From positions 3,133,105 to 3,197,104 of the forward strand of contig NZ_ABIZ01000001.1 of assembly GCF_000172155.1 (NCBI RefSeq): a stretch of 64,000 bases of DNA. The letters are read 5' to 3'. This DNA comes from Verrucomicrobium spinosum DSM 4136 = JCM 18804 (lineage in GTDB: Bacteria; Verrucomicrobiota; Verrucomicrobiia; Verrucomicrobiales; Verrucomicrobiaceae). Shown here piece after piece: positions 1-64,000 of this stretch. Under the pieces are notes generated by a model. The model was not told the origin of the DNA. It searched no databases and saw only the letters and a program-made list of their open reading frames with translations. The number at the start of each line of letters is the position of its first letter. The stretch's first letter is position 1. The translations under genes and the position numbers were made by a program.

Positions 1-703
1 TGACAAATCACTCATTCTCATCGCGGACGACGAAGAAGATGTTCGCGAACTCGTCGGGATGAATCTCCGACGGGCTGGATATGACACTGTCGAGGCGGCG
101 GACGGGCTGCAGACGCTGGCCCAAGTAAGAAGACGCAAGCCCGATGCCATCGTGCTGGACGTGATGATGCCGGGCCGGGATGGCTTTGGTGTCTGCCAGG
201 AATTGCGGGAGGACGAGAGCACCCGCCACATTCCGGTGATCATGCTCACTGCCAAGGGGCAGACTCAGGACCGCATCGCCGGCCTGGAACGCGGGGCGGA
301 TGATTATCTGTCAAAGCCCTTCAGCCCCAAAGAACTGGTGCTGCGGGTGCAGGCGTTGTTGCGGCGGGCTGCCACGGTGGGCTCTGGATCCGAGCTGAAA
401 GAGGGGCCATTCGAATTTGATCTCTCTGGAGTGAAGTTGAATCTGGGGGGGCAGCCCATGGATCTGACGCTTCTGGAGTTCAAGCTGCTGCACCTGCTCG
501 CCAGCCGGAAAGGCGAGGTGGTGGAGCGCGACTTCATTCTGCGTGAAGTGTGGGGATATACCGAGCAGGTGCGGACGCGCACGCTGGATACCCACGTGAA
601 ACGCCTGCGTGAGAAACTGGGTGAGCATGCCGAGTGGCTGCAAACGTCTCGTGGCTTTGGCTACATCTTCAAGGAACCTTCGCCGGTGGCGGTTGCCGTT
701 TAG
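1..703 (+). CDS. PhoB-type response regulator (5' end outside window)
   Basis: Transcriptional response regulator of the OmpR/PhoB class, paired with the histidine kinase that follows. The reading frame is already open at base 2, so the start codon lies upstream of the window. The receiver domain shows the acidic pocket (ADDEED) near the first visible residues, the phospho-acceptor Asp in VLDVMMPG (visible residue 53) and the conserved Lys in LSKPF (about 105). A winged-helix DNA-binding domain follows from about residue 130, with DLTLLEFKLLHLL and the recognition region near TRTLDTHVKRLREKLG. The kinase gene starts 40 bp downstream, so the two are probably cotranscribed. PhoB itself (phosphate control) is the nearest named relative, but the regulon cannot be read from this sequence. 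Confidence 0.9.
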   Translation, partial: DKSLILIADDEEDVRELVGMNLRRAGYDTVEAADGLQTLAQVRRRKPDAIVLDVMMPGRDGFGVCQELREDESTRHIPVIMLTAKGQTQDRIAGLERGADDYLSKPFSPKELVLRVQALLRRAATVGSGSELKEGPFEFDLSGVKLNLGGQPMDLTLLEFKLLHLLASRKGEVVERDFILREVWGYTEQVRTRTLDTHVKRLREKLGEHAEWLQTSRGFGYIFKEPSPVAVAV

Positions 704-743
704 TCCTGGCATCGCTCTTGGCACCCTGGCCCTTACCGCTCGA

Positions 744-2012
744 ATGACCGCTTTTGCCATCGGGGTGCTGTTTACGTTGCTGGTGTGCGGCTGGTTGTGG
801 CTGCGGTCTCGGATTCACGTGCGTGAGCTGGAAGCAGACCTGATGAACAAGCTGAAGGTGGAAGAGGGCTTTGTGCAGCGTAATCAACGCAGGGCGGAAA
901 TGCTTCACCAGCTGGTGGACGGCATTGACGATGGGTTGTTCATCGTCAGCCCCGAGCTCAAGGTTATTTTCGTGAACCGCGGTGCCATGCGGTTCTTTCA
1001 GCCGGTGTCAGAGCCGGTGGGGCGCACTCTGCTGGAGTGCGTGCGGGATCATCGCATAGTTGAGCTGGTAGCCACTGCGGCCGAGAAGGGGACCCGGATG
1101 AAGGAGGAGTTCCTGGTGGCCATGAGCGGCCAGTCCAAAACGATCGAGGATCGTGTCTATTCTGTGGAGGTGCTTTCCCTGCGGGCCACCATGCCCACAG
1201 AGATGGATGGTGCACTTCTGATGGTGCTGCGGGATGAGACGGACAAGCATGCCCTGGAGAAGATTCGCAAGGACTTCGTGGCAAATGCCTCGCATGAACT
1301 GCGTACGCCGCTTTCCATCATCAACGGGTATCTCGAAAATTTGGTCGAAGGGGACATCGAGACTCCAGAAGAGGCGAAGCGCGCCTACACGGTGATGAAA
1401 AAGCATGGCGACCGCCTGGCTTCCACTGTGGAGGACCTGCTGGTGATCAGCCGCATGGAATCGGGTGAGCATGATGCGGTGAGAGCGGAGGAGTTCGACT
1501 TCCGCGCCTGTGCCCAGGATGTCGTGCACCGGCTCAGTCCCGTGATTCAGAGCAAGGAAGCCTGTGTAACGCTGGATATGGAGGAAGGCTCTGCGGTGAT
1601 TTCTGGGGACCGGTACTATTGGGATCAGATCCTTTTCAACTTGGTGAGCAATGCGCTCAAAGAAAACCTGGCCAAAGGGCTGGAGGTGGTGATCAGACTG
1701 CGCCAGGAAGTGGAGTCCTCGGAGATCCAGGTGCGTGACAATGGCGTGGGTATTCCCCATGCCGACCTGCCGTTTGTCTTCAAACGTTTCTACCGGGTGG
1801 CCCGCCATCACTCCCAGGAGATCAAAGGCACTGGCCTTGGTCTCTCCATCGTGAAGCGGGCGGTGGAGGCCCACCGTGGCACCATCACGCTGCACAGCCG
1901 GCCCGGGATTGAGACCGTCTTCACGATCCGCATCCCGCGCAAAGGTGGAGAACTAGCGAACACAGAAGGGGCCGGGCAGGGCACCCCTGCCATGCTGACG
2001 GCGAATGGATGA
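744..2012 (+). CDS. PhoR-like sensor histidine kinase
   Basis: Membrane sensor kinase expected to phosphorylate the upstream regulator. I chose the ATG at 744 because it begins directly with a single hydrophobic segment (FAIGVLFTLLVCGWLWL) 40 bp after the regulator stop; an open frame continues further upstream but overlaps the regulator. After the membrane segment come a PAS-like domain (about residues 50-150, VDGIDDGLFIVSPELKVIFVN), a HisKA domain with phospho-acceptor His184 in NASHELRTPLS, and a HATPase domain with DNGVGIP and GTGLGLSIV boxes. The lack of a periplasmic sensor loop and the single N-terminal helix resemble PhoR, which senses through the Pst/PhoU system. The N-box reads NALKEN, without the usual Tyr. 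Confidence 0.88.
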   Translation: MTAFAIGVLFTLLVCGWLWLRSRIHVRELEADLMNKLKVEEGFVQRNQRRAEMLHQLVDGIDDGLFIVSPELKVIFVNRGAMRFFQPVSEPVGRTLLECVRDHRIVELVATAAEKGTRMKEEFLVAMSGQSKTIEDRVYSVEVLSLRATMPTEMDGALLMVLRDETDKHALEKIRKDFVANASHELRTPLSIINGYLENLVEGDIETPEEAKRAYTVMKKHGDRLASTVEDLLVISRMESGEHDAVRAEEFDFRACAQDVVHRLSPVIQSKEACVTLDMEEGSAVISGDRYYWDQILFNLVSNALKENLAKGLEVVIRLRQEVESSEIQVRDNGVGIPHADLPFVFKRFYRVARHHSQEIKGTGLGLSIVKRAVEAHRGTITLHSRPGIETVFTIRIPRKGGELANTEGAGQGTPAMLTANG

Positions 2013-2127
2013 CGGTGGGAGATCCTGGCTGAACTCAGCAGTATTGCGGGCAGCCGTTGGGAACCGCTCTCACCTGCGAGTGGGAGGTGGCGGCTCAGCG
2101 GCGTGTACGGTGGCCTGTGATTCCGAA

Positions 2128-2913
2128 TTACCGTGACTTTCCGCTCCGGATCTTCTCCCATGCCGCGCTGGGCAGTGGGGCATAACCGTAAAACTCCGCA
2201 GGGCTGCCAGCCTTCGGAAGGGGGAAGTCAAAGACGCTGACACCGTTTTGGCGCTCGCCATCAAAGGAGCGGCCATCGCTGGCACCAAAGATGACGGGCT
2301 TGCCGTTCTCCTTGCGCTTGCCGAAGTAGATCATCACATGGGTGACCGGTGTGGAGCGGGGGGCATTGGACTCATAGGTTCCGGTCCAGAAGAGCAGATC
2401 TCCGGGCTTGAGTGCGGTGAAGGCGGGATCTTTGAGGTTTCCCACATGCTCTGTCCGGTACAGCATGCTCTGGCGCATCGTCCAATCACACACTTCACTG
2501 GACTGCCGGGGCACATCGGAAACGCCCAGCTTGTGCAGCAGGTGATAGATGGTTCCTGAGCAGTCCATGCCACCGGATTTGGGGTCCGCAGAGCCAAATT
2601 GGTAGCGGAGATTGAGCTTAGTGAGCGCCAGGGCCTCAGTGATGAGGGTCTGAAGCGGTGCGGGATAGGCATCGAACCCTTCGATCTCATTGGGGGAGAG
2701 GGTGGCAACATGCGCCGCCTTGGCCGACTCCGCAGGTTTGGCAGTCGCCGTCATCTCCGAGGGCTCTGGAACCTTGGCCCTTGGGGCTGCGGTGGGCAGA
2801 GGGGGAATGGGAAGTGTGTTGATGCTGGCGGAATCCTGGGCACGCAGGACCGGAGCGGATAGCAGACCTGCCAGCAGGCATGCCAGGCAGGTGGAAGACG
2901 TCACGGGGTGCAT
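2128..2913 (-). CDS. Secreted NlpC/P60-family peptidoglycan hydrolase
   Basis: Probable cell-wall cysteine peptidase of the NlpC/P60 family, which cleaves peptide stems of peptidoglycan. A signal peptide of about 25 residues (hydrophobic core, then VLRAQ) is followed by a Pro/Ala-rich linker to about residue 70. The catalytic domain has the nucleophile Cys118 in GGMDCSG, His192 in PVTHVMIYFG and the typical GDLLFW strand. It is the last gene of the opg operon on the minus strand, with its ATG only 31 bp after the opgH stop, which suggests cotranscription and a joint envelope-remodelling role. The exact bond cleaved cannot be deduced. 261 residues is normal for a single-domain secreted member. 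Confidence 0.85.
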   Translation of the reverse strand: MHPVTSSTCLACLLAGLLSAPVLRAQDSASINTLPIPPLPTAAPRAKVPEPSEMTATAKPAESAKAAHVATLSPNEIEGFDAYPAPLQTLITEALALTKLNLRYQFGSADPKSGGMDCSGTIYHLLHKLGVSDVPRQSSEVCDWTMRQSMLYRTEHVGNLKDPAFTALKPGDLLFWTGTYESNAPRSTPVTHVMIYFGKRKENGKPVIFGASDGRSFDGERQNGVSVFDFPLPKAGSPAEFYGYAPLPSAAWEKIRSGKSR

Positions 2914-2944
2914 ACGGGGATGCTACCAGACGATCGCGCCGGGC

Positions 2945-5107
2945 TCAAGCCGTCACTTCCTTCTGTGCAAGCAGATGGGTGAAGGGATTCGGGGCCACGA
3001 GGTTGTACTGCCGGATGGCCAGCCGCCAAAACGGTGCGAGGTTTTCATCAGCCGCTGACCAGAGCTGGTAGTGCAGGTGGGTGACCGTGTCCTGATCGTA
3101 GAGCACCGCCACCAGTTCTTTCGAGCTGAGGGAATTGGGCCCCTGGGTGACCAGCTTCTGCGCCAGGTAGGCGAAATATTCGCGGGAGTGGTGCGGGTGC
3201 TTTCTGCGGCGGAGCAGGCTCACATGCAGACCGTTCACATACGGATCCAGACACACCTGGATCAGGCCGTAGCGCTGTTCCATTTCGGGCTGCATCTTCG
3301 GGCGATCTTTCACTTCCTTGAGGTGTTGGTTCAAGGACTGAAGCACTGGCGGAGGGTGCAATTCCTCAGGTGTGAGGAACAGACCAAACCGCTGGAGGGA
3401 GCGATTGCTGGAGGTCATGATGGCAAAGGGAATGGCCACCACAAGGGCAAGCAGCACCGGACTGATCCAAAGCAGGAAGTTTGAGGAGATGAAAAAGGCC
3501 AGAATGCCCCAGGCAACCCCCAGGAGGGAGGTACCCCCAAACGTAAGAATCGGCTCCCGCCAGTCAATGCCGGAGCCCAATTTCCGGCGCTGTGCCACCC
3601 AGCTAACCCCCTGACCCAGGATGGTCTTCATCACAAACTTGCTGTGGAAGATCATCATCACGGGGGCCATGAAGGTGAACAGCAGGGTATCAAGCAGGCT
3701 GCTGAAGGCGGTGAGCATGCGAAGGCGGAACGGCTTGAAGAGGCGTCCTGTGACCACCTCATCCATCACGATCACAGTCTTCGGCAGGAAGATGAACATG
3801 AGGGTGAGCCCCAAAAGGAGTTGACCCGCAAAACTGGCCTGCTGCCCCATTACTCCCTCCCCCATGCCAGCCATGATGGTGCCCAGAACGAGGAAGATCA
3901 GCCACAGCGGTGAGCTCACGTAGCTCATGATGCCATGGAAGAAGTTTAGCCGGCTGATGGGGTGCCAGCCGCGGGCGAAGAGCAGCCAGAAGTGCTGCAT
4001 GTTCCCCAAGCACCAGCGACGGTCACGCTTGAGCATGTCAATGAGCGTGGGAGGGCCTTCCTCATAGCTCCCGTGATCGGTGGGAATGAGGCGCACGGCA
4101 TAGCCGGCCTTACGCATGAGCGCTGCTTCCACAAAGTCATGGCTCATGATGTGGCCGCCAAAGGGCACCTTGGCCGGGAGTGGCGGCAGAGCGCAGTATT
4201 CAATGAACGGCGCGAGACGGATGATGGCGTTGTGACCCCAGAAGTTCGCCTCACCGCATTGCCAGTAGTTGAGCCCCGCAATGAAAGCGGGACCGTAGAG
4301 CGCCTGCGCAAACTGCATCACACGACCCAGGAACGTGTCTGCCCCGATCTGCTTGGGGAAGGTCTGGAGGATGCCCACGCCCGGGTTCTTCTCCATGAGG
4401 CGAACCATGTTCACCATGAGTGATCCGCTCATGACGCTGTCCGCATCAAACACGATCATGTACCGATAGCGCTTGCCCCAGCGGCGGCAGAAGTCGCTGA
4501 CGTTGCCGCTCTTGCGGTTGATGGGGGTGCGACGCTTGCGGTAGAATATGCGGCCAAAGGCATTGAGCTGGCGGCAAAGTTCCAGCCAGCCGGTTTCTTC
4601 CTCGATCCATTTGTTGGAATCGTCGGAGTCACTCAGGATGAAAAAGTCGAAGTGTTCCAGCCTGCCGGTTTTATTCAGAGAATTGTAAACAGCGCGGAGA
4701 CCCTCGAAGACGCGGGTGACGTCTTCGTTGTACACGGGGATGATGATGGCCGTGGTGGCGTGGAGCGGGGCGTCGATGTCATCCTTGGTGATGGTGCGGA
4801 AGAGGTCGATGGGATCGGGCTTGGCCCGGTTCATGATCCACACCCCGATCAAAGCCGTCCAAAAGCCGACATTGAGCTGATAGTAGAGCGGGATGAAGAC
4901 GATGATGATACCCAATTCATACCACGCCAGGCCATCCACCTGTAGCATGAGGAAAAGCAGCCAGATGCCAATGACGGTACCCAGGAAGACGAAGGAGAAA
5001 AACGTGGCCCGGCGCATCCGCGAAGTCGTGACGGAGGGCAAACCTGCATGAGATGCAAGTTGCGCGGTGCGGCTACCCATGGGCGGGTTAACGGCGGGGG
5101 TGCTCAT
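2945..5107 (-). CDS. opgH: Glucans biosynthesis glucosyltransferase H
   Basis: Inner-membrane GT2 glycosyltransferase that polymerises UDP-glucose into the linear backbone of osmoregulated periplasmic glucans. The 720 residues show N-terminal membrane helices (about 40-110), a cytosolic GT domain with SDSDDSNKW, FDADSVMSG (metal-binding DxD-like), GEANFWGHNA and SHDFVEA, the RDRRW product-binding motif, and then further membrane helices (about 400-570). The ATG overlaps the stop of the preceding gene in an ATGA, so translation is likely coupled. opgG lies two genes upstream on the same strand. The E. coli protein is longer at both ends; the catalytic core here is complete. Confidence 0.93.
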   Translation of the reverse strand: MSTPAVNPPMGSRTAQLASHAGLPSVTTSRMRRATFFSFVFLGTVIGIWLLFLMLQVDGLAWYELGIIIVFIPLYYQLNVGFWTALIGVWIMNRAKPDPIDLFRTITKDDIDAPLHATTAIIIPVYNEDVTRVFEGLRAVYNSLNKTGRLEHFDFFILSDSDDSNKWIEEETGWLELCRQLNAFGRIFYRKRRTPINRKSGNVSDFCRRWGKRYRYMIVFDADSVMSGSLMVNMVRLMEKNPGVGILQTFPKQIGADTFLGRVMQFAQALYGPAFIAGLNYWQCGEANFWGHNAIIRLAPFIEYCALPPLPAKVPFGGHIMSHDFVEAALMRKAGYAVRLIPTDHGSYEEGPPTLIDMLKRDRRWCLGNMQHFWLLFARGWHPISRLNFFHGIMSYVSSPLWLIFLVLGTIMAGMGEGVMGQQASFAGQLLLGLTLMFIFLPKTVIVMDEVVTGRLFKPFRLRMLTAFSSLLDTLLFTFMAPVMMIFHSKFVMKTILGQGVSWVAQRRKLGSGIDWREPILTFGGTSLLGVAWGILAFFISSNFLLWISPVLLALVVAIPFAIMTSSNRSLQRFGLFLTPEELHPPPVLQSLNQHLKEVKDRPKMQPEMEQRYGLIQVCLDPYVNGLHVSLLRRRKHPHHSREYFAYLAQKLVTQGPNSLSSKELVAVLYDQDTVTHLHYQLWSAADENLAPFWRLAIRQYNLVAPNPFTHLLAQKEVTA

Positions 5108-5718
5108 TTGTCGATGGTCAACCGGTAAACTGCTGTAAGGACGGCGGCCACAAACAACAACAACACGAAATAGCGGACGAAAGCGAAGGGACGACGGTCG
5201 GTCTCATCTTCCTCCTCGTCACCAAACAACCCAAGGTCGATTGGGCGGGGGGTCATCTTGGAGACCTGGAGACGGGGGCCGGAGGCCCGAATGGCAGAGC
5301 GCATGGCCTCAGCCATGTCTGGCGGAAGGTTGTCCCGGTCGATAAAGAAATGGGGCCAGCGGGTGGGCCCATCGCAAAGGTGAAAGCCGAGGCGGCCTGA
5401 ACCTTCGATTTGGGATTCTGTCAGCTCCATGCCCTCATAGATCTGCCCCAGCCACTCGCGCAGCATGAGACGGGCCTGCTCGATGGCGTGGGCAGTTGGA
5501 GTCCGCTTGGGATCTGTCTCGTGAGCATCTGCCGCACGGCGGAGAGTCTCCAGGATGAGTTGAGTCCTCCGGATGCGGTTGTGCAGCCGGAAGGACCGGA
5601 AGTAGTCAGCCAGCCGGGCGTAGGCCTCGTTCCATTCCTCTTCCGAACCCGTCTTGGGCGCGAAGTGAATGGTGACGGCCTCCATGGGGAGGGCGGATTG
5701 AAAATCAGATAGCGACAT
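5104..5718 (-). CDS. Unknown C-terminally anchored protein between opgG and opgH
   Basis: A 204-residue protein I do not recognise. I use the ATG at 5718 (MSLSDFQS); an upstream TTG at 5760 would add 14 residues. The N-terminal two thirds are soluble, charged and rich in Arg/Glu helices (around FRSFRLHNRIRRTQL and HAIEQARLMLREW). A low-complexity acidic stretch (GDEEEDETDRR) then precedes one membrane segment (YFVLLLFVAAVLTAVY) and a four-to-five-residue tail, the layout of a tail-anchored cytoplasmic protein. It starts 62 bp after opgG and overlaps opgH by four bases, so it is embedded in the glucan operon and may assist or regulate the OpgH synthase. The role is inferred from position only. 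Confidence 0.75.
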   Translation of the reverse strand: MSLSDFQSALPMEAVTIHFAPKTGSEEEWNEAYARLADYFRSFRLHNRIRRTQLILETLRRAADAHETDPKRTPTAHAIEQARLMLREWLGQIYEGMELTESQIEGSGRLGFHLCDGPTRWPHFFIDRDNLPPDMAEAMRSAIRASGPRLQVSKMTPRPIDLGLFGDEEEDETDRRPFAFVRYFVLLLFVAAVLTAVYRLTIDK

Positions 5719-5780
5719 GGAAGAACGGGGCCGCGGGCCGGAGAGTTGATACAGACGCAAACCCGCAGCAGCTTATTCTA

Positions 5781-7439
5781 CTATCGACGCCATTGGTAGT
5801 TCCAGCGCTCGGAAATGGGATTTTTGTCGTCGAGGAGATCACAGGTGATTTCCAGCAACTTCGTGGTGGGTGGAATATCGAGCTTGAAGAATGCACGCCA
5901 GCCGCCGGTCTCTGGATTGGCCATGACGCGTTTGTCGAGCACCTTGGCATCGCCCTGGATGTTCACAGCCACGTCCGGCACCCAGCCTTGTGGCTTGTTG
6001 GCAGGGACGGGGCCCTTCGTGAAGTCCAGGACGAACACGAAGTCGTTCAGGACTTCTGTGGTGGCAACGCCCTCACCCCAGCGGCTGGCGGTCACCTTGG
6101 CGAGCGAGTGTTCGTGCTCCTTCAGCCAGTTGAGCTTGTAGGCAAAGCGGAGAGGTTCGGTGGAAGTGGGGAAGATATCCGGCTCCCAGAGGGTGACCAC
6201 GTTGTCCCAGGTCTCCTCTCCGGTGGGGATTTCAATCAAGTGCAGTTTGCCACGGCCGAATCCTTCGATCGGCTCGACCCACACCGCGACGCGCTCATGG
6301 TAGCGGGCCTCAAGGTCCTCGAAATTCTTGAACTCGCGGTCACGCTTTTGCAGGCCAAAGCCCTTGATGCCTTCGATCGCGAAGACGCTGTGGCGAAGTT
6401 CCCGGCCGTTGTCCAAGGGTCTCCACAAGGTGGGAGCGTGAGCCTGCTCGATGAGCAGACCATCGGAATCGTGCACCTCTGGGCGGAAGTCGAGGGGTTT
6501 TGGGTGGGTGTTTTCCCCGTACCAGAACATGCTGGAGAAAGGTGCCAGACCCAAGAGCTTCACGACCTTGCGCAGGAAGATGGAGCCGCTGATTCGCATG
6601 ACCGTTGTTTCGCCAGGTTCGATTTCGAACTCGTAGGCACCGGTTACGCTGGGACCGTTGAGGAGGGCGTAGAAGTGGAAGATCTTGTCACCCGGCTTGG
6701 GGGTAAGGAACCAGAAGTGAGTGAAGTCAGGGAATTCTTCTGGTTCACCACCAACGGTGTTGATGGCCAGACCGCGGGCGGAGAGTCCCCAGCCTTGCTT
6801 GGTTGTGACGGCGCGGAAATAGCTGGCACCCATGAAAACCATGAACTCAAAACGCTTGTCGAGCAGCGTGTCAGGGGCCAGGAGACGCATGCCGCTGTAG
6901 CCGTTCGGGTAGATCGCCTGATCAGGGACCTTCAGATCACCGTAATTAAAGAGCGTTTTGTCGAAAGGAATGAAAGTGGGCTGACCCGCATCGATCTGAA
7001 AATATTCGACGGGCTTCCGGAACATCCAGCCTGGGTGGAAAAACTCCACCTTGTAGGAGTGATCCACATCGCCATAGAGAGCTTTTTCGGGTTTGAAGCG
7101 GATCTGGCGATGGCCGTCGTATTTCAATCCTTCGAAAAACGGGTCCAGCTTCATGGCGGGAGCCACATAGGGCTTCTGCGCCAGCTGAGAGGCGTACGCC
7201 TCCAGGTCGAGATAGGTGCGGATCGACGGGATGCCCGCGACAGGGGATGGAGCCACCTCCACCGGGACGGCTGGCGCTGGGGCCGGAGCGGGCGCAGGCG
7301 CGGGATTTGGAGCCGGGCTGGGGGCGGCTTGCGGGGCGGGCGCAGGCGCTGGAGAGGGTGCCGGGGCGGGAGTTTGCGCCACGGCGGGCAGCGACAAGAC
7401 CAACGAGCACAGACCTGCGAGAGTGTAACGGCGATGCAT
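5781..7439 (-). CDS. opgG: Periplasmic glucans biosynthesis protein G
   Basis: Periplasmic protein of the MdoG/OpgG family, needed to make or branch osmoregulated periplasmic glucans. I chose the ATG at 7439, which gives a clean signal peptide (RRYTLAGLCSLVLSLPAVAQ); a GTG at 7454 is the alternative. The mature N-terminus carries an unusual Pro/Ala-repeat linker of about 45 residues (PAPAPSPAPAPAPQ type). The all-beta catalytic domain follows, recognisable by FKPEKALYGD, FHPGWMFRKPVEY, GASYFRAV, GLSARGLAI and FWYGENTHPKPLDFRPEVHDSDG. The C-terminal Ig-like domain ends near the stop. It is first in the minus-strand operon with the unknown tail-anchored gene, opgH and the NlpC/P60 gene. Confidence 0.92.
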   Translation of the reverse strand: MHRRYTLAGLCSLVLSLPAVAQTPAPAPSPAPAPAPQAAPSPAPNPAPAPAPAPAPAVPVEVAPSPVAGIPSIRTYLDLEAYASQLAQKPYVAPAMKLDPFFEGLKYDGHRQIRFKPEKALYGDVDHSYKVEFFHPGWMFRKPVEYFQIDAGQPTFIPFDKTLFNYGDLKVPDQAIYPNGYSGMRLLAPDTLLDKRFEFMVFMGASYFRAVTTKQGWGLSARGLAINTVGGEPEEFPDFTHFWFLTPKPGDKIFHFYALLNGPSVTGAYEFEIEPGETTVMRISGSIFLRKVVKLLGLAPFSSMFWYGENTHPKPLDFRPEVHDSDGLLIEQAHAPTLWRPLDNGRELRHSVFAIEGIKGFGLQKRDREFKNFEDLEARYHERVAVWVEPIEGFGRGKLHLIEIPTGEETWDNVVTLWEPDIFPTSTEPLRFAYKLNWLKEHEHSLAKVTASRWGEGVATTEVLNDFVFVLDFTKGPVPANKPQGWVPDVAVNIQGDAKVLDKRVMANPETGGWRAFFKLDIPPTTKLLEITCDLLDDKNPISERWNYQWRR

Positions 7440-7656
7440 AGTGCGATGCTTCACAGAAAAAGGTGCGGAAGCGCGGCAAGAATGCCGCGACTTCCTTTTC
7501 CGTCAAGCGTTCCAAGCGGCATGTTCAAAATGGATATTACTGCGCGGGTTGCGGAAGATGGTCCGCGTGTTTAATTCCTAGACACAAGCTAATGAATCCA
7601 GTGTGTATCATGGTGGAAAATGGAAACATCCGGGTTGAAGGATCCCGTGGCGGGGC

Positions 7657-9018
7657 ATGAGCGTGACCAGTGCAGGGCGTCAGTGGGCGACGGAGTTTGT
7701 CCCGTTGTTCAGAGGAATTCTCCTGGCGCTGCCGGTGGCCTTGCTGGCTGGAAGCGCGAGCGCCTTGTTTCTCAAGGCGCTGGACTGGGCGACCGCGATG
7801 CAGTGGCAGCGCCCGCAGTTGTTGTGGGCGCTGCCTGCGGGAGGGCTGCTGGTGGGGCTGCTCTACCATTTTTGGGGCAGAGGTTCTGACAAGGGAAACA
7901 ATCTGATCCTTGAGGAGATCCACGCCCCTGGGGGAGGGGTGCCAGGCCGCATGGCTCCGTTGGTGTTGTTCGGCACCTTGGTCTCCCATCTCTTCGGCGG
8001 CTCCGCTGGCCGGGAGGGGACGGCCGTGCAGATGGGCGGCAGCCTCGCCTCGCTGCTGTCCCGCGTGTGTCGGCTCGGCCCTGCCGCTCGCCGGATGATG
8101 TTGATGTGCGGAGTCTCTGCTGGCTTCGGTTCCGTTTTTGGTACGCCGCTGGCCGGTGCCGTCTTTGCCATGGAAGTGTTGGTGGTGGGCCGGGTCCAGT
8201 ACGAAGCGCTGGTCCCGGTGCTGGTCGCCAGCATTGTAGGTGACGCCACCTGTTCCGCCTGGGGGGTGCATCACACCATCTATCATCTGGATGTCGCACC
8301 TGGCGCAGGCAGTCACGCTGCTTTCCAAGCGGTATTGTTGGTGAAGGTGGCGGGTTCTGCGATCTGCTTTGGTCTGGCCAGCCGCCTGTTTTCAGAAGTG
8401 ACTCATGGATTGCAGCGTTGTTTTGCCAGGTTGCTTCCCTTTGCCCCGCTTCGCCCGGTGCTGGGCGGGTTGCTCGTCATCGGGCTCGTATTACTTACTG
8501 GCACCCGGGATTTCTTGGGGTTGGGGGTGCATGCGCCACCGGGTGGGGCTGTTTCAATCTTGTCTTCCTTCGAACCTGGTGGGGCGTCTGGCTGGAGCTG
8601 GCTCGGCAAGCTGTTGTTCACTAGCGTGACACTGGGGAGCGGGTTTAAAGGGGGTGAGGTGACCCCGCTATTCTATGTGGGCGCGACACTGGGAAATGCC
8701 ATTGGAGCCCTGCTTCAGGAGCCGGTCGGGCTGTTTGCGGCGCTCGGGTTCATTGCCGTATTCGCCGGTGCGGCGAATACGCCGCTAGCGTGTACGCTTA
8801 TGGGTATCGAACTTTTTGGTGCTCACTACGCGGTCTATTTTGCCGTCGCCTGCTTTGTGGCCTTTATGGCCAGCGGGCATTCCGGTATCTACCTTTCACA
8901 GCGCGTCGCTGTAGGCAAGGGAACCATTCAGGACGGCTCAGGCGAGGGAGACGTGACCTTGCGGGATTGGTACAAGCGAGCGATACAGGATGAGGAGCCG
9001 CCCCCGCCGAAGTCCTGA
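7657..9018 (+). CDS. CLC-family antiporter, fluoride (CLC-F) type
   Basis: Polytopic CLC anion/proton antiporter, 453 residues. The gating glutamate is Glu120 in GGSAGREGTAVQMGG. Three features point to the fluoride-exporting CLC-F branch rather than the chloride branch: the chloride-coordinating GSGIP motif is replaced by GNNLI (Asn81 at the Ser position); the GxFxP motif is GGEVTP (Glu334, Thr336), matching the Glu/Thr pair reported for CLC-F; and the GREGT box is followed by AVQMGG. It is divergent from opgG. I looked for a fluoride riboswitch in the 200 bp upstream and found none that fits the consensus. Alternative call: generic ClcA/EriC chloride channel, which automated annotation would probably assign. 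Confidence 0.87.
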   Translation: MSVTSAGRQWATEFVPLFRGILLALPVALLAGSASALFLKALDWATAMQWQRPQLLWALPAGGLLVGLLYHFWGRGSDKGNNLILEEIHAPGGGVPGRMAPLVLFGTLVSHLFGGSAGREGTAVQMGGSLASLLSRVCRLGPAARRMMLMCGVSAGFGSVFGTPLAGAVFAMEVLVVGRVQYEALVPVLVASIVGDATCSAWGVHHTIYHLDVAPGAGSHAAFQAVLLVKVAGSAICFGLASRLFSEVTHGLQRCFARLLPFAPLRPVLGGLLVIGLVLLTGTRDFLGLGVHAPPGGAVSILSSFEPGGASGWSWLGKLLFTSVTLGSGFKGGEVTPLFYVGATLGNAIGALLQEPVGLFAALGFIAVFAGAANTPLACTLMGIELFGAHYAVYFAVACFVAFMASGHSGIYLSQRVAVGKGTIQDGSGEGDVTLRDWYKRAIQDEEPPPPKS

Positions 9019-9070
9019 GAAACGGTTGCCATCGCGAACTCAGGCGATGGTCGCCGCATGACGATTGGGC

Positions 9071-9101
9071 CAAAAAAAGGCCCGGTTCAAGGAACCGGGC
9101 C
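9071..9101 (-). terminator. Intrinsic terminator of dapL
   Basis: A perfect 10-bp stem (GGCCCGGTTC with GAACCGGGCC, loop of three) lies 46 bp past the dapL stop. In the minus-strand transcript it is followed by a run of seven T (the A-run at 9072-9078). It is not a good terminator for the plus-strand CLC gene, which ends at 9018, because no T-run follows on that strand. Confidence 0.85.
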
Positions 9102-9146
9102 GAAGAAAATCCTATGGTCCTGAGGGCCATAGGAAGACAGCAAAGA

Positions 9147-10382
9147 CTACTTCAGCGCGGCGATACGGCGGCAGACTTCTTCCACATTGGCGCGACTGTT
9201 GAAGGCGCTGATGCGGAAGTATCCTTCGCCAGCGCTGCCGAAACCGCTGCCAGGAGTGATCACCACATTCGCTTCGTTGAGCATCTTGTCGAACATCTGC
9301 CAGCTGGTGAGGCCTGCGGGGCAGCCCACCCATACGTAGGGTGCGTTGACACCCCCAAACACGGAGAGTCCGGCGTTCTTGCAGGCTTCCACTAGCAGGG
9401 CGGCATTGCCCATGTAGTGCTCGATGAGAGCCTTCGTCTGGGACTTGCCTTCGTCCGTGTAGAGAGCCTCGGCACCCTTTTGGACGATGTAGCTGGCACC
9501 ATTGAACTTGGTGCTGTGGCGGCGGGACCACAGCGGGTGCAGGGCCTGGGCTTCGCCATTCTTCTTGCGGCCCATGAGGGACTTGGGAATGACCACGTAG
9601 GCGCAACGCACACCGGTGAATCCGCCGTTCTTGGAGAAGCTACGGAACTCAATGGCACAGTCGCGAGCCCCTTCGATTTCAAAGATCGAGTGAGGGATCG
9701 TAGGATCCTGGATGAAGGCTTCGTAGGCGGCGTCGTAAAGCAGCACGGAGCCGTTCTCGCGGGCATACTTGACCCATGCCTCAAGCTGGGGGCGGGTGGC
9801 GACGGCACCGGTGGGGTTGTTGGGGTAGCAGAGGTAGATCAGGTCGGCTTTCTCCTGGGGAATGTCGGGCACGAAGCCGTTCTCGGGCGTGCACTTCAGG
9901 TACACAAGACCTGCGTAAGCGCCGTTTTCGTCTGCCTCTCCGGTGTTGCCGATCATGACGTTCGTGTCCACGTACACAGGGTACACGGGGTCGGTGATGG
10001 CGATGGTGTTGCCCTGGCCGAAGATGTCCAGGATGTTGCCGGTGTCGCACTTGCTGCCGTCGCTGATGAAGATTTCATCCGCCTCGATCGGCAGGCCGCG
10101 GGCCTTGTAGTCGTTGTCGGCAATGGCGTTGCGCAGGAAGTCGTAGCCCTGTTCCGGACCGTAGCCCTTGAAGGTGGAGCGATTGCCGAGTTCATCCACC
10201 GCCTCGTGCATGGCGTAGCGCACGGCCTCGGGAAGGGCCTCGGTCACGTCACCGATGCCGCAGCGGATGAGGCGTTGGGCGGCTTCCGGGTTGCCTTCGG
10301 TGAAGGCCTTGACGCGGCGGGCGATTTCCGGGAACAGATAGCCAGCCTTGAGCTTGAGGAAGTTTTCGTTGATGAGGGCCAT
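9147..10382 (-). CDS. dapL: LL-diaminopimelate aminotransferase
   Basis: PLP enzyme that converts tetrahydrodipicolinate directly to LL-diaminopimelate in the short DAP/lysine route found in Chlamydiae, Verrucomicrobia, plants and cyanobacteria. The ATG at 10382 gives [20 protein letters not shown], the canonical start; an open frame further upstream is not expected to be translated. Motifs of fold-type I aminotransferases are present: [30 protein letters not shown] and the PLP-binding Lys in [12 protein letters not shown]. At 411 residues the length is normal. It is monocistronic, with its own terminator downstream and the GxxExxY inverted-repeat unit upstream. Presence of DapL rather than the DapC/D/E route supports the Verrucomicrobia placement. 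Confidence 0.95.
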
Positions 10383-10482
10383 GTAGGGAGCGGGTGATAG
10401 AGGGGAGGCAGAATAGCGAAGGATGAGAGAATGCCAAGTGATTCTAGAAGCTGTCCCAAGCCCGAGGGGAGATGGTGGGTTT

Positions 10483-10514
10483 TTAACCACAGAGGGCACA
10501 GAATTTCACAGAGT
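10483..10514 (+). repeat. Left arm of inverted repeat flanking the GxxExxY gene
   Basis: A 32-bp element containing CCACAGAGGGCACAGA and TTTCACAGAGT. Its reverse complement occurs at 11009-11040 with 30 of 32 identities. The arm begins about 100 bp beyond the dapL start codon and ends 63 bp before the GxxExxY ATG. Confidence 0.9.
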
Positions 10515-10577
10515 TTTGGCTACAGAACTGCATTATTTTGTGGACGAGTGTCCGACTTTCCTTTCATTCCGGAAGCC

Positions 10578-10991
10578 ATGACGTCCTTACCGCAATTGTT
10601 CCCCACAAGGCCTATGGAGCAGCTCAACGCCGTGACGGCAAAGGTGATCGGTGCGGCAATGAAAGTCCATACCCGACTCGGGCCGGGTCTATTGGAGTCG
10701 GCCTACACCGCTTGCCTGGCTTATGAGCTTAGAAAGGGCGGGCTTAAGACTCTCGCTGAAGTTGCCTTGCCGATCGTTTATGATGAGGTTCAACTCGATG
10801 TTGGCTACCGGCTGGACCTGCTCGTTGAAGATTGCGTTGTAGTGGAGCTGAAATCGGTCGAAAAACTCTCGTCGCTCCACCAGGCGCAACTTCTGTCTTA
10901 CTTGAAGCTTAGCGGTATCCGGTTGGGCCTGTTGATAAACTTTAATGTAACCAGCCTAAAAAATGACGGGATAAGGAGGATCATGAACTAA
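10578..10991 (+). CDS. GxxExxY family protein (PDDEXK-like fold)
   Basis: Member of the GxxExxY family (TIGR04256, related to PDDEXK_3), 137 residues, function unknown. The naming motif is seen in GPGLLESAY. A nuclease-like core follows: YRLDLLVEDCVVVELK, with Asp and the Glu-x-Lys pair in the positions expected for a PD-(D/E)xK active site, then the conserved helix LHQAQLLSYLKLSG and LGLLINFN. The ATG at 10578 (MTSLPQLFPTRP) is preceded by GGAAGCC; an in-frame opening further upstream overlaps the repeat and looks non-coding. The gene and little else lies between two near-identical inverted-repeat arms, which suggests it moves or is maintained as a unit. Confidence 0.88.
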   Translation: MTSLPQLFPTRPMEQLNAVTAKVIGAAMKVHTRLGPGLLESAYTACLAYELRKGGLKTLAEVALPIVYDEVQLDVGYRLDLLVEDCVVVELKSVEKLSSLHQAQLLSYLKLSGIRLGLLINFNVTSLKNDGIRRIMN

Positions 10992-11008
10992 GGGGGCTGC
11001 TGTTCAGT

Positions 11009-11040
11009 ACTCTGTGAAACTCTGTGCCCTCTGTGGTAAA
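11009..11040 (-). repeat. Right arm of inverted repeat flanking the GxxExxY gene
   Basis: Reverse complement of the left arm at 10483-10514, identical at 30 of 32 positions. It starts 18 bp after the GxxExxY stop codon and ends 24 bp before the stop of the convergent DUF421 gene. With the left arm it defines a unit of about 558 bp. I saw no obvious short direct target duplication immediately outside the arms. Confidence 0.9.
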
Positions 11041-11063
11041 TTCTTCATCGCATACCCTTTTTC

Positions 11064-11537
11064 TCACTCTTCCTTCATCTTCTGCACCACGCTGATCTCC
11101 CCATTGTTCTCCAGCACCGCGAGCCGCACTTCCCCTGGGGAGGTGCAGCCGTGGCGGCGGAGGGCGAGTTCCAATTCGTGCCGGGTGAGTTTGGCGTCGG
11201 ACATGATTGCGTCATCCACCTGGCCCTTGTGAATGAGGACCTGAGGTTTGCCTTCAATGAGTGTCTCCAGCTTGCGGCTTTTGAAAGTGGCCAGGCCAAA
11301 GAGGTAGTTGAGGCCTACCAAGGTGCCAGCGAGGACGAGGCCGCCGGTGATGGAGTTGTCTCCTCCATTCATGGAGTTTTGCACTGCGTTGGAAAGAAGC
11401 AGGAGCAGGACGAGGTCGAATGGCGCGAGCTGTCCTACTTGCCGCTTTCCGGTGACGCGTAACATGAGGAGCACCAGCACGTACACCACCGCAGCGCGGA
11501 CGACGAATTCCCACCAGGGCAGGGAGATGGACCACAT
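11064..11537 (-). CDS. DUF421 (YetF-type) membrane protein
   Basis: Small inner-membrane protein of the DUF421/YetF family, 157 residues. Three predicted membrane segments (about residues 9-26, 40-52 and 62-82) carry the family signature LMLRVTGKRQVGQLAPFDLVLLLLLSNAVQ. A soluble domain follows with the second family motif LIEGKPQVLIHKGQ and LTRHELELALRRHG. The biochemical function of the family is not established; some Bacillus members are linked to spore or stress phenotypes. The ATG at 11537 sits 105 bp after the stop of the sugar isomerase on the same strand, with that gene's terminator in between, so it is probably transcribed separately. Confidence 0.88.
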   Translation of the reverse strand: MWSISLPWWEFVVRAAVVYVLVLLMLRVTGKRQVGQLAPFDLVLLLLLSNAVQNSMNGGDNSITGGLVLAGTLVGLNYLFGLATFKSRKLETLIEGKPQVLIHKGQVDDAIMSDAKLTRHELELALRRHGCTSPGEVRLAVLENNGEISVVQKMKEE

Positions 11538-11572
11538 GTCACCAGCATGTCCACAATCGTGCCCTGAGAAAA

Positions 11573-11604
11573 CAAAAAAACGCCCATCCCGCGATGGGAT
11601 GGGC
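11573..11604 (-). terminator. Intrinsic terminator of the sugar isomerase gene
   Basis: A 9-bp GC-rich stem (GCCCATCCC with GGGATGGGC, five-base loop) lies just past the stop at 11642. In the minus-strand transcript it is followed by seven T (A-run at 11574-11580). Confidence 0.85.
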
Positions 11605-11641
11605 CAAAGGCAAAACAGGGCGGGACGGAAGGAACTTCAGA

Positions 11642-12559
11642 TCACGCCAGTTGGGCTCCCACCTTCTTCAGGAGGGTCTCGAGCTGGCGGCCATACTTCA
11701 CGTAGCTGTCGTACTGCTCCTTCGCCTTGGCCTCAGGGGAGAGGTCGTCGGCGGCTCCTGCCCCGTGGAAGACCACGGCCACGTGAGGTTCGATGCTGAT
11801 GTAGCCATCGTAACCGCTGGCAACTACGTCTGAGAGGATCTTCTCCACCTGACCGTCGCCTTCACCGGGGAAGGTATAGTCGGCATCGTTCTTCTCTTTG
11901 TTCCAGCGGCCGTCTTTGACGTGGATGTGCACCATGTGGGGCTTGATGGCCTGGTACATCTCCCATGCGTCCTGCTTCTGGCCAGGACGGTCACGGTCGT
12001 CGATGAAGACGGGGTTGCCGGTGTCGAACACCCACTTGATGCCGGGAACGGCTTCGTTCATGCGGTTCACATAGCTCACGCTCATGCCACCCCAGTTCAT
12101 GCAGTTTTCATGTACTACGGTCAGGCCAGCGTCGTTGAAGCGCTTGTTGATTTCACGCATGCGCTTGATGCGCTCGTCGGCCATCTGGTCCTCCAGATCC
12201 TTGCCGGTCTCGTCTTTGCGCACCGCGTAGCTCATGACGCGGATCAGCTTGGTGCCCAGCTTTTGCATGCGAGGGATGGCCCGGGCGATTTCGGCTTCGG
12301 TGATGGAGAAGTCGTCCTCAATCTTGTGAGCCCAGTTGGCGATGATGGAGCCAAAACCGCTGATCTTCATGTTGGAGGCGGTCAGGATTTCACAAGCTTT
12401 CTCGAAGGTGGCCTCGGGCACCTCGTGCAGGTTGCCTTTCACTCCGTCGATCTCGATGACCCGGGATTCAATGCTGTCCCATCCCAATTCCTGGTGGGCC
12501 TTGATTTGCACGTCGAGGGACGCGCCTGCTTCGTCTGCGATGCCGGTGAGCTTGATCAT
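11642..12559 (-). CDS. Sugar phosphate isomerase/epimerase family protein
   Basis: TIM-barrel protein of the AP-endonuclease-2/xylose-isomerase-like superfamily, 305 residues. Members isomerise or epimerise keto-sugars or inositol derivatives with a bound divalent metal. Visible barrel features are GWDSIESRV (strand 2 Glu), LTVVHENCMNWG (metal-ligand Glu), KWVFDTGNPVF (Asp), HMVHIHVKDGRW (His and Asp) and ISIEPHVAVVFHG (C-terminal Glu/His). These residues are where metal ligands lie in the family, so the enzyme is probably active. The ATG at 12559 starts MIKLTGIADEAG. It is monocistronic with its own terminator. Many paralogues occur in Verrucomicrobia for plant or mucin sugar catabolism; the substrate cannot be predicted. 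Confidence 0.87.
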   Translation of the reverse strand: MIKLTGIADEAGASLDVQIKAHQELGWDSIESRVIEIDGVKGNLHEVPEATFEKACEILTASNMKISGFGSIIANWAHKIEDDFSITEAEIARAIPRMQKLGTKLIRVMSYAVRKDETGKDLEDQMADERIKRMREINKRFNDAGLTVVHENCMNWGGMSVSYVNRMNEAVPGIKWVFDTGNPVFIDDRDRPGQKQDAWEMYQAIKPHMVHIHVKDGRWNKEKNDADYTFPGEGDGQVEKILSDVVASGYDGYISIEPHVAVVFHGAGAADDLSPEAKAKEQYDSYVKYGRQLETLLKKVGAQLA

Positions 12560-12778
12560 GGAACGTCAGAATTGGAACGATCCCCAACGGGGTGCAAGTA
12601 CGGATTTCTCTCAATATGTGACAGGTTCTGCTGGCCATGTGATCTAGTGGCGGGCAGATTTTTTAGGTCGGTCCCATAAAGCAGAGCTGAATATGGACGA
12701 ATCCCAGCATCCCCAGAGTCTCAGGTTCTTCCGCACGTTTCTCCCAAAGACGGTGGAGTGGGGGGTGCCGCCCACGGC

Positions 12779-14068
12779 ATGAAATCACTGGCCGCACTCA
12801 CCATGTTCGCGGGAATCGCCAGTCTGGTCGTGTTGGCGGGCTGTCGGAATGAATCCAGGGCGATTCGTGATCTGCCGCAGCGGGCCTATGTGTGGCAGCG
12901 TGACTGGAATGCTCCAGTGGCAAGGTCCCTTCAGGAGGGAAGGGGGGCGCTGGACGGTTGTGTGGTGCTGGGGGCGGAGGTGGAATGGCGCAATGGATTG
13001 CCTGTGCCGATCCGGCCCCAGATCGACTGGGAAGCGCTGCGGACGTTTGGGAAACCCGTCAGCCTGGCGTTGAGAGTGGCTCCCTATGCTGGCCCTTTCA
13101 GTGGGGAGGGGAGTGTGGTGGTCAGCCTGAAGCGAGTGGTGGAGGAGCTTCTCGTGGAGGCGAGGTCCGCAGGGATGGAGATTCAGGAATTTCAGCTCGA
13201 TTTCGACTGCGCCCAGAAAAAGCTGACCGGTTATGCCGAATGGGTGAAGGCGCTGCGGCATAGCACCGGCTCCGTTCCGCTGGTGATTACGGCTCTGCCA
13301 TCCTGGCTTTCCGAACCGGCCTTTCCATCCCTGGCGCGTGAGGCAAAGCGCTATGTGCTCCAGGTCCATTCAGTGGTGTCTCCACTGGGGGATGATAGGA
13401 CCCAGATCTGTGATCCTGTGCTGGCGAAGCGCTGGGTGGTGCAGGCTTCCGGGATTGGCCTTCCGTTTGAAATCGCGCTTCCCACTTATCGATCTTATGT
13501 CGGCTACAGTCCGGAGGGCAAGCTGGTGGGGGTTGCTTCAGATTCCGTGAGCCCATCGTGGCCAGCGGACACCCGCGTGAAGGAGTATGGACTGGATGCT
13601 GCGGCCATGGCGGTCATGGTGAAGGAGTGGCAGGTGAGGAGACCAGCTCACGCCGAGGGCATCCTGTGGTATCGGCTTCCCGTGGCCACGGACAAGAACA
13701 ACTGGCGTTGGCCGACCCTGCGGGCGGTCATGGAGGGGCGAACCCCGACCCAGGCATGGACGGTGAGGGTGGAGGGAGCCGGTGTCGCAGGGGATGTCGC
13801 CCCAAACCCGGCTGACTTCGTATTGCGCAACACAGGCGAGGTGGATGAGGCGCCCCTGTGCTGTGTTGAGATCCATTGGGACGCTGAGTCTGTCCCAATC
13901 GCCGAATCTCTTCCAGGGTGGGAGGTTCGGCGGGGGAAAAAATCGGTCGTGTTTTTCCGTGCTAGTGGGAACGGGAGACGATTGCCGCCTGAGGCGGAGT
14001 GTGCTATCGGCTGGTTGCGCCTGGAACCCGGCGCTCCATTCCATGTTGAAGTTGTCCCTGTTCGCTAG
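12779..14068 (+). CDS. DUF3142-type lipoprotein
   Basis: Probable outer-membrane or periplasmic lipoprotein of the DUF3142 family, 429 residues, function unknown. The ATG at 12779 gives a lipoprotein signal peptide with lipobox LVVLAGC. The mature protein starts with the family-like pattern RAYVWQRDWNAPVARSL and contains a TIM-barrel-like run (IQEFQLDFDCAQKKL, LVITALPSWL, YVLQVHSV, GLPFEIALPTY, GILWYRLPV), reminiscent of glycoside-hydrolase folds. The central LDFD motif is a candidate active-site strand. The downstream gene starts 26 bp inside this one, so both are translated from one mRNA. The family name is from recognition of the overall pattern and would need a profile search. Confidence 0.8.
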   Translation: MKSLAALTMFAGIASLVVLAGCRNESRAIRDLPQRAYVWQRDWNAPVARSLQEGRGALDGCVVLGAEVEWRNGLPVPIRPQIDWEALRTFGKPVSLALRVAPYAGPFSGEGSVVVSLKRVVEELLVEARSAGMEIQEFQLDFDCAQKKLTGYAEWVKALRHSTGSVPLVITALPSWLSEPAFPSLAREAKRYVLQVHSVVSPLGDDRTQICDPVLAKRWVVQASGIGLPFEIALPTYRSYVGYSPEGKLVGVASDSVSPSWPADTRVKEYGLDAAAMAVMVKEWQVRRPAHAEGILWYRLPVATDKNNWRWPTLRAVMEGRTPTQAWTVRVEGAGVAGDVAPNPADFVLRNTGEVDEAPLCCVEIHWDAESVPIAESLPGWEVRRGKKSVVFFRASGNGRRLPPEAECAIGWLRLEPGAPFHVEVVPVR

Positions 14069-16280
14069 AGTTGGGCTGTTGGTTGGTATTGCAGGTGCCT
14101 CGGCACAAGTCTTTGCCACGGGGATGTGGATGCCCCGTTCCTGGATCGGGGAACGTGGGGTGCCTCTCGTGGCGGCTCCTGAGTTCTTCTGGGAGTTGGA
14201 AGTCAAGCGACTGGCGGCAGAGCAGACAGCACCTGAGGAGCGCATCCCTGCGCCCTATCCAGAAGATTCCACGGATCAGGAGGCCTTCGAAGGCTATCGG
14301 CAGGCGTTTACAGCCAGGGTGGACATCGAGGAGTTCGAGTCGGCGCTCAAAGCAGGCGTGGTGAAGACCGCAGACCAGGCCAAAGCACTGCGAGCCCACC
14401 GGTATGCCAGGCAAAAGCTGAGCGGCATTGCCAAAGAGGATGCTGAAGCGGCTGCAGCGGAGGAAGTGCCGGGTGAATTCTCCGATTACCACGCGGGAGC
14501 TCTTGCCATGGACAGTGACCAAGCGAAGGCCAAGGCGGTGTGGGAGACGTTGCTCCAGCGTCCGGCGGAAGAGCGCAAGTACCGCTCCACCTGGGCGGCT
14601 TACATGCTGGGGAAGCTGGCGCTTGGTGAGAAGAAGTACGACGAGGCGGTGAAGTGGTTTCGAGAAACTCGCAAGCTGGCCAAGGAGGGCTTTACCGACG
14701 GTCTGGGACTGGCGGCAGAGAGTTATGGGTGGGAAGCCCTGGCGGAGATGGAATCCGGCCATGCGGCGCAATCTGCGCGGCTATATCTGACCCAGTTGTC
14801 ACTTGGCGACTTGTCCGCGGTGGTCTCGCTGAAGTATCTGGTGCCGGATCGCGATTCTTCTCCGTATTCAGCCGATGATCCGGTGACGGTGTCCCCTGTG
14901 GTGGGTACCGCTTATGCAGTGGACTCGACAGAGGCCGCATTGGTGAAGGCGGCTGCGGATCCGCTGCTGCGCCGTCTGGTGACCGCCCACGTCCTTGCGG
15001 TTGGCGTTGGCTCCACGTGGGACAATGACAGCGGGGTGTCCAGGCCTGACGCATCACGGCAGGCCCGGTGGTTGGCGGCCATCGCCAAGACCGGTGTGAA
15101 ATCCACCCCTGATGCTGAGTACCTGGGTTGGGTCGCATACAGCATGGGCAAGTATGAAGATGCCGGTCGCTGGTTGAAGCTCTCCGATGGCACCGGTGCC
15201 GCCGCCCGTTGGCTGAAGGCCAAACTCGCCCGGCGTGCTGGGGATCTGAAGTTGGCGGCGACCTTGATGGCGGAGGTGGTGCGCGATCTGCCTGAGAATG
15301 AGTGCTTGGAGAATACGCTTGGTGATGATGCCTACCCCATGCCGCCGAGCCGGAGTGCGGCCTGTGATCTGGGGATGATCCAACTCACGCGTGGAGATTA
15401 CCTGGCCGCGCTCGATGCCTTCCTAACGGTGAATATGTGGGATGATGCCGCCTACGTCGCAGAGCGGGTGCTGACGACCATGGAATTGCTCGCCTATGTG
15501 GCTGAACATTTTCCTGAAGTGCCCAAGCCTAAGGACCCTGACAACTACACGGAGGAGGAAGCGAAGCGGCATGATGAAGCCACCCGAATCCGTTCGCTGC
15601 TGGGGCGGCGTCTGATGCGGGAAGATCGCTATGCCGAGGCCAGGTCCTATCTTCCAGAGAATCAATGGCCCAATCATGACCGCTATGTGGCAGCCTTGAA
15701 GGTGGCGGCCGATGAGAAGGCCGCCAAGCAGGAGCGAGCCCGTGCCTTGTTCACGGCCGCGTGGGTGGCCCGTTATCATGGCATGGAACTGATGGGGACG
15801 GAAGGCGGCCCTGATTCCAGCTCTACGAATGGGGACTTCATCTCACCCAACACGGCGATGGAACGGCTCACCGGGCAGAAGCAGAAGATGGGTTACTCGG
15901 ATGAAGAAGAGGAGCAAGACTTCAAGCCCGGGCCAGCGGGGCTGGTCGTGCCGGTCAGTTCGGATGAGAAGAAGCGTCTGACGAGTACAAAGCTCAATCC
16001 TGAAAAGCGCTATCACTACCGCCACGTGGCAGCAGGCCTGGCCTGGAAGGCGGCAGGTTTGCTGCCCGACCAGTCAGAAATTACCGCCGATGTGCTGAAC
16101 ACGGCGGGAGGGTGGCTCAAGGGGCGCTATCCCAAGGAGGCGGATCGTTTCATCCAGGCCATCGAACGGCGGTGCTACAAGACCGAGATCGGCAAAGAGG
16201 CTGGCAAGAAGCACTGGTTCGTGGAAATGGAAGGGCCCTGGAGCAAGGAGGAGGAGGTGGTGGATCCGGTGCCGCAGTAG
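14043..16280 (+). CDS. Secreted TPR-like repeat protein
   Basis: Large exported protein, 745 residues. I chose the ATG at 14043, which gives a signal peptide (LKLSLFARVGLLVGIAGASA); a longer frame upstream lies entirely inside the DUF3142 gene. The body is helical with tetratricopeptide-like repeats: KLALGEKKYDEAVKWFRETR, GWVAYSMGKYEDAGRWLKL, LTRGDYLAALDAFLTV and LLGRRLMREDRYAEARSYL. The tail is acidic. Such proteins act as scaffolds, and the overlap with the DUF3142 lipoprotein suggests the two work together at the envelope. I do not recognise a named family, and no catalytic motif is visible. Confidence 0.8.
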   Translation: MLKLSLFARVGLLVGIAGASAQVFATGMWMPRSWIGERGVPLVAAPEFFWELEVKRLAAEQTAPEERIPAPYPEDSTDQEAFEGYRQAFTARVDIEEFESALKAGVVKTADQAKALRAHRYARQKLSGIAKEDAEAAAAEEVPGEFSDYHAGALAMDSDQAKAKAVWETLLQRPAEERKYRSTWAAYMLGKLALGEKKYDEAVKWFRETRKLAKEGFTDGLGLAAESYGWEALAEMESGHAAQSARLYLTQLSLGDLSAVVSLKYLVPDRDSSPYSADDPVTVSPVVGTAYAVDSTEAALVKAAADPLLRRLVTAHVLAVGVGSTWDNDSGVSRPDASRQARWLAAIAKTGVKSTPDAEYLGWVAYSMGKYEDAGRWLKLSDGTGAAARWLKAKLARRAGDLKLAATLMAEVVRDLPENECLENTLGDDAYPMPPSRSAACDLGMIQLTRGDYLAALDAFLTVNMWDDAAYVAERVLTTMELLAYVAEHFPEVPKPKDPDNYTEEEAKRHDEATRIRSLLGRRLMREDRYAEARSYLPENQWPNHDRYVAALKVAADEKAAKQERARALFTAAWVARYHGMELMGTEGGPDSSSTNGDFISPNTAMERLTGQKQKMGYSDEEEEQDFKPGPAGLVVPVSSDEKKRLTSTKLNPEKRYHYRHVAAGLAWKAAGLLPDQSEITADVLNTAGGWLKGRYPKEADRFIQAIERRCYKTEIGKEAGKKHWFVEMEGPWSKEEEVVDPVPQ

Positions 16281-16450
16281 CCGGTGTGTCAGTTTGAGAG
16301 TTATGTCATGAACCCGGGGGGCGCCATGCGTAGCCATGGCTCGGCCGAGCGGAGCGGTAGGCCGACTGGGTCCAAATGACGGATGGGATGCGTCGCGGGA
16401 TTGTTGTCTGGGGGCTGGCAACTCGATGGGCCTGCCGCTCCGTGCAAGCA

Positions 16451-16515
16451 CGTGAATGGACGAGAACCACGGGCAGCCCTCGCTTCGCCATGGTGGACCC
16501 GTGGCGTCCATTCAT
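16451..16515. repeat. Imperfect inverted repeat
   Basis: GAATGGACG, a short spacer and CCACGGG on the left are mirrored by CCCGTGG, then CGTCCATTC on the right, forming a hairpin with a central loop of about 24 bases. The arms are in intergenic sequence and no T-run follows on either strand. It looks like a dispersed palindromic element rather than a terminator. Confidence 0.55.
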
Positions 16516-16941
16516 GGCGGGTTCTTCGTATTTGCTGCTTGGTATGGTGTCACAGAGCTGGGGTGGCACTTGGGCCGGGGATGAAGCAGATTGTCTATTT
16601 TTCCGGTGCCAGTGTCATTGATGATTGTCTCGTCGGTCAGGCATATTCAGGGAGCTCAAGCAGGGTCGAGGACTTGTGAATGCTCACACGATGATGGCGC
16701 GCCACGCATTCCATGTTGAGGGAGTAGTGGAACTCGTGAATCTCTTCTTTGGACCCAGGGTGTTGCCAGGGAGCTGGTGCGACCAGGTTCCCATTGCTGG
16801 ATCCGTGGGCTATGGGCAGTTGCCCCGTCGTGAGAAAGGGCGGCGCATCGTGACGTTTAGGGTGGTGAGCTTTTGATGGAGAAAAAAGTTTTGCGATGGG
16901 GAAATAAAATTACAAGTGAAGCTGAGATGTGTGGATGGGTG

Positions 16942-16959
16942 TGAAACAATTTTGTTTCA
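16942..16959. promoter_or_regulatory. 7-bp palindrome in AT-rich leader
   Basis: TGAAACA-ATTT-TGTTTCA is a perfect inverted repeat with a four-base spacer about 85 bp upstream of the membrane-protein gene. Its position in the AT-rich promoter region fits an operator, but no cognate regulator is encoded nearby. Confidence 0.4.
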
Positions 16960-17044
16960 TTAACATGGTTGTGTAATTGCTTGGGAAAAAATATAGGTCC
17001 AATGTGGGGTTTCGTGGCTTTGTCTGACGCAAGTCTGGGCTCCA

Positions 17045-18328
17045 GTGATGCAAGATACGCCTATTATCTCAATGAGTGGTTCAGTATCAAAGTCTTCAGC
17101 AGACCTGTCTGCGGGCGCAGCCGAGCAGGTGCCTTCCCCTGCAAATGTGAATCAGGCAGACCTGGTGGCGCGTCCCGACGCCTATCAGCCTGGGGCAGCT
17201 TACAATTTCCAGCCCTCGCAGGACGCACTGCGGCGTTACCTGTCCACAAGGAAAGACTCGTTTTCCCTCGGTGGCGTGAGCATGCCCGGGTTGTTTCAAC
17301 AACCGTACGGGGCGGACAAAGGGTTGTTCCGCGTCGCCATCATCGTCGAGCTGGTCACCGCCATCTTGTTGAGTTTGATCGTGGTAAGCGTGTTCGACCT
17401 TCCCTTGTTGGCAGGCTTGATCCCGTTTTGTTTTTTCGTCGGCGCCGACGTGCTCCTGGCCTTTTTCCACCACTACCCCGTGAAGCCGGTGAAATGCCTC
17501 AGGGAAAACCAGAAACTCCTCGTCATCCCCGATCTGCGCGCTGGTGCCCGGCGGGATGAGAAGTTCTATGGCGACTTCCACGCCGTGCTCAAGGGCAAGG
17601 AGGAGGCCACCGTTTGGCAGAAATGGCTCTCCTTTCTTTGCAGCCTCCTCATCATCGGTCTTGCCGTGTTGAAGATGTTCTTCATGGCGGGAAACGTAGA
17701 TGAATTGGCGACCATCTTCTCTCCCAAAAATGTCTTGGACCCCTTCGCGGCGGACTCATCCTTTGCCTCCATCTTGAAGCACTCTGAGTACCGCACCGCA
17801 ATCTTTGCCATCTTTGCAATGCTCTATGGCGGTGTTGCGTACATCCACATCCGGCACACAGGCTGGGCCATCGCTGCCATGTCTCTTGTGGGGGCCTTGA
17901 AGCGCGACCGCAAGGAGAGAGACAAAGACCCCCGTGACCCCCGGTTTATCTGCACCCCCTATTCCCAGCAGGTGAATCTGGAGCGTTTTGCCAAGGAGCT
18001 GCAGGATAGCAACGACCCCGTTTACTCGCGGTTGGCATCGGCAGCAACGCCAGGGAGCAATGCCATTAAAAGCGGTCTCAAGACCAGCCTCAACGCAGGT
18101 GAACAACGTGCCATTGCCCCGCACACGATCGAAATACATGGGGATCAGTTGGGGAACGCCGTTCCGGGCAGCTATGTGCTCACCCGCTACGGCGTGCTCA
18201 CTGATGAACAGCTTCAGGCATGGGTGAATATGCAACCTACGGACTTCGCCAAAGCCGTCGTCGCCCTCTACGGGCACAAGATGCAGATGAATCTGATCGG
18301 GGCGGAAGACATTGACGGTCCTCATTGA
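17045..18328 (+). CDS. Unknown membrane protein upstream of the PstS/OmpA protein
   Basis: A 427-residue protein I do not recognise. Start is GTG 17045 or, more simply, ATG 17048 one codon later. The N-terminal 90 residues are soluble and low-complexity (Ser/Ala/Gln-rich). Two pairs of membrane segments follow: about residues 105-145 (IIVELVTAILLSLIVVSVF and LLAGLIPFCFFVGADVLLAF) and about 195-275 (WLSFLCSLLIIGLAVLKMFF and IFAIFAMLYGGVAYIHI). A soluble C-terminal domain of about 150 residues contains DPRFICTPYSQQVNLERFAKEL and a Tyr-rich end. It lies 51 bp before the giant PstS-like/OmpA gene on the same strand, which suggests an operon and a shared envelope function. Confidence 0.75.
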   Translation: MMQDTPIISMSGSVSKSSADLSAGAAEQVPSPANVNQADLVARPDAYQPGAAYNFQPSQDALRRYLSTRKDSFSLGGVSMPGLFQQPYGADKGLFRVAIIVELVTAILLSLIVVSVFDLPLLAGLIPFCFFVGADVLLAFFHHYPVKPVKCLRENQKLLVIPDLRAGARRDEKFYGDFHAVLKGKEEATVWQKWLSFLCSLLIIGLAVLKMFFMAGNVDELATIFSPKNVLDPFAADSSFASILKHSEYRTAIFAIFAMLYGGVAYIHIRHTGWAIAAMSLVGALKRDRKERDKDPRDPRFICTPYSQQVNLERFAKELQDSNDPVYSRLASAATPGSNAIKSGLKTSLNAGEQRAIAPHTIEIHGDQLGNAVPGSYVLTRYGVLTDEQLQAWVNMQPTDFAKAVVALYGHKMQMNLIGAEDIDGPH

Positions 18329-18379
18329 CTCTCCTCTATCAAGAGAGACTGCATTGCACGCCACTTTTATTAGTTTTCA

Positions 18380-21300
18380 ATGAAAACATTATTGTCTCAC
18401 TTCCGGCCGGCGGCGGCAATCGTGACGCTGTGCAGCAGTATGCTCAGCCCCTCGCTGTTGGCCGACCCCAAAGACAAGGTGCTCGAAAATACGACGTTGT
18501 GCATTCTTGCAGGGCCTTTGGAAAAAACGGCGGATGCAACCTTTCCAGAGGCGCTGCGTGCCTTGCTGGCGCCATTGGAGATCGTCGTCCCTGGCAGGAG
18601 TAGTAAACCGGTCGCTGTGCCTGTGGCTTTGCTGGAGCGGCTGGAGGCACCTGCGCCCCAGACATTCGCCTTCCCCGAAGTGCAGAAACCATGGAACAGG
18701 TTTCGCTGGACAGCAGTGGACAGGCGGCTGGCGGTGCTGGAGAAGCTAGAGTCCGTCGCCGTCGGACCAGGGTTTGCTGGAGTGTGGGAGTCCGTCAGTT
18801 TTGACAATGCGGTGGAAGCCCGCGTGGCCGCGCTCGCCAGCGCTGGCGAGGTCTCCACCTTGCTCGTTTACCACCTCGCCGCCAAGCAGAACAAAGTGCC
18901 AGTGAAGATTGCCGGGAAAGATGGGCTCGTCTTTAACGACATGGTCTCCTTGCGGCATGAGCTTGCGTCCTTCATCGGTAAGAACGCAGAAAAAGACCTT
19001 GCCGCAGATCCCACCAGAGTCTTCACCGCAAAGTACAACGCGATCGTTGTCTGGCAGCCAGACAGAGGGGATGCCGCGCTCTTGGCGCAGGCAAAGGCAG
19101 ACTTGCACCCGGGAGGGGGGCCTCCTGGCCCCGCGCCTCAGGCCAACCTTCCCCCTCACTCCACCGTCCTGCGCATCCATGGGTCCAATACTCTCGGGGC
19201 CAAGCTGACTCCGGAGCTCGCTCGGGCATTCCTCCAGAGGGCCTATCCCGGAGCCGCCGTACAAAGCTACGTGACCGAGCGCAAAGCTCACACCGGTGCG
19301 GATGGGGCCACCCATGACGAAATCCTTGGCACCCTCCTCATCGCGGCCAACGGCACCTCCCAACCGCCCGCGGTGGAGATCAAGTCCCACGGCTCCAAGA
19401 CCGCATTCGACGAAGCACCCGACGTGAAGCAGGTCGGCCTGCGTGGTGGTCATGCCGACATCGGCCAGTCCTCCAGCAAAATCAAAACTGAGGTCGTGGA
19501 AGCCCTCGCCTCTGCTGGCCTTGGCAAAATGGACACCTTCGGCCCGCTGCGCACCGAAGGGGCCGAGCACCGCGTCGCCCTCGACGGGGTGGCTGTCTTT
19601 GTGAACGACAAAAACCCAATCGAGGACATGGACCTCGACACCCTGAAAAGGATCTTCAAAGGAGAGGTTACCGACTGGTCCCAAGTCCCACTTGGCAGGG
19701 AAGATGCCACCCCGGGCGGCCACGGGAAGCGCGGTCCCATCAAGCTCTACCGCCGGGACAACAACTCCGGTACCTTCGACTTTTTCGCCAGCGTGGTGCT
19801 CGGCGGAAAGGAGCACATGGCCAAGCAGGCTGAGCAATACGCCGACAGCAAGGAGTTGGTCAAGGCCGTGGGTGCTGATCCCAACGGCATCGGCTTCTCA
19901 GGCATCGCCTACTCCGCCACCGGGGCCAGACGCCTTGCCCTCAGCAAGAATGCGGGGGGCTCCCCCGTGGTCCCCAGTCGGGATGCTGTGATCGCCAAGT
20001 CCTACCCGCTGTCTCGTCCCCTGTATTACTATCTCCCGGAGCACACTAGCAACCCCGTCGCCAGAGACTTCGTCAAATTTGCCCTGTCAGATGAGGGGCA
20101 GGAAGTCATCTCCACTCGGGCCGGGTTCCTCGCTGTAGCCGGGTCCCCTGATGAGTTGCCAGAACGTCAGCCCCCCGTCATCACTGAGCCCTCCAGCTTC
20201 GGCTTTCGGCCGGGAGAGCTCTTCACCATCCAGCTCAAAGCCGACCAGCAAGGCGTCCAGTTTGCCGCACTCGAACTTCCTCCAGGGGTTGTGCTCGACG
20301 CCCAGCGCGGCATCCTCAGCGGGCGTCTTCTTGCCCAGGAAACCCATGTGATCAAAGTCTTCGCCACCCTCGGCACCCTACGGGGGCGGGAGCACAACCT
20401 CACCCTCGTCGCCAACGCTGCCCCCAGTCGTATCATCCTCCGCCTTCACGGCTCCAATACCATAGGCGCAAAATATGCCGTTGAGCTGGCCAAAGGCTAC
20501 CTGAAGCGCACTCTCTCCGCCAACACCCAGCCCCAAGTCCGGGAGGCAGGGAAACGTGAGACATCCGAAGGGGTGGCCACCGATTGGCAGGTCTCTGCGG
20601 ATGTGGACGGAGACGGCGTGCTGGAGGTCATCGAGATCCAGCCCCACGGCTCCAGCACCGCCTTCTCCGGTCTCGCCGCTGGCCATTGTGACATCGGCAT
20701 GGCCTCCCGCCCCGCCGCCGCCGGGGACTTTGTGGACGCAGCCCTTTTTAAGGAAATAACCACAGAAGGCATGGAGAGCCCCGTCGAGGGCAACCAGATC
20801 ATCATCGCGTGGGATGGCATCCAGATCGTCACTCATCCGGACAACCCCGTGCGGGAGCTTACCGTGGGCGACCTGCGTGGCATCTTCACCGGCACCACCA
20901 CGGATTGGGGCGACGTCCCGGGCGGTCGCCGGGGTGCCTCCATCGTCACCTACAGCCGGGATGACAAATCTGGCACTTACCAGTTTTTCCGCAAAAGCGT
21001 CTTTCCGGATGGCCGACTAGCCAACCCGGCGAACAATCGTTTTGAAAGCGGCTCCAAGCTGGCCATGGCCGTCGGACAAGATGTCAACGGCATCGGCTTC
21101 GTTGGTAAGGCAGACGCCAAGAACCTCAAGAAAATACCTGTAAAGGCCGCGGCAGACACCCCCGCATTGCTCCCTACCGAGCTCACTGTGCCTTCACAAA
21201 AGTACGCCCTGACCCGCCCCCTCTACTTCTACCGTCTCCCCAGTCGCGCTAGCGGCGGCAGCGCAGATGCAGAGCGCCAACGTGTCGCCAAAGAGTTCAT

Positions 21301-21808
21301 CATCTTCACCATGTCTCCCACCGGGCAGCGTATCGCAGAGGATGTTGGCTTCTTCATCCAGCCGGAGCGCCAGGTGCCTCAGTCACCAGATCCTGATGAC
21401 ACGGGTAAGCGGAACGAGCAATCCACCTGGCTCACCCTGCGGTTCGATTCCAATGACGGCAATCTCAATGCTCCCTCCGTCCAGCAGCTCAACCGCTTCT
21501 TCATCGGTGCCCCTACGTTGGATGACGAAGAGAAAAGGATAGACAGGAAGCGTCGCAGTGATCTTCTGATACAGTACCGGTTTGTCTTGGAGGGGCACGC
21601 AGACTCTATCGGCACGGAGGCTTCCAACATGCGTCTCTCGGAGCGGCGTGCTCGCACAGTCGCGACGTTCATTGAATCCATGGGCGTGGATCGCAGCAAG
21701 CTGTCCATCAAATGGTTTGGTGAGTCCCTGCCTGTTGATGACAACAGTGTTGAGGCGGGGAGGTATAAGAACCGCAGGGTGGAGATCCGGCTAGTGCCTA
21801 ATCTTTGA
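18380..21808 (+). CDS. Double PstS-like substrate-binding protein with Ig-like linker and OmpA domain
   Basis: Very large exported protein, 1142 residues. Layout: signal peptide (to about residue 28, SPSLLA); an unassigned region (about 30-260); a first PstS-like periplasmic-binding domain (about 262-590, starting RIHGSNTLGAKL, with EIKSHGSKTAF and YRRDNNSGTFDFF); a putative Ig/cadherin-like (He_PIG type) linker (about 603-677); a second PstS-like domain (about 685-990, RLHGSNTIGAKY, EIQPHGSSTAF, YSRDDKSGTYQFF); and an OmpA-like peptidoglycan-binding domain (about 1017-1142) with GHADSIG, LSERRA and NRRVEI, which keeps the Asp and Arg that bind diaminopimelate. Single PstS-OmpA fusions are known; two domains in tandem are unusual. 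Likely a wall-anchored binder of phosphate or another oxyanion. No ABC permease lies nearby. Confidence 0.88.
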   Translation: MKTLLSHFRPAAAIVTLCSSMLSPSLLADPKDKVLENTTLCILAGPLEKTADATFPEALRALLAPLEIVVPGRSSKPVAVPVALLERLEAPAPQTFAFPEVQKPWNRFRWTAVDRRLAVLEKLESVAVGPGFAGVWESVSFDNAVEARVAALASAGEVSTLLVYHLAAKQNKVPVKIAGKDGLVFNDMVSLRHELASFIGKNAEKDLAADPTRVFTAKYNAIVVWQPDRGDAALLAQAKADLHPGGGPPGPAPQANLPPHSTVLRIHGSNTLGAKLTPELARAFLQRAYPGAAVQSYVTERKAHTGADGATHDEILGTLLIAANGTSQPPAVEIKSHGSKTAFDEAPDVKQVGLRGGHADIGQSSSKIKTEVVEALASAGLGKMDTFGPLRTEGAEHRVALDGVAVFVNDKNPIEDMDLDTLKRIFKGEVTDWSQVPLGREDATPGGHGKRGPIKLYRRDNNSGTFDFFASVVLGGKEHMAKQAEQYADSKELVKAVGADPNGIGFSGIAYSATGARRLALSKNAGGSPVVPSRDAVIAKSYPLSRPLYYYLPEHTSNPVARDFVKFALSDEGQEVISTRAGFLAVAGSPDELPERQPPVITEPSSFGFRPGELFTIQLKADQQGVQFAALELPPGVVLDAQRGILSGRLLAQETHVIKVFATLGTLRGREHNLTLVANAAPSRIILRLHGSNTIGAKYAVELAKGYLKRTLSANTQPQVREAGKRETSEGVATDWQVSADVDGDGVLEVIEIQPHGSSTAFSGLAAGHCDIGMASRPAAAGDFVDAALFKEITTEGMESPVEGNQIIIAWDGIQIVTHPDNPVRELTVGDLRGIFTGTTTDWGDVPGGRRGASIVTYSRDDKSGTYQFFRKSVFPDGRLANPANNRFESGSKLAMAVGQDVNGIGFVGKADAKNLKKIPVKAAADTPALLPTELTVPSQKYALTRPLYFYRLPSRASGGSADAERQRVAKEFIIFTMSPTGQRIAEDVGFFIQPERQVPQSPDPDDTGKRNEQSTWLTLRFDSNDGNLNAPSVQQLNRFFIGAPTLDDEEKRIDRKRRSDLLIQYRFVLEGHADSIGTEASNMRLSERRARTVATFIESMGVDRSKLSIKWFGESLPVDDNSVEAGRYKNRRVEIRLVPNL

Positions 21809-22216
21809 ACCTTTTTCCTTCTTCGAGACGGGTGACGGGGGAGGGGGGAGGGTAAGAGCTCGAACCGATAGTCGCAGCCGCTCTCGGCCAGATGGAGGCG
21901 TGCTCTCCATCACCAATGGTGTCAGGAGCCGTCTGAGCAGGTTCATCCACGATGCGGTGCGGCAGTGCTGAAGATGCTTGTGGCGATGGGGAGATGTCGA
22001 ATGGTTTTCCGAGGCTAATGAGCCAGGCTTGTAGCTTGCGATCAGGTGCATTGGCAGGTTGGAGGTCCTTAACCCGACGGAATTGCAACATAGGCACTGA
22101 GTTGCTGGGTCGCGTTCTCAGTGATCTTCTTTCCCCCAAGGAGACCTTAAAATCGCCGCTGGACCTGCTCCTGTGGGTAGTAGATGCTCCGCCGTCGAGA
22201 GCTCTGCCTTGTAATG
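21809..22216. other. Convergent intergenic gap, nothing recognised
   Basis: About 400 bp between the PstS/OmpA gene and the convergent acyltransferase. Frames are open on both strands in part, but none has a recognisable protein pattern or a convincing start. I see no terminator with a T-run and no repeat. Confidence 0.5.
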
Positions 22217-23338
22217 TCAGCAATGCTGGACTCTCCGTTGCCGCCAGGTATCCAACCTGTTTTCGATCAATGAGGCCAGTGCGGCTGCGAGGAGGATGGA
22301 AACCACCATACAGATTCCGGTGAACAGCAGATGCCCTTGCGTTGTGGTGCCGAGCGCATTCTTTAATCCCAGTTGATCCCCAATCCTGATGACGCTGACA
22401 TGGACGAGGTACACTGGATAGGAGAGATTCCCCAGCCATCGATCCCAGCCCAGTTTACGGGTTTGTGAGAACATTAGAGGCAGCGTCGCGATGGTCAGGA
22501 GGTAGAGCATCATTTCCGAACCTGTTGAACTGATGGAGGTGGCAGGTTTAAAGTCCAGTATCAGCAGTACCAGAGCCAGGGCGAGGGCGAACTGGGGCCA
22601 CCGGGGTAAGATCTCCATGCGGGGACGGAGGACGTGATAAGCAACCATCCCACCCAGGAAGTAGCCCATCTGCATAAAGCCCAGGAAGTCTGCCGCAACG
22701 GTCGAAACGTTCGCAGGGAGCCAGTGATAGCTGGAGAAGGCAAACCCCATGACCAACAGGCAGAGACCGACAAGCCAGTGTGATCGGAGGCGGTTGAGGA
22801 ACGGTGCCAGCGCATAAAACAGCAGTTCGCATGAGATGGTCCACATCTGCCCCATGGGGAAGGGCTTCCATCCGCGGAATTCTCCCGGACCGGGAGAGCC
22901 ATGGTAGAACTGAAACGTCGCGTCCTTGGTGATGGTGAACAAGAACGCAAGATCCACTCCAATGGATGAGATCTGGCTCACAATGTAGGCGCTTACCACG
23001 CCCCATTTCCCATGCTCCACGAGGAACTGAAACGCCGGGAGCCATGCGGATTCCACTGGGGACCTCCCCATGGACAAGAAGGCCAGCGTCACGATGATCT
23101 CCAATGCCAGGACAATCCAGAACGGCGGGAAGATTCTCAGTGCGCGGTTTGAATAAAACAGCCATTTCCTCCGATCTCCCTCGTGATATTTTTCCGAGAG
23201 GATCATGGCCATGTAGAAGCCCGAGATGATGAAGAAAATCCGGACGGCATGTTTGCCGCCGATACAGGGGAGAAGGCCACCTGCACTGGTGTGTGCAACG
23301 ATGACCACACAAGCCAGAAAAAGACGAAGGGCGCCCAT
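22217..23338 (-). CDS. Acyltransferase 3 (OafA/YrhL-type) membrane protein
   Basis: Integral-membrane O-acyltransferase of the acyltransferase-3 family, which transfers acetyl or other acyl groups to surface sugars. I chose the ATG at 23338 (MGALRLFLACVVIVAH), which places the first membrane helix and the conserved motif at the usual distance. The catalytic His is in VVIVAHTS, followed by AVRIFFIISGFYMAMIL and the YSNRALRIFPPFW motif with its conserved Arg. At least nine hydrophobic segments span the 373 residues. Substrate is unknown; with glucan synthesis genes in the window, decoration of a glucan or lipopolysaccharide is plausible but only inferred. The gene stands alone between a gap and the pilT terminator. 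Confidence 0.85.
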   Translation of the reverse strand: MGALRLFLACVVIVAHTSAGGLLPCIGGKHAVRIFFIISGFYMAMILSEKYHEGDRRKWLFYSNRALRIFPPFWIVLALEIIVTLAFLSMGRSPVESAWLPAFQFLVEHGKWGVVSAYIVSQISSIGVDLAFLFTITKDATFQFYHGSPGPGEFRGWKPFPMGQMWTISCELLFYALAPFLNRLRSHWLVGLCLLVMGFAFSSYHWLPANVSTVAADFLGFMQMGYFLGGMVAYHVLRPRMEILPRWPQFALALALVLLILDFKPATSISSTGSEMMLYLLTIATLPLMFSQTRKLGWDRWLGNLSYPVYLVHVSVIRIGDQLGLKNALGTTTQGHLLFTGICMVVSILLAAALASLIENRLDTWRQRRVQHC

Positions 23339-23476
23339 GACAAATGCGAAAAAGCAGGGCTGAAGCAGGTGTCCGCCTGTCCCCACGTTGTTCCTGACAG
23401 CGAAAGGGGCCCAGGTCAAGTCTGCGAACCGTCTCACCCGGGTTTGTTTTGTCTTTCAGGTATCCTTGTTGCAGAG

Positions 23477-23518
23477 CAAAAAAGAAGACACCCCTGACCT
23501 TGCCAGTCAGGGGTGTCT
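23477..23518 (-). terminator. Intrinsic terminator of the pilT operon
   Basis: A perfect 13-bp stem (AGACACCCCTGAC with GTCAGGGGTGTCT, seven-base loop) starts 40 bp past the pilT stop. The minus-strand transcript continues into a T-rich stretch (A-rich 23477-23486 on the plus strand). Confidence 0.85.
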
Positions 23519-23557
23519 GTAAATCAAAGCTGCGGGATCCGACTGAATCGGTCCGGC

Positions 23558-24661
23558 TTACTTGTTGGCCTCAGCGCCCGAAGCCACGGCCACGGCAGCT
23601 TCGTCCGGAGGCAGGAAGGCTTTGAAACGGTTTTTGTCGATGGCCTTCATGTAGGCTTCCATAGGGCTGATGTAGCCGTCGCGGAGCTTTTCCCAGATGG
23701 CTTCGTCCATGAACTGCATGCCTTGAGCTTTGCCCCCGATGATGACGTCGTAAAGCTTCTGGGTGGCACCTTCACGGATGATGGCACCCACGGCTGGCGT
23801 GGAGACCATGATCTCGTTCACAGCGGCACGACCTTTGCCATCGGCCTTTTTCACCAGCAGCTGGGCCACCACTCCGCGGAGGGAGGCGGCAAGCATGGTG
23901 CGCACCTGGCTCTGCTGGTCAGCGGGGAACACGTCCACAATACGGTCGCAGGTCTTGCGAGCATTGTTGGTGTGCAGGGTGCCAAAGACGAGCAGGCCCG
24001 TTTCTGCGGCTGTCAGAGCGAGAGAGATGGTTTCATAGTCTCGCATTTCCCCCACCAGCACGATGTCCGCGTCTTCACGGAGGGCGGCCCGGAGACCGTC
24101 AGAGAAGGTGGGGGTCTGAATGGGCACTTCACGCTGGGTGATGATGCTCTTCTTGTTCCGGTGTACGAATTCGATCGGCTCCTCAACCGTGATGATGTGA
24201 CGATTGAAGTTGGAATTGATGTAGTCGATCAGCGCGGCCAGCGTGGTGGACTTGCCGGAGCCCGTGGGGCCGGTGACCAGCACCAGACCGCTGCGCATGT
24301 GGCCAAACTCCTTCACCACTGGAGGAATGCCGAGCTGCTCCAGCGAGGCGATCTTGGTGGGAATAATACGGAAGACGGCACCGTAGCCGCTGATCTGGCG
24401 AAGGTAGTTGCAACGGAAGCGGGAGTCCTCGTCCATCTCATACGCGAAGTCGAGGTCGCCCCGTTCCCGGTAGCGTTCCCAGGCGCGAGGCTCGCAGATC
24501 TCGCGCATCATGGTTTCCATGTACTCTTCCGTGAGAATCTCGTCGGTAATCGGCTTGATGCTGCCGTGCACGCGGACCTTGGCCGGCTGGCCCTGAGTGA
24601 GGTGAAGGTCCGAACCGCCCAGCTCGATGAGGCGGCGGAAATAGTCGTCAATGATGGGCAT
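23558..24661 (-). CDS. pilT: PilT-type twitching motility ATPase
   Basis: Hexameric secretion-superfamily ATPase that powers type IV pilus retraction, 367 residues. N-terminal PAS-like domain (MPIIDDYFRRLIELGGSDLHLTQG), then the RecA-like domain with Walker A GPTGSGKSTT, Asp box TVEEPIEFVH, Walker B LVGEMRDYETI and His box GTLHTNNA. The typical AIRNLIRE helix is replaced by an extension ending near the C-terminus. The ATG at 24661 lies 71 bp after the stop of a second PilT-like gene on the same strand. No other pilus genes are in the window. A retraction ATPase of the PilT group is most likely; PilU is the alternative for one of the two. Confidence 0.9.
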   Translation of the reverse strand: MPIIDDYFRRLIELGGSDLHLTQGQPAKVRVHGSIKPITDEILTEEYMETMMREICEPRAWERYRERGDLDFAYEMDEDSRFRCNYLRQISGYGAVFRIIPTKIASLEQLGIPPVVKEFGHMRSGLVLVTGPTGSGKSTTLAALIDYINSNFNRHIITVEEPIEFVHRNKKSIITQREVPIQTPTFSDGLRAALREDADIVLVGEMRDYETISLALTAAETGLLVFGTLHTNNARKTCDRIVDVFPADQQSQVRTMLAASLRGVVAQLLVKKADGKGRAAVNEIMVSTPAVGAIIREGATQKLYDVIIGGKAQGMQFMDEAIWEKLRDGYISPMEAYMKAIDKNRFKAFLPPDEAAVAVASGAEANK

Positions 24662-24732
24662 GGTGGAAAAAGAAAAAAGAGTCGTTAGGAGGGTGGTGGG
24701 AGCAGGCGGTGGTGCGCCCCGGTCACGTTCAC

Positions 24733-25866
24733 TCAGCTTTCGAGGAACTTCTTCATGCTCATCTTGTCATCGGCGCGCCCGAAGCACTCGTCACGGGAGA
24801 TGTAGCCTTGGGAGTACAACGTCTTCAGGGAGTCATCCATCGTGACCATGCCCACAGACTTGCCGGTCTGCATGATGCCGGGCAACATGAAGGTTTTTCC
24901 TTCACGAATGCAGTTCGCGACAGCAGGGGTATTTACGAGGATTTCCAAGGCCATGATGCGCCCCTGGCCGTCCTGCCGGGGGATCAGTTGCTGCGAAATG
25001 ATGCCACGCAGAGACTCGCTCACCATGATGCGGATCTGATCGCGCTGGTCGGAGGGGAACACGTCCAAGACACGGTCCAGGGTACGTGGAGCGTTGCCGG
25101 TGTGCAGGGTTCCGAGCACCAAGTGACCCGTTTCTGCAGCGGTGATAGCCAGTGAAATGGTCTCAAGGTCACGCATTTCACCGACCATGATCACATCCGG
25201 ATCTTCACGGAGGGCACCACGAAGGGCGGCGGCGAAACTTTGCGTATGGGAACCCACCTCACGCTGGTTGACGTGGCATCCCTTGGCGGCGAATACGAAC
25301 TCGATCGGGTCTTCCAGGGTGATAATGTGGTCCTCACGTTCCTTGTTCACCTCATCCACGAGGGCGGCAAGGGTGGTGGATTTGCCGGAGCCGGTAGCTC
25401 CGGTCACCAGGACCAGCCCGTTGTGATAGCGGGTGAGGGTGCGGCAAGTTTCCGGGAGGGCGAGATCCTCAATGGACCGGATGCTCGTGCTGATGACGCG
25501 GAAAACCATGTCAATGCCCAGGCGTTGCTGCACGACAGAGCAGCGAAACCGGCCATAGTTCGGAGAGTAGGCGAAATCCACGTCTCCTCGCTTCTCCAAC
25601 GTCTTGATGTGACCGTCGCCAAGAAATGAGTAAGCCAGTCGTTGGGCCTCCTCAGCAGTGATGAGTGAGGCGTTGTTCCAGATGGGCTGAAGGGTGCCGT
25701 ATCGGCGCCACATCGGCGGGGAGCCGGTGGCGAGGTGAAGATCGGAACAGTCGTACTGCTGGGCAAGCTGCAGGTACTCGTCCACGGACGAAAGCGTGGC
25801 CACCCGGGGAGCTTCTTCTTCCACGGCGACGGCGACGGCAACGGCTTCTTCTTGGTCTTGACTCAT
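24733..25866 (-). CDS. PilT/PilU-type ATPase (second copy)
   Basis: Second retraction-type ATPase, 377 residues, clearly paralogous to the downstream pilT. The ATG at 25866 overlaps the stop of the preceding small gene by four bases. A Glu/Ala/Val-rich N-terminal tail (about 20 residues) precedes YLQLAQQYDCSDLHLATG. The ATPase core has Walker A GATGSGKSTT, LEDPIEFVF, Walker B MVGEMRDLETI and GTLHTGNA. Tandem PilT-like genes usually divide roles as PilT and PilU; which is which cannot be decided here. The gene is embedded behind three small envelope genes (DUF883, holin-like, unknown). Confidence 0.88.
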   Translation of the reverse strand: MSQDQEEAVAVAVAVEEEAPRVATLSSVDEYLQLAQQYDCSDLHLATGSPPMWRRYGTLQPIWNNASLITAEEAQRLAYSFLGDGHIKTLEKRGDVDFAYSPNYGRFRCSVVQQRLGIDMVFRVISTSIRSIEDLALPETCRTLTRYHNGLVLVTGATGSGKSTTLAALVDEVNKEREDHIITLEDPIEFVFAAKGCHVNQREVGSHTQSFAAALRGALREDPDVIMVGEMRDLETISLAITAAETGHLVLGTLHTGNAPRTLDRVLDVFPSDQRDQIRIMVSESLRGIISQQLIPRQDGQGRIMALEILVNTPAVANCIREGKTFMLPGIMQTGKSVGMVTMDDSLKTLYSQGYISRDECFGRADDKMSMKKFLES

Positions 25867-26264
25867 TCGAAAGTTTCTTGCTTCGGGGGTGACTGGAAAC
25901 GGGACAAATATTGGAGAGCTATGGGCATCAAATGTTGTGCGGCGAGGCCGAACAACGGTTCGCGCGCCAAATTCCAAATATTTGACAAAAGGAAGCTGGC
26001 GAGGGTGCGTTTTCTAGCGGGTTTTGCAGAAGTGTCACGACTATTCTGCCGGGAGCCAAAAATCATTCGAGTGGCAATAAATCCTGCAACGGCGGCACTG
26101 ATTATCACAGCCAGCCGATGCTTCTCGACGCTCTGTTGAATCAGATGTCGGGGATGCCACTGTTCCCGCACTTGAGCGATCTCGCCCCCAAGGGAGGCTC
26201 GGGCGAGATCCAGAGAGTGAATCACCTGCGCTTTTAGCGCTTTCCTGTCTGTCGGGCCAGCCAT
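25863..26264 (-). CDS. Small membrane protein (YqjK-position)
   Basis: A 133-residue protein with one clear membrane segment (LAVIISAAVAGFIATRMIF, about residues 50-70) and a second weaker hydrophobic stretch near FGLAAQHLMPIALQYL. I do not recognise a named family. It overlaps the upstream holin-like gene by 31 bp and the downstream ATPase start by four bases, so translation is coupled on both sides. In E. coli the related pair YqjD-YqjE is followed by small YqjK; this gene occupies the same place, which is a positional, not sequence, argument. The ATG at 26264 (MAGPTDRKALKAQ) was chosen over a longer frame that runs through the holin gene. Confidence 0.7.
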   Translation of the reverse strand: MAGPTDRKALKAQVIHSLDLARASLGGEIAQVREQWHPRHLIQQSVEKHRLAVIISAAVAGFIATRMIFGSRQNSRDTSAKPARKRTLASFLLSNIWNLAREPLFGLAAQHLMPIALQYLSRFQSPPKQETFE

Positions 26265-26644
26265 GCGCGGTCTTTCTTGAATTCGTTGAGGGTGTCTGCA
26301 AACCAGCGCATGGAGGAGAGGCGCTTGGACATGGCCAGGAGGAAGATGAAGGCCAGGAGGAGGTTTCCGCCGCCGACGGCCAACGCGGCTTTGAGCCAAG
26401 GCCAGCCGGATTGTTCGACGAGCAGGCCGATCAGGGCTGCCACCACGAGTCCCCAGCCCGTGAGTGCGGTGATGCCGCCAATGATGGCAAAGACCAGAGT
26501 GCGCAACACTTGCTGGACTGCCTCCTGGGCTTCAATGGTCAGCAAGACGCTTCGGGCCTCCAGATAGGCGGCCAAAGACGAGGAGAGTCCCTCCTGAGAA
26601 TGGGGGGAAGCGGAAGGTTTGGATACCGGCGGGGCCGTGTCCAT
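26234..26644 (-). CDS. Holin-superfamily III (YqjE-like) membrane protein
   Basis: Small protein of the phage_holin_3_6/YqjE type, 136 residues. The ATG at 26644 starts MDTAPPVSK. A soluble helix (about 25-50, EARSVLLTIEAQEAVQQVL) precedes two membrane segments (LVFAIIGGITALTGWGLVVAALIGLL and LKAALAVGGGNLLLAFIFLLA), then a basic C-terminal tail. Despite the name, chromosomal members are not lytic; in E. coli YqjE is encoded with the DUF883 protein YqjD, as here. It is second in the minus-strand operon. Confidence 0.78.
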   Translation of the reverse strand: MDTAPPVSKPSASPHSQEGLSSSLAAYLEARSVLLTIEAQEAVQQVLRTLVFAIIGGITALTGWGLVVAALIGLLVEQSGWPWLKAALAVGGGNLLLAFIFLLAMSKRLSSMRWFADTLNEFKKDRAWLARQTGKR

Positions 26645-26717
26645 GTAGGAAAGGAGAGGGACGTAAAGAACCACCCGGCAGACCATCCGCCGGAATTGCA
26701 AAGCCTACACGTGGAAG

Positions 26718-27065
26718 TTAGCGCTTAAAGATGGCTCCGAGCACAAATCCCACCCCGAAGGCGGTCAGCAGGGCCTGGAGAGGCTTTTCACGGGCGAATT
26801 TCTCTGCCTCGACAGTGAAATCCTTGGCTTGGGTGCGGGCACCATCCCATGCTTTGCCAGCGTAGTCCTTGAACTCGGCTGCTTTTTCGCCTGCGGCGTC
26901 CTTGAAATGTTGGGCTTGGTTCTCGGCCACGGAGCGAAACTCCTCTGCCTTGGCCGCAGCTGCTGCGCGCAACTCCTCGGCAGCTTTCAGGGCGCTCGCC
27001 TTGGCAGCGGCGAAGGGATCGCTGCCAGGTGCAGCGCCGAAGGTGTCGTTTGGCAGGTCACTCAT
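26718..27065 (-). CDS. DUF883 (ElaB/YqjD-like) protein
   Basis: A 115-residue protein of the ElaB/YqjD type. A long Ala/Glu/Lys helix (KASALKAAEELRAAAAAKAE and AAGEKAAEFKDYAG) is followed by the diagnostic C-terminal segment AREKPLQALLTAFGVGFVLG ending in basic residues, which anchors it in the inner membrane. E. coli members bind ribosomes and are induced in stationary phase. The ATG at 27065 begins MSDLPNDTFG. It is the first gene of the operon DUF883, holin-like, small membrane protein, PilT-like, PilT. Confidence 0.82.
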   Translation of the reverse strand: MSDLPNDTFGAAPGSDPFAAAKASALKAAEELRAAAAAKAEEFRSVAENQAQHFKDAAGEKAAEFKDYAGKAWDGARTQAKDFTVEAEKFAREKPLQALLTAFGVGFVLGAIFKR

Positions 27066-27261
27066 GGTAAAAAAGGGTGGAGGATTGAGTGTAAAAAGTC
27101 GGGTTGGGGGATTCAACTACAAGATGCCCGTGAAGCGAGGAAAACTTGTTTTACTTTGATACGGGCCAGACAGCACAGTTGGCCCCTTGTTTCCATTTGC
27201 CCGGTGCGGGAGGGCTGGCATACTCCGGCTTCCTCTTCACCCTCCTTTCCTTCGCAACAAC

Positions 27262-29196
27262 ATGTGTGGCATCTACGGTTTCGCCGGTTTCAAAGAAGAA
27301 AATTTGCTAGACCGGATGGGAAAGGTCATTCACCACCGGGGTCCAGACGGTCAGGGGCGGTATGAAGCTCCGGACGGCGTGCCGTTTAGCATGGGAATGC
27401 AGCGCCTTTCCATCATCGATCTGGAGGGGGGCTGGCAGCCGGTGTACAACGAGGACTCGACGGTGGCTGTCTGCTACAACGGTGAGACCTACAACTACGT
27501 CGAACTGCGCCAGGAGCTCATTGCCAAGGGGCACGCCTTTCGCACCCACAGTGACACGGAGTGCATTGTGCACGGGTATGAGGAATGGGGGATCGAGGGT
27601 CTCCTGCGCCGGATGAATGGCATGTTCGCCTTCTGCCTGTATGATGTGCGGAGGCGGGAGTTTCTCATTGCCAGGGATCGCTGCGGGCAGAAGCCGCTGT
27701 ATTACCATCATGCCAATGGGCGTTTCCTCTTTGGCAGCGAGGTCAAGTCCCTCCTGGAGAGTACGCATGTCAGTGCCGAGCCCAACATTGAGGCCATCGA
27801 TCCCTACCTGACACTCCGGAACGTGCCGGAGCCTCAGACGATGTTCAAGGGCATTTACATCCTGCCGACCAGTCACTACCTGCGCTACAAGCTGGCAAAC
27901 CATTCTCTGGAGATCCAGCGGTACTGGGAGGTCCCGCTCCTCGATGCCCGCACCGCCACCTACAAAAGCGAGGGTGAGTACTTTGAAGCGCTGGAAGAAG
28001 TCTTCAATGATGCGGTGCGACTCTGCATGCGCAGTGATGTGCCGGTGGGTGCCTACTTGAGCGCCGGAGTGGATTCATCCCTTACGGTGGCGGCGATGAC
28101 GAAGCATTCCTCCAACATCAACACCTACTCGGTGGGCTTCAATTCACCCGTGGATGAGACCCCGGCCGCTCGCGAGACCGCAGCGTTTCTGGGCACCAAG
28201 CACCACGAAATCATCTGCCAGCCGGAAGACTTTGACCTGTTGCCCAAGATCGTGTGGCACATGGACCGCCCGGTGGGCGATGCCTTGCTCATTGCCTTCT
28301 ACAAGCTGGCCCAAGGGGCAAGCAAAGACCTGAAGGTTGTCTTGGGAGGAGAAGGAGCCGACGAGGCCTTTGCGGGCTATTCGTTCCAGGGGGTGATTAC
28401 CAAGGTGGAGAAGATGCGCCGCAAAATTCCGGGGGTCACCAGTCTGGCGGCTCCCCTTTTTGCCGCGACGCCAGCGAGCTTGCTAAACAAATTCTTCAAG
28501 TTTCCTGCCGACCTGGGCAGCCAGGGGAAGAAGCGGGTGGTGGAGTTTCTGGCCGGATACACGCGCCGGGATCTGAACCACAACTTCAATGCCCTGCGCA
28601 CTCTCTGGAGCCATGATGAGCGTCATGACGTGTACGCAGAGAGCTATAAACGACTGGCCACTGATGCCTGGATGGCGAAAGAGAAGGAGAAGGACAAGGG
28701 CGGGCCGTTTCTGGATCGTCTCCTGAAACTCCAATACGACGAATGGCTTCAGGATTGGGCCCTGATCCGGCAGGACAAGAACACCATGGCCCACAGTCTG
28801 GAGTACCGGTTGCCCTTTCTGGACCATCGCCTGATCGAGCTGGCCTTCACCATGCCAGCGGAGATGAAGATCAACAATGGCACGGACAAATACATCGAGC
28901 GGAAGCTGGCGGACAAGATCTTCCCGCCGCACATCGCCCGGCGTGCCAAGATCCCGTTCTACCTGCCCGTCGAGTATTTCCTGGATAAACCGCAGTTCCG
29001 CAAGCTGGTGGCGGAGACGCTGAACGAGACGGCGGTGAAGCGCCGTGGTTACTTCGAACCGGCCAAAGTCCGGGCGCTGGTGGAGAACATGAACCGCACC
29101 CGGGAGTTTGTCTTCTGCAAGCAGGTGGTCTCACTGGTGATCCTCGAGCTCTGGCACCAGGTGTTCGTGGACAAGGCGTTCTCGTTTGGACGCTGA
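27262..29196 (+). CDS. asnB: Asparagine synthase (glutamine-hydrolysing)
   Basis: Class II glutamine amidotransferase that makes asparagine from aspartate, ATP and glutamine, or a related amidotransferase in glycan synthesis. Translation from the ATG at 27262 exposes Cys2 (MCGIYGFAGF) as the glutaminase nucleophile. Glutaminase features include HHRGPDGQG, MQRLSIIDLEGG and CYNGETYNY. The synthetase domain has the PP-loop YLSAGVDSSL (SGGxDSS-like, here SAGVDSS) and LGGEGADEAFAGY. At 644 residues it is the usual size of bacterial AsnB. The replacement of the first Gly of SGG by Ala is notable but occurs in the family. It stands alone on its strand. Confidence 0.9.
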   Translation: MCGIYGFAGFKEENLLDRMGKVIHHRGPDGQGRYEAPDGVPFSMGMQRLSIIDLEGGWQPVYNEDSTVAVCYNGETYNYVELRQELIAKGHAFRTHSDTECIVHGYEEWGIEGLLRRMNGMFAFCLYDVRRREFLIARDRCGQKPLYYHHANGRFLFGSEVKSLLESTHVSAEPNIEAIDPYLTLRNVPEPQTMFKGIYILPTSHYLRYKLANHSLEIQRYWEVPLLDARTATYKSEGEYFEALEEVFNDAVRLCMRSDVPVGAYLSAGVDSSLTVAAMTKHSSNINTYSVGFNSPVDETPAARETAAFLGTKHHEIICQPEDFDLLPKIVWHMDRPVGDALLIAFYKLAQGASKDLKVVLGGEGADEAFAGYSFQGVITKVEKMRRKIPGVTSLAAPLFAATPASLLNKFFKFPADLGSQGKKRVVEFLAGYTRRDLNHNFNALRTLWSHDERHDVYAESYKRLATDAWMAKEKEKDKGGPFLDRLLKLQYDEWLQDWALIRQDKNTMAHSLEYRLPFLDHRLIELAFTMPAEMKINNGTDKYIERKLADKIFPPHIARRAKIPFYLPVEYFLDKPQFRKLVAETLNETAVKRRGYFEPAKVRALVENMNRTREFVFCKQVVSLVILELWHQVFVDKAFSFGR

Positions 29197-29206
29197 GCCT
29201 GCCGGT

Positions 29207-29704
29207 CTATCTGCGTGGCACTTCCTCGAACTCGAACTCTACCGCCGCCCAGGTTTTTTTGTCGGCGTCGAACTGCCACAGCGTGGCTTTCAGTCTGGCT
29301 TTGCCCGACTTCCGTCCGATGAGTTTCCATGCAGTCAGGGGCGGGTAAGGTTCTTTGCGGTCGGCAGGCGGAAAGAAGGTGAGCAGACCGGTGCCGCGGA
29401 TTTCGAGGAGCTCGGTGTTTTTGCCTTTGGGATCCTTCTTCAGGACAGCAGCGAAGGGGAGCTTGGTCTCGGGAGTGTTCTCATCGTCCTGGCTGTAAAT
29501 TTCCACGGCTCCGGAGGCGAACTCATTGGCCTCATCGAACTGGTGGAAAACCACCCGGTAGGTGTGTTTCAGCCCCCCGTTCTCAAGCACCATGGCCGGT
29601 GGCTCGGCAGCCTGAAGCGGAGGCGGGACCAGGGTGGCAAGGATGACCACAATCGCCGTCGGCAGGAGGATGAGGCGAGTCAGGTGGGACCACAAGCTGC
29701 TCAT
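29207..29704 (-). CDS. Secreted protein of unknown function
   Basis: A 165-residue exported protein I do not recognise. The ATG at 29704 gives a signal peptide (hydrophobic core LILLPTAIVVILATLV, cleavage near LQAAEP). The mature part is a small beta-rich domain (TYRVVFHQF, GAVEIYS, ELLEIRGTGLLTFF, WKLIGRKSG) ending in charged residues. It converges with asnB, whose stop is 10 bp away, and is divergent from the DUF1549 gene, sharing a 136-bp promoter region with it. Confidence 0.7.
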   Translation of the reverse strand: MSSLWSHLTRLILLPTAIVVILATLVPPPLQAAEPPAMVLENGGLKHTYRVVFHQFDEANEFASGAVEIYSQDDENTPETKLPFAAVLKKDPKGKNTELLEIRGTGLLTFFPPADRKEPYPPLTAWKLIGRKSGKARLKATLWQFDADKKTWAAVEFEFEEVPRR

Positions 29705-29840
29705 GGCATAGCATGCGGGCAGATGGGCCGGCAGCAAGCAGGATGATCGAAAAATTCCGGAAGAGGGCGGGTGCCGCCTAATACAACTCGCACCGCATTC
29801 GTTTGGGTGATGCAGTTGTGTAGCTCCATCGAATGCCCCC

Positions 29841-31700
29841 ATGCGCTCCTCATTGATGACTCTCTTGGTCGCGCTCGTGGCTGTCTCCGGCCCGGCAGGT
29901 CTCCCCGCCAGCGTGCCGGGGATCATGGCCGCGGCACAATCCAGCTCGTTCTCGATGACGCCGGAAGCCGTGGCTGGACGGATTGACCAGGCCATCCTGC
30001 AGATGGAGGGGGACATCTGGCGGCAACAAAACGCAAAGGTTGAACCTGCGCAGCGCATGCCGCTGAAACTGCCTCCTCAGGTTTCCGACGAGGTATTCAT
30101 CCGACGTGCATACCTGGATCTGCACGCCAGGTTGCCAGATGCCGCGACGGTGCGCTCTTTTCTGGTCAGCACCCATCCGCAGAAGCGGCAGGTGTTGGTG
30201 GACAGGTTGCTGACGGATCCCATGTCCGGAGCCCGGCGGTTTCTCAGGCTGGCAGATATGCTCCGGGTCAAGGACGTGGTTTTGGGGTATCCCATGCGCT
30301 CGTATGTGGAGTGGCTGAGGGCGGCTGCGGCGAACGACATGCCCTATGACAAAATGGTCCGAGCCCTCCTGACCTCGTCAGGCGATGTCGGCAGGGTGCC
30401 GGCTGCAGGATTTCTGATGACGGATGGTGGTCACATGGAACTGACCATGCAGGAGATCGTGAGGGTGTTTCTGGATGAGAACATTCAGTGCGCGACCTGT
30501 CATGATCACCCCTTCGCGGATACCACCCAGATGCAATATTACCAACTGGCAGCCTCGCTCACCGGCGTGGAGGTGACCAAGGGTGTGCCGGGGGCGGTGC
30601 AACCGCAGCGCTTGTGGCCGGTTCATGGGGCGCTGGCGGAGCCAGACCGTCTCGTGATGCCGGGTGAGCAACTGACGACTCAACCCGCCAAGGTGCGGGT
30701 GCCGGTCTTCCTCCCCAAGGACTATCTTTACCGCGATGGCAAACCTGGTGATGCGGTGAAACCGGGACTGCCAGTCTGGACACCCAAGGGTATGGGGGTT
30801 CCCAGAGCTTTTGTGCCCGCAACGGGTAGAAATGGCGAGGTGGCAGTCGAGCTGGCGGAGTGGGTGATCGGGAGCGACCGCTTTGCAGAAGTGGCCGCGT
30901 TGCGGACCTGGCAGGAGCTTTTTGGGCTCCCTGCACAGGCTGCGGATGTCTGGATCAAGGAAGACTTCGCCACGGGGAAAACAGCGGTGGAGGTTTATCA
31001 GTCCCGATCCTGTGAAGGGGCGGGACCGCGGACTGAGACGGGCGGCTATATGGGATACGGCAATCGTTTTAGCACATTTGTCGGGGATTCTGCCAACGAA
31101 CCCCACAGGCGCTTTACGCAGGTGTTGGCGGCGGAGTTGGTGCGGATGAAGTACGACCTGCGGGAGTTCGAGAGGGCTCTGTGCCACACCCAGGCCTATC
31201 AACGTCAGGCGCAGGTGGTCGCGTTGGGGGAGCCTGGCTATGCCTTTTCCCCGGCCTTCCGCCGACTGCCCGCAGAGACGATTTGGAACAACCTGGTGCT
31301 GGTGCAGACGGACGGTGCGGCGGTCGGCAAAGCCCTGCTGAGCCACGAGCTGCCTCAAGTGCCTGATGTTGAGCATCCCTCCCGCGCGCTCGGGCGGGCA
31401 AATCGGGCCTGGGGGGACGATTCGATGCGGACGATCACTCATCGTCTGGTGCAGACGCTGATGACGGGGGATACGGTAAAGCAGGCGAGTGCCAAGGAGG
31501 GTCCGCTGGTGCAGCGGCTTAAGAACACGCAGCCTGGAGATCTTGCCGTGGAGGAGGCATTCCTGGCTGTGTTGGGTCGCCTGCCCACGCGCGTGGAGAA
31601 GATGAAGACTTTGGACTACTGCCTGGAGAACCTGGGAACTGGGTGGAGTGACACGGTGTGGTCACTGCTCAACACGAGCGAGTTCGTATTCCAATATTAG
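29841..31700 (+). CDS. DUF1549/DUF1553 domain protein
   Basis: Exported protein, 619 residues, with the DUF1549 domain first (FIRRAYLDLHARLPDAATV, WLRAAAANDMPYDKMVRALL) and the DUF1553 domain C-terminal (RFTQVLAAELVRMKYDLREF, YRQ-rich region, FRRLPAETIWN). A CxxCH motif (CATCHDHPF) in the middle is typical and could bind haem or metal. These families are abundant in Planctomycetes and Verrucomicrobia, usually beside a DUF1501 sulfatase-like partner; none is present here. Signal peptide at the N-terminus (LMTLLVALVAVSGPAGLPA). Function of the family is unknown. Confidence 0.88.
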   Translation: MRSSLMTLLVALVAVSGPAGLPASVPGIMAAAQSSSFSMTPEAVAGRIDQAILQMEGDIWRQQNAKVEPAQRMPLKLPPQVSDEVFIRRAYLDLHARLPDAATVRSFLVSTHPQKRQVLVDRLLTDPMSGARRFLRLADMLRVKDVVLGYPMRSYVEWLRAAAANDMPYDKMVRALLTSSGDVGRVPAAGFLMTDGGHMELTMQEIVRVFLDENIQCATCHDHPFADTTQMQYYQLAASLTGVEVTKGVPGAVQPQRLWPVHGALAEPDRLVMPGEQLTTQPAKVRVPVFLPKDYLYRDGKPGDAVKPGLPVWTPKGMGVPRAFVPATGRNGEVAVELAEWVIGSDRFAEVAALRTWQELFGLPAQAADVWIKEDFATGKTAVEVYQSRSCEGAGPRTETGGYMGYGNRFSTFVGDSANEPHRRFTQVLAAELVRMKYDLREFERALCHTQAYQRQAQVVALGEPGYAFSPAFRRLPAETIWNNLVLVQTDGAAVGKALLSHELPQVPDVEHPSRALGRANRAWGDDSMRTITHRLVQTLMTGDTVKQASAKEGPLVQRLKNTQPGDLAVEEAFLAVLGRLPTRVEKMKTLDYCLENLGTGWSDTVWSLLNTSEFVFQY

Positions 31701-31707
31701 GGCGGGC

Positions 31708-32598
31708 TCACGCATCCGGTTGATTCATGGCGTGGGCATAGTCGGGATAGAGCCTCCGCACGCAATCAGGACAGATGCTGTGGGAGAATTCTGCTTCTGT
31801 GTGTCGCTGGACGTAGGATTCGATCTTTTCCCAATGACCGTGCCCGTCGTGGATGCTCTTGCAAGAGGCGCAGATGGGCAACATGCCGCGCAGGACTTTG
31901 ATTTCGGCAAGTCGTGCGGTGAGTTCGGCCTCGGAATCAGCCAGTTCTTCCTCAAGCCGCTGGCTGTTCGCGAGGAGAAAGGCCATGCCCATGCCCATCT
32001 CTCCGAGGATGGCCCCCAGCACATAGGGGGCATGGAAGCTGGACGCTTCGAAAAGGCCGGCCTCAGGATGCCTGCACCACAAGACGGCCCGGAGGAGCAG
32101 GGCAGCGGCAAACGCCGCCATCATGAAGGAAATAGCGCGATACAGGACCAGGCGCCGGGCACCGGCATGCCGGAGAAACTCCCAGGCCATCTTAAGACAG
32201 ATGCCCGCGACGGTCAGGCTCATCGCGAGGTTCCGCAGGCTGATGCTGGGCTCTATGAAATAGAACCACGCCAGGATTCCGGTGACGATGGGTATGAGGA
32301 GATAATAAGCACGGCCGGCCGGGACACCTCGCAGAAATCGAGAGGTGGCTTCCAGCCGAAGAACTGCCGTGAGAACGAAGAGCGCATTCCCCACCAGGAC
32401 GCTGACCGCTTCGTGGCCGGACAGGCGGATCAAGAGGGCGATATAACCACAGATGGCCACCACATTGCCAGCCAGCCAGTAGTTAAAGCCGGCATACGTT
32501 TTGAGATGAACCCGGCAAAACAGCAGCACCAGGGCGACAAACCCCACCATGCTGACATGGCAGACAGCGATTGTCTTGAGATCCAGACCTTCGAGCAT
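31708..32598 (-). CDS. Multi-pass membrane sensor with Cys-rich C-terminal motif
   Basis: A 296-residue protein with seven to eight predicted membrane segments (about residues 8-200) resembling MASE-type sensory modules. A coiled-coil-like helix (ANSQRLEEELADSEAELTARL) leads to a conserved tail: LPICASCKSIHD, WEKIESYV, EFSHSICPDCVRRLYP. This CxxC/CxxC tail is commonly found at the ends of bacterial PAS kinases and diguanylate cyclases and may bind zinc. Here no enzymatic output domain is present, so it may act through a partner. I chose ATG 32598; a TTG at 32637 would add 13 residues. It ends 8 bp from the convergent DUF1549 stop. Confidence 0.75.
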   Translation of the reverse strand: MLEGLDLKTIAVCHVSMVGFVALVLLFCRVHLKTYAGFNYWLAGNVVAICGYIALLIRLSGHEAVSVLVGNALFVLTAVLRLEATSRFLRGVPAGRAYYLLIPIVTGILAWFYFIEPSISLRNLAMSLTVAGICLKMAWEFLRHAGARRLVLYRAISFMMAAFAAALLLRAVLWCRHPEAGLFEASSFHAPYVLGAILGEMGMGMAFLLANSQRLEEELADSEAELTARLAEIKVLRGMLPICASCKSIHDGHGHWEKIESYVQRHTEAEFSHSICPDCVRRLYPDYAHAMNQPDA

Positions 32599-32631
32599 GA
32601 GCAGCGTGGGAGTTGAAGAAGACAAGGGGAG

Positions 32632-32670
32632 AAGCAAAAGGGCGGCGACCGTGCTCTGCGGTCACCGCCC
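32632..32670 (-). terminator. Intrinsic terminator of the oxidoreductase gene
   Basis: A strong stem (GGGCGGTGACCG with CGGTCGCCGCCC, one mismatch, seven-base loop) lies about 30 bp past the stop at 32702 on the minus strand and is followed by TTTTGCTTC in that transcript. Confidence 0.75.
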
Positions 32671-32701
32671 CCACATCACTGATACGCGCCAGGCGTTCTG
32701 C

Positions 32702-33859
32702 CTAGCGGAAGCTCTTCGCGAAGTCGTCGGACGAGGCTTTGGCCACGACCTTTGTCTTCTGGAAGGTGCTGTTTTCGGACTTGTCCTTGAGGATATCTTC
32801 GTAGTCGCTGGCAGCCATGGGCAGCTCGATGGTGGCATCCTTCCAAGTCGAAAGGAGGATGGCATTGGCCAACTCTACGCTGCGGATGCCTTCCTCGGCC
32901 GGGGAGAGCAGTTTTTCCCCCTTGAGAATGGCGCTGGTGAAGTTCTGCAGGATTTCCACGTGCTGACCACCTGAGTTTTCCACAGGGATGTCCATGTGCC
33001 AGCTCTCCGGCATGGCGAAGGCGGCTTCTGCGGTCATGCAAAACTCGCTCATGGGCTGGCGGTTGCGCTGGAAGTGGATGTGCGTGCCGTCTTTGACGGT
33101 CAGGCGGCCCTTCTCGGCAGAGATCTCGAGCACGTTGCGTCCCGGAGCTTCGCCAGTAGAGGTGACGAAGGTGGCGGTGGTGCCGTTGTCGTACTGGAAG
33201 ACGGCGGTGACGTCGTCTTCCACCTCGATTTCATGGAACCGGCCGAACTGGCAGAAGCCGCGGACGCGCTGGGGCATGCCGAAGAGCCACTGGAAGAGGT
33301 CCAGATTGTGGGGGCACTGGTTCATGAGCACGCCGCCGCCTTCACCCTTCCAGGTGCCGCGCCAGCCGCCGGTGGCGTAGTAGTAGTTCGTGCGGAACCA
33401 GTTGGTGACTTCCCAGTGAACGCGGCGCACTTCGCCCAGTTCGCCGCTGTCGATCAGGTCCTTGACCTTCTTGAACACGGCGTTGGTCCGCATGTTGAAC
33501 ATGGCGGCGAAGATCTTCTTCTTGTCTGTGTGGGCGGCGATCAGCCGTTCACAGTCCGCCTTGTGCACGGAGATGGGCTTTTCCACCAGGACGTGAAGGC
33601 CTGTTTTGAGGGCTTCGATGCCGATGGAGGTGTGGGAATAATGGGGTGTGCAGATGAGGATGGCGTCAATTTTGCCACTGTGAATCATGGCATTGACGTC
33701 GGTGTAGGCGCTTTCACCCTCCAGCAGCTTCGGCAGGGTGCCGACGCTTTCACAAAGGCAGGTGACACGCAGGCCCTCCACTTTGCCTGCACGTATATTC
33801 GCAAGGTGAGCCTTGCCCATGTTTCCGAGTCCAACGATGCCGAGTCTAACAGTATCCAT
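32702..33859 (-). CDS. Gfo/Idh/MocA family oxidoreductase
   Basis: NAD(P)-dependent sugar or inositol oxidoreductase, 385 residues. The ATG at 33859 (MDTVRLGIVGLGNMGKAHL) places the Rossmann glycine motif GLGNMG at the start; the open frame further upstream has no support. The conserved catalytic pattern is VEKPISV (Lys), followed by the central domain with GGGVLMNQCPHNLDLFQWLFG, in which His is the expected catalytic residue. The C-terminal part is extended compared with short members. It is divergent from galE with about 245 bp between starts. Substrate unknown. Confidence 0.87.
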   Translation of the reverse strand: MDTVRLGIVGLGNMGKAHLANIRAGKVEGLRVTCLCESVGTLPKLLEGESAYTDVNAMIHSGKIDAILICTPHYSHTSIGIEALKTGLHVLVEKPISVHKADCERLIAAHTDKKKIFAAMFNMRTNAVFKKVKDLIDSGELGEVRRVHWEVTNWFRTNYYYATGGWRGTWKGEGGGVLMNQCPHNLDLFQWLFGMPQRVRGFCQFGRFHEIEVEDDVTAVFQYDNGTTATFVTSTGEAPGRNVLEISAEKGRLTVKDGTHIHFQRNRQPMSEFCMTAEAAFAMPESWHMDIPVENSGGQHVEILQNFTSAILKGEKLLSPAEEGIRSVELANAILLSTWKDATIELPMAASDYEDILKDKSENSTFQKTKVVAKASSDDFAKSFR

Positions 33860-34105
33860 GGGCGGCGAGGGTAGAGGGAAAGGGCGGGGGGTCAAGGAGA
33901 GTTGCTCTTTCGTGGGGTGCAGCGAACATATTCCCCGGCTGCGAGGGCCCATAATTGGCTGAAAGTGCAACAAAATGAGACATTTGTGCCTCATATTGAG
34001 ATTTTTAGACTCCCGGGTAGTTTTGGCAACAAGGGTTGGCTCCACCTGCAATCCCGTTGCAGGTGACCGTTGCATTTGCGTGGGGGGCGTGCTGAGTTGG
34101 GCTCA

Positions 34106-35122
34106 ATGCAAAAAACAGGTACTCTCCTCATTACCGGTGGCGCGGGCTATATTGGCTCTCATACCGTCAAGCATCTGTTGAAACAGGGTGAAAAGGTCGT
34201 GGTGGTGGACAACATGGTCTTCGGCCACCGCGAGGCCCTTGACCTGGAGCGCGTGACGCTGGTGGAGGGGGATCTGGGGGATGCTGAGTTGATGGACCGG
34301 GTCTTTGCCGAGCACCAACCCGAAGCGGTATTGCACTTTGCCGCCTATGCTTTCGTCGGAGAGTCGGTGGAGCAACCCCTGAAGTACTACCAGAACAACT
34401 TGACGGCTCCGCTGGCCTTGCTGGAGGCCATGAAAAAGCATGGTACCCGACGGTTCATTTTCTCCTCCACCTGCGCGACCTACGGGAATCCCCAGTACAT
34501 GCCCATGGACGAGAATCACCCTCAGGTGCCGGTGAATCCCTACGGGGCAAGCAAACTGATGTTGGAGCGCGTTCTGCTGGATTGCGGCGTGGCCTGGGGA
34601 CTGCAGAGTGTATTCCTCCGCTACTTCAATGCCAGTGGCGGCGACCTGGAAGGAGAGATCGGGGAGGATCACACCCCGGAGACGCACCTCATCCCGCGCA
34701 TCCTCATGGCTGCCAAAGGGGAGATCGAGCACATCACCGTCTTTGGGACGGACTACGCGACGCCGGACGGCACCTGCATTCGCGACTACATTCATGTGAA
34801 CGATCTGGCACGCGCCCACGCCCTGGCATTGAACCACCTGCGAAACGGCGGGGAAACCACCGCAGTGAACTTGGGCACGGGGCGCGGGTTCAGCGTCCGG
34901 GAGATTTTGGCAACGGCAGAAGCGGTGACGGGGTGTTCGATCCCAGTGTCGTACGGCCCCCGCCGTGCAGGAGATCCGCCGGAACTCGTGGCCAATCCTG
35001 CCAAAGCACTCGAGGTGCTGGGCTGGGAGGCGGAGTACAAGGATCCTCGCCAACACATTGAATCCGCGTGGAAATGGATCGCAGGACCCCGTGGTGGACG
35101 TTATAGGAGCAGAGGGCAATAA
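34106..35122 (+). CDS. galE: UDP-glucose 4-epimerase
   Basis: Interconverts UDP-glucose and UDP-galactose for envelope polysaccharides and galactose use. The ATG at 34106 starts MQKTGTLLITGGAGYIGSHT with the NAD-binding GGAGYIG motif. Catalytic Ser/Thr in IFSSTCATYG and the YxxxK pair in NPYGASKLMLE are present, with NxxGT-type C-terminal motif VNLGTGRGFSV. The length of 338 residues is standard. It precedes a membrane HExxH protein by 36 bp, possibly cotranscribed. UDP-glucose is also the donor for OpgH, so the two share a precursor pool with the phosphoglucomutase. Confidence 0.93.
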   Translation: MQKTGTLLITGGAGYIGSHTVKHLLKQGEKVVVVDNMVFGHREALDLERVTLVEGDLGDAELMDRVFAEHQPEAVLHFAAYAFVGESVEQPLKYYQNNLTAPLALLEAMKKHGTRRFIFSSTCATYGNPQYMPMDENHPQVPVNPYGASKLMLERVLLDCGVAWGLQSVFLRYFNASGGDLEGEIGEDHTPETHLIPRILMAAKGEIEHITVFGTDYATPDGTCIRDYIHVNDLARAHALALNHLRNGGETTAVNLGTGRGFSVREILATAEAVTGCSIPVSYGPRRAGDPPELVANPAKALEVLGWEAEYKDPRQHIESAWKWIAGPRGGRYRSRGQ

Positions 35123-35158
35123 TAGATTTTAGATCGCAACAAAGAGAGTGTGCCCGGT

Positions 35159-36043
35159 ATGCCGTCTCCCATGAGCGCCGTCAGCAAGAGCCAGCGCAAA
35201 CGCCGCAAACTGCTCAAAGAGCAGAGTGAGGCCAAGCAGCGCATCAAGGAACTGCAAGACGCGGCTGGGATGACCCGGGGCAAATCGGCGATCATCAGTG
35301 TGGAGCAGGACGCTGGAGAGGAACTGCCCGCCTGGCGGAAACGGAAGGCGGTCATGGGGGTGCTGCTGTTGCCGGTGTGCCTGCTTGCCTCTGTGATCTT
35401 CATGGAGTTGCTCTTTAACGCCGCGGTGGACAAGGCTTTCTGGAAGTCTGAGGGCTTCTGGTTCTTTGGGTTCGGGTGTGTCTTCTGGTTGAGCCTTGGC
35501 TGGGTGAACCTGCAGCCGGCCGTGGCTTACGTGTTTGCCCACGAGATGACCCACGTCATCACCGCGCGCCTGAGCGGGGGGGAGGTGCATGGCATGCACG
35601 TGGAGGAGTCTGGCGGGTACGTGGAAACAGACGCGTCCAATACGCTGGTCACACTTTCACCGTACATGGTGCCTTTTTACACGGTGGTGGTATTTGCGCT
35701 CTACGGCTTCTTCTGCCTCTTTGTGGACATGCACCGGCCGGTGACGATCCCGCTCATTGTCTGGTCCATGGAGTTTAAGTGGATCTGGATCTTCTACTGG
35801 CTGGTCGGTTTGACTTGGTGTTTTCACATCACCTTTACCCTTCAGGTGCTGCGGACTGAGCAGAGTGACCTGCAGCTCAACGGGGAGTTCTTCTCCATGA
35901 TGCTGATTTTCCTGGCCAATATTGCGCTGCTTGGGGCGCTGTTCATCAGTGCCTCACCCACCTTGGGGTGGCAGGATGTCTGGGAGGATGCACGGAATAT
36001 TGTGATCACCCTTTGGGCGTGGATGAAGGGTGGGGCGACGTAA
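35159..36043 (+). CDS. Membrane protein with HExxH motif (M50-like)
   Basis: A 294-residue polytopic protein. A basic, coiled-coil-like N-terminus (KSQRKRRKLLKEQSEAKQRI) precedes membrane segments at about 65-85, 100-120, 175-200, 210-235 and 250-270. The motif VFAHEMTHVITARLSGGEVHG in the second hydrophobic region has HExxH and a following Gly-rich turn, as in site-2-type intramembrane zinc proteases; a DxxxN-like second site is not obvious, so activity is unproven. I chose the ATG at 35159 (GTG 35150 is an alternative). Substrate unknown. It may be cotranscribed with galE. Confidence 0.7.
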   Translation: MPSPMSAVSKSQRKRRKLLKEQSEAKQRIKELQDAAGMTRGKSAIISVEQDAGEELPAWRKRKAVMGVLLLPVCLLASVIFMELLFNAAVDKAFWKSEGFWFFGFGCVFWLSLGWVNLQPAVAYVFAHEMTHVITARLSGGEVHGMHVEESGGYVETDASNTLVTLSPYMVPFYTVVVFALYGFFCLFVDMHRPVTIPLIVWSMEFKWIWIFYWLVGLTWCFHITFTLQVLRTEQSDLQLNGEFFSMMLIFLANIALLGALFISASPTLGWQDVWEDARNIVITLWAWMKGGAT

Positions 36044-36291
36044 GCGAGGCTGGCGCGAATGGGACATCAGCCGACCGATACGACGCCTTCGGAGTAAACA
36101 CTCAGTCCTCGCATACGTGGGCTTGATGGTATCTCCCAAAAAAGCAGATTTTCCAGAGCGCGGCCATTCGTCCGGGTCCTGGGGCCGTTCAGCCGGGTGG
36201 GTTGCCGTTCCACCCATTCTTGCGGTGACGGCCCTGGCCTGGGGTAGTCTTCGGGGCAAACAACCCCCGAAAAAAGACCCCGCAAACCTCC

Positions 36292-37032
36292 ATGAAAAAT
36301 ATAGCCCTGGTAACCGGTGCCGGGTCCGAGCTTGGACGCGAAGTCGTTGGTGAACTGTTGAACCAGGGCTGGGGCGTCGTCGCTGCCTGCAAAGATGGCG
36401 ACGGCGTCCCGATGGGGCGTGAGGGGATGCTGGCTGTGACGCTGGACATTTCCCGCCATGCCACGGTGGTGGAGGCGGTGGCGAAGGGCTTGTCAGCATT
36501 CGGTCGGATCGACTGTCTCATCAACATCCCGGAGATCGATGAGGATCTGCTGGAGCGCGGCGATTTTACGCGGGGCATTCAGGCCGTGTTTCAGACGGGT
36601 ATTGCCTCTGGGCTCAACGCCACCCTGGCGCTGGTACCGTTGTTCCGTCATCAGGGGTTTGGCGCTGTGGTTCAGGTGATCATTCAGCAACACGGCCCTC
36701 CTGGGCCTTTGAGTTCCGCCTGGGAAGTCGTCCGTTGTGTGGGGGAACGCATGGCGGATCTCGTCAAGTCTGCACCTCGCGGGCTGAACGTCGCGGTGGG
36801 GTTGGCAGAACTGGACTGGAATGAATCCTGGGGCCGGCGTGTTGCGCAGCCTTTCAATTTCTCCCAACAACCAACACCCCATCCCCGGCGGGAGGCGGTC
36901 GGCAATATTGTCACGGAAGCCTGCCGCGCCCTCACGGAGGCTCGTGCCGCCTTTCGCCGGGGATCTGCCTTGACTCCTGCCCAGTATCGATGGCTGGAGA
37001 GCTGGAAGAATGCGGCGCAGAGCGCGGTGTAG
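36292..37032 (+). CDS. Degenerate short-chain dehydrogenase-like protein
   Basis: Rossmann protein of the SDR superfamily, 246 residues. The cofactor motif TGAGSELGRE (TGxxxxxG) is intact, and an Asp-Ile segment (TLDISRHATV) follows. The catalytic YxxxK is missing: the expected region reads GPPGPLSSAWEVVR, with no Tyr, and the Ser position is replaced by VVQVIIQQHG. It may therefore bind nucleotide without redox activity, or act as a regulator like NmrA-type proteins. Its ATG is well defined after the 248-bp gap. The downstream gene is a tiny lipoprotein. Confidence 0.72.
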   Translation: MKNIALVTGAGSELGREVVGELLNQGWGVVAACKDGDGVPMGREGMLAVTLDISRHATVVEAVAKGLSAFGRIDCLINIPEIDEDLLERGDFTRGIQAVFQTGIASGLNATLALVPLFRHQGFGAVVQVIIQQHGPPGPLSSAWEVVRCVGERMADLVKSAPRGLNVAVGLAELDWNESWGRRVAQPFNFSQQPTPHPRREAVGNIVTEACRALTEARAAFRRGSALTPAQYRWLESWKNAAQSAV

Positions 37033-37133
37033 TCGCGCTGATCGGTCAATGCGCCTGAAAGGCGGTTTTGCTTCGGGAGGCCTGCAGGGGCGTCTGCATG
37101 ATCCACATGGTTTCAAATAACCCCCAAAAAAAC

Positions 37134-37268
37134 ATGCATCATCTGAAAGCCATCAGACTCTGTCTGCTGCTCGCTGGCGTCGCGCTTGTGCTGCCATCCT
37201 GCGTGATTCCCTCTGACCCTCATCACGATCACGATCATGATCGGGATCGTAGTCCGTGGCGCTATTGA
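37134..37268 (+). CDS. Tiny His/Asp-rich lipoprotein
   Basis: A 44-residue lipoprotein. The ATG at 37134 gives MHHLKAIRLCLLLAGVALV followed by lipobox LPSC. The mature peptide is only about 20 residues and contains the run HHDHDHDRDR, a potential metal-binding stretch (zinc, nickel or copper). An in-frame upstream ATG exists but the signal peptide is best from 37134. It is between the degenerate SDR and a canonical SDR gene, all on the plus strand. Confidence 0.6.
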   Translation: MHHLKAIRLCLLLAGVALVLPSCVIPSDPHHDHDHDRDRSPWRY

Positions 37269-37357
37269 TTGCGTGACCAGGATTCGTCCAGCACAAAGCC
37301 GCTTGAGCATCAGTCGGCAGTGCTGGATGTTTCCCCAACCCCCAATTGACTTGCCTC

Positions 37358-38068
37358 ATGAACTCAGTCTCCCCGCGCACGGCGGTGATTGCAGGTGCCT
37401 CTTCTGGCATTGGCCTCGCATTGGCACGCTTGTTGGCATCTCGCGGCTACCGACTGGTTCTGCTGGCCCGTCGGCGCGAATTGCTGGAGCAGATTGCAGA
37501 GGAGTTGCCAGTTGAGGTGGTCCTCAAAGTGATGGATGTGGGCGATGCAAACGCGCCGGAAGCTTTCTCCGAACTGCTCGATCAGCAGCAAGCCGTGGAC
37601 CAGATCTACTTGAGCGCGGGCACCGGGCATCTCAATCCCGGTCTGGACTGGGCGCTGGAGGATGAGACATTCCGGGTGAATGCGCTGGGCTTTGCGGGCA
37701 TGGCGGCAGCGGCCTATCGCTACTTCGAGCGGCAGGGGCATGGACACCTCGTTGGGATCACTTCCATCGCTGCCCTGTTGGGGTCACCTGAAGCACCGGC
37801 GTACAACGCTTCCAAGGCCTGTGCCTCGCGCTACCTGGATGGACTGCGCATGCGGGCCAAAGCTGCGAAACTGCCGGTGTATGTCACAGACATTCTCCCC
37901 GGTTTCGTGGATACAGCGATGATGAAGGCGGAGAAGCCCTTCTGGGTGGCCAGTCCGGAAAAGGCCGCCGTGCAGATTGTCTCGGCGGTGGATAGGAAGA
38001 AGGGGAGGGAGTACGTATCACGCCGGTGGGGCGTGATTGCCCTGATTCTACGACTGCTGATGAAGTAG
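37358..38068 (+). CDS. SDR family NAD(P)-dependent oxidoreductase
   Basis: Short-chain dehydrogenase/reductase, 236 residues, resembling the YdfG/DltE-like group. TGxxxGxG is present as AGASSGIGLALAR, the catalytic Ser in ITSIAALLG and Tyr-Lys in YNASKAC. A C-terminal hydrophobic helix (WGVIALILRLLMK) may associate with the membrane. The ATG at 37358 was chosen over one four codons upstream because it starts directly before the first strand. Substrate unknown. Confidence 0.87.
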   Translation: MNSVSPRTAVIAGASSGIGLALARLLASRGYRLVLLARRRELLEQIAEELPVEVVLKVMDVGDANAPEAFSELLDQQQAVDQIYLSAGTGHLNPGLDWALEDETFRVNALGFAGMAAAAYRYFERQGHGHLVGITSIAALLGSPEAPAYNASKACASRYLDGLRMRAKAAKLPVYVTDILPGFVDTAMMKAEKPFWVASPEKAAVQIVSAVDRKKGREYVSRRWGVIALILRLLMK

Positions 38069-38153
38069 CTTGGAGACAATGTAGGCAGTGACCATGCCGC
38101 CAGCTCCACAACGGAGGCCGGGAAGCAGGGAGATAACTCCCAGCCGCTGAATG

Positions 38154-38711
38154 CTATTCATTCAGAGTGGAAAGGCTGGCTTCGTTTTCAGCGATTGCTT
38201 TAGTCAATGACTTCCTGAGGGATTCTCCATCTTGATTCACGATATCGGACACGACCCAATCTTGATCCGACCGATCCAAAACCAGGATGATGGTCCATCG
38301 ATAAGCAGGCTTTGAGACAAGGTACTCCAAGTGAACAGGGACCTTGACGGTTCCACTTTTCAGGATTGGGAAGCCCACCGCGAAGGTGTCGAAGCTTTCT
38401 GCAATCGAGGCAAAGAGGTCGCCTTCCTTGCTCCAGGCGCTCTTCAGCACCCTAGGATGGGGATCGTTCTTGTATTTGCGTTTGATGCCCGCCTGTTCAC
38501 GAGCCTTCTGTGATTCTGCCTTCTTGAAAATCTGGATGAGTTCCTCACCCAGAAGAGGAGAGAGCAGGTTGATTTCCCTGGCATCGGGGACGCCGCGAAT
38601 TTCCCATTTGTAGAGAGAATGGAAAAAGCGCTTGGTGAATTGCGATGGGGATTCCGCTCTCGTTGAGGTCAGGCAGAAGAGAAAAGCCGTCAGGATAGAG
38701 ATCTTCCTCAT
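38154..38711 (-). CDS. Secreted protein of unknown function
   Basis: A 185-residue exported protein with a signal peptide (ISILTAFLFCLTSTRA). The mature part is mixed alpha/beta: helical first half (SQFTKRFFHSLYKWE, LLGEELIQIFKKAESQKAREQ), then strands (TVKVPVHLEYL, WTIILVLDRSDQDWVVSDIV). The pattern resembles DUF3828-type secreted domains, which is a weak guess. Its ATG lies 3 bp before the stop of the neighbouring DUF6717-like gene, so both are probably cotranscribed. Confidence 0.7.
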   Translation of the reverse strand: MRKISILTAFLFCLTSTRAESPSQFTKRFFHSLYKWEIRGVPDAREINLLSPLLGEELIQIFKKAESQKAREQAGIKRKYKNDPHPRVLKSAWSKEGDLFASIAESFDTFAVGFPILKSGTVKVPVHLEYLVSKPAYRWTIILVLDRSDQDWVVSDIVNQDGESLRKSLTKAIAENEASLSTLNE

Positions 38712-38714
38712 GGC

Positions 38715-39056
38715 CTAACGGGCGGAGACCTTCACGAAAAGTTCCTGAGGAGCAGACTCGAAGTATTTGAACAAGGCGGGGCAGAGCCAACCGTCCATAT
38801 TCCGCTCCGGCCAGGAGTACCAGTTGCCGCCATACTCAGGTCGGTTCCAGGTGAAACGGGCATGGAAACCAGGGAACGGATCGGGTGAGAAGATCAACTG
38901 GAAGCCTTCGGCGGCATTCGGGAGGTTCTCTGTGAGCGCATCAATGATGGTATCCGCGCCGCTGACAAACGGTTCTTGAGTCAGGCCGACGCGCGGGTCA
39001 TCAAAGACCCAGATGCCCTCGTACTTGTACGGGGCGATGATGAAGAGGGAGTTCAT
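38715..39056 (-). CDS. DUF6717-like protein
   Basis: A 113-residue protein. The ATG at 39056 gives MNSLFIIAPYKYEGIWVFDD, followed by REPFVSG-like QEPFVSGADTIIDAL and a conserved C-terminal stretch GNWYSWPERNMDGWLCPALF. This pattern matches my recollection of the DUF6717 family, common in Planctomycetes and Verrucomicrobia, of unknown function. It is the first gene of a two-gene unit with the secreted protein at 38154-38711. No catalytic motif is evident. Confidence 0.72.
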   Translation of the reverse strand: MNSLFIIAPYKYEGIWVFDDPRVGLTQEPFVSGADTIIDALTENLPNAAEGFQLIFSPDPFPGFHARFTWNRPEYGGNWYSWPERNMDGWLCPALFKYFESAPQELFVKVSAR

Positions 39057-39297
39057 GGGGATTTTTGCTACTATACATGCACCCAATGCAGAGCGGCCAC
39101 TGGATTCTTGTGCAACCGCTGACGAGAGCAGGCCGACACTGATCAGCGTGCGGCGTAAGTATCACTCCTCGGCAGTGTGGGGAACGAGCGGAGTTCTGGG
39201 ATAGACGGAGAGCAGTCGGTGACAAAGGTGTGCCGCCGCATCTTTGATCAAGAATGAGATCATGGTGTCACCACAGCCTGGCGTGGTCTGATCCCAA

Positions 39298-40515
39298 TCA
39301 AGAAACGAGTAGCACCTGCCCGATGGAATCTCCTTCGTTCAATACTTCGTCCGCCTCCATTCGCAGCAGTGCATTCGCACGGCTGAGGCCGAAGAGGGCG
39401 TGAGACTGCTGGATGCCCAGGGGAGTGAATACACCATTTTCATAGAACCCGCGCACATAGTGGGGGCGGTCACCGCCGTTGGAAAGGGGGGTGGAGAGGG
39501 TGGCGCTGACGATGGGGAGACTGAGGTGCTTGCCCGCGGCCCCCATGGCCTTGAGCAGGGCCGGTCGCACAAAGAGCAGAAAGGTCACGAATGACGACAC
39601 CGGGTTGCCCGGAAGTCCGAAGATGTGGCAGAGGCCGCCGTCAGGGCGTTTCGCCTGGACATAGAGGAGAGGTTTCCCCGGTTTCACCTTTACTCGCCAG
39701 AACTCCGCAGGGTGACCCAGTGCCTGGAGGGCGGGCTTGATGCAATCGTGATCGCCAACGGAGACCCCACCGGAAAGGATCAGGAAATCATGGTTGGCGA
39801 TCAATTTGTCCAGTGCGGTGGTGGTGGCGGCCAGGTTATCGGGCAAGTGCTGGCTGTGAACCTCCGTTGAGCTGACTTGCCGCACCAGACTCTCCAACAT
39901 GAGTCCGTTGGAATTATAGAGCTGCCCGGGTTGGAGTGGGAGCCCTGGGGGTACGAGCTCGTCTCCGGTCGTCACCACTGCCACCTTGGCGGGTGGATGG
40001 ACCCAAATCTCGCGCAAGCCTTGAGAAGCCAGAACCCCCAGCACCATGGGGGTCAGGGCTGTGCCCGCCTCAAGGAGTTTCTGCCCCATGCAGAGGTCGC
40101 TGCCTGCACCGCGGATGTTTTCATCCAATTCAACGGGCTCCCGGCAGACGATGCGGGGGCCTGAGGGAGAAGTCTTGAGGTCCACGTCCTCCTGCATGAT
40201 GACGGCATCCGCCCCTGCGGGCACAGGTGCGCCAGTAAAAATGCGGATGGCTGCTCCGAAGGGAAGGGTGAGATTGAGCGAAGGCCCGGCAGGTTGCTCG
40301 CCGACGACAGTCAGTGGAGTGTCTGACCGAGTGTCGGCCGCATGCACCGCGTATCCATCCATTGAGGAGTTGTCGAAGCCAGGCAGCGGTACACTGGCAT
40401 GCACCGCCCTTCCTGCAAAACAGCCGAGCAGGGATGAAGTGAGGGGTTGAGCGATGGGCGGGAGAGGCGTGACGCCTGCCAGCACCCTCTCCAAGGCGGC
40501 CTGTTCAGTGAGCAT
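39298..40515 (-). CDS. moeA: Molybdopterin molybdotransferase
   Basis: Inserts molybdate into adenylylated molybdopterin at the end of Moco biosynthesis. 405 residues from ATG 40515. Domain features: PLPGFDNSSMDGYAVHAADT and the substrate loop, IFTGAPVPAGADAVIMQED, NIRGAGSDL, the VGVSVGDHD-like region ILSGGVSVGDHDCIKPAL, and GLPGNPVSSFVTFLLF near the C-terminal domain IV. It lies 12 bp downstream of a small lipoprotein gene on the minus strand. No other moa/mob genes are in the window. Confidence 0.93.
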   Translation of the reverse strand: MLTEQAALERVLAGVTPLPPIAQPLTSSLLGCFAGRAVHASVPLPGFDNSSMDGYAVHAADTRSDTPLTVVGEQPAGPSLNLTLPFGAAIRIFTGAPVPAGADAVIMQEDVDLKTSPSGPRIVCREPVELDENIRGAGSDLCMGQKLLEAGTALTPMVLGVLASQGLREIWVHPPAKVAVVTTGDELVPPGLPLQPGQLYNSNGLMLESLVRQVSSTEVHSQHLPDNLAATTTALDKLIANHDFLILSGGVSVGDHDCIKPALQALGHPAEFWRVKVKPGKPLLYVQAKRPDGGLCHIFGLPGNPVSSFVTFLLFVRPALLKAMGAAGKHLSLPIVSATLSTPLSNGGDRPHYVRGFYENGVFTPLGIQQSHALFGLSRANALLRMEADEVLNEGDSIGQVLLVS

Positions 40516-40527
40516 GGGAGCGGTGGC

Positions 40528-41193
40528 TCAGTTGATGGGTGGGGGAAGCGCATCCGTGGGTCCCTCGGCGGCACCGCCTTTGACATCGGCTGGCACCTTG
40601 ATGGAAGGGGCCTTCTGGACAGGCTGAACTGGCTGGACCGGGATTTGGGGGGCGGCAGGCGCAGGGGTGGGAATCCCTGGCTGACCTGACGGATCGCGGG
40701 TGAAAGCGGGTGGCTGCATTGAGCCATGGGGGGCTTGCCCTGGCATGACTCCAGGGATCATGGCCTCCGGGCCTGCCGGAGTGCCGGATGCGGTGCTGGG
40801 CGCTCCGACGGCGGGCGGTTGGCCAGCCGCGGGCAGGATCACGACATCTCCACGCTTTGGGAAGCCGTCCACAATATCCGCAGAGATGAAGTTCTGCTTG
40901 GACTCGGGAGTAACGATGAGTGAAGCCTTGTTGCCCGTCTGTGGCTGGGTGATCAGCTTGGTGCCGGGAGGGAGCGTCATTCGCGATTCCGTCCGGACCA
41001 GGACAAACTGCTGTTCCGGGTTGACGACTTCCACCAGGCCGATGGCCGCGTCCTGTTTGGGGGGCTCTTCCTTGGCCTTTTCCGCAGGTTTTTCCTCCTT
41101 GGGTTTGTGCATCAACTTGCTCATCGTGCTACAGCTGGTGCATGCCAGAGTGGCCAGGCCAAGGGTGAGCAGGATGGATTTCTGAAGAAGCAT
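40528..41193 (-). CDS. Proline-rich lipoprotein of unknown function
   Basis: A 221-residue lipoprotein with lipobox ATLACTSC (Cys at about 18-21). A charged Lys/Glu/Pro segment (KPKEEKPAEKAKEEPPKQD) is followed by a small beta domain (IGLVEVVNPEQQFVLVRT, LPPGTKLITQ, SLIVTPESKQNFISADIV) and a long Pro/Gly/Ala-rich C-terminus. The central domain resembles small beta-barrel domains seen in verrucomicrobial hypothetical lipoproteins. It is divergent from dnaX and cotranscribed with moeA, though a functional link is not evident. Confidence 0.72.
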   Translation of the reverse strand: MLLQKSILLTLGLATLACTSCSTMSKLMHKPKEEKPAEKAKEEPPKQDAAIGLVEVVNPEQQFVLVRTESRMTLPPGTKLITQPQTGNKASLIVTPESKQNFISADIVDGFPKRGDVVILPAAGQPPAVGAPSTASGTPAGPEAMIPGVMPGQAPHGSMQPPAFTRDPSGQPGIPTPAPAAPQIPVQPVQPVQKAPSIKVPADVKGGAAEGPTDALPPPIN

Positions 41194-41283
41194 GGCGGGA
41201 TGCTAGACGGTCATCTTCGTTTGGAAATTAAAAATGCCGAAATGCGGGGTGGAAAGGACGGGGCTCCCCGCTACGATTGGCGG

Positions 41284-43272
41284 GTGAGTTATCAGGTTTT
41301 CGCCCGCAAATACCGGCCGCGCACGTTTGAAGACGTGCTGGGGCAGGACCACGTCGTGCGCACGTTGCGCAATGCCATCGCTCAGAACCGTTTGGCGCAT
41401 GCCTACCTCTTCGTGGGGCCCCGTGGGACGGGCAAGACCAGCACCGCCCGTATCTTTGCCAAGGCTCTGAACTGTCCGAACGGACCTCGGGTGGATTTCG
41501 ACCCCGATGACGAGGTCTGCGTGGAGATTGAAAAGGGGATCAGCCTCGACGTGCGCGAGATTGACGGTGCCAGCAACAACGGTGTGGAGCAGGTGCGTGA
41601 GCTGCGTGAGGAGGTGAAATTTGCCCCCACCCGCTGCCGGTACAAGATCTACTACATCGATGAGGTGCACATGCTGAGCACGGCGGCCTTCAACGCGCTG
41701 TTGAAGACTTTGGAAGAGCCGCCAGAGCACGTGAAGTTCATCTTCGCCACCACTGAGGCGCATAAGGTCCTGCCGACGATCATCAGCCGCTGTCAGCGGT
41801 TTGATCTGCGCCGCATTCCTGCCGGTCTCATTGCCAAGCATCTCCTGCACATCGCCACCCTGGAAAAGGTGGCCTTGAGCGAAAAGGCTGCCTATGCGAT
41901 TGCCAAGGGGGCAGAAGGCGGGATGCGTGACGCGCAGTCCATGCTGGACCAGTTGGTGGCCTTCTGCGGGGAGCGGATTGAAGAACAGGATGTGCTCGAC
42001 ATTTTTGGGTTCACCCGGGGTGAAACGGTGGCCAATCTGGCAGCACGCGTTCTGGACCGCGATACGGTTGGGGCACTGAAGGAGCTCCACTCCCAGGCCG
42101 ACACCGGCAAAGACCTTGGGCGCCTGTTGACCGACCTCATCCAGCATTTTCGCACTCTTCTGGTTCATCAGGTGGATCCGGCAGCGGCGGAGGAGGATCT
42201 CTCGCCAGAGGTGGCGGACATGGTCAGGCAACAGTCCGCCATGGTGCAGGCTGAATCCCTGCTCCGGGTGATGGACGGCCTTGCTGAGGTGGATGCCCGC
42301 ATGCGCTGGGCCAGCAACAAGCTGCTGCATCTTGAAATTGGCGTCATCCAGGCTGTGCAGACCCTTGGAGAAGTGACCTTGAGCGAGGTGATTGAGGCCT
42401 TGGGTGGCGCACCCAGTCCGGATTTGATTGCCAGGCGAGCTGCTCCTCCCGTGCCATCCCGTGCCGTGGTGGAGGCTCCAGCCGCGGAGCGCCCTCGGCC
42501 AGCGCCTGTGGCGGTGGCGGCTCCGACGCCTGCACCAGTTTCTTTATCCACGCCGAAGCCTGCTGCCGCACCGGTAGTTGAGCCAGCGCCGCTCCCGGCA
42601 CTCTTCCGTGAGGAGCCACCACCTCAGGCTCCCGTGCCGCCGTTGTTCCGCGATGAGCCCCCTCAGACGGACCGCCCCGCACCCGTTGCTGTTGCCCCGA
42701 CTCCGCCGCCAGTGGCAGTTCCAGCTGAGGTTCCTCCCGCGGTGGAACCTGCCGCGCCCACTCCCGCCCCGGCACCCGTGGCCGAGGCACCGACATCTCC
42801 TCCCGCTGCTGCGGGGGGGACTCCAGAAGAACAGTGGCGTCAAATCAAGGATCGATTCCGGATCAAGAGCCCGCTCAAGGCGGACTATCTGGATGTGGCG
42901 GCGTTTCAGTCTTGTGAAGGCAAGACGCTGCGCATAGGCATGCCCACTTCTGAGGCCGGACATCGGGATGCTCTGCTCTACGCTCCCGTCCGCAAGGCAC
43001 TGGAGGAGATCATGTCAGACGTGATCGGGCGCCCCATGATGCTGGAGATCAACCTCGATCCCAGCATGGAGCCCCCGCCCATGGCGGAGCCGATGTTCAC
43101 CTTCTCCGATCCGGAGCCCGCCCCTGCAAAAGCACCGGCCGCTCCGAAACCAGAACCCAAGGCGGAAGCCAAATCCGAGGCAGCCAAACCGGCCATTAAT
43201 GAAGATTTCTACAATGACCCCCTGATTCAGGAGGCCCTGGTCAAGTTCAAGGCCACCCTGGTGAAGCCCTGA
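41284..43272 (+). CDS. dnaX: DNA polymerase III subunit gamma/tau
   Basis: Clamp-loader ATPase subunit, 662 residues from GTG 41284 (VSYQVFARKYRP, the standard start); ATG 41242 would add 14 residues. Walker A GPRGTGKTS, Walker B IYYIDEVHMLS, sensor region FATTEAHKVLPTIISRCQRF with the Arg finger SRC. With the GTG start the numbering matches E. coli: Cys64 and Cys79 are kept, but the other two zinc ligands are Asp73 and Asp76, so the zinc module is a C-D-D-C set. Domain III follows to about 370. A Pro/Ala-rich tau linker (about 380-510) joins a C-terminal domain with EEQWRQIKDRFRIKSPLKAD. ebfC follows. Confidence 0.92.
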   Translation: MSYQVFARKYRPRTFEDVLGQDHVVRTLRNAIAQNRLAHAYLFVGPRGTGKTSTARIFAKALNCPNGPRVDFDPDDEVCVEIEKGISLDVREIDGASNNGVEQVRELREEVKFAPTRCRYKIYYIDEVHMLSTAAFNALLKTLEEPPEHVKFIFATTEAHKVLPTIISRCQRFDLRRIPAGLIAKHLLHIATLEKVALSEKAAYAIAKGAEGGMRDAQSMLDQLVAFCGERIEEQDVLDIFGFTRGETVANLAARVLDRDTVGALKELHSQADTGKDLGRLLTDLIQHFRTLLVHQVDPAAAEEDLSPEVADMVRQQSAMVQAESLLRVMDGLAEVDARMRWASNKLLHLEIGVIQAVQTLGEVTLSEVIEALGGAPSPDLIARRAAPPVPSRAVVEAPAAERPRPAPVAVAAPTPAPVSLSTPKPAAAPVVEPAPLPALFREEPPPQAPVPPLFRDEPPQTDRPAPVAVAPTPPPVAVPAEVPPAVEPAAPTPAPAPVAEAPTSPPAAAGGTPEEQWRQIKDRFRIKSPLKADYLDVAAFQSCEGKTLRIGMPTSEAGHRDALLYAPVRKALEEIMSDVIGRPMMLEINLDPSMEPPPMAEPMFTFSDPEPAPAKAPAAPKPEPKAEAKSEAAKPAINEDFYNDPLIQEALVKFKATLVKP

Positions 43273-43331
43273 GGTTTACAAGGGCTCCCGTTGATTTCCT
43301 TACCAACCAACCACGCACCCACCTTTCTCGC

Positions 43332-43646
43332 ATGAACATTCAGAAGATGATGAAGCAAATGCAGCAGATGCAGTCCAAAATGGCTCAGACCCAGGACGAT
43401 CTTGCTGGTAAGACCATGGAAGTGAGCTCCGGCGGCGGCCGCGTGACGGTCACCGTCACAGGGGCCCAGGAAATCACTGCCATCAAGATCAACAAAGAGA
43501 TCGTGGATCCCGAAGACGTGGACATGCTGGAAACCCTGGTGCTGACCGCTGTGCAGCAAGCCCTCGCCAAGAGCAAGGAAATGGCCGCTGGCGAAATGGG
43601 CAAGCTGACCCAGGGGATGGGACTGCCTCCCGGCATGGGATTCTAA
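43332..43646 (+). CDS. ebfC: YbaB/EbfC family nucleoid-associated protein
   Basis: Small dimeric DNA-binding protein, 104 residues, encoded right after dnaX as in many bacteria. The N-terminal helix is Met/Gln-rich (MMKQMQQMQSKMAQTQDDLA); the beta-sheet has EVSSGGGRVTVTVTGAQEI, and the C-terminal helix DMLETLVLTAVQQALAKSKE. The usual next gene, recR, is absent; a hairpin and the 143-bp repeat array follow instead. Confidence 0.93.
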   Translation: MNIQKMMKQMQQMQSKMAQTQDDLAGKTMEVSSGGGRVTVTVTGAQEITAIKINKEIVDPEDVDMLETLVLTAVQQALAKSKEMAAGEMGKLTQGMGLPPGMGF

Positions 43647-43668
43647 ACGCGATGCTGTAAAATTCGCA

Positions 43669-43709
43669 CTCTCCCAGGTGTTGCTTCGCTGAAGGCACCT
43701 GGGGAGTGA
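43669..43709. repeat. Hairpin downstream of ebfC
   Basis: CACTCTCCCAGGTG and CACCTGGGGAGTG form a long stem with one bulge around a loop of about 14 bases. No T-run follows on the plus strand, so it may stabilise the dnaX-ebfC mRNA 3' end rather than terminate it. The stretch from here to 43900 contains an acidic open frame without recognisable features and is left unassigned. Confidence 0.6.
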
Positions 43710-43905
43710 GGTGAACTCCCAGTGGATTGAACCCCGCGAGGGCGGCGAAAAGGTGACGCACTCGCTTGTGGGTCAGCGGGACACGCCCGCAGACAGTGCG
43801 GGGCAGGAGATGGAGGGCGATGAGGCGGATGACGAAGACCGGCTTGATGATGAGGAGCTGGAGGCACCAGAAGCGCAGGGGCGAGACGAGGTGGGACGTT
43901 TGGTG

Positions 43906-44778
43906 CGTGAGCGGGGCTGGGAACCCCTGCCTCCTGTACCTGAAAACAAGCTACCCGTGACTTGGCCGCAGAGTAAAGGAGGCGGGGTCTCTGGCCCCGC
44001 GGTCTGTGGGGTGTGCGGAGCGGGGAGGGCATCAAGGGATGTTTGTGGCGTGAGCGGGGCTGGGCCCCCCCGCCTCCTGTACCTGAAAACAAGCTACTCG
44101 TGACTTGGCCGCAGAGTAAAGGAGGCGGGGTCTCTGGCCCCGCGGTCTGTGGGGTGTGCGGAGCGGGGAGGGCATCAAGGGATGTTTGTGGCGTGAGCGG
44201 GGCTGGGAACCCCCGCCTCCTGTACCTGAAAATAAGCTACCCGTGACTTGGCCGCAGAGTAAAGGAGGCTGGGTCTCCGGCCCCGCGGTCTGTGGGGTGT
44301 GCGGAGCGGGGAGGGCATCAAGGGACGTTTGTGGCGTGAGCGGGGCTGGGAACCCCCGCCTCCTGTACCTGAAAACAAGCTACTCGTGACTTGGCCGCGG
44401 AGTAAAGGAGGCGGGGTCTCTGGCCCCGCGGTCTGTGGGGTGTGCGGAGCGGGGAGGGCATCAAGGGACGATTGTGGCGTGAGCGGGGCTGGGAACCCCC
44501 GCCTCCTGTACCTGAAAACAAGCTACTCGTGACTTGGCCGCGGAGTAAAGGAGGCTGGGTCTCCGGCCCCGCGGTCTGTGGGGTGGGCGGAGCGGGTAGG
44601 GCATCAAGGGACGTTTGGTGCGTGAGCGGGGCTGGGAACCCCCGCCTCCTGTACCTGAAAATAAGCTACCCGTGACTTGGCCGCAGAGTAAAGGAGGCGG
44701 AGTCTCCGGCCCCGCGGTCTGTGGGGTGGGCGGAGCGGGTAGGGCATCAAGGGACGTTTGTGGCGTGAGCCGGTTGGC
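43906..44778. repeat. Tandem array of 143-bp repeats, six full units
   Basis: The string CGTGAGCGGGGCTGG recurs with exact 143-bp spacing: the reference T falls at 43908, 44051, 44194, 44337, 44480, 44623 and 44766 (last unit truncated after CGTGAGC). Units differ at scattered positions, for example GCGGGGTCTCTGG versus GCTGGGTCTCCGG, and AAACAAGCTAC versus AAATAAGCTAC. Each unit can form a hairpin from CCCCGCCTCC with GGAGGCGGGG, or alternatively GCGGGG with CCCCGC just downstream; the two pairings exclude each other. The period is not a multiple of three, so frames running through it are not real genes. It fills the convergent space between ebfC and the mutase gene. Confidence 0.95.
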
Positions 44779-44874
44779 ACAACCGGACTACGCCTGTGGC
44801 GGCCTCGTACGAGCTGAGCTCAAGTCTTGTGTCTCCCGCGGAGCGGGTCGGCTGAAAGCCACTGACCGCGGTGA

Positions 44875-44916
44875 AACAAAACAGGCGTTCTACCAGCAGG
44901 GCCAGCAGAACGCCTG
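44875..44916 (-). terminator. Intrinsic terminator of the phosphoglucomutase gene
   Basis: A perfect 10-bp stem (CAGGCGTTCT with AGAACGCCTG, loop of 15) lies 28 bp past the stop at 44944. In the minus-strand transcript it is followed by GTTTTGTTTC. It separates the mutase gene from the 143-bp repeat array. Confidence 0.8.
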
Positions 44917-44943
44917 AAATGATCAACGAGTTGACGGCTAGAA

Positions 44944-46899
44944 CTAGGCGAGGCGGGCGTCGATGTCCTTCTCGATGGCGCTCCAGAGCGTCTTCAGGCT
45001 GCTGCTGACCTTCTCCTTGGCGGCGGAGAGTTCTTCGGCAGTGAACTTGCCACCGGAGGGCTGCTGGCGGCCATAGAGGTAGTATTTGATCTTGGGTTCC
45101 GTGCCGCTCGGGCGCACCGCAAAGGCGCGGCCATCGGCGGTGAAGACCCAGAGCATCTTCTCCTTGGGGATGGTGTCGCCTTCTTCATCGAGGTGGCCGC
45201 CCTTGCTGTAGTCCACAGTGCGGATCACCGGGCTGCCGTCAAACTCGGTCGGAGGCTGGTTAGCATAGGAGTCGGCCAGCTTCTGAATCTTGGCGGCTCC
45301 TTCCGCGCCCTCAAAAGTCTTGCTGTGGTTGCTCTCGAGGAAATAGCCGAACTCGGCGTAGATGTCGTCGAGCAGCTCGACCAGGGTCTTGCCTTGTGAT
45401 GCAGCGTACGCGGCCACTTCGGCAAACATGACCACGGCACCATTGCCGTCCTTGTCGCGGGTGGAGTCGGTGCCGAGGTAGCCGTAGCTTTCCTCACCAC
45501 CGAAGACGAAGAACTTGCTGTGCTCCAGACGGGCGGCGCGGGTTTCCGCATCCGTCATGTCGCGATATTTGGCGCGGATGTCGGCGGGAAGGGCCTGCTC
45601 GTATTTCTCCAGCTTGGCGCTGATGTATTTGAAGCCAGTCAGGGTGTTTACCACGCCGATGCCGAAGCCTTCCGCCACTGCGGACTGGAGATCGGTGGTG
45701 ACGAAGGTTTTGATCAGTACGGCGTTCTTCTTGTTGGCGTCGTTGATGATGCCAAGATCGAAGAAGGTCTTGATGCGATACCAGCCGATGAGAGAGCCGA
45801 TCTGGTTGCCGGTGAGGAGCTGCATCTTGCCATCGAGACCACGCACACCCACGCCCATGCGGTCGCAGTCTGGGTCCGTGCCGATGACAATGTCCGCGCC
45901 TTCCTTGTCAGCGAGGGCCACTGCCATGGCCAGTGTTGGGGCGTTCTCCGGGTTCGGGGAGGCAACGGTGGGGAAGCGTCCGTCGAAGATGTCCTGCTCC
46001 GGCACGGTCAGGGTGTTGAAGCCCAGCTTGCGGAGGATGCGGGGAACGAGCACGCCACCAGCGCCATGCAGGGCGGTGTACACGATCTTCAGATTCCGGG
46101 CCTTTTCCAAGAGTTCGGGTTGGAGCATGAGAGCTTCCACCCTCTTGAGGTAGATCTGATCCATCTCCTCGCCCAGGATGGTGAGGGTGCCGCGCTGGTC
46201 TTCCGGAAGGGGAGTGTAGGCCTCGCTCTTGATGGCGTTCACTTCCGTGATGATGCCGGTAGCGTGCGGTTCCACGATGCCGGCACCGTCCGCATAGTTG
46301 ACCTTGTAGCCGTTGTCGTGGGCGGGGTTGTGGGAGGCAGTGAGCATGACGCCTGCGTCTGCGCGAAGCTGACGGACGGAGAAGGACATCTCCGGTGTGG
46401 CGCGGGGACCGTCGAAGAGGTACACATCACAGCCGAGGTCGGTGGCGATCTTGGCGCAGTCCTTGGCAAACTCCGGGGAGAAGTGGCGCGTGTCGTGGGA
46501 GAAAACAATCTTGGGCTTGCCCGCGAGGCCGGCGTTGGCGCGGTACTTGATCGCGTAGGCCACGAGTCCCTGAGTGGCGCGGGAGACGTTGTACTCGTTC
46601 ATCGAGTTGGTGCCCACGCAGGCATACTCGGGTCGGGCGTCGGCAGCGGCGTTGCCACGCTCTGCGGTGGTGACGATCTTGCCGATCGTACGGCCGCGGA
46701 GGCCCCCGGTGCCAAATTTAAGGGCGGCGTAGAAGCGGTCATTCAGCTCCGTCCACTGGCCGGCGTTGGCCAGTTCTTCGACGCTGGCGCGGTACACAGG
46801 ATTGACGCTGCCCGCGAAGAGGGACTGGATGTTTTTGAGGCTGGATTCGAGAAGTTTGCCGTCATCGGCGGCTTGCTGGAGGAGGGATTCAAGCGACAT
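44944..46899 (-). CDS. Phosphoglucomutase/phosphomannomutase family protein
   Basis: Alpha-D-phosphohexomutase of 651 residues, larger than short PMM/PGM and similar to PgcA/PGM2-type enzymes. The phosphoserine is in TASHNPAHDNGYK, the metal-binding loop is GTDPDCDRMGV, the sugar-binding loop GGEESYGYLG and the phosphate loop RPSGTEPKIKYY. N-terminal region KFGTGGLRG is also conserved. It interconverts glucose-1-phosphate and glucose-6-phosphate (or mannose forms), supplying UDP-glucose for GalE and OpgH. The ATG at 46899 is clear and the gene has its own terminator. Confidence 0.92.
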   Translation of the reverse strand: MSLESLLQQAADDGKLLESSLKNIQSLFAGSVNPVYRASVEELANAGQWTELNDRFYAALKFGTGGLRGRTIGKIVTTAERGNAAADARPEYACVGTNSMNEYNVSRATQGLVAYAIKYRANAGLAGKPKIVFSHDTRHFSPEFAKDCAKIATDLGCDVYLFDGPRATPEMSFSVRQLRADAGVMLTASHNPAHDNGYKVNYADGAGIVEPHATGIITEVNAIKSEAYTPLPEDQRGTLTILGEEMDQIYLKRVEALMLQPELLEKARNLKIVYTALHGAGGVLVPRILRKLGFNTLTVPEQDIFDGRFPTVASPNPENAPTLAMAVALADKEGADIVIGTDPDCDRMGVGVRGLDGKMQLLTGNQIGSLIGWYRIKTFFDLGIINDANKKNAVLIKTFVTTDLQSAVAEGFGIGVVNTLTGFKYISAKLEKYEQALPADIRAKYRDMTDAETRAARLEHSKFFVFGGEESYGYLGTDSTRDKDGNGAVVMFAEVAAYAASQGKTLVELLDDIYAEFGYFLESNHSKTFEGAEGAAKIQKLADSYANQPPTEFDGSPVIRTVDYSKGGHLDEEGDTIPKEKMLWVFTADGRAFAVRPSGTEPKIKYYLYGRQQPSGGKFTAEELSAAKEKVSSSLKTLWSAIEKDIDARLA

Positions 46900-47021
46900 G
46901 GAGGGAGTATGGCGATGGGATTGGCAGGGGTAAAGCCGATCTTAGGGCTGGCCCTGAGGTTTGCAAATTTTGCGGGTGGAAGTCGTTGAAGGGGGCGGGG
47001 GTGGGACGTATCCTATCCGAC

Positions 47022-47258
47022 ATGGACGCCGCTACGATCATTGAGGAGGTTAGGCATCTTTCGCCTGAAGAGCGATCTTTGGTTATTGACGCCCTCCTTA
47101 GCTGCGGAGATGAAAGAATTTTGTCCCCGCTGGAAGTAGAACAGGTGGTCACGGTAGAGATGCGATATCAGGACTTCCTTCGTGGCGAAGCCATCATGGA
47201 AGATGGGTTTGAATCGTTGCAATCAGTGCGCGAGAAATTGCATGCAGTTGCGCGTTGA
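47022..47258 (+). CDS. Addiction-module antitoxin (TIGR02574-like)
   Basis: A 78-residue antitoxin-type protein: MDAATIIEEVRHLSPEERSL followed by VIDALLSCG, as in the addiction module component family (CHP02574/DUF2281-like), which pairs with RelE/ParE toxins. The C-terminal part is longer than in many relatives (RYQDFLRGEAIMEDGFESLQ). The ATG at 47022 was chosen by this motif. The toxin gene overlaps its end by 17 bp, which couples expression. These antitoxins usually lack a DNA-binding domain of their own, so autoregulation is uncertain. Confidence 0.82.
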   Translation: MDAATIIEEVRHLSPEERSLVIDALLSCGDERILSPLEVEQVVTVEMRYQDFLRGEAIMEDGFESLQSVREKLHAVAR

Positions 47259-47532
47259 TTCCCGGGCCAGTCGAGATGTTTTTGAGGCTGCTTCTTTCTA
47301 TGAGAGGGAGGTATCCGGGCTGGGGGACGACTTCCTGAATGAGATTCAGGCCGCATACCAGCAAATAGTGACCCACCCAACCGCATGGAGGGAAATGGCG
47401 AAAGGAGTTCGTCGTTTCTTGGTGAACCGCTTTCCTTACGGTGTCTATTACAAGCTCGGGGAAGACACCATTCTCGTCTTTGCCGTACTGCACTTGTATC
47501 GACACCCTGACGCATGGAAGAAGGAAAACTAA
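47242..47532 (+). CDS. RelE/ParE-family toxin
   Basis: A 96-residue toxin of the RelE/ParE superfamily. Start ATG 47242 gives MQLRVDSRASRDVFEAASFY; conserved helix FLNEIQAAYQQIVTHPTAW, strand RRFLVNRFPYGVYYKL and the terminal motif VLHLYRHPDAWKKEN, in which the RHP-W pattern is typical of the family. It inhibits growth by attacking mRNA or gyrase; which of the two cannot be told. It overlaps the antitoxin upstream and the methyltransferase gene downstream by 19 bp, so the module and the housekeeping gene share a transcript. Confidence 0.85.
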   Translation: MQLRVDSRASRDVFEAASFYEREVSGLGDDFLNEIQAAYQQIVTHPTAWREMAKGVRRFLVNRFPYGVYYKLGEDTILVFAVLHLYRHPDAWKKEN

Positions 47533-48440
47533 ACGTCGCGTGGAATCGCCGACAATCGATCATCACCCCAGACACCACCTGCTACCGCCTGCTTGACGCG
47601 GAAGGGGACGGGTTCCCAGATCTGTGGGTGGAGTGGTTTGATGGACGTCTGCTGCTCCAGACCCAGCGGCATCAGCCAACAGACGTGCGTCCGTTGGTCA
47701 AAGCCTTTCCGGGGGTTAGATCTATCTACTGGAAGCGGCTGGATCAGCGGGACAAGGAGTCGCCAACCTGGCTGTGGGGGGAGACGGTGGAGGAGCCGTT
47801 CACGGTGCTAGAGAACGGCGTGACGTACGAGATCAGCTTCACCAGCGGCTACTCCCAGGGGATCTTCCTGGATCAGCGGGACAATCGCCTGGCGATCAAG
47901 GAGCGGTTGGCCCAGACCGAGCCAGGCAGTCAGCGTGTGCTGAATCTCTTTGCCTACACCTGCGCTTTCTCTGTGGCGGCGGCCGCTGGCGGCGGGATCG
48001 CCACCAGCGTGGATCTGAGCCCCACCTACCTCGACTGGGGGAAGCGGAACTTGCAGCTCAACGGGATGGATCCTGCGGGGCACTATTTCGTCAAAGGGGA
48101 CGCTTTTGACTGGCTGCAGGCCTTTGCCAAGAAGGGCCGGAAGTGGCAGGGCGTCATCCTGGACCCGCCCACTTTCTCTCGGGGGCAGGTCAAAAAGGTC
48201 TTCCGGGTGGAGGAGGACTACGCGGAACTGGTGAAGCTGGCCACCCAGGTACTGGAGCCTGGGGGGTGGATGCTCTGCTGTGCCAACACGCGCAAGGTGT
48301 CCTCATTTGAGATGGAGGAGCAGGTGCGCAGCGGGGTGGCTCAGGCCCGACGCCGGTTGAACAAATTCCAGAGTGCCTCCATGCCGGCCGATTTTACGGG
48401 CGACGCGTATTTGAAATCATTCTGGCTGGATGTAGCCTGA
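47514..48440 (+). CDS. Class I SAM-dependent rRNA methyltransferase (RlmI-like)
   Basis: Predicted 23S rRNA-type methyltransferase, 308 residues. SAM-binding motif VLNLFAYTCAFSVAAA (motif I), acidic residue SVDLSPTYL, GDAFDWL, and the catalytic DPPTFSRG pattern. The region FTSGYSQGIFLDQRDNRLA corresponds to the family signature upstream of motif I. The N-terminal PUA-like region is short compared with E. coli RlmI. The ATG at 47514 lies inside the toxin gene; a later start is possible, but the residues before LLDAEGDGFPDLWV are typical of the family. Confidence 0.85.
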   Translation: MEEGKLNVAWNRRQSIITPDTTCYRLLDAEGDGFPDLWVEWFDGRLLLQTQRHQPTDVRPLVKAFPGVRSIYWKRLDQRDKESPTWLWGETVEEPFTVLENGVTYEISFTSGYSQGIFLDQRDNRLAIKERLAQTEPGSQRVLNLFAYTCAFSVAAAAGGGIATSVDLSPTYLDWGKRNLQLNGMDPAGHYFVKGDAFDWLQAFAKKGRKWQGVILDPPTFSRGQVKKVFRVEEDYAELVKLATQVLEPGGWMLCCANTRKVSSFEMEEQVRSGVAQARRRLNKFQSASMPADFTGDAYLKSFWLDVA

Positions 48441-48476
48441 GCGCCCTGGTCAAAACCCCAGACAAGACATCTTTCC

Positions 48477-49763
48477 ATGAGAATCCTCCGCTACACTGAT
48501 GCCGCCTACGCTGACGCTCTCTGCCGCCTGAACCGCCGCGCCGAGGCCTCTGACCGCGTGCGGGACGTGGTGGCCGCCGTGATCGCAGACATCCGGCAGA
48601 ATGGGGACAAGGCCCTTTTGGAGCTGACTCAGAAGTTTGACGGGGCGACCCTGACGGCGGAGCAACTCGTGGTCTCCACGGAAGAAGTGGCTGCCGCCGT
48701 CGCCAGTCTGACGCCGGAAGTGCGTGCAGCGCTGGATGCCTCCCTCCGGAACGTCACCACGTTTGCCCACCAGAGTCTGCGCAAGGACTGGTCGATGATC
48801 AACGAGCAGGGCGCAGAGGTGGGAGAAGTGTACCACCCCTTTGAGCGGGTGGGGGTCTATGTGCCCGGGGGCACGGCTCCTCTGGTGAGCACCGCCATCA
48901 TGACGGTAGCGATTGCCGCCGCGGCTGGTGTGCCGGAGATCGTGGTTTGCTCGCCCTGTGGCAAGGATGGCAAGGTGAACGCCAACCTCCTGGCTGCGTT
49001 GAGTCTGGCAGGCGCGACCGAGATTTATCGCGTGGGGGGCTCCCAGGCCATCGCCGCCATGGCGTTTGGCACGGAGACGATCAAGCCGGTGACCAAGATC
49101 TTCGGCCCTGGCAACAGCTATGTAGTCGAGGCCAAGCGGCAGGTGTTCGGCGTTGTTTCCGTGGACCTGCTTCCCGGACCCAGTGAAGTGATGGTGCTGG
49201 CTGACAGCAGCGCGAATCCTGCCTTCATCGCGGCCGACCTGCTGGCGCAGGCGGAGCACGGCAAGGACAGCGGCGTGGCCTTTCTCACCGATGACGAGAC
49301 GCTCCTAAATGCCGTGGTGAGCCAGGTGGAAACGCAGGGCCAGAAGCTGACGCGCCAGGAGATGGTGCGCTCGGTGTTGGACAAGGAGTGCTTCCTCATG
49401 CTGGTGCCGACCCTGGAGGAAGGCGCGGAGATCGTGAACAATTACGCTCCGGAACACTTGAGCCTCATCACCGCCCGAGAGCATGACATTCTGCCGCTCA
49501 TACGCACCGCCGGGGCGATCTTCCTTGGAAACTACTCTCCGGTGGCGGTGGGAGACTTCCTGGCCGGGCCGAGCCACACGCTGCCTACTGGGGGTGCAGG
49601 CAAGAGCTTCCCAGGGCTCACGGTGGATATGTTCCAAAAGCGCACCAGCATCGTGCGACTGAGCAAGGAAGCCTGCGCCAAGTCTGAGCCGATTGTGCGG
49701 GTGTTCAGCGAGATCGAGGGGCTCGACGCTCACGGCCTGAGCGTGAGCGTGCGCGGTGAGTAG
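48477..49763 (+). CDS. hisD: Histidinol dehydrogenase
   Basis: Catalyses the last two steps of histidine synthesis, histidinol to histidine, with zinc and NAD. 428 residues from ATG 48477. Family features: YVPGGTAPLVSTAIMT, VGGSQAIAAMAFGTETI, FGPGNSYVVEAKR, LLPGPSEVMVLADSSANP (with zinc-coordination residues nearby), QAEHGKDSGV, and APEHLSLI with the catalytic Glu-His pair. It starts 37 bp after the methyltransferase. No other his genes are in the window. Confidence 0.94.
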   Translation: MRILRYTDAAYADALCRLNRRAEASDRVRDVVAAVIADIRQNGDKALLELTQKFDGATLTAEQLVVSTEEVAAAVASLTPEVRAALDASLRNVTTFAHQSLRKDWSMINEQGAEVGEVYHPFERVGVYVPGGTAPLVSTAIMTVAIAAAAGVPEIVVCSPCGKDGKVNANLLAALSLAGATEIYRVGGSQAIAAMAFGTETIKPVTKIFGPGNSYVVEAKRQVFGVVSVDLLPGPSEVMVLADSSANPAFIAADLLAQAEHGKDSGVAFLTDDETLLNAVVSQVETQGQKLTRQEMVRSVLDKECFLMLVPTLEEGAEIVNNYAPEHLSLITAREHDILPLIRTAGAIFLGNYSPVAVGDFLAGPSHTLPTGGAGKSFPGLTVDMFQKRTSIVRLSKEACAKSEPIVRVFSEIEGLDAHGLSVSVRGE

Positions 49764-49806
49764 TTGAGCAGACTCTCCCTGCATAAGAAGAGTTTCTTCT
49801 TGCGGC

Positions 49807-50694
49807 GTGGGGCAGGCATGCGAGACGTGGCATGCCGTGCACACGCTGCCGATCCGTGAACACATCCCCCGCCGCCCGGAAGATCCCATCTTCTGTGAGC
49901 ATCTTGCTGGCTCCAGCTATGGAACGCCATGGCATTTCCATCCCGAGCTGGAACTTGTGCTGGTCAAGAAGAGCCAGGGGTATCGCATCGTGGGGGATAA
50001 CATCACCAATCTCTCAGCGGGCGATCTGGTGCTGGTCGGGTCCAATCTGCCGCATCTCTGGCACCAGGACAACACCGCAGGCGAACTGGAAGCGGTGGTG
50101 GTGCAGTTTGTGGCCGATTTCCTGGGTCGGGAATTTGCCGGGCGCAGCGACTTTGAGCCGGTCCGGCAACTGATGGACAAGGCCCGTCGTGGTCTCCACA
50201 TCACCGGCGACGTGCGGGACCGCGTGGCCGATCGCATGAGCGCCATGGTCGGGCTGGGGCCACTGAGGCGTCTGGCCGAGTTGCTGAGCATTCTGGATGA
50301 CCTGGCTCATTCTCCTGGTGTGGCGTTTCTCAGCTCGCCGGGATTTGCCCCGCAGTTGGGTCTGGGGGATCAGGCCCGCGTGGACCGGGTGATGCAGTTC
50401 ATCCACAAGCACCTCTGCGAGCCGATCAACCGCGATCAGGTGGCGGCCATTGCCGCGCTCAGTCCCGGTGCCTTCAGCCGGTTCTTCCGCAGCCGCACCG
50501 GCAGGACCTTTCCCGCCTATCTCAATGAGCTTCGCCTGGGAAGGGCTGCGAGACTCCTCTCCACCACCGATCTGCGTGTTGTGGACGTGGCGGCGGATTG
50601 TGGCTTCAGGAATCTGGCGCATTTCAACCGCCTGTTCTTGAAGTGGAAGGGCGTCACCCCCAGTGAGTTCAGGAAGCGCCTTGGCGGAACCTGA
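49807..50694 (+). CDS. AraC-family transcriptional regulator (cupin sensor)
   Basis: One-component regulator, 295 residues from GTG 49807 (the exact start is uncertain; the cupin begins soon after). N-terminal cupin: GTPWHFHPELELVLV, GDLVLVGSNLPHLWHQD. C-terminal HTH: INRDQVAAIAALSPGAFSRF and DVAADCGFRNLAHFNRLF with the family end WKGVTPSEFRKRL. It lies 235 bp before a sugar/nucleoside MFS permease on the same strand, and a palindrome occupies the gap, so it probably controls that permease in response to a sugar-like ligand. Confidence 0.85.
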   Translation: MGQACETWHAVHTLPIREHIPRRPEDPIFCEHLAGSSYGTPWHFHPELELVLVKKSQGYRIVGDNITNLSAGDLVLVGSNLPHLWHQDNTAGELEAVVVQFVADFLGREFAGRSDFEPVRQLMDKARRGLHITGDVRDRVADRMSAMVGLGPLRRLAELLSILDDLAHSPGVAFLSSPGFAPQLGLGDQARVDRVMQFIHKHLCEPINRDQVAAIAALSPGAFSRFFRSRTGRTFPAYLNELRLGRAARLLSTTDLRVVDVAADCGFRNLAHFNRLFLKWKGVTPSEFRKRLGGT

Positions 50695-50730
50695 CCCGTG
50701 GGTTCGAGGGAGCTCAGGGGCTAAACTTTT

Positions 50731-50756
50731 ATGTCATTTATCGATGGAAATGACAT
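50731..50756. promoter_or_regulatory. Perfect 9-bp inverted repeat upstream of the MFS permease
   Basis: ATGTCATTT, eight bases, then AAATGACAT: a perfect dyad 173 bp before the permease ATG and 37 bp after the AraC stop. AT-rich compared with its surroundings. Candidate operator for the adjacent regulator or for read-through control; AraC proteins usually bind direct repeats, so another regulator is possible. Confidence 0.5.
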
Positions 50757-50928
50757 GCGGAGCAACGCGGCGGGTGCTCACGACATAAGTTGTACGTACC
50801 TCGGCCAACCATGACCTTTTGCGGTTTTGTGGGACGTGAATTCTCCGGTTCCAACGGTGAATATTTCTGTTCCCAACCCGCAGTGTTCAATCCATAATCC
50901 GCGCCAGTTTCATCTTCAACATCCGCCC

Positions 50929-52185
50929 ATGAGCAGTCCATCTCGATCTCCCTTCGCCAAGTTGTTCACCATGATGATCCTGGAGTTCTTCATCTGGGGG
51001 GCGTGGCTGCCACTGATCTGGGGCTATATGGGGGGTGCGGTGGACAAGGGAGGACTTGGCTTTACAGACTTCCAGCAGGTGTGGATTGGCAGTGCGTTCG
51101 CCATCTCCTCAATCCTCGCCATTTTCTTCAGTAATCAGTTTGCTGATCGCAAGTTTGCCGCAGAGCGCTTCATGGCCTTCAGCCATTTGGTCGGCGGCAT
51201 CGCGATACTTTCTCTGTATTGGGTAAAGAGTTTTGAGCTGTTCTTCGTGCTCATGCTCATCCACTCCATTCTCTACGTGCCCACGATCTCTGTGGCCAAC
51301 TCGCTGGCTTTTGCCAACATGTCGAACGCGACCCGGGAATTCGGTCTGGTTCGCATGGGCGGCACCATTGGCTGGATTCTCGCTGCCTGGCCGCTCTACT
51401 TCGTGCTGCAGGGCAAGGAAGGTGTGGAAGCGATGAACGCGACTCGGAACATCTTCCTCATCTCCGGCGGTGCCTCACTCGTGCTGGCGGCTTTTAGCCT
51501 TACTCTGCCGCACACACCCCCGAAACCTGCCACTGGCGAAGCAAGTCTGGCCTGGCTCAAGGCGGGCAAGAACCTGATGATCCCGTGCATCCTGGTGCTG
51601 TTCGTGGTCACCTTCATCGACTCCACCATCCACAACGGTTACTTCCTAGTGACGGGTGGTTTCCTCGAAAACAAAGTTGGCTTCAAGAAGGAGTGGATCA
51701 TGCCCATTATGAGCCTTGGCCAGGTGGCGGAGATTCTGACCATGGCGGTGCTTGGTCTCGCGCTCAAGAAACTCGGCTGGAGGAAAACGCTGCTCATCGG
51801 CATTGCTGGTCACGTTGTCCGTTTCGCCGCCTACGCTTATTTCCCCCAGAGCCAGGCTCTCATCATTGTGGTTCAGCTGCTGCACGGGATCTGCTATGCC
51901 TTCTTCTTTGCCACGGTGTACATCTTCGTGGATGCCATCTTCCCGAAGGACGTTCGCTCCAGTGCCCAGGGTTGGTTTAACCTCCTTATTCTCGGCCTTG
52001 GTGACCTGGCGGCCAAGTGGACCTTTATTCCGCTCGCCAAGTCGCTCACCAACGCTGAAGGCGTCGTGGACTACAAGAACCTGTTCCTGGTTCCGACCGG
52101 TCTGGGCGTCCTGGCCATGCTGTTGCTGCTTGTGGCATTCCACCCGCCGAAGGACGTTCAGCCAGATGGCAATGTGAGCCATTAA
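50929..52185 (+). CDS. MFS transporter, nucleoside:H+ symporter-like
   Basis: Twelve-segment permease, 418 residues from ATG 50929. It resembles the NupG/XapB-like nucleoside:proton symporter group that is widespread in Verrucomicrobia and Planctomycetes (LFTMMILEFFIWGAWLPLIWGYMGG at the N-terminus, REFGLVRMGGTIGWILAAWP in the middle, VYIFVDAIFPKDVRSSAQG later). Actual substrates in these phyla may be sugars rather than nucleosides. A strong terminator follows, then a Gfo/Idh oxidoreductase. Confidence 0.83.
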   Translation: MSSPSRSPFAKLFTMMILEFFIWGAWLPLIWGYMGGAVDKGGLGFTDFQQVWIGSAFAISSILAIFFSNQFADRKFAAERFMAFSHLVGGIAILSLYWVKSFELFFVLMLIHSILYVPTISVANSLAFANMSNATREFGLVRMGGTIGWILAAWPLYFVLQGKEGVEAMNATRNIFLISGGASLVLAAFSLTLPHTPPKPATGEASLAWLKAGKNLMIPCILVLFVVTFIDSTIHNGYFLVTGGFLENKVGFKKEWIMPIMSLGQVAEILTMAVLGLALKKLGWRKTLLIGIAGHVVRFAAYAYFPQSQALIIVVQLLHGICYAFFFATVYIFVDAIFPKDVRSSAQGWFNLLILGLGDLAAKWTFIPLAKSLTNAEGVVDYKNLFLVPTGLGVLAMLLLLVAFHPPKDVQPDGNVSH

Positions 52186-52219
52186 GGTCCGCGAAGGGCG
52201 AAAGGAAAGTCATCTCCGG

Positions 52220-52258
52220 GGCCGTCCTGTATTCATCTGCAGGACGGCCTGCTTTTTT
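52220..52258 (+). terminator. Intrinsic terminator of the MFS gene
   Basis: A perfect 10-bp stem (GGCCGTCCTG with CAGGACGGCC, loop of ten) is followed by TGCTTTTTT, 34 bp past the permease stop. The next gene starts at 52290 and therefore probably needs its own promoter or read-through. Confidence 0.9.
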
Positions 52259-52289
52259 CCAAGAACCGTTACAGCACTCCTTCCTCCTC

Positions 52290-53363
52290 ATGAAAACCTG
52301 GCGCATTGCCGGCATCAATTTCGATCACTTCCACATGGGCGACCTGCTGCGGATGGTGCATGAGCATCCCTCGGCGGAGATTGTGGCCATCAGTGACGAG
52401 CAGCCTGAACGGCTCGTGGTGGCAACGCGCAATTTCGGGCTGGGTGAGGGACAGGTGTTCACTGACTATCGGGCGTGCCTGGAGCAGACCCGGCCGGACT
52501 TGGTGATTCTCTGCCCTGCGGCGTCCTGTCACGGCGAGTGGGTGGAGAAGGTGGCTCCGTATGGGGCCCACGTTATCATGGAGAAGCCTTACGCCGGAAC
52601 GCTGGCGGAGGCGGATGCCATGGCGAAGGCGATGGAGGCGTCGGGCAAGGAGCTGATCGTGAACTGGCCACTGGTGTGGTATGCGGGCCAGCAGACGGCC
52701 CATCGGCTGGTCCAAGAGGGCTTGATCGGCGAGGTGAGGGAGTTTCACCACCATGGTGGCAACCGCGGGCCGCTCTACCACGGTGCGGACAAGATCGACA
52801 AAGAACCCACCTCAGAGGAGAAGGCTGCCAGTTGGTTTTACAGCAAGTCGTTGGGTGGGGGATCGCTGCTGGACTACATGGGCTACGGCACCACCTTGGG
52901 CACATGGCATCTGGGTGGTCGGAAGCCAATCGAAGTGACCTGTACCTGGGATGAAACCCCGGGACTGGAGGTGGATGAGCATGCGGTGGCAGTGATCCGG
53001 TATGCCACAGGGCTGAGCAAGACGGAGACGCGCTGGGGGACCTTCACCGATCCGTGGACTCACCAGCCTCAACCCAAGTGCGGCTTTGTGCTGAAGGGCA
53101 CGGACGGGACGATCTCGTGTTATGACTACGAACCCACGCTCTTTGTGCAGACCCGGGAGCGTCCGGAAGGGTACGCGGTGCCTGTGGATGTGCTGAAGTC
53201 GCCCAATCGCAATCCGATTGAGCACGTGCTTCATCATCTGGAGACGGGGGCACCGCTGATCGGGCCGCTCACGCTGGAGATCTCCCGCATCGGTCAGCAG
53301 ATTGTGGATACCGCCTATCTGAGTGCGCAACAGAAGCGGACGTTGGCTTTGGTTGGCGGCTGA
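52290..53363 (+). CDS. Gfo/Idh/MocA family oxidoreductase
   Basis: Second member of the family in the window, 357 residues from ATG 52290 (MKTWRIAGINFDHFHMGDLL). The Rossmann glycine motif is atypical (GINFDHFHMG), but MEKPYAGTLAEADAMAKAM has the catalytic Lys region, and ASWFYSKSLGGGSLLDYMGYG is the central substrate region, with Asp and Gly-Gly in the usual place. It follows the MFS permease and probably oxidises or epimerises the imported sugar; the link is positional. The 96-bp repeat array begins right after the stop. Confidence 0.83.
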   Translation: MKTWRIAGINFDHFHMGDLLRMVHEHPSAEIVAISDEQPERLVVATRNFGLGEGQVFTDYRACLEQTRPDLVILCPAASCHGEWVEKVAPYGAHVIMEKPYAGTLAEADAMAKAMEASGKELIVNWPLVWYAGQQTAHRLVQEGLIGEVREFHHHGGNRGPLYHGADKIDKEPTSEEKAASWFYSKSLGGGSLLDYMGYGTTLGTWHLGGRKPIEVTCTWDETPGLEVDEHAVAVIRYATGLSKTETRWGTFTDPWTHQPQPKCGFVLKGTDGTISCYDYEPTLFVQTRERPEGYAVPVDVLKSPNRNPIEHVLHHLETGAPLIGPLTLEISRIGQQIVDTAYLSAQQKRTLALVGG

Positions 53364-53380
53364 GGATATCGGGAACCGGG

Positions 53381-53834
53381 AAGAGCCGGTCCCGGCTCTT
53401 GGGTGCGCTGAGTGGTGCGGGGGCAAGAACCGAGACGGTTCTTCTACCATGGATGATGGACGCTGCAGAGAGGGTAGAAGAGCCGTCCCGGCTCTTGGGT
53501 GCGCTGGGCGGTGCGGGGGCAAGAACCGAGACGGTTCTTTTACCATGGATGATGGACGCTGCAGAGAGGGTAGAAGAGCCGTCCCGGCTCTTGGGTGCGC
53601 TGGGTGGTGCGGGGGCAAGAACCGAGACGGTTCTTCTACCATGGTTGGTGTACTCCGCAGAGAGAGTAGAAGAGCCGTCCCGGCTCTTGGGTGCGCTGGG
53701 TGGTGCGGGGGCAAGAACCGAGACGGTTCTTCTACCATGGTTGGTGTACTCCGCAGAGAGAGTAGAAGAGCCGTCCCGGCTCTTGGGTGCGCTGGGTGGT
53801 GCGAGGGAAAGAACCGAGACGGTTCTTCTACCTT
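53381..53834. repeat. Tandem array of 96-bp repeats, five copies
   Basis: CCCGGCTCTTGGGTGCGCTG recurs at 53391, 53487, 53583, 53679 and 53775, a constant 96-bp spacing. Every unit contains two small hairpins, AGAGCCG-TCC-CGGCTCT and AAGAACCG-AGA-CGGTTCTT, which are themselves imperfect reverse complements of one another within a larger palindrome starting GGTAGAAGAGCCG and ending CGGTTCTTCTACC. Spacers differ between the first two units (GGATGATGGACGCTGCAG) and later ones (GGTTGGTGTACTCCGCAG). Because 96 is a multiple of three, long frames cross it on both strands; these are artefacts. It contributes the TAG stop of the nuclease gene at 53828-53830. Confidence 0.95.
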
Positions 53835-54847
53835 GGCTCTTCCGCCTCGCCCGGAGTCGCTTTGGCCTTCTTACGTGCGCGAGACGTTGCGGCACCGCGA
53901 TCAATCTTGATGACCAGCGGACGGTGGTCACTCGCGTCATAGAAGTTCGGCGGATCATACACGAATGACTCCGGCTTCTTGATGTCGCTCTGCAACGCCC
54001 GATTCACGAAGCAATAGTCGAGGCGCGAGTAGTGGTCGGCGGCATCCCAAAAGTGGGTCCATGTTTCGCCCCGGGAGTCGCGCAGCCTGACATCCATCAT
54101 GGAGACATCAGTGCCGGGGACACCTTCGATCTCGACAAGAGCGGCTTCGTGTTTGCTCTCGTTGAAGTCGCCGTAGGCGAGGAGTCGGGTGGCGGGCTCG
54201 GTCGTCAAAATAGACTCGATGTGCCGGCGCAGGAGATGGGCCTCGTTCCGGCGCATCAGCTTCTGATCCATGCCGGGGACCTCCCGCTGGGACTTGAAGT
54301 GGACTCCCAAGAAGCGCACCTCGAAGTTGGGTCTAAGAGCGACGGTAGCGTCCAGGATGCCCCGTTGCATGGGGAGAATCACGTCCCCGATGTGGTACTT
54401 CAGCTCTGATTGAGAGTTTCGAGAAGTGATGGGAAACCGGCTGAGGAGGGCCAGTCTGCGAGTGGGATCACCGCCATTTCCCATCTCCGAGTGCGGCAAA
54501 TCGATGTCGCGGACCTTGAGCCGTGCCTGTAGGTCCGCCAGATCTTCGGCGTCGCCAATCTCGCAGACGCCAAGAATATCGGGCTTAATCGTGGCGAGGA
54601 TCTCGATGAGCGGGGCGATTTCCTTGTCGGGCTTGAGAGCCTTCTCCTGGATTGCTCCATCCACGGAGCGGGGCATCTTCAGGTAGTTGCGCAGGTTGTA
54701 AGCGCAGAAGGTGACGATGCGGTTTCGCTCGTCGAACCCGGCAGACGTAGATTCTGCTTGGGAGTAAACCGGCAAGGTTGTGGTCGCGAACAACCACAAC
54801 CAGGCGCTCGCGAGAAACCACTGACTCCCAAAAAGAAACCGCTTCAT
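53828..54847 (-). CDS. Secreted endonuclease/exonuclease/phosphatase family protein
   Basis: EEP-superfamily phosphohydrolase, 339 residues, with a signal peptide (FLFGSQWFLASAWLWLFA, cleavage near VYSQA). Motifs: FCAYNLRNYL (Asn), LGVCEIGDAEDL (metal Glu), FLGVHFKSQREV (His), LLAYGDFNESKHE (Asp/Asn), YCFVNRAL and DASDHRPLVIKI (catalytic Asp-His). Substrate may be nucleic acid, a sphingomyelin-like lipid or inositol phosphates; not decidable. Its start codon lies inside the hairpin that ends tatA, and its stop in the 96-bp array. C-terminal tail is basic then Glu/Pro-rich. Confidence 0.85.
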   Translation of the reverse strand: MKRFLFGSQWFLASAWLWLFATTTLPVYSQAESTSAGFDERNRIVTFCAYNLRNYLKMPRSVDGAIQEKALKPDKEIAPLIEILATIKPDILGVCEIGDAEDLADLQARLKVRDIDLPHSEMGNGGDPTRRLALLSRFPITSRNSQSELKYHIGDVILPMQRGILDATVALRPNFEVRFLGVHFKSQREVPGMDQKLMRRNEAHLLRRHIESILTTEPATRLLAYGDFNESKHEAALVEIEGVPGTDVSMMDVRLRDSRGETWTHFWDAADHYSRLDYCFVNRALQSDIKKPESFVYDPPNFYDASDHRPLVIKIDRGAATSRARKKAKATPGEAEEPR

Positions 54848-54871
54848 GCTGCGCGAGGCAACATGAAGCGG
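54829..54871 (-). terminator. Terminator-like hairpin containing the nuclease start codon
   Basis: CCGCTTCATG and CATGAAGCGG form a perfect 10-bp stem with a 13-base loop in the minus-strand transcript, followed by TTTCTTTTT. It lies about 36 bp past the tatA stop. The 3' arm carries the ATG at 54847 and the T-run encodes the first residues (MKRFLF) of the nuclease, so it could attenuate transcription or hide the start. Confidence 0.7.
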
Positions 54872-54906
54872 TGACGAATGGCAAGTAAACTTCAGCGAAT
54901 GGAGAC

Positions 54907-55164
54907 TCAGACTTCCGTCGTGGTCGGAATTCGCTTCTGTTCAGGCTCCTTGGTAGGTGCGGGAGAATTGACGACGTCGTCTTGGGCGCGGGTAAGTTCG
55001 TGTTCGAACTCCTCACGCGCCTTCTTGAATTCACCCATGCTCTTGCCGAGGCTGCGGGCAAACGTAGGAAGTTTCTTGGCACCGAAAAGCACGAGAACCA
55101 AGACGGCGATAATAACCATCTCCCAGGTGCCGAGGGGGCCAATTGCGAGGAAGGGACTGCTCAT
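54907..55164 (-). CDS. tatA: Twin-arginine translocase TatA/E family subunit
   Basis: Small Tat pore subunit, 85 residues from ATG 55164 (MSSPFLAIGPLGTWEMVIIA). A short membrane helix (EMVIIAVLVLVLFGAKKLP) is followed by the conserved FG hinge and an amphipathic helix (FARSLGKSMGEFKKAREEFE), then a polar tail rich in Pro/Thr. The Glu in the membrane helix start and FGxKKLP are characteristic of TatA rather than TatB. No tatC is in the window. Confidence 0.9.
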   Translation of the reverse strand: MSSPFLAIGPLGTWEMVIIAVLVLVLFGAKKLPTFARSLGKSMGEFKKAREEFEHELTRAQDDVVNSPAPTKEPEQKRIPTTTEV

Positions 55165-55347
55165 TGGATTTAACATAGGGGAGAAACGTGGTGCTGCAAT
55201 GGGAACTTTCAGAGGTGAACAGCCGTTCATTGTGCGGGAATCCGCATCCAATAGGGGCCATCGTTTGATTTGACCAGGTGATAAAAACTTGGTTGAACCG
55301 TTGCAGGCGTAATCTGAGTAAGGGGCTTGCCTATTGGAACCCTACCA

Positions 55348-56322
55348 TCAGAACTTGAGGATGATTTTCCCGTTTCGTCCGCCCTCCAAGGCGTGGGTTA
55401 TCGCCTGCTGGAAGTCGGCCACCGGGTAGATCGTATCCACTGGGAGTTTGATGATGCCTTTCCGCATCAGGTCGGCCAGGGGCTGCAAAACTGTGCGGAT
55501 CTCGTGGTGCGGGGCCTCGTCGAGCCAGCGGCTCAGCCAGTAGCCGCGAATTTCCAAGTCCTTGAAAATCAGGTATTTGTTGGGAATTTTAAGGCTCCGG
55601 CGACTCATGGCACCGTAGGTGACCAGGGTTCCTTTGGGGGCGAGAATCTCCATCAGTCGCAGGGCGCTGTCGCCACCCACGGCGTTTAGGGCCAGACGGA
55701 GAGGGTGCGGCCCCACTAGGGCTTGGGCTTGGGCGACCCCGGTTTCGTTGTCGAGCACCACCACATCTCCTCCCAGTTCGGTGAGTTCTGCCACCAGTTC
55801 GGGTCGGCGGACGAAATTGACGGTTTTCAGCCCCAGATGCCGGGCGATCTGAATGACGGCGGTGCCGACACCGGAGTTGGCGGCGTTCTGCACCACGAAG
55901 TCGCCCAAGTCGAGCTCGCGAAAGTTGTGGATCATCTGCCACGCAGTGGTGGGATTGACTCGGAGCATGGACGCTTGGGCCAGATCAATGTCCTCCGGAA
56001 GCTTCGCATATCGGTTCTCAGCCGCCACCACATACTGGGACCAGCAGCCCAACGGATGCAGAGCAATGACCAGATCCCCTACGGCGAGGGACTCGACCTC
56101 GTCACCGATTGCCTCGACCCGACCACAGCCCTCGTTGCCGGGCACCGCAGGGAAGGTGGGCTGGCGGCCGTAGGTGCCCTCGATGTAGTTCAAGTCGGCC
56201 GGATTGATGGGCGCATAGAGCATGCGCACTCGCACTTCATGACGCTCCGGTACGGGCGGTTCGAAGGACTCCAGGCGTAGAACTTCCGTGGGCTTGCCAG
56301 ATTCGTGAAAACAGAGACGCAT
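55348..56322 (-). CDS. MDR-superfamily enoyl reductase/quinone oxidoreductase
   Basis: Medium-chain dehydrogenase/reductase without zinc ligands, 324 residues from ATG 56322. Features: PINPADLNYIEGTYGRQPTFPAVPGNEGCGRV, catalytic-domain Tyr in INPADLNYIEG, and nucleotide motif NAANSGVGTAVIQIARHLG. The pattern matches 2-enoyl thioester reductases (MECR/Etr1 type), which reduce trans-2-enoyl-ACP/CoA with NADPH; a quinone oxidoreductase is the alternative. It is monocistronic beside a decayed toxin-antitoxin locus. Confidence 0.83.
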   Translation of the reverse strand: MRLCFHESGKPTEVLRLESFEPPVPERHEVRVRMLYAPINPADLNYIEGTYGRQPTFPAVPGNEGCGRVEAIGDEVESLAVGDLVIALHPLGCWSQYVVAAENRYAKLPEDIDLAQASMLRVNPTTAWQMIHNFRELDLGDFVVQNAANSGVGTAVIQIARHLGLKTVNFVRRPELVAELTELGGDVVVLDNETGVAQAQALVGPHPLRLALNAVGGDSALRLMEILAPKGTLVTYGAMSRRSLKIPNKYLIFKDLEIRGYWLSRWLDEAPHHEIRTVLQPLADLMRKGIIKLPVDTIYPVADFQQAITHALEGGRNGKIILKF

Positions 56323-56407
56323 GACAGAAAAGATACGGGGTCGAAGGACCGACGAAAAGACTTCGCGTAAAGAATCTGCGATGGATCTGTTGGGTGCGAG
56401 AAGTGCC

Positions 56408-56610
56408 TTAAAGAAAGGCCTTCACGGCACCCGATATGGCTAGTTTGACATCGTTCCGAGAACGAGGCGCAAGCGATTCCGGATCGGGATCATCTTCAGC
56501 ATCGTCGAACTACACGAGGCTTCTGAGCGCTATCATGGAATCGGGATCGATTGACACCCGGTGGCCCAGACGCAGAGCCAATGCGTTACCCTAAGCGAGA
56601 CCAAAGGCGG
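56408..56610 (-). pseudogene. Remnant of an AbiEii-type nucleotidyltransferase toxin
   Basis: On the minus strand a fragment GNALALRLGHRVSIDPDSM matches the N-terminal nucleotidyltransferase motif of AbiEii/DUF1814 toxins (normally GGTALALQLGHR-SVDFD). It is followed in the same frame by a TAG stop and then FDDAEDDPDPESLAPRS and NDVKLAISGAVKAFL ending at a TAA, which resembles the C-terminal end of the same family (YFDDAE-DP-P). The middle, well over one hundred residues, is gone. An additional TAG precedes the first fragment. Together these show a decayed toxin gene with an internal deletion. The family match is from pattern recognition. Confidence 0.65.
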
Positions 56611-56637
56611 AATACTTCGGTGATGAGCAAATCTGGA

Positions 56638-56976
56638 TCAGGAGGTCCAGGGTGCTGGCGGGAAGGGCTTCGCGGTGAAACATCTAAAGTCTGTTGGCTG
56701 CAAACCAAAAACAACGCAACGCGATCGCATGCTGTTTTGGCTGAGGTTTCGCAAGCTGGTCACGACTTTGCGAAGAGCGTCGTCCCCGTAGAAGGTTCTC
56801 ATGCGGTGCCAGGCGTGGAGGCCTCCATACTCCAGCACTCGCTCCACGATGCAGCGCGCGTGTTTTTCAGGATGAAGCGCAGCAGGGTCAGTGTCCCAAA
56901 AGAGGGCTTCGGATCATCCCAACGGAGCCATGCGCTGGATTACTTCCTGACTTTCAGATTTCGAACTGGGCATCAT
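56638..56976 (-). pseudogene. Broken DUF6922-like antitoxin gene
   Basis: Starting from ATG 56976 the frame gives MMPSSKSESQEVIQRMAPLG, a TGA at 56914-56916, then continues as ALFWDTDPAALHPEKHARC, IVERVLEYGGLHAWHRMRTF, YGDDALRKVV, and ends FRCFTAKPFPPAPW. This resembles the DUF6922 family (FWD-DP, RVLEYG, FRC motifs), typical partners encoded directly upstream of AbiEii-type toxins, as here. The alternative frame around the TGA reads RWDD, suggesting compensating indels rather than a single substitution. It lies 27 bp upstream of the toxin remnant on the same strand. Confidence 0.65.
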
Positions 56977-57044
56977 GGCGGGAGCTCGCATGATCTTGAA
57001 GGATGTGTACGGCTGTGGCCCGGCTAAAGCTCCCAATCGATTCT

Positions 57045-58046
57045 TCAGGGACTGTGCGCGGTGGCGGTTTCCAGGGCAAACACCTCGTTGGTCCAGCCCC
57101 AATCGGGGGACGCGGGGACTCCCAGATAGAAAAAGAGGGTGGGGGCGATGGCGGTCTGTCCTAGCGGGGTATCTACCACCCGGTTCCGGGCGATGCCGGG
57201 GCCATGGGCAATAATGGGGATGGTGCGTTCTTCCGGGCTCTGGCCGCCGTGCTTCTTGCCGATGCCGCCGTGGTCGGTGGTGACGAGGACGAGCCACTTC
57301 TGATCGTTCGCTCCTGGAGACCGTTTTAATGCCTCCAGAATTTCGCCCACATGCTCGTCCACTTTATGGATGGCGGTCATGTACACCGGGTTTTCTGTGT
57401 TGAATCCCGTGGCATGGCCCGCACCGTCTGCTTGATCAAAATGGACGACCAGGACATCTGGGGTGGTGGTTTCGAGGTAGCTCAGGGTCTTGTTCTTGAT
57501 GTCGAGATCGCGATCCGGGTACTTGATGCCCACGCCGCGGTCATGGGCGTCAAAAGCCTCGGGCTGGGCCGCTACGAGGTAGCTTTCAATCCAGCCCCAT
57601 GCGGAAAAAGAGGCAATGCTCGCCTGTGGGACGGCTTTCTTGAGCCGGTTGGCGAAGTGAGGAGCCCGGTCGAGTTGATAGGAGCCGCGCACGTCGGGCT
57701 GGTTCAAAAGAGGGGTGGCGTTGCCGTCCACATTGTGCCGATCCATCCAAACTCCGGTGAAAAGGCTGGTCCAACCGGGACCACTGATCGTGGGTTGCTG
57801 GGTGGGTTGGCCCAGCCCGCCGCCGGCGTACGCGTTCCATGTGATCGTTCCTCCCTCCGCGAGGGCTTTAAGATTCGGAGCAAGGCCGCGGGCCATCGCC
57901 TGCTGCAAGGCGTCTGAGCGCAGTCCATCGATACCGATTAGCAAAACATGTTTGTCTGAGAAGGCGGACCGCGGCTTGGTGCCGGAGGTCGCCATCAGGG
58001 TGGCTAACGCAGCGAAGAGGGGCAGGAGGGGGAGCCAGAGCTTCAT
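57045..58046 (-). CDS. Alkaline phosphatase superfamily phosphodiesterase
   Basis: Exported metal-dependent phosphohydrolase of the type I phosphodiesterase/nucleotide pyrophosphatase group, 333 residues, with a signal peptide (LWLPLLPLFAALATLMATSG). Metal-binding residues: LLIGIDGLRSDAL (Asp), nucleophile Thr in SGPGWTSLFTGVW, HFDQADGAGHATG (Asp-His), and VTTDHGGIGKKHGG (Asp-His-His). Phosphonoacetate hydrolases share this fold. It is followed upstream on the same strand by the TIGR03364 oxidase gene (17 bp gap), suggesting a joint role in releasing phosphate from phosphonates or esters. Confidence 0.85.
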   Translation of the reverse strand: MKLWLPLLPLFAALATLMATSGTKPRSAFSDKHVLLIGIDGLRSDALQQAMARGLAPNLKALAEGGTITWNAYAGGGLGQPTQQPTISGPGWTSLFTGVWMDRHNVDGNATPLLNQPDVRGSYQLDRAPHFANRLKKAVPQASIASFSAWGWIESYLVAAQPEAFDAHDRGVGIKYPDRDLDIKNKTLSYLETTTPDVLVVHFDQADGAGHATGFNTENPVYMTAIHKVDEHVGEILEALKRSPGANDQKWLVLVTTDHGGIGKKHGGQSPEERTIPIIAHGPGIARNRVVDTPLGQTAIAPTLFFYLGVPASPDWGWTNEVFALETATAHSP

Positions 58047-58062
58047 GTGAGGAAACGGGGTT

Positions 58063-59220
58063 TCATGAAATAATGCAGGCGCCGGCTTCCAACCAGTTGG
58101 AGACGGTGCGCTCGGCCAGGCCCCAGGACAACGTCATGCCCAGCCCGCCCATGGCGGTGACCATGGTGACTCGTTCACGGGGCTGTAGCACCACCTGCGT
58201 CTGGCCTATGGTGCTCTTGAGATAGACTCCGTGCCATCGTGAGTCGATCCGATAGGATGGCAGCCGGGTGAAGGTGGCGAGATAGCCCAGCACGAGGTCG
58301 TTGACCCGGCTCCAGTTATCCGGGGTGAAGTCCGGGCCGTACTCATGGGAGTCACCCAGAGTGATCGTGCCGTCCGCGTGTTGCGCGGCAATGACATGCA
58401 CTCCCCACTGGTGATGCTCTGGCATGGCATCGTGCAGGACTGACTGCAGGTTGGCGATGCTGGGGCAGTCCTGGAAGGCGGGATAGTGGGCGAGAGTGAG
58501 ATCACTGACCATGATGGCCCCAAGGCGCTGGTTGACCGGACTGGTGCGCATCATCTGCAACTGGCAGCGGCGGATGTGGGACTCTGCCAGTTCCTTGGGG
58601 AAGAGAATCTGCATCTCCTCTCCGGCCGCGATCACACACTGGTCAAAAGGCAGCATCCGACCGTCCGCCAGTTCCACCGCGTCATCGTGCACCTTGATGG
58701 CACAGGCTCGATTCAGGAAATTGACCCCCAGGCTTTTCAGGTGGGCCACCAGAGCGGTGAGCGCGGTCGCGGACTGGATGCAAAGCTCATGGGGGCTGAA
58801 AAGTGCACCCTGTAGCCCCTCGGGGTTTGCCAGGGGATGCCGCTTGATCGTCTCTTCAGGCGACAACAGCTCAAACCCTTCCGCAGCCGAGTCCGGGAGT
58901 GCGGCAAATTCCTGCAGCACAGACCAGGCCTCGTTTCGGTAGGCGAGACTAAGGGAGCCGCAGGCGTCCGCAATAAAGCCTGCGTCGCGGGCCAGTTCCT
59001 TCCATCGCTGCACCCCGCGGAGCGCTTGCGTGCGTTCTTTGCCAAAAGACAATCCCACCGGCCAGATGGTGCCGAAGTTGCGAATGGAGGCTCCCAAGGG
59101 ACGGCTGTTGCGCTCTACCAGGGTGACAGTGCAACCGGCCTCCAGAGCGGTGAGGGCATGGGTGAGGCCGATGATGCCGCTCCCGACGATGACGACACGT
59201 TCTGAATGGAGATTCTGCAT
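58063..59220 (-). CDS. TIGR03364-type FAD-dependent oxidoreductase
   Basis: DAO-superfamily amine oxidase, 385 residues from ATG 59220 (MQNLHSERVVIVGSGIIGLT with the FAD dinucleotide motif GSGIIG and acidic end LVERN). Further family features: GASIRNFGTIWPVG, CVIAAGEE and the C-terminal VTAMGGLGMTLSWGLAE. TIGR03364 members are associated with phosphonatase-like hydrolases and are proposed to deaminate aminophosphonates; recognition is from overall pattern. It forms an operon with the phosphodiesterase downstream and is divergent from the DUF5690 transporter (about 76 bp between starts). Confidence 0.82.
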   Translation of the reverse strand: MQNLHSERVVIVGSGIIGLTHALTALEAGCTVTLVERNSRPLGASIRNFGTIWPVGLSFGKERTQALRGVQRWKELARDAGFIADACGSLSLAYRNEAWSVLQEFAALPDSAAEGFELLSPEETIKRHPLANPEGLQGALFSPHELCIQSATALTALVAHLKSLGVNFLNRACAIKVHDDAVELADGRMLPFDQCVIAAGEEMQILFPKELAESHIRRCQLQMMRTSPVNQRLGAIMVSDLTLAHYPAFQDCPSIANLQSVLHDAMPEHHQWGVHVIAAQHADGTITLGDSHEYGPDFTPDNWSRVNDLVLGYLATFTRLPSYRIDSRWHGVYLKSTIGQTQVVLQPRERVTMVTAMGGLGMTLSWGLAERTVSNWLEAGACIIS

Positions 59221-59296
59221 GGCTGGCGAATTTGCGCAGGCTGATCGTGAAAGTGCGCGGTGCGGCACGTTCCTTCTCCGCGCAGGATGCGACAAG

Positions 59297-60586
59297 ATGC
59301 AACTTCGCCAGCCAGAGATGCAAAATGGAGAAACTGTCCAGCAGCCCCGGACTGGACTGGTGACGCTGGCGGCAGCGACGGCGGCCTTTGCCACTTACAC
59401 CTCCATGTATGCCTTCCGACGCCCTTTTACCGTGGCGACCTATGAGGATCTCACCCTCTGGGGTGCCGACTACAAGAGTGTGGCGGTGGCGGTGCAGATT
59501 CTGGGGTACATGATGTCGAAGTTCGTCGGCATCAAGGTGGTGTCTGAGACGCCTGCGGCCCGCCGGGTGACCATGATCTTGGGTCTGATCGGCATTTCGG
59601 CCTTTGGGTTGCTGGTGTTTGCTGTGCTGCCTGCTCCGTGGAACGTGGTGGGCCTGCTTGTGAACGGGCTGCCACTCGGGATGATTTGGGGCTTGGTATT
59701 TGGCTTTTTGGAAGGGCGGCGTGTGACAGAGTTTCTGGGGCTTGGCATGAGTTTAAGCGTCATTTTTGCTTCCGGATGGGTGAAGAGTGCCGGTGGCTGG
59801 CTGCTTCGTTTTGGGGTGCCGGAGTTTTGGATGCCGCTGGTCACCGGGCTGCTCTTCGTGCCTTTGCTCCTGGTGGCAGCGGCGGTATTGGGGCGAATGC
59901 CGCCCCCCGACGCTGCTGATCAAGCCGCGAGGATGGCGCGGCATCCGATGGACAAGCGGGCAAGGCGCGAGTTTCTGCGGCGTTGGTGGCCAGGGATTGT
60001 GTGCTTCACCGGCGCCTACCTGTGCCTCATGACCTATCGTGATGTGCGCGACACATTCATGGCGGAGGTGCTGAAGGAGCAGGGCTATCGCGGAGATCCA
60101 GGGGTGTTTTCTGGATTGGAGACCATTGTTGGCTGCCTGGTCATCGTGTCGCTCTTCTGGCTGCGATGGGTGCAGGACAACCGGAAGGCGCTGATTGCCA
60201 ATGCAATGTTGATTGTTGCTGGCCCCGTGATTGCGGCAGTGGGGACATGGCTATTCCAGCAGGGACTTCTGGGGCCCCAGGCCTGGTTGGTGGCCACGGG
60301 ATTCGGCACCTACCTGGCCTTTGTACCCTTTCAGAGCTTGATGTATGACCGGCTTCTGGCGGTGTTGCGGCATGCTGGCACGGCCGCGTTTCTGATCAGC
60401 ATTGGGGACGCGTTTGGGTACTTGAGCACCGTCGCGATCTATCTGAGCCGGTTCGTGGAAGAGTGGCGGATGCCCTGGTCCCTGATGCTGATGGAGGGGA
60501 GCTATGTGCAGGCGGTCCTGGTGGCAGTGCTCACCGTGGCAGGTGCCTGTTACTTCCTGAAACCAAGGGCGCGTCGTGAGCAATGA
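59297..60586 (+). CDS. DUF5690 family membrane transporter
   Basis: MFS-like membrane protein of about 429 residues and 12 helices. Start ATG 59297 or 59318; both precede the first helix. The family signature is TYTSMYAFRRPFTVATYE at the end of helix 1, reminiscent of organophosphate:phosphate antiporters (GlpT-like YxxYYxxR). LVFGFLEGRRVTEFLGLGMS and FTGAYLCLMTYRDVRDTF follow. DUF5690 genes commonly neighbour TIGR03364 oxidases in Bacteroidetes, in line with uptake of the same substrate. Divergent from the oxidase gene, convergent with the AraC regulator. Confidence 0.8.
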   Translation: MQLRQPEMQNGETVQQPRTGLVTLAAATAAFATYTSMYAFRRPFTVATYEDLTLWGADYKSVAVAVQILGYMMSKFVGIKVVSETPAARRVTMILGLIGISAFGLLVFAVLPAPWNVVGLLVNGLPLGMIWGLVFGFLEGRRVTEFLGLGMSLSVIFASGWVKSAGGWLLRFGVPEFWMPLVTGLLFVPLLLVAAAVLGRMPPPDAADQAARMARHPMDKRARREFLRRWWPGIVCFTGAYLCLMTYRDVRDTFMAEVLKEQGYRGDPGVFSGLETIVGCLVIVSLFWLRWVQDNRKALIANAMLIVAGPVIAAVGTWLFQQGLLGPQAWLVATGFGTYLAFVPFQSLMYDRLLAVLRHAGTAAFLISIGDAFGYLSTVAIYLSRFVEEWRMPWSLMLMEGSYVQAVLVAVLTVAGACYFLKPRARREQ

Positions 60587-60607
60587 AAGACAGGAAACAG
60601 CTCCTGG

Positions 60608-61351
60608 CTACAGCTTCGCCTCCCGGTATTGCCCGGGGGTGAGACCGGTCGCGGCCCGGAATTGACGGCAGAACATCGCCTGGTCGTAGAATCCGCACTC
60701 GGTGGCGATGGTGCCCATGGCAGCGCTGGTCTCTCGCAGCATGGCCGCTGCGGCATCGATTCGTGTCTTGGTCAGAAACTGCCGGGGCGAGAGCTTGAGC
60801 ACCGCCTGCATGCGGCGTTCAAGCTGGCTGAGAGACATCTTCACGCTTTGTGCCAGGTCGTCGATCCGGAGTGACTCTGCGTAGTCGCGCTGGATGCGCT
60901 CGATGATGGTGCCAATGACTCCCAGCCGGGGATCGCTGTCTGCCGGGGCACGAAGATCGCGGGAGATGCCGGCGAGTCCGATCACTCGCCCGTGGGGATC
61001 ATGGACGGGCACTTTCTGGGCGAGGTACCAGCCGGGACTGCCATCGGGATTGGTCACCATCTCCAGGCGGTCATGGATTTCCTGGCCTGTCTTCAACACC
61101 AGATCATCCTGTTGTTCATAACCTGCGGCCAGCAGTGGGGGGAAGAGCTCCCGGGCCGTGCGACCGAGGAGCGAAGACTTGCCGGTGGCACCCACACGGC
61201 GGACGAGGGCGAGGTTTACGGCAATGTACTCGCGGTTGCGGTTTTTGACGCAGAAGACGGCGTCCTCCAAGCCCTCGAAAAGTTTCTCGGCGACGACGAG
61301 CGCGGGTGCTGCTTCAAAGACGGAATCACGGAGGGAGTCGGGACTTTTCAC
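60608..61351 (-). CDS. PAS-AraC transcriptional regulator
   Basis: One-component regulator: PAS domain (about residues 15-125, LFEGLEDAVFCVKNRNREYI, GLAGISRDL) then AraC HTH (SLRIDDLAQSVKMSLSQLER and TIATECGFYDQAMFCRQF, ending GLTPGQYREAKL). I use GTG at 61351, because the sequence upstream, up to an ATG at 61444, contains a palindrome and looks like promoter; the longer form would add 31 residues. The gene is divergent from putA with about 100 bp between starts, so it may control proline use or the convergent DUF5690 gene. Confidence 0.8.
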   Translation of the reverse strand: MKSPDSLRDSVFEAAPALVVAEKLFEGLEDAVFCVKNRNREYIAVNLALVRRVGATGKSSLLGRTARELFPPLLAAGYEQQDDLVLKTGQEIHDRLEMVTNPDGSPGWYLAQKVPVHDPHGRVIGLAGISRDLRAPADSDPRLGVIGTIIERIQRDYAESLRIDDLAQSVKMSLSQLERRMQAVLKLSPRQFLTKTRIDAAAAMLRETSAAMGTIATECGFYDQAMFCRQFRAATGLTPGQYREAKL

Positions 61352-61378
61352 AGGACAAGAATCTGATGCGTGAAAAAC

Positions 61379-61393
61379 GAATTGTGTAAATTC
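61379..61393. promoter_or_regulatory. Dyad in the regulator/putA intergenic region
   Basis: GAATT-GTGTA-AATTC is a short perfect inverted repeat (five-base arms) in the AT-rich space between the divergent PAS-AraC gene and putA, 60 bp before the putA ATG. A plausible operator or promoter element for either gene. Confidence 0.4.
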
Positions 61394-61452
61394 CGCATCC
61401 AATATAGCGGAAAAAACCAAGACCGCCAGTGGAAATGAGAACACCTTCGAGC

Positions 61453-64000
61453 ATGACTGACATCAGCTCACGTGCCGTGGTCCGGGCGGCCCATCTGCTA
61501 GCCGCCGCTGTCAAAGAACCGTCTGCAGCCGAGCGGGCGGAGGCTTTCCGGCTCTCCGGTATGGTGGACGACGAGCGCGGAAAGGCGTTCACTCTGGAGA
61601 TGGTGGACCGGGTTTTCCGGAGCCGGCAGCCCATCCAGCAAGCCAGACGCTTTCGGGAGCTTTTGCAGAAGTTCGGCGTTCCGGCTTACCTCACTCCGGT
61701 GCAGCGGGGACTGATGAAGGTGGCCGAGGTGGCGTCCAGATGGCTGCCTGGTGTGGTCATGCCAGCTGTGGCCAGGCAACTCCGGAAAGACAGTGCCAAA
61801 GTGATTCTGGCGGGGGAAAAAGGGCCGCTGCGCCGCTATCTGGAGGTGCGCACCCGCCGTGGCACGCGGGTAAATTTGAACCAGCTGGGCGAAGCGGTTC
61901 TGGGAGAAGCGGAGGCGAACCATCGTCTGGAAGCCATCCTGGAACTTCTGGCCCAGCCGGAGGTGAATTACGTTTCGGTAAAGATCTCTGCGGTCTTCAG
62001 CCAGATCAATCTGGTGGACTGGGACGGTACGTTGGAAGCTGTGCAGCAGCGGTTACGGCGGCTGTACCGGGCGGCTCTGCCGGGAAACAAGTTTGTGAAT
62101 CTGGATATGGAGGAATACCGCGATCTGGAACTGACGCTTGCGGCCTTCCAGCGCACTCTCAACGAACCGGAGTTCTTCGGTCTGCGCGCGGGCATCGTCC
62201 TCCAGGCGTATCTGCCGGACTCCTGGAAGGCGCAACAGGAGTTGACCAAGTGGGCCAGGATGCGGGTGGTCGGCGGAGGGGCCCCCGTGAAGCTCCGCCT
62301 GGTTAAAGGAGCCAATCTGGCCATGGAGCAGGTGGACGCGGAGCTCCATGGGTGGAACGCTGCCCCCTATGCCAGCAAGACGGAGACGGACGCGAATTTC
62401 CGCCGCATGCTCGAGTTTGGATGTCGTCCGGAAAATGCCCGGGCCGTACGCCTGGGTGTGGCAAGTCACAATCTCTTCGACATCGCACTGGCTCTGGAAA
62501 TGCGCCAGCAACCGGGTCTCTCACCTCTGGTGGAGCTGGAGATGCTGGAAGGCATGGCCAATCCTCAAGCACGGGTCGTGCAGGAGGAGGCAGGGGGGCT
62601 GCTGGTGTACGCCCCGATCGTGAAACTGGCCGACTTCCACAGCGCCATGGCCTATCTGGTGCGTCGGCTGGATGAGAACACTGCACCGGATAATTTCCTG
62701 CGGGACCTGTTTGCGCTGGAGCCGGGAAGTGATGCCTGGCACCGGCAGGAGCTGCGCTTCCTTGGGGGATGGGAGATGCGTCATCGCGTCTTTGCGGGAT
62801 CTTATCGGGCGCAGGCCAGGCCGGTGGGGCGAGGGGGCTTCGAGAACGCTCCGGACACAGACTGGACCCAATCCAGCGAGAGGGAACGGCTGGCCCGGGC
62901 GCTCGCGAGCTTCAAGCTCCCCTTCGTGCCCAAAGCGGATGTGGACGGGTGTGAAACGGTGCTACAGACAGCCGTTGCGGCCCAGGCGTGCTGGGAGAGC
63001 TTGGGGTTCGAGGTAAGAGGTGAAGTGCTCCGGAGTTGTGCTGAGGAGATGTCAGCCGGGAGATTTCAGTCCATCGCCCTGCTCGTGCATGAAGGAAGAA
63101 AGGCGGCCGCAGAGGCTGATACCGAGGTGTCGGAGGCGATCGACTTTGCCCGGTACTATGCGGGATATCGTCCCAGCCCACGGGTGCAGGCCTCTGCTCT
63201 GGGAACGGTGGTGGTGACGCCCCCTTGGAACTTCCCCTATGCCATCCCCTGCGGGGGCGTGCTCGCGGCGCTCATGGCGGGGAACAGCGTGATTTTCAAG
63301 CCAGCACCGGAGACGCAGGCGACGGCCTGGTGGTTGGTTCAGCAGCTCTGGCGCGGGGGCGTGCCGCGGGAAGTGCTCCAGTTCTTCCCTTGTGAAGACG
63401 GGGCGGTGGGGCAGGCGCTCATTACCGATGCTCGTACTGCGGCTGTGGTCCTCACTGGCGGATACGAGACCGCCCAGCTCTTCCAGAGCTGGAGGCCGTC
63501 TCTGCGACTTTATGCGGAAACCAGTGGCAAAAACTCCCTGATCATCACGGCGCAGGCGGACCGGGATCTGGCCATCAAAGATCTGGTGAAATCTGCATTT
63601 GGACATGCCGGGCAGAAGTGCAGCGCGGCCAGCCTGGCCATCCTGGAGGCTGAGGTGTATGACGACCCTGCTTTCCGCAGACAGTTGCGGGATGCGGCCG
63701 TCAGTCTGAGGGTGGGGGATGCTACGAGTGCCGCCAGCGTGGTGACTCCTTTGATCCGGGAGGCGTCGCCGGCGTTAAAACGGGCGCTGACCACCCTGGA
63801 GGAGGGGGAGGAGTGGCTCCTTGAACCGCGTCAGGACCCGCGCAACCCGTGTCTTTGGTCTCCGGGCATCAAGCTGGGGGTGATGCCGGGCTCCTGGTTT
63901 CACAAGACAGAGTGCTTTGGACCGGTGCTCGGACTGATGCGCGTAGAGGATTTCAACGACGCCATCCGCATCCAGAACGACAGTGATTTCGGCCTCACGG
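61453..64000 (+). CDS. putA: Bifunctional proline dehydrogenase/P5C dehydrogenase (3' end outside window)
   Basis: Two-step proline oxidation enzyme: FAD proline dehydrogenase first, NAD glutamate-semialdehyde dehydrogenase second. From ATG 61453 the frame is open to the window end, at least 849 residues. PRODH features: YVSVKISAVFSQIN, FVNLDMEEYRDLELT, LRLVKGANLAMEQ and NARAVRLGVASHNLFDI. ALDH features: VVTPPWNFPYAIPCGG, YAETSGKNSLII (Glu) and the catalytic Cys in GHAGQKCSAASL. The N-terminal RHH DNA-binding domain of enterobacterial PutA is absent, so control probably comes from the divergent PAS-AraC gene. Confidence 0.93.
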   Translation, partial: MTDISSRAVVRAAHLLAAAVKEPSAAERAEAFRLSGMVDDERGKAFTLEMVDRVFRSRQPIQQARRFRELLQKFGVPAYLTPVQRGLMKVAEVASRWLPGVVMPAVARQLRKDSAKVILAGEKGPLRRYLEVRTRRGTRVNLNQLGEAVLGEAEANHRLEAILELLAQPEVNYVSVKISAVFSQINLVDWDGTLEAVQQRLRRLYRAALPGNKFVNLDMEEYRDLELTLAAFQRTLNEPEFFGLRAGIVLQAYLPDSWKAQQELTKWARMRVVGGGAPVKLRLVKGANLAMEQVDAELHGWNAAPYASKTETDANFRRMLEFGCRPENARAVRLGVASHNLFDIALALEMRQQPGLSPLVELEMLEGMANPQARVVQEEAGGLLVYAPIVKLADFHSAMAYLVRRLDENTAPDNFLRDLFALEPGSDAWHRQELRFLGGWEMRHRVFAGSYRAQARPVGRGGFENAPDTDWTQSSERERLARALASFKLPFVPKADVDGCETVLQTAVAAQACWESLGFEVRGEVLRSCAEEMSAGRFQSIALLVHEGRKAAAEADTEVSEAIDFARYYAGYRPSPRVQASALGTVVVTPPWNFPYAIPCGGVLAALMAGNSVIFKPAPETQATAWWLVQQLWRGGVPREVLQFFPCEDGAVGQALITDARTAAVVLTGGYETAQLFQSWRPSLRLYAETSGKNSLIITAQADRDLAIKDLVKSAFGHAGQKCSAASLAILEAEVYDDPAFRRQLRDAAVSLRVGDATSAASVVTPLIREASPALKRALTTLEEGEEWLLEPRQDPRNPCLWSPGIKLGVMPGSWFHKTECFGPVLGLMRVEDFNDAIRIQNDSDFGLT

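Follow-up and report, generated by a model that had tools for sequence, protein, structure and literature searches.

The window, i.e., the 64,000-nucleotide stretch of Verrucomicrobium spinosum DNA analysed here, contains a 558-bp arm-gene-arm unit located between a gene on the minus strand which, following the preliminary description, we take to be dapL-like, and a DUF421-like gene (Table 1). The two arms had been described as a near-perfect inverted repeat boxing a single gene, and this description holds: they are complementary at 30 of 32 positions (94%), lie 494 nt apart and enclose only one recognised gene, which encodes a GxxExxY protein of 137 residues. Each arm is composed of three direct units with spacings of 9 and 10 nt, mirrored in the right arm. 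The gene coordinates were taken from positions 1450-1860 of locus L024 (the window locus) plus the stop codon, the start codon being our choice in an open frame that extends further upstream. Orthologs of the dapL-like and DUF421-like genes are present in two congeners, designated G001 and G003, where they flank a junction without a GxxExxY unit.

Table 1. The GxxExxY unit of the window and its flanking genes.
Feature	Coordinates	Strand	Remarks
Left inverted arm	10483..10514	+	32 nt; cores from outside to inside at 10488 (CACAGAG), 10497 (CACAGAA) and 10507 (CACAGAG)
Right inverted arm	11009..11040	-	three units mirrored; spacings 9 and 10 from outside
GxxExxY / PDDEXK_3 gene	10578..10991	+	137 aa; D80, E90 and K92 intact
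Flanking dapL-like gene	9147..10382	-	ORF; 5' end towards left arm; start codon is our choice
Flanking DUF421-like gene	11064..11537	-	ORF; 3' end towards right arm; name from the preliminary description

Arm pairs in the window were scored with one ungapped scorer, which admits 300-800 nt between the arms. The window arm pair scores 54; the only two other pairs in the window that score at least 30 (33 each) lie in a tandem array at approximately 53.4-53.8 kb. No inverted pair of at least 30 emerged when the window was dinucleotide-shuffled ten times. A chance origin of the boxing is ruled out by the absence of pairs from these ten shuffles and by the shuffled and distal controls at other loci, which returned 0-2 pairs (see below). 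The tandem array itself (53380-53836) consists of 4.8 copies of a 96-bp unit and includes self-complementary segments such as AAGAGCCGTCCCGGCTCTT and AAGAACCGAGACGGTTCTT.

GxxExxY proteins are distributed across many phyla and, to our knowledge, have no known function. The window protein is a clear member of the TIGR04256 GxxExxY family (149.1 bits against a cut-off of 35) and matches PF13366, PDDEXK_3, with 140.6 bits (cut-off 22). The AlphaFold2 model of the protein (pLDDT 93.4, pTM 0.86) has as its best solved structural match SSO0001 (4ic1; Z 9.3, rmsd 3.7, 99 aligned residues), presumably a Cas4-type protein, and it also matches 3ijm, named as a restriction-endonuclease-like fold (Z 7.8, rmsd 3.2, 97 aligned residues), while Foldseek alone gave a weak best hit (E 8.4e-3). 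Nucleases of PD-(D/E)XK type are among the best structural matches of the model. On the basis of this model, the window protein is predicted to have a restriction-endonuclease-like, or PD-(D/E)XK, fold, and all three residues of the corresponding catalytic triad are present. The position of D80 is kept in all 197 aligned members of the family, 185 of which retain the full D-(E/D)-K triad. A role as an anti-phage defence component was also considered: PADLOC returned only weak Cas4 matches (E 0.003) and PHROGs a single family of unknown function (E 0.008).

The preliminary description had proposed looking for arms around other GxxExxY genes, and arms are present at most of those examined. The V. 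spinosum genome (8.22 Mb, one contig) holds four PF13366 matches, all of which are boxed by inverted arms. The four boxes share a common design, with arms of 29-35 nt separated by 394-494 nt, and their arm sequences are all different, being built on CACAGAG units in the window, ACAGAATTA at L025, CACTAAT at L026 and CACGAAGG at L027. Sampling was extended to 38 relatives, 33 of which possess matches (up to seven PF13366 matches per genome), and to 145 genomes of the phylum (69 with matches). The 123 Verrucomicrobia loci considered represent the search returns together with all listed matches of the relatives down to an E value of 4.5e-25, and after removal of two loci with a short flank, an inverted pair scoring at least 30 was found at 90 of the remaining 121, and one scoring at least 34 at 82. 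Shuffled flanks of these loci gave no such pair, and distal flanks gave two of 113 at the lower threshold and one of 113 at the higher. Direct repeats also reach 30 at 36 of the 121 loci, because each arm is itself a run of units and additional repeats occur in some flanks.

Boxing extends well beyond this phylum. The best 80 of the named main-clade matches listed derive from methanogen-related archaea, Acidobacteria, Chloroflexi, Bacteroidota, Proteobacteria, Spirochaetota, Planctomycetota, Gemmatimonadota, Dojkabacteria and others, although single host names among them may be wrong because many are metagenome bins. Six of these were dropped, and among the 74 scored loci from the best 80 listed, 53 exhibit an inverted pair of at least 30 and 40 a pair of at least 34, as opposed to none in shuffled flanks and none of 67 in distal flanks; direct repeats of at least 30 occur at 18 of the 74. 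Some of the pairs at named loci are not unit-like (e.g., those at L268, L287, L252 and L253). (For an earlier count, five of 63 loci had been dropped.) The arms generally comprise about three direct units of 8-11 nt, with core spacings that peak at 9 nt, followed by 10 and 8 nt. Paired CRCNRAG cores in the expected orientation were detected upstream of the gene at 51 of 71 loci, downstream at 50 and on both sides at 40, compared to 15 and 15 of 71 in the wrong orientation and three and two of 67 in distal flanks.

The presence of arms is linked to the state of the catalytic triad. Among scorable members, arms with a score of at least 30 accompany 142 of the 183 genes with an intact triad, leaving 41 below that score, and one of the 12 genes with a degenerate triad (Fisher 2e-6); at a threshold of 34 the corresponding figures are 121 of 183 and one of 12 (Fisher 1e-4). 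These twelve degenerate members (L054-L056, L169, L178 and L180-L186) represent fewer than twelve independent events, since most of them look like one subfamily, which is possibly domesticated. All lack a scored arm pair with the exception of L054, which is flanked by strong CACAGAT arms.

The sequence of the arms, in turn, follows the lineage of the protein. Across 87 loci (three of 90 having been dropped), arm similarity rises with protein identity (Mantel rho 0.32; none of 500 permutations reached this value, the best being 0.09), and the same holds for pairs with less than 60% protein identity (rho 0.28; 0 of 500 permutations, best 0.14). When each left arm was compared to all right arms of 126 units, i.e., those scoring at least 30 after exclusion of arms of 60 nt or more and of a few hand-picked loci that are not unit-like, its own partner was the best match in 99 cases. 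Inspection of the tree by eye revealed clade-specific units, with CRCRGAG in most of the main clade, and CRCTAAT, CACGRAA, CRCAAAAAG and ACAGGATT in others, while units also vary within the main clade (L031, L066, L067, L068 and L072 being exceptions). The clade carrying ACAGGATT, designated clade F, was defined as the common ancestor of twelve seeds picked with their arms known and encompasses 15 loci (support 0.956); the three loci thereby added to the seeds have ACAGGATT-like arms too, and L170, which lies outside the clade, has a loosely similar arm. The suggestion in the preliminary description that the protein recognises the repeat thus gains indirect support, because arm and protein co-evolve, the two arms of a unit match each other and arms are mostly gone where the triad is lost.

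Arms also occur away from the genes. A search of the complete V. spinosum genome with the motif of the window arms identified further copies, at 23 places with at most two mismatches (the two window arms included) against three for the reversed pattern, some of these matches appearing to be due to chance and devoid of the arm design. A 17-mer of the clade-F arm, also allowing two mismatches, is present in 54 copies in V. spinosum, 70 in G001 and 58 in G003, and in none or few in many relatives, its reversed control giving 0 or 1 per strand. Single ACAGGATT arms numbering at least five were found in 14 of the 15 genomes with a clade-F gene compared to three of the 23 without (Fisher 9e-7, a value which overstates independence because the 38 genomes are related); counted by genus, the figures are seven of eight with the gene and none of 13 without. 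The three exceptional genomes with many arms and no clade-F gene are G005, G015 and G021, each from a genus where some other member carries the gene; for all 23 genomes, absence of the gene was judged from matches down to E 4.5e-25. A second class, CACGGAA, gave mixed results: G013 and G011, which possess the cognate gene, contain 20 and 11 copies, respectively (reversed control 2 and 1), and G037, where none of the four genes examined is cognate, contains 44 (reversed control 9). Furthermore, the pheS-pheT gene, i.e., the GxxExxY gene located between pheS and pheT, has ACAGAATT arms in V. spinosum and ACAGGATT arms in G001 and G003, and the abundance of the ACAGAATT variant (117, 78 and 100 copies in V. 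spinosum, G001 and G003, respectively, partly overlapping the ACAGGATT class at two mismatches) does not track the present allele.

Twenty chosen dispersed places were inspected by eye, and all looked like single arms of the clade-F class, in some cases stacked with arms of other classes; no inverted partner of that class was seen in the stretch viewed around any of them. For 14 of the 20, the same-strand stop codon of a long ORF is situated at most 36 bp from the outer end of the arm, and for two an opposite-strand stop lies within this distance of the inner end. Folding of three arms as single-stranded DNA yielded energies of -0.3, -1.6 and 0 kcal/mol, which do not improve on those of shuffled sequences. 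Gene-less arm pairs were considered as the dispersed form and rejected: two-armed periodic elements numbered at least one each in 217 kb of the V. spinosum genome and 212 kb of G003, a census that is a lower bound because the periodicity filter missed arms of mixed spacing, and triple-unit runs of the tested cores were found only in the arms of gene-bearing units. Gene-less pairs do exist at L006, L012 and L023, but each ACAGGATT copy inspected is, by eye, a lone arm. When congeners were compared over up to 120 kb, the single arms viewed looked conserved, shortened or decayed, and no clean new single-arm insertion was detected. At several places (L023 at C1:7843802 of V. spinosum, L004/L013 at 1055551-1055731, L010, L012, L310 and L311), two arm classes are stacked or nested around short cores, several of these with CACAGAG outside and ACAGAATTA inside.

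Orthologous sites were compared for signs of gain, loss and exchange of the units. The junction orthologous to the dapL-DUF421 interval of the window (10440-11064), which the preliminary description had proposed to compare, is devoid of the unit in both G001 and G003, and is occupied there by another repeat element: in G003 (L087) an inverted pair of period-7 arms (AACTTCAAAAACCAAAATTCAAACTTCAA) with 182 nt between them, and in G001 (L088) a sequence similar to that of G003. A stretch at the G003 junction may represent a decayed right arm of a GxxExxY unit. At the L032 site, G001 carries arm, gene and arm, while V. spinosum and G003 have the right arm alone at the corresponding position, a difference among three species that may reflect either gain or loss of the gene.

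Synonymous divergence of the units is discordant with that of their neighbours in both directions. At the L026 site, the V. spinosum and G003 proteins are identical and the unit has a dS of 0.02 compared to 0.28 for the neighbouring gene, while relative to G001 synonymous sites of the unit are saturated and the neighbouring gene has a dS of 0.26. At the L027 site, the unit dS between V. spinosum and G003 is 0.09, against 0.33 and 0.43 at the neighbours. The pheS-pheT gene of V. spinosum is saturated relative to G003 and has a dS of 1.5 relative to G001, the corresponding values for pheS being 0.43 and 0.31. In 50-bp bins, identity drops at the arms, from mostly 88-98% to mostly 50-80%. Moreover, the V. 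spinosum pheS-pheT gene groups as sister with its counterpart in G006, which belongs to another genus and has the gene at this junction as well (75% identity; support 0.984), and not with the genes of its congeners (52%). Given this dS discordance, the drop in identity at the arms and the grouping with G006, the cassettes seem to have been replaced in place. Residence at a site can also be long: twelve of the 15 clade-F loci are located at pheS-pheT, all in one family (L025, L043, L130 and L149 among them), and five of ten clade-B loci at the L026 site, the site-residence lists for clades B, K and M having been compiled manually from the tree. Inspection by eye revealed no target duplication. 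The earlier proposal of a minimal mobile or self-maintaining unit therefore stands in part: absence from congeners, a single arm against a full unit at one site, and independent divergence speak for it, while long residence and the lack of a recognised target duplication speak against mobility, and free mobility of the unit is only partly supported.

We consider it probable that the GxxExxY genes and their arms constitute a nuclease-repeat system that operates in the manner of REP-RAYT pairs (repetitive extragenic palindromes and REP-associated tyrosine transposases), using an unrelated enzyme and repeats that do not form hairpins. According to Nunvar et al. (2010; PMC2817692), RAYT genes lie between two inverted REPs with which they co-evolve, diverge faster than the genes around them while their position is kept, and correlate with REP abundance. 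Likewise, the GxxExxY gene is flanked by inverted repeat copies, shows greater divergence than the adjacent genes while retaining its position, and co-evolves with its repeat (the Mantel rho of 0.32 given above); repeat abundance tracks the cognate gene in one class, with a second class being mixed and one variant not tracking the present allele. The enzyme, by contrast, is of the predicted PD-(D/E)XK fold (PDDEXK_3), whereas RAYT is a HUH/Y1 tyrosine transposase, and the repeat here comprises non-folding direct units of 8-11 nt whereas the REP is a palindrome. Since the shared features are combined with an unrelated enzyme and non-hairpin repeats, the system is a functional analogue of REP-RAYT and does not belong to it. 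A gene with a co-evolving dispersed repeat is a known arrangement, and none of the parts of the present case is homologous to those of the known example.

Under this reading, the GxxExxY protein would recognise the tandem-unit arm of its own clade, a step that we regard as likely from the sequence correlations described above. The protein would probably also cut or nick DNA at or beside the arms; we lean towards this step, with less assurance than towards recognition, because the triad is conserved and arms are lost when it is lost. Repair of the break could leave or copy single arms in intergenic DNA behind genes, and could allow arm-gene-arm to be replaced or gained at arm-bearing sites, a homing-like conversion which we advance tentatively, at somewhat less than even chances. 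The unit would thereby maintain itself in place more than it jumps. It resembles homing endonuclease genes, as a small nuclease gene is present or absent at a conserved site, cassettes seem to be replaced as a whole, and at one site (L032) relatives without the gene hold a single arm, which the protein would be predicted to recognise. Homing endonuclease genes reside inside their own target gene or intron, whereas the GxxExxY gene is intergenic between inverted arms, and its product is a predicted nuclease with putative cutting activity.

The best surviving alternative is that of a minimal autonomous transposon, in which GxxExxY is the transposase, the arms are terminal inverted repeats and the 558-bp unit jumps. 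The unit indeed shares with IS-type elements its inverted ends, an enzyme gene and a compact size, and the several units per end resemble protein-binding sites; its absence from the dapL-DUF421 junction of two congeners, its sporadic spread over phyla and the up to seven PF13366 matches per genome among the 38 relatives are also what would be anticipated. This reading nevertheless appears unlikely, as twelve of the 15 clade-F units have remained at pheS-pheT across a family, target duplications were not recognised, the right arm at the L032 site is common to relatives without the gene, and the 20 inspected dispersed copies are single arms and not unit copies.

A scenario in which the arms owe their spread to an enzyme acting in trans or to ordinary recombination, with GxxExxY as a passenger or cargo gene between them, is decidedly less probable than transposition. 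Arms are dispersed without the gene and could be spread by another enzyme, and two unrelated families, GxxExxY and the four-helix bundle PF05635 (see below), occupy similarly built boxes; a passenger would, however, show neither a match between arm and protein clade nor a near-absence of arms around degenerate members, and both are seen. An RNA-level element, whose arms pair in the transcript to govern mRNA stability or excision and whose repeat identity is kept by base pairing, fits the agreement between the two arms of a unit and the occurrence of an S23/PF05635 protein in a 23S rRNA intervening sequence elsewhere, yet we hold it to be highly improbable given that a stem needs no direct units of 8-11 nt, that the 20 dispersed copies inspected are, by eye, single arms with no inverted partner of their class in the stretch viewed, that the three tested arms do not fold as single-stranded DNA, and that arm identity tracks the nuclease clade. 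Fast vertical evolution alone, in which the unit is a long-established gene that has a regulatory repeat of its own and neither moves nor homes, is equally improbable: it accords with pheS-pheT residence across the family, and Nunvar et al., in the passages cited, interpret a similar RAYT pattern as accelerated evolution (PMC2817692), but it conflicts with dS values discordant both ways (0.02-0.09 against 0.28-0.43 for V. spinosum and G003 at two sites, and saturated or 1.5 against 0.26-0.43 elsewhere), with the grouping of the V. spinosum pheS-pheT allele with another genus at the same site, and with presence or absence at two sites (dapL-DUF421 and L032).

A similar organisation was observed for a second protein family. 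Genes of PF05635 (23S_rRNA_IVP, a four-helix bundle) in the same relatives are boxed at 17 of the 24 scored loci (L097-L126, six of 30 having been dropped) at a threshold of 30, with none in distal or shuffled flanks and two with direct repeats. Their arms have a best period of 7 nt at 18 of the 21 loci that score at least 29, and follow protein similarity (rho 0.31; 0 of 500 permutations). According to PMC4990558, a 23S rRNA intervening sequence in another bacterium codes for an S23/PF05635 protein. The boxed PF05635 genes make a general class plausible. As a broader and more tentative proposal than homing-like conversion, both systems might belong to an unnamed large class of selfish nuclease-repeat systems in bacteria and archaea, in which a small nucleic-acid-binding protein reads inverted tandem-unit arms by a lineage-specific code, homes into or copies its arms, distributes lone arms downstream of genes and exchanges whole cassettes between species at fixed chromosomal sites; such a class would have arisen at least twice (GxxExxY with units of 8-11 nt, and an S23-type four-helix bundle with units of 7 nt) and be convergent with REP-RAYT.

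Open-literature passages on GxxExxY contain no mention of repeats around these genes, and searches of the open literature returned nothing for PDDEXK_3, the arm strings only in unrelated papers, and nothing on point otherwise. If GxxExxY is the recognition and cutting partner of the repeats, its function becomes directly testable, and families of dispersed intergenic repeats gain a likely author. The family would then also constitute a natural set of small nucleases with many arm specificities for reading a protein-DNA code, and the REP-RAYT way of life would have evolved with an unrelated enzyme. IS200/REP-type transposase genes themselves coexist in the genus, as a Y1_Tnp gene (PF01797, 84 bits against a cut-off of 23) is located in an insert of G003 (C106, approximately 64971-65802, inside L204) that is absent from the orthologous place in V. 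spinosum.
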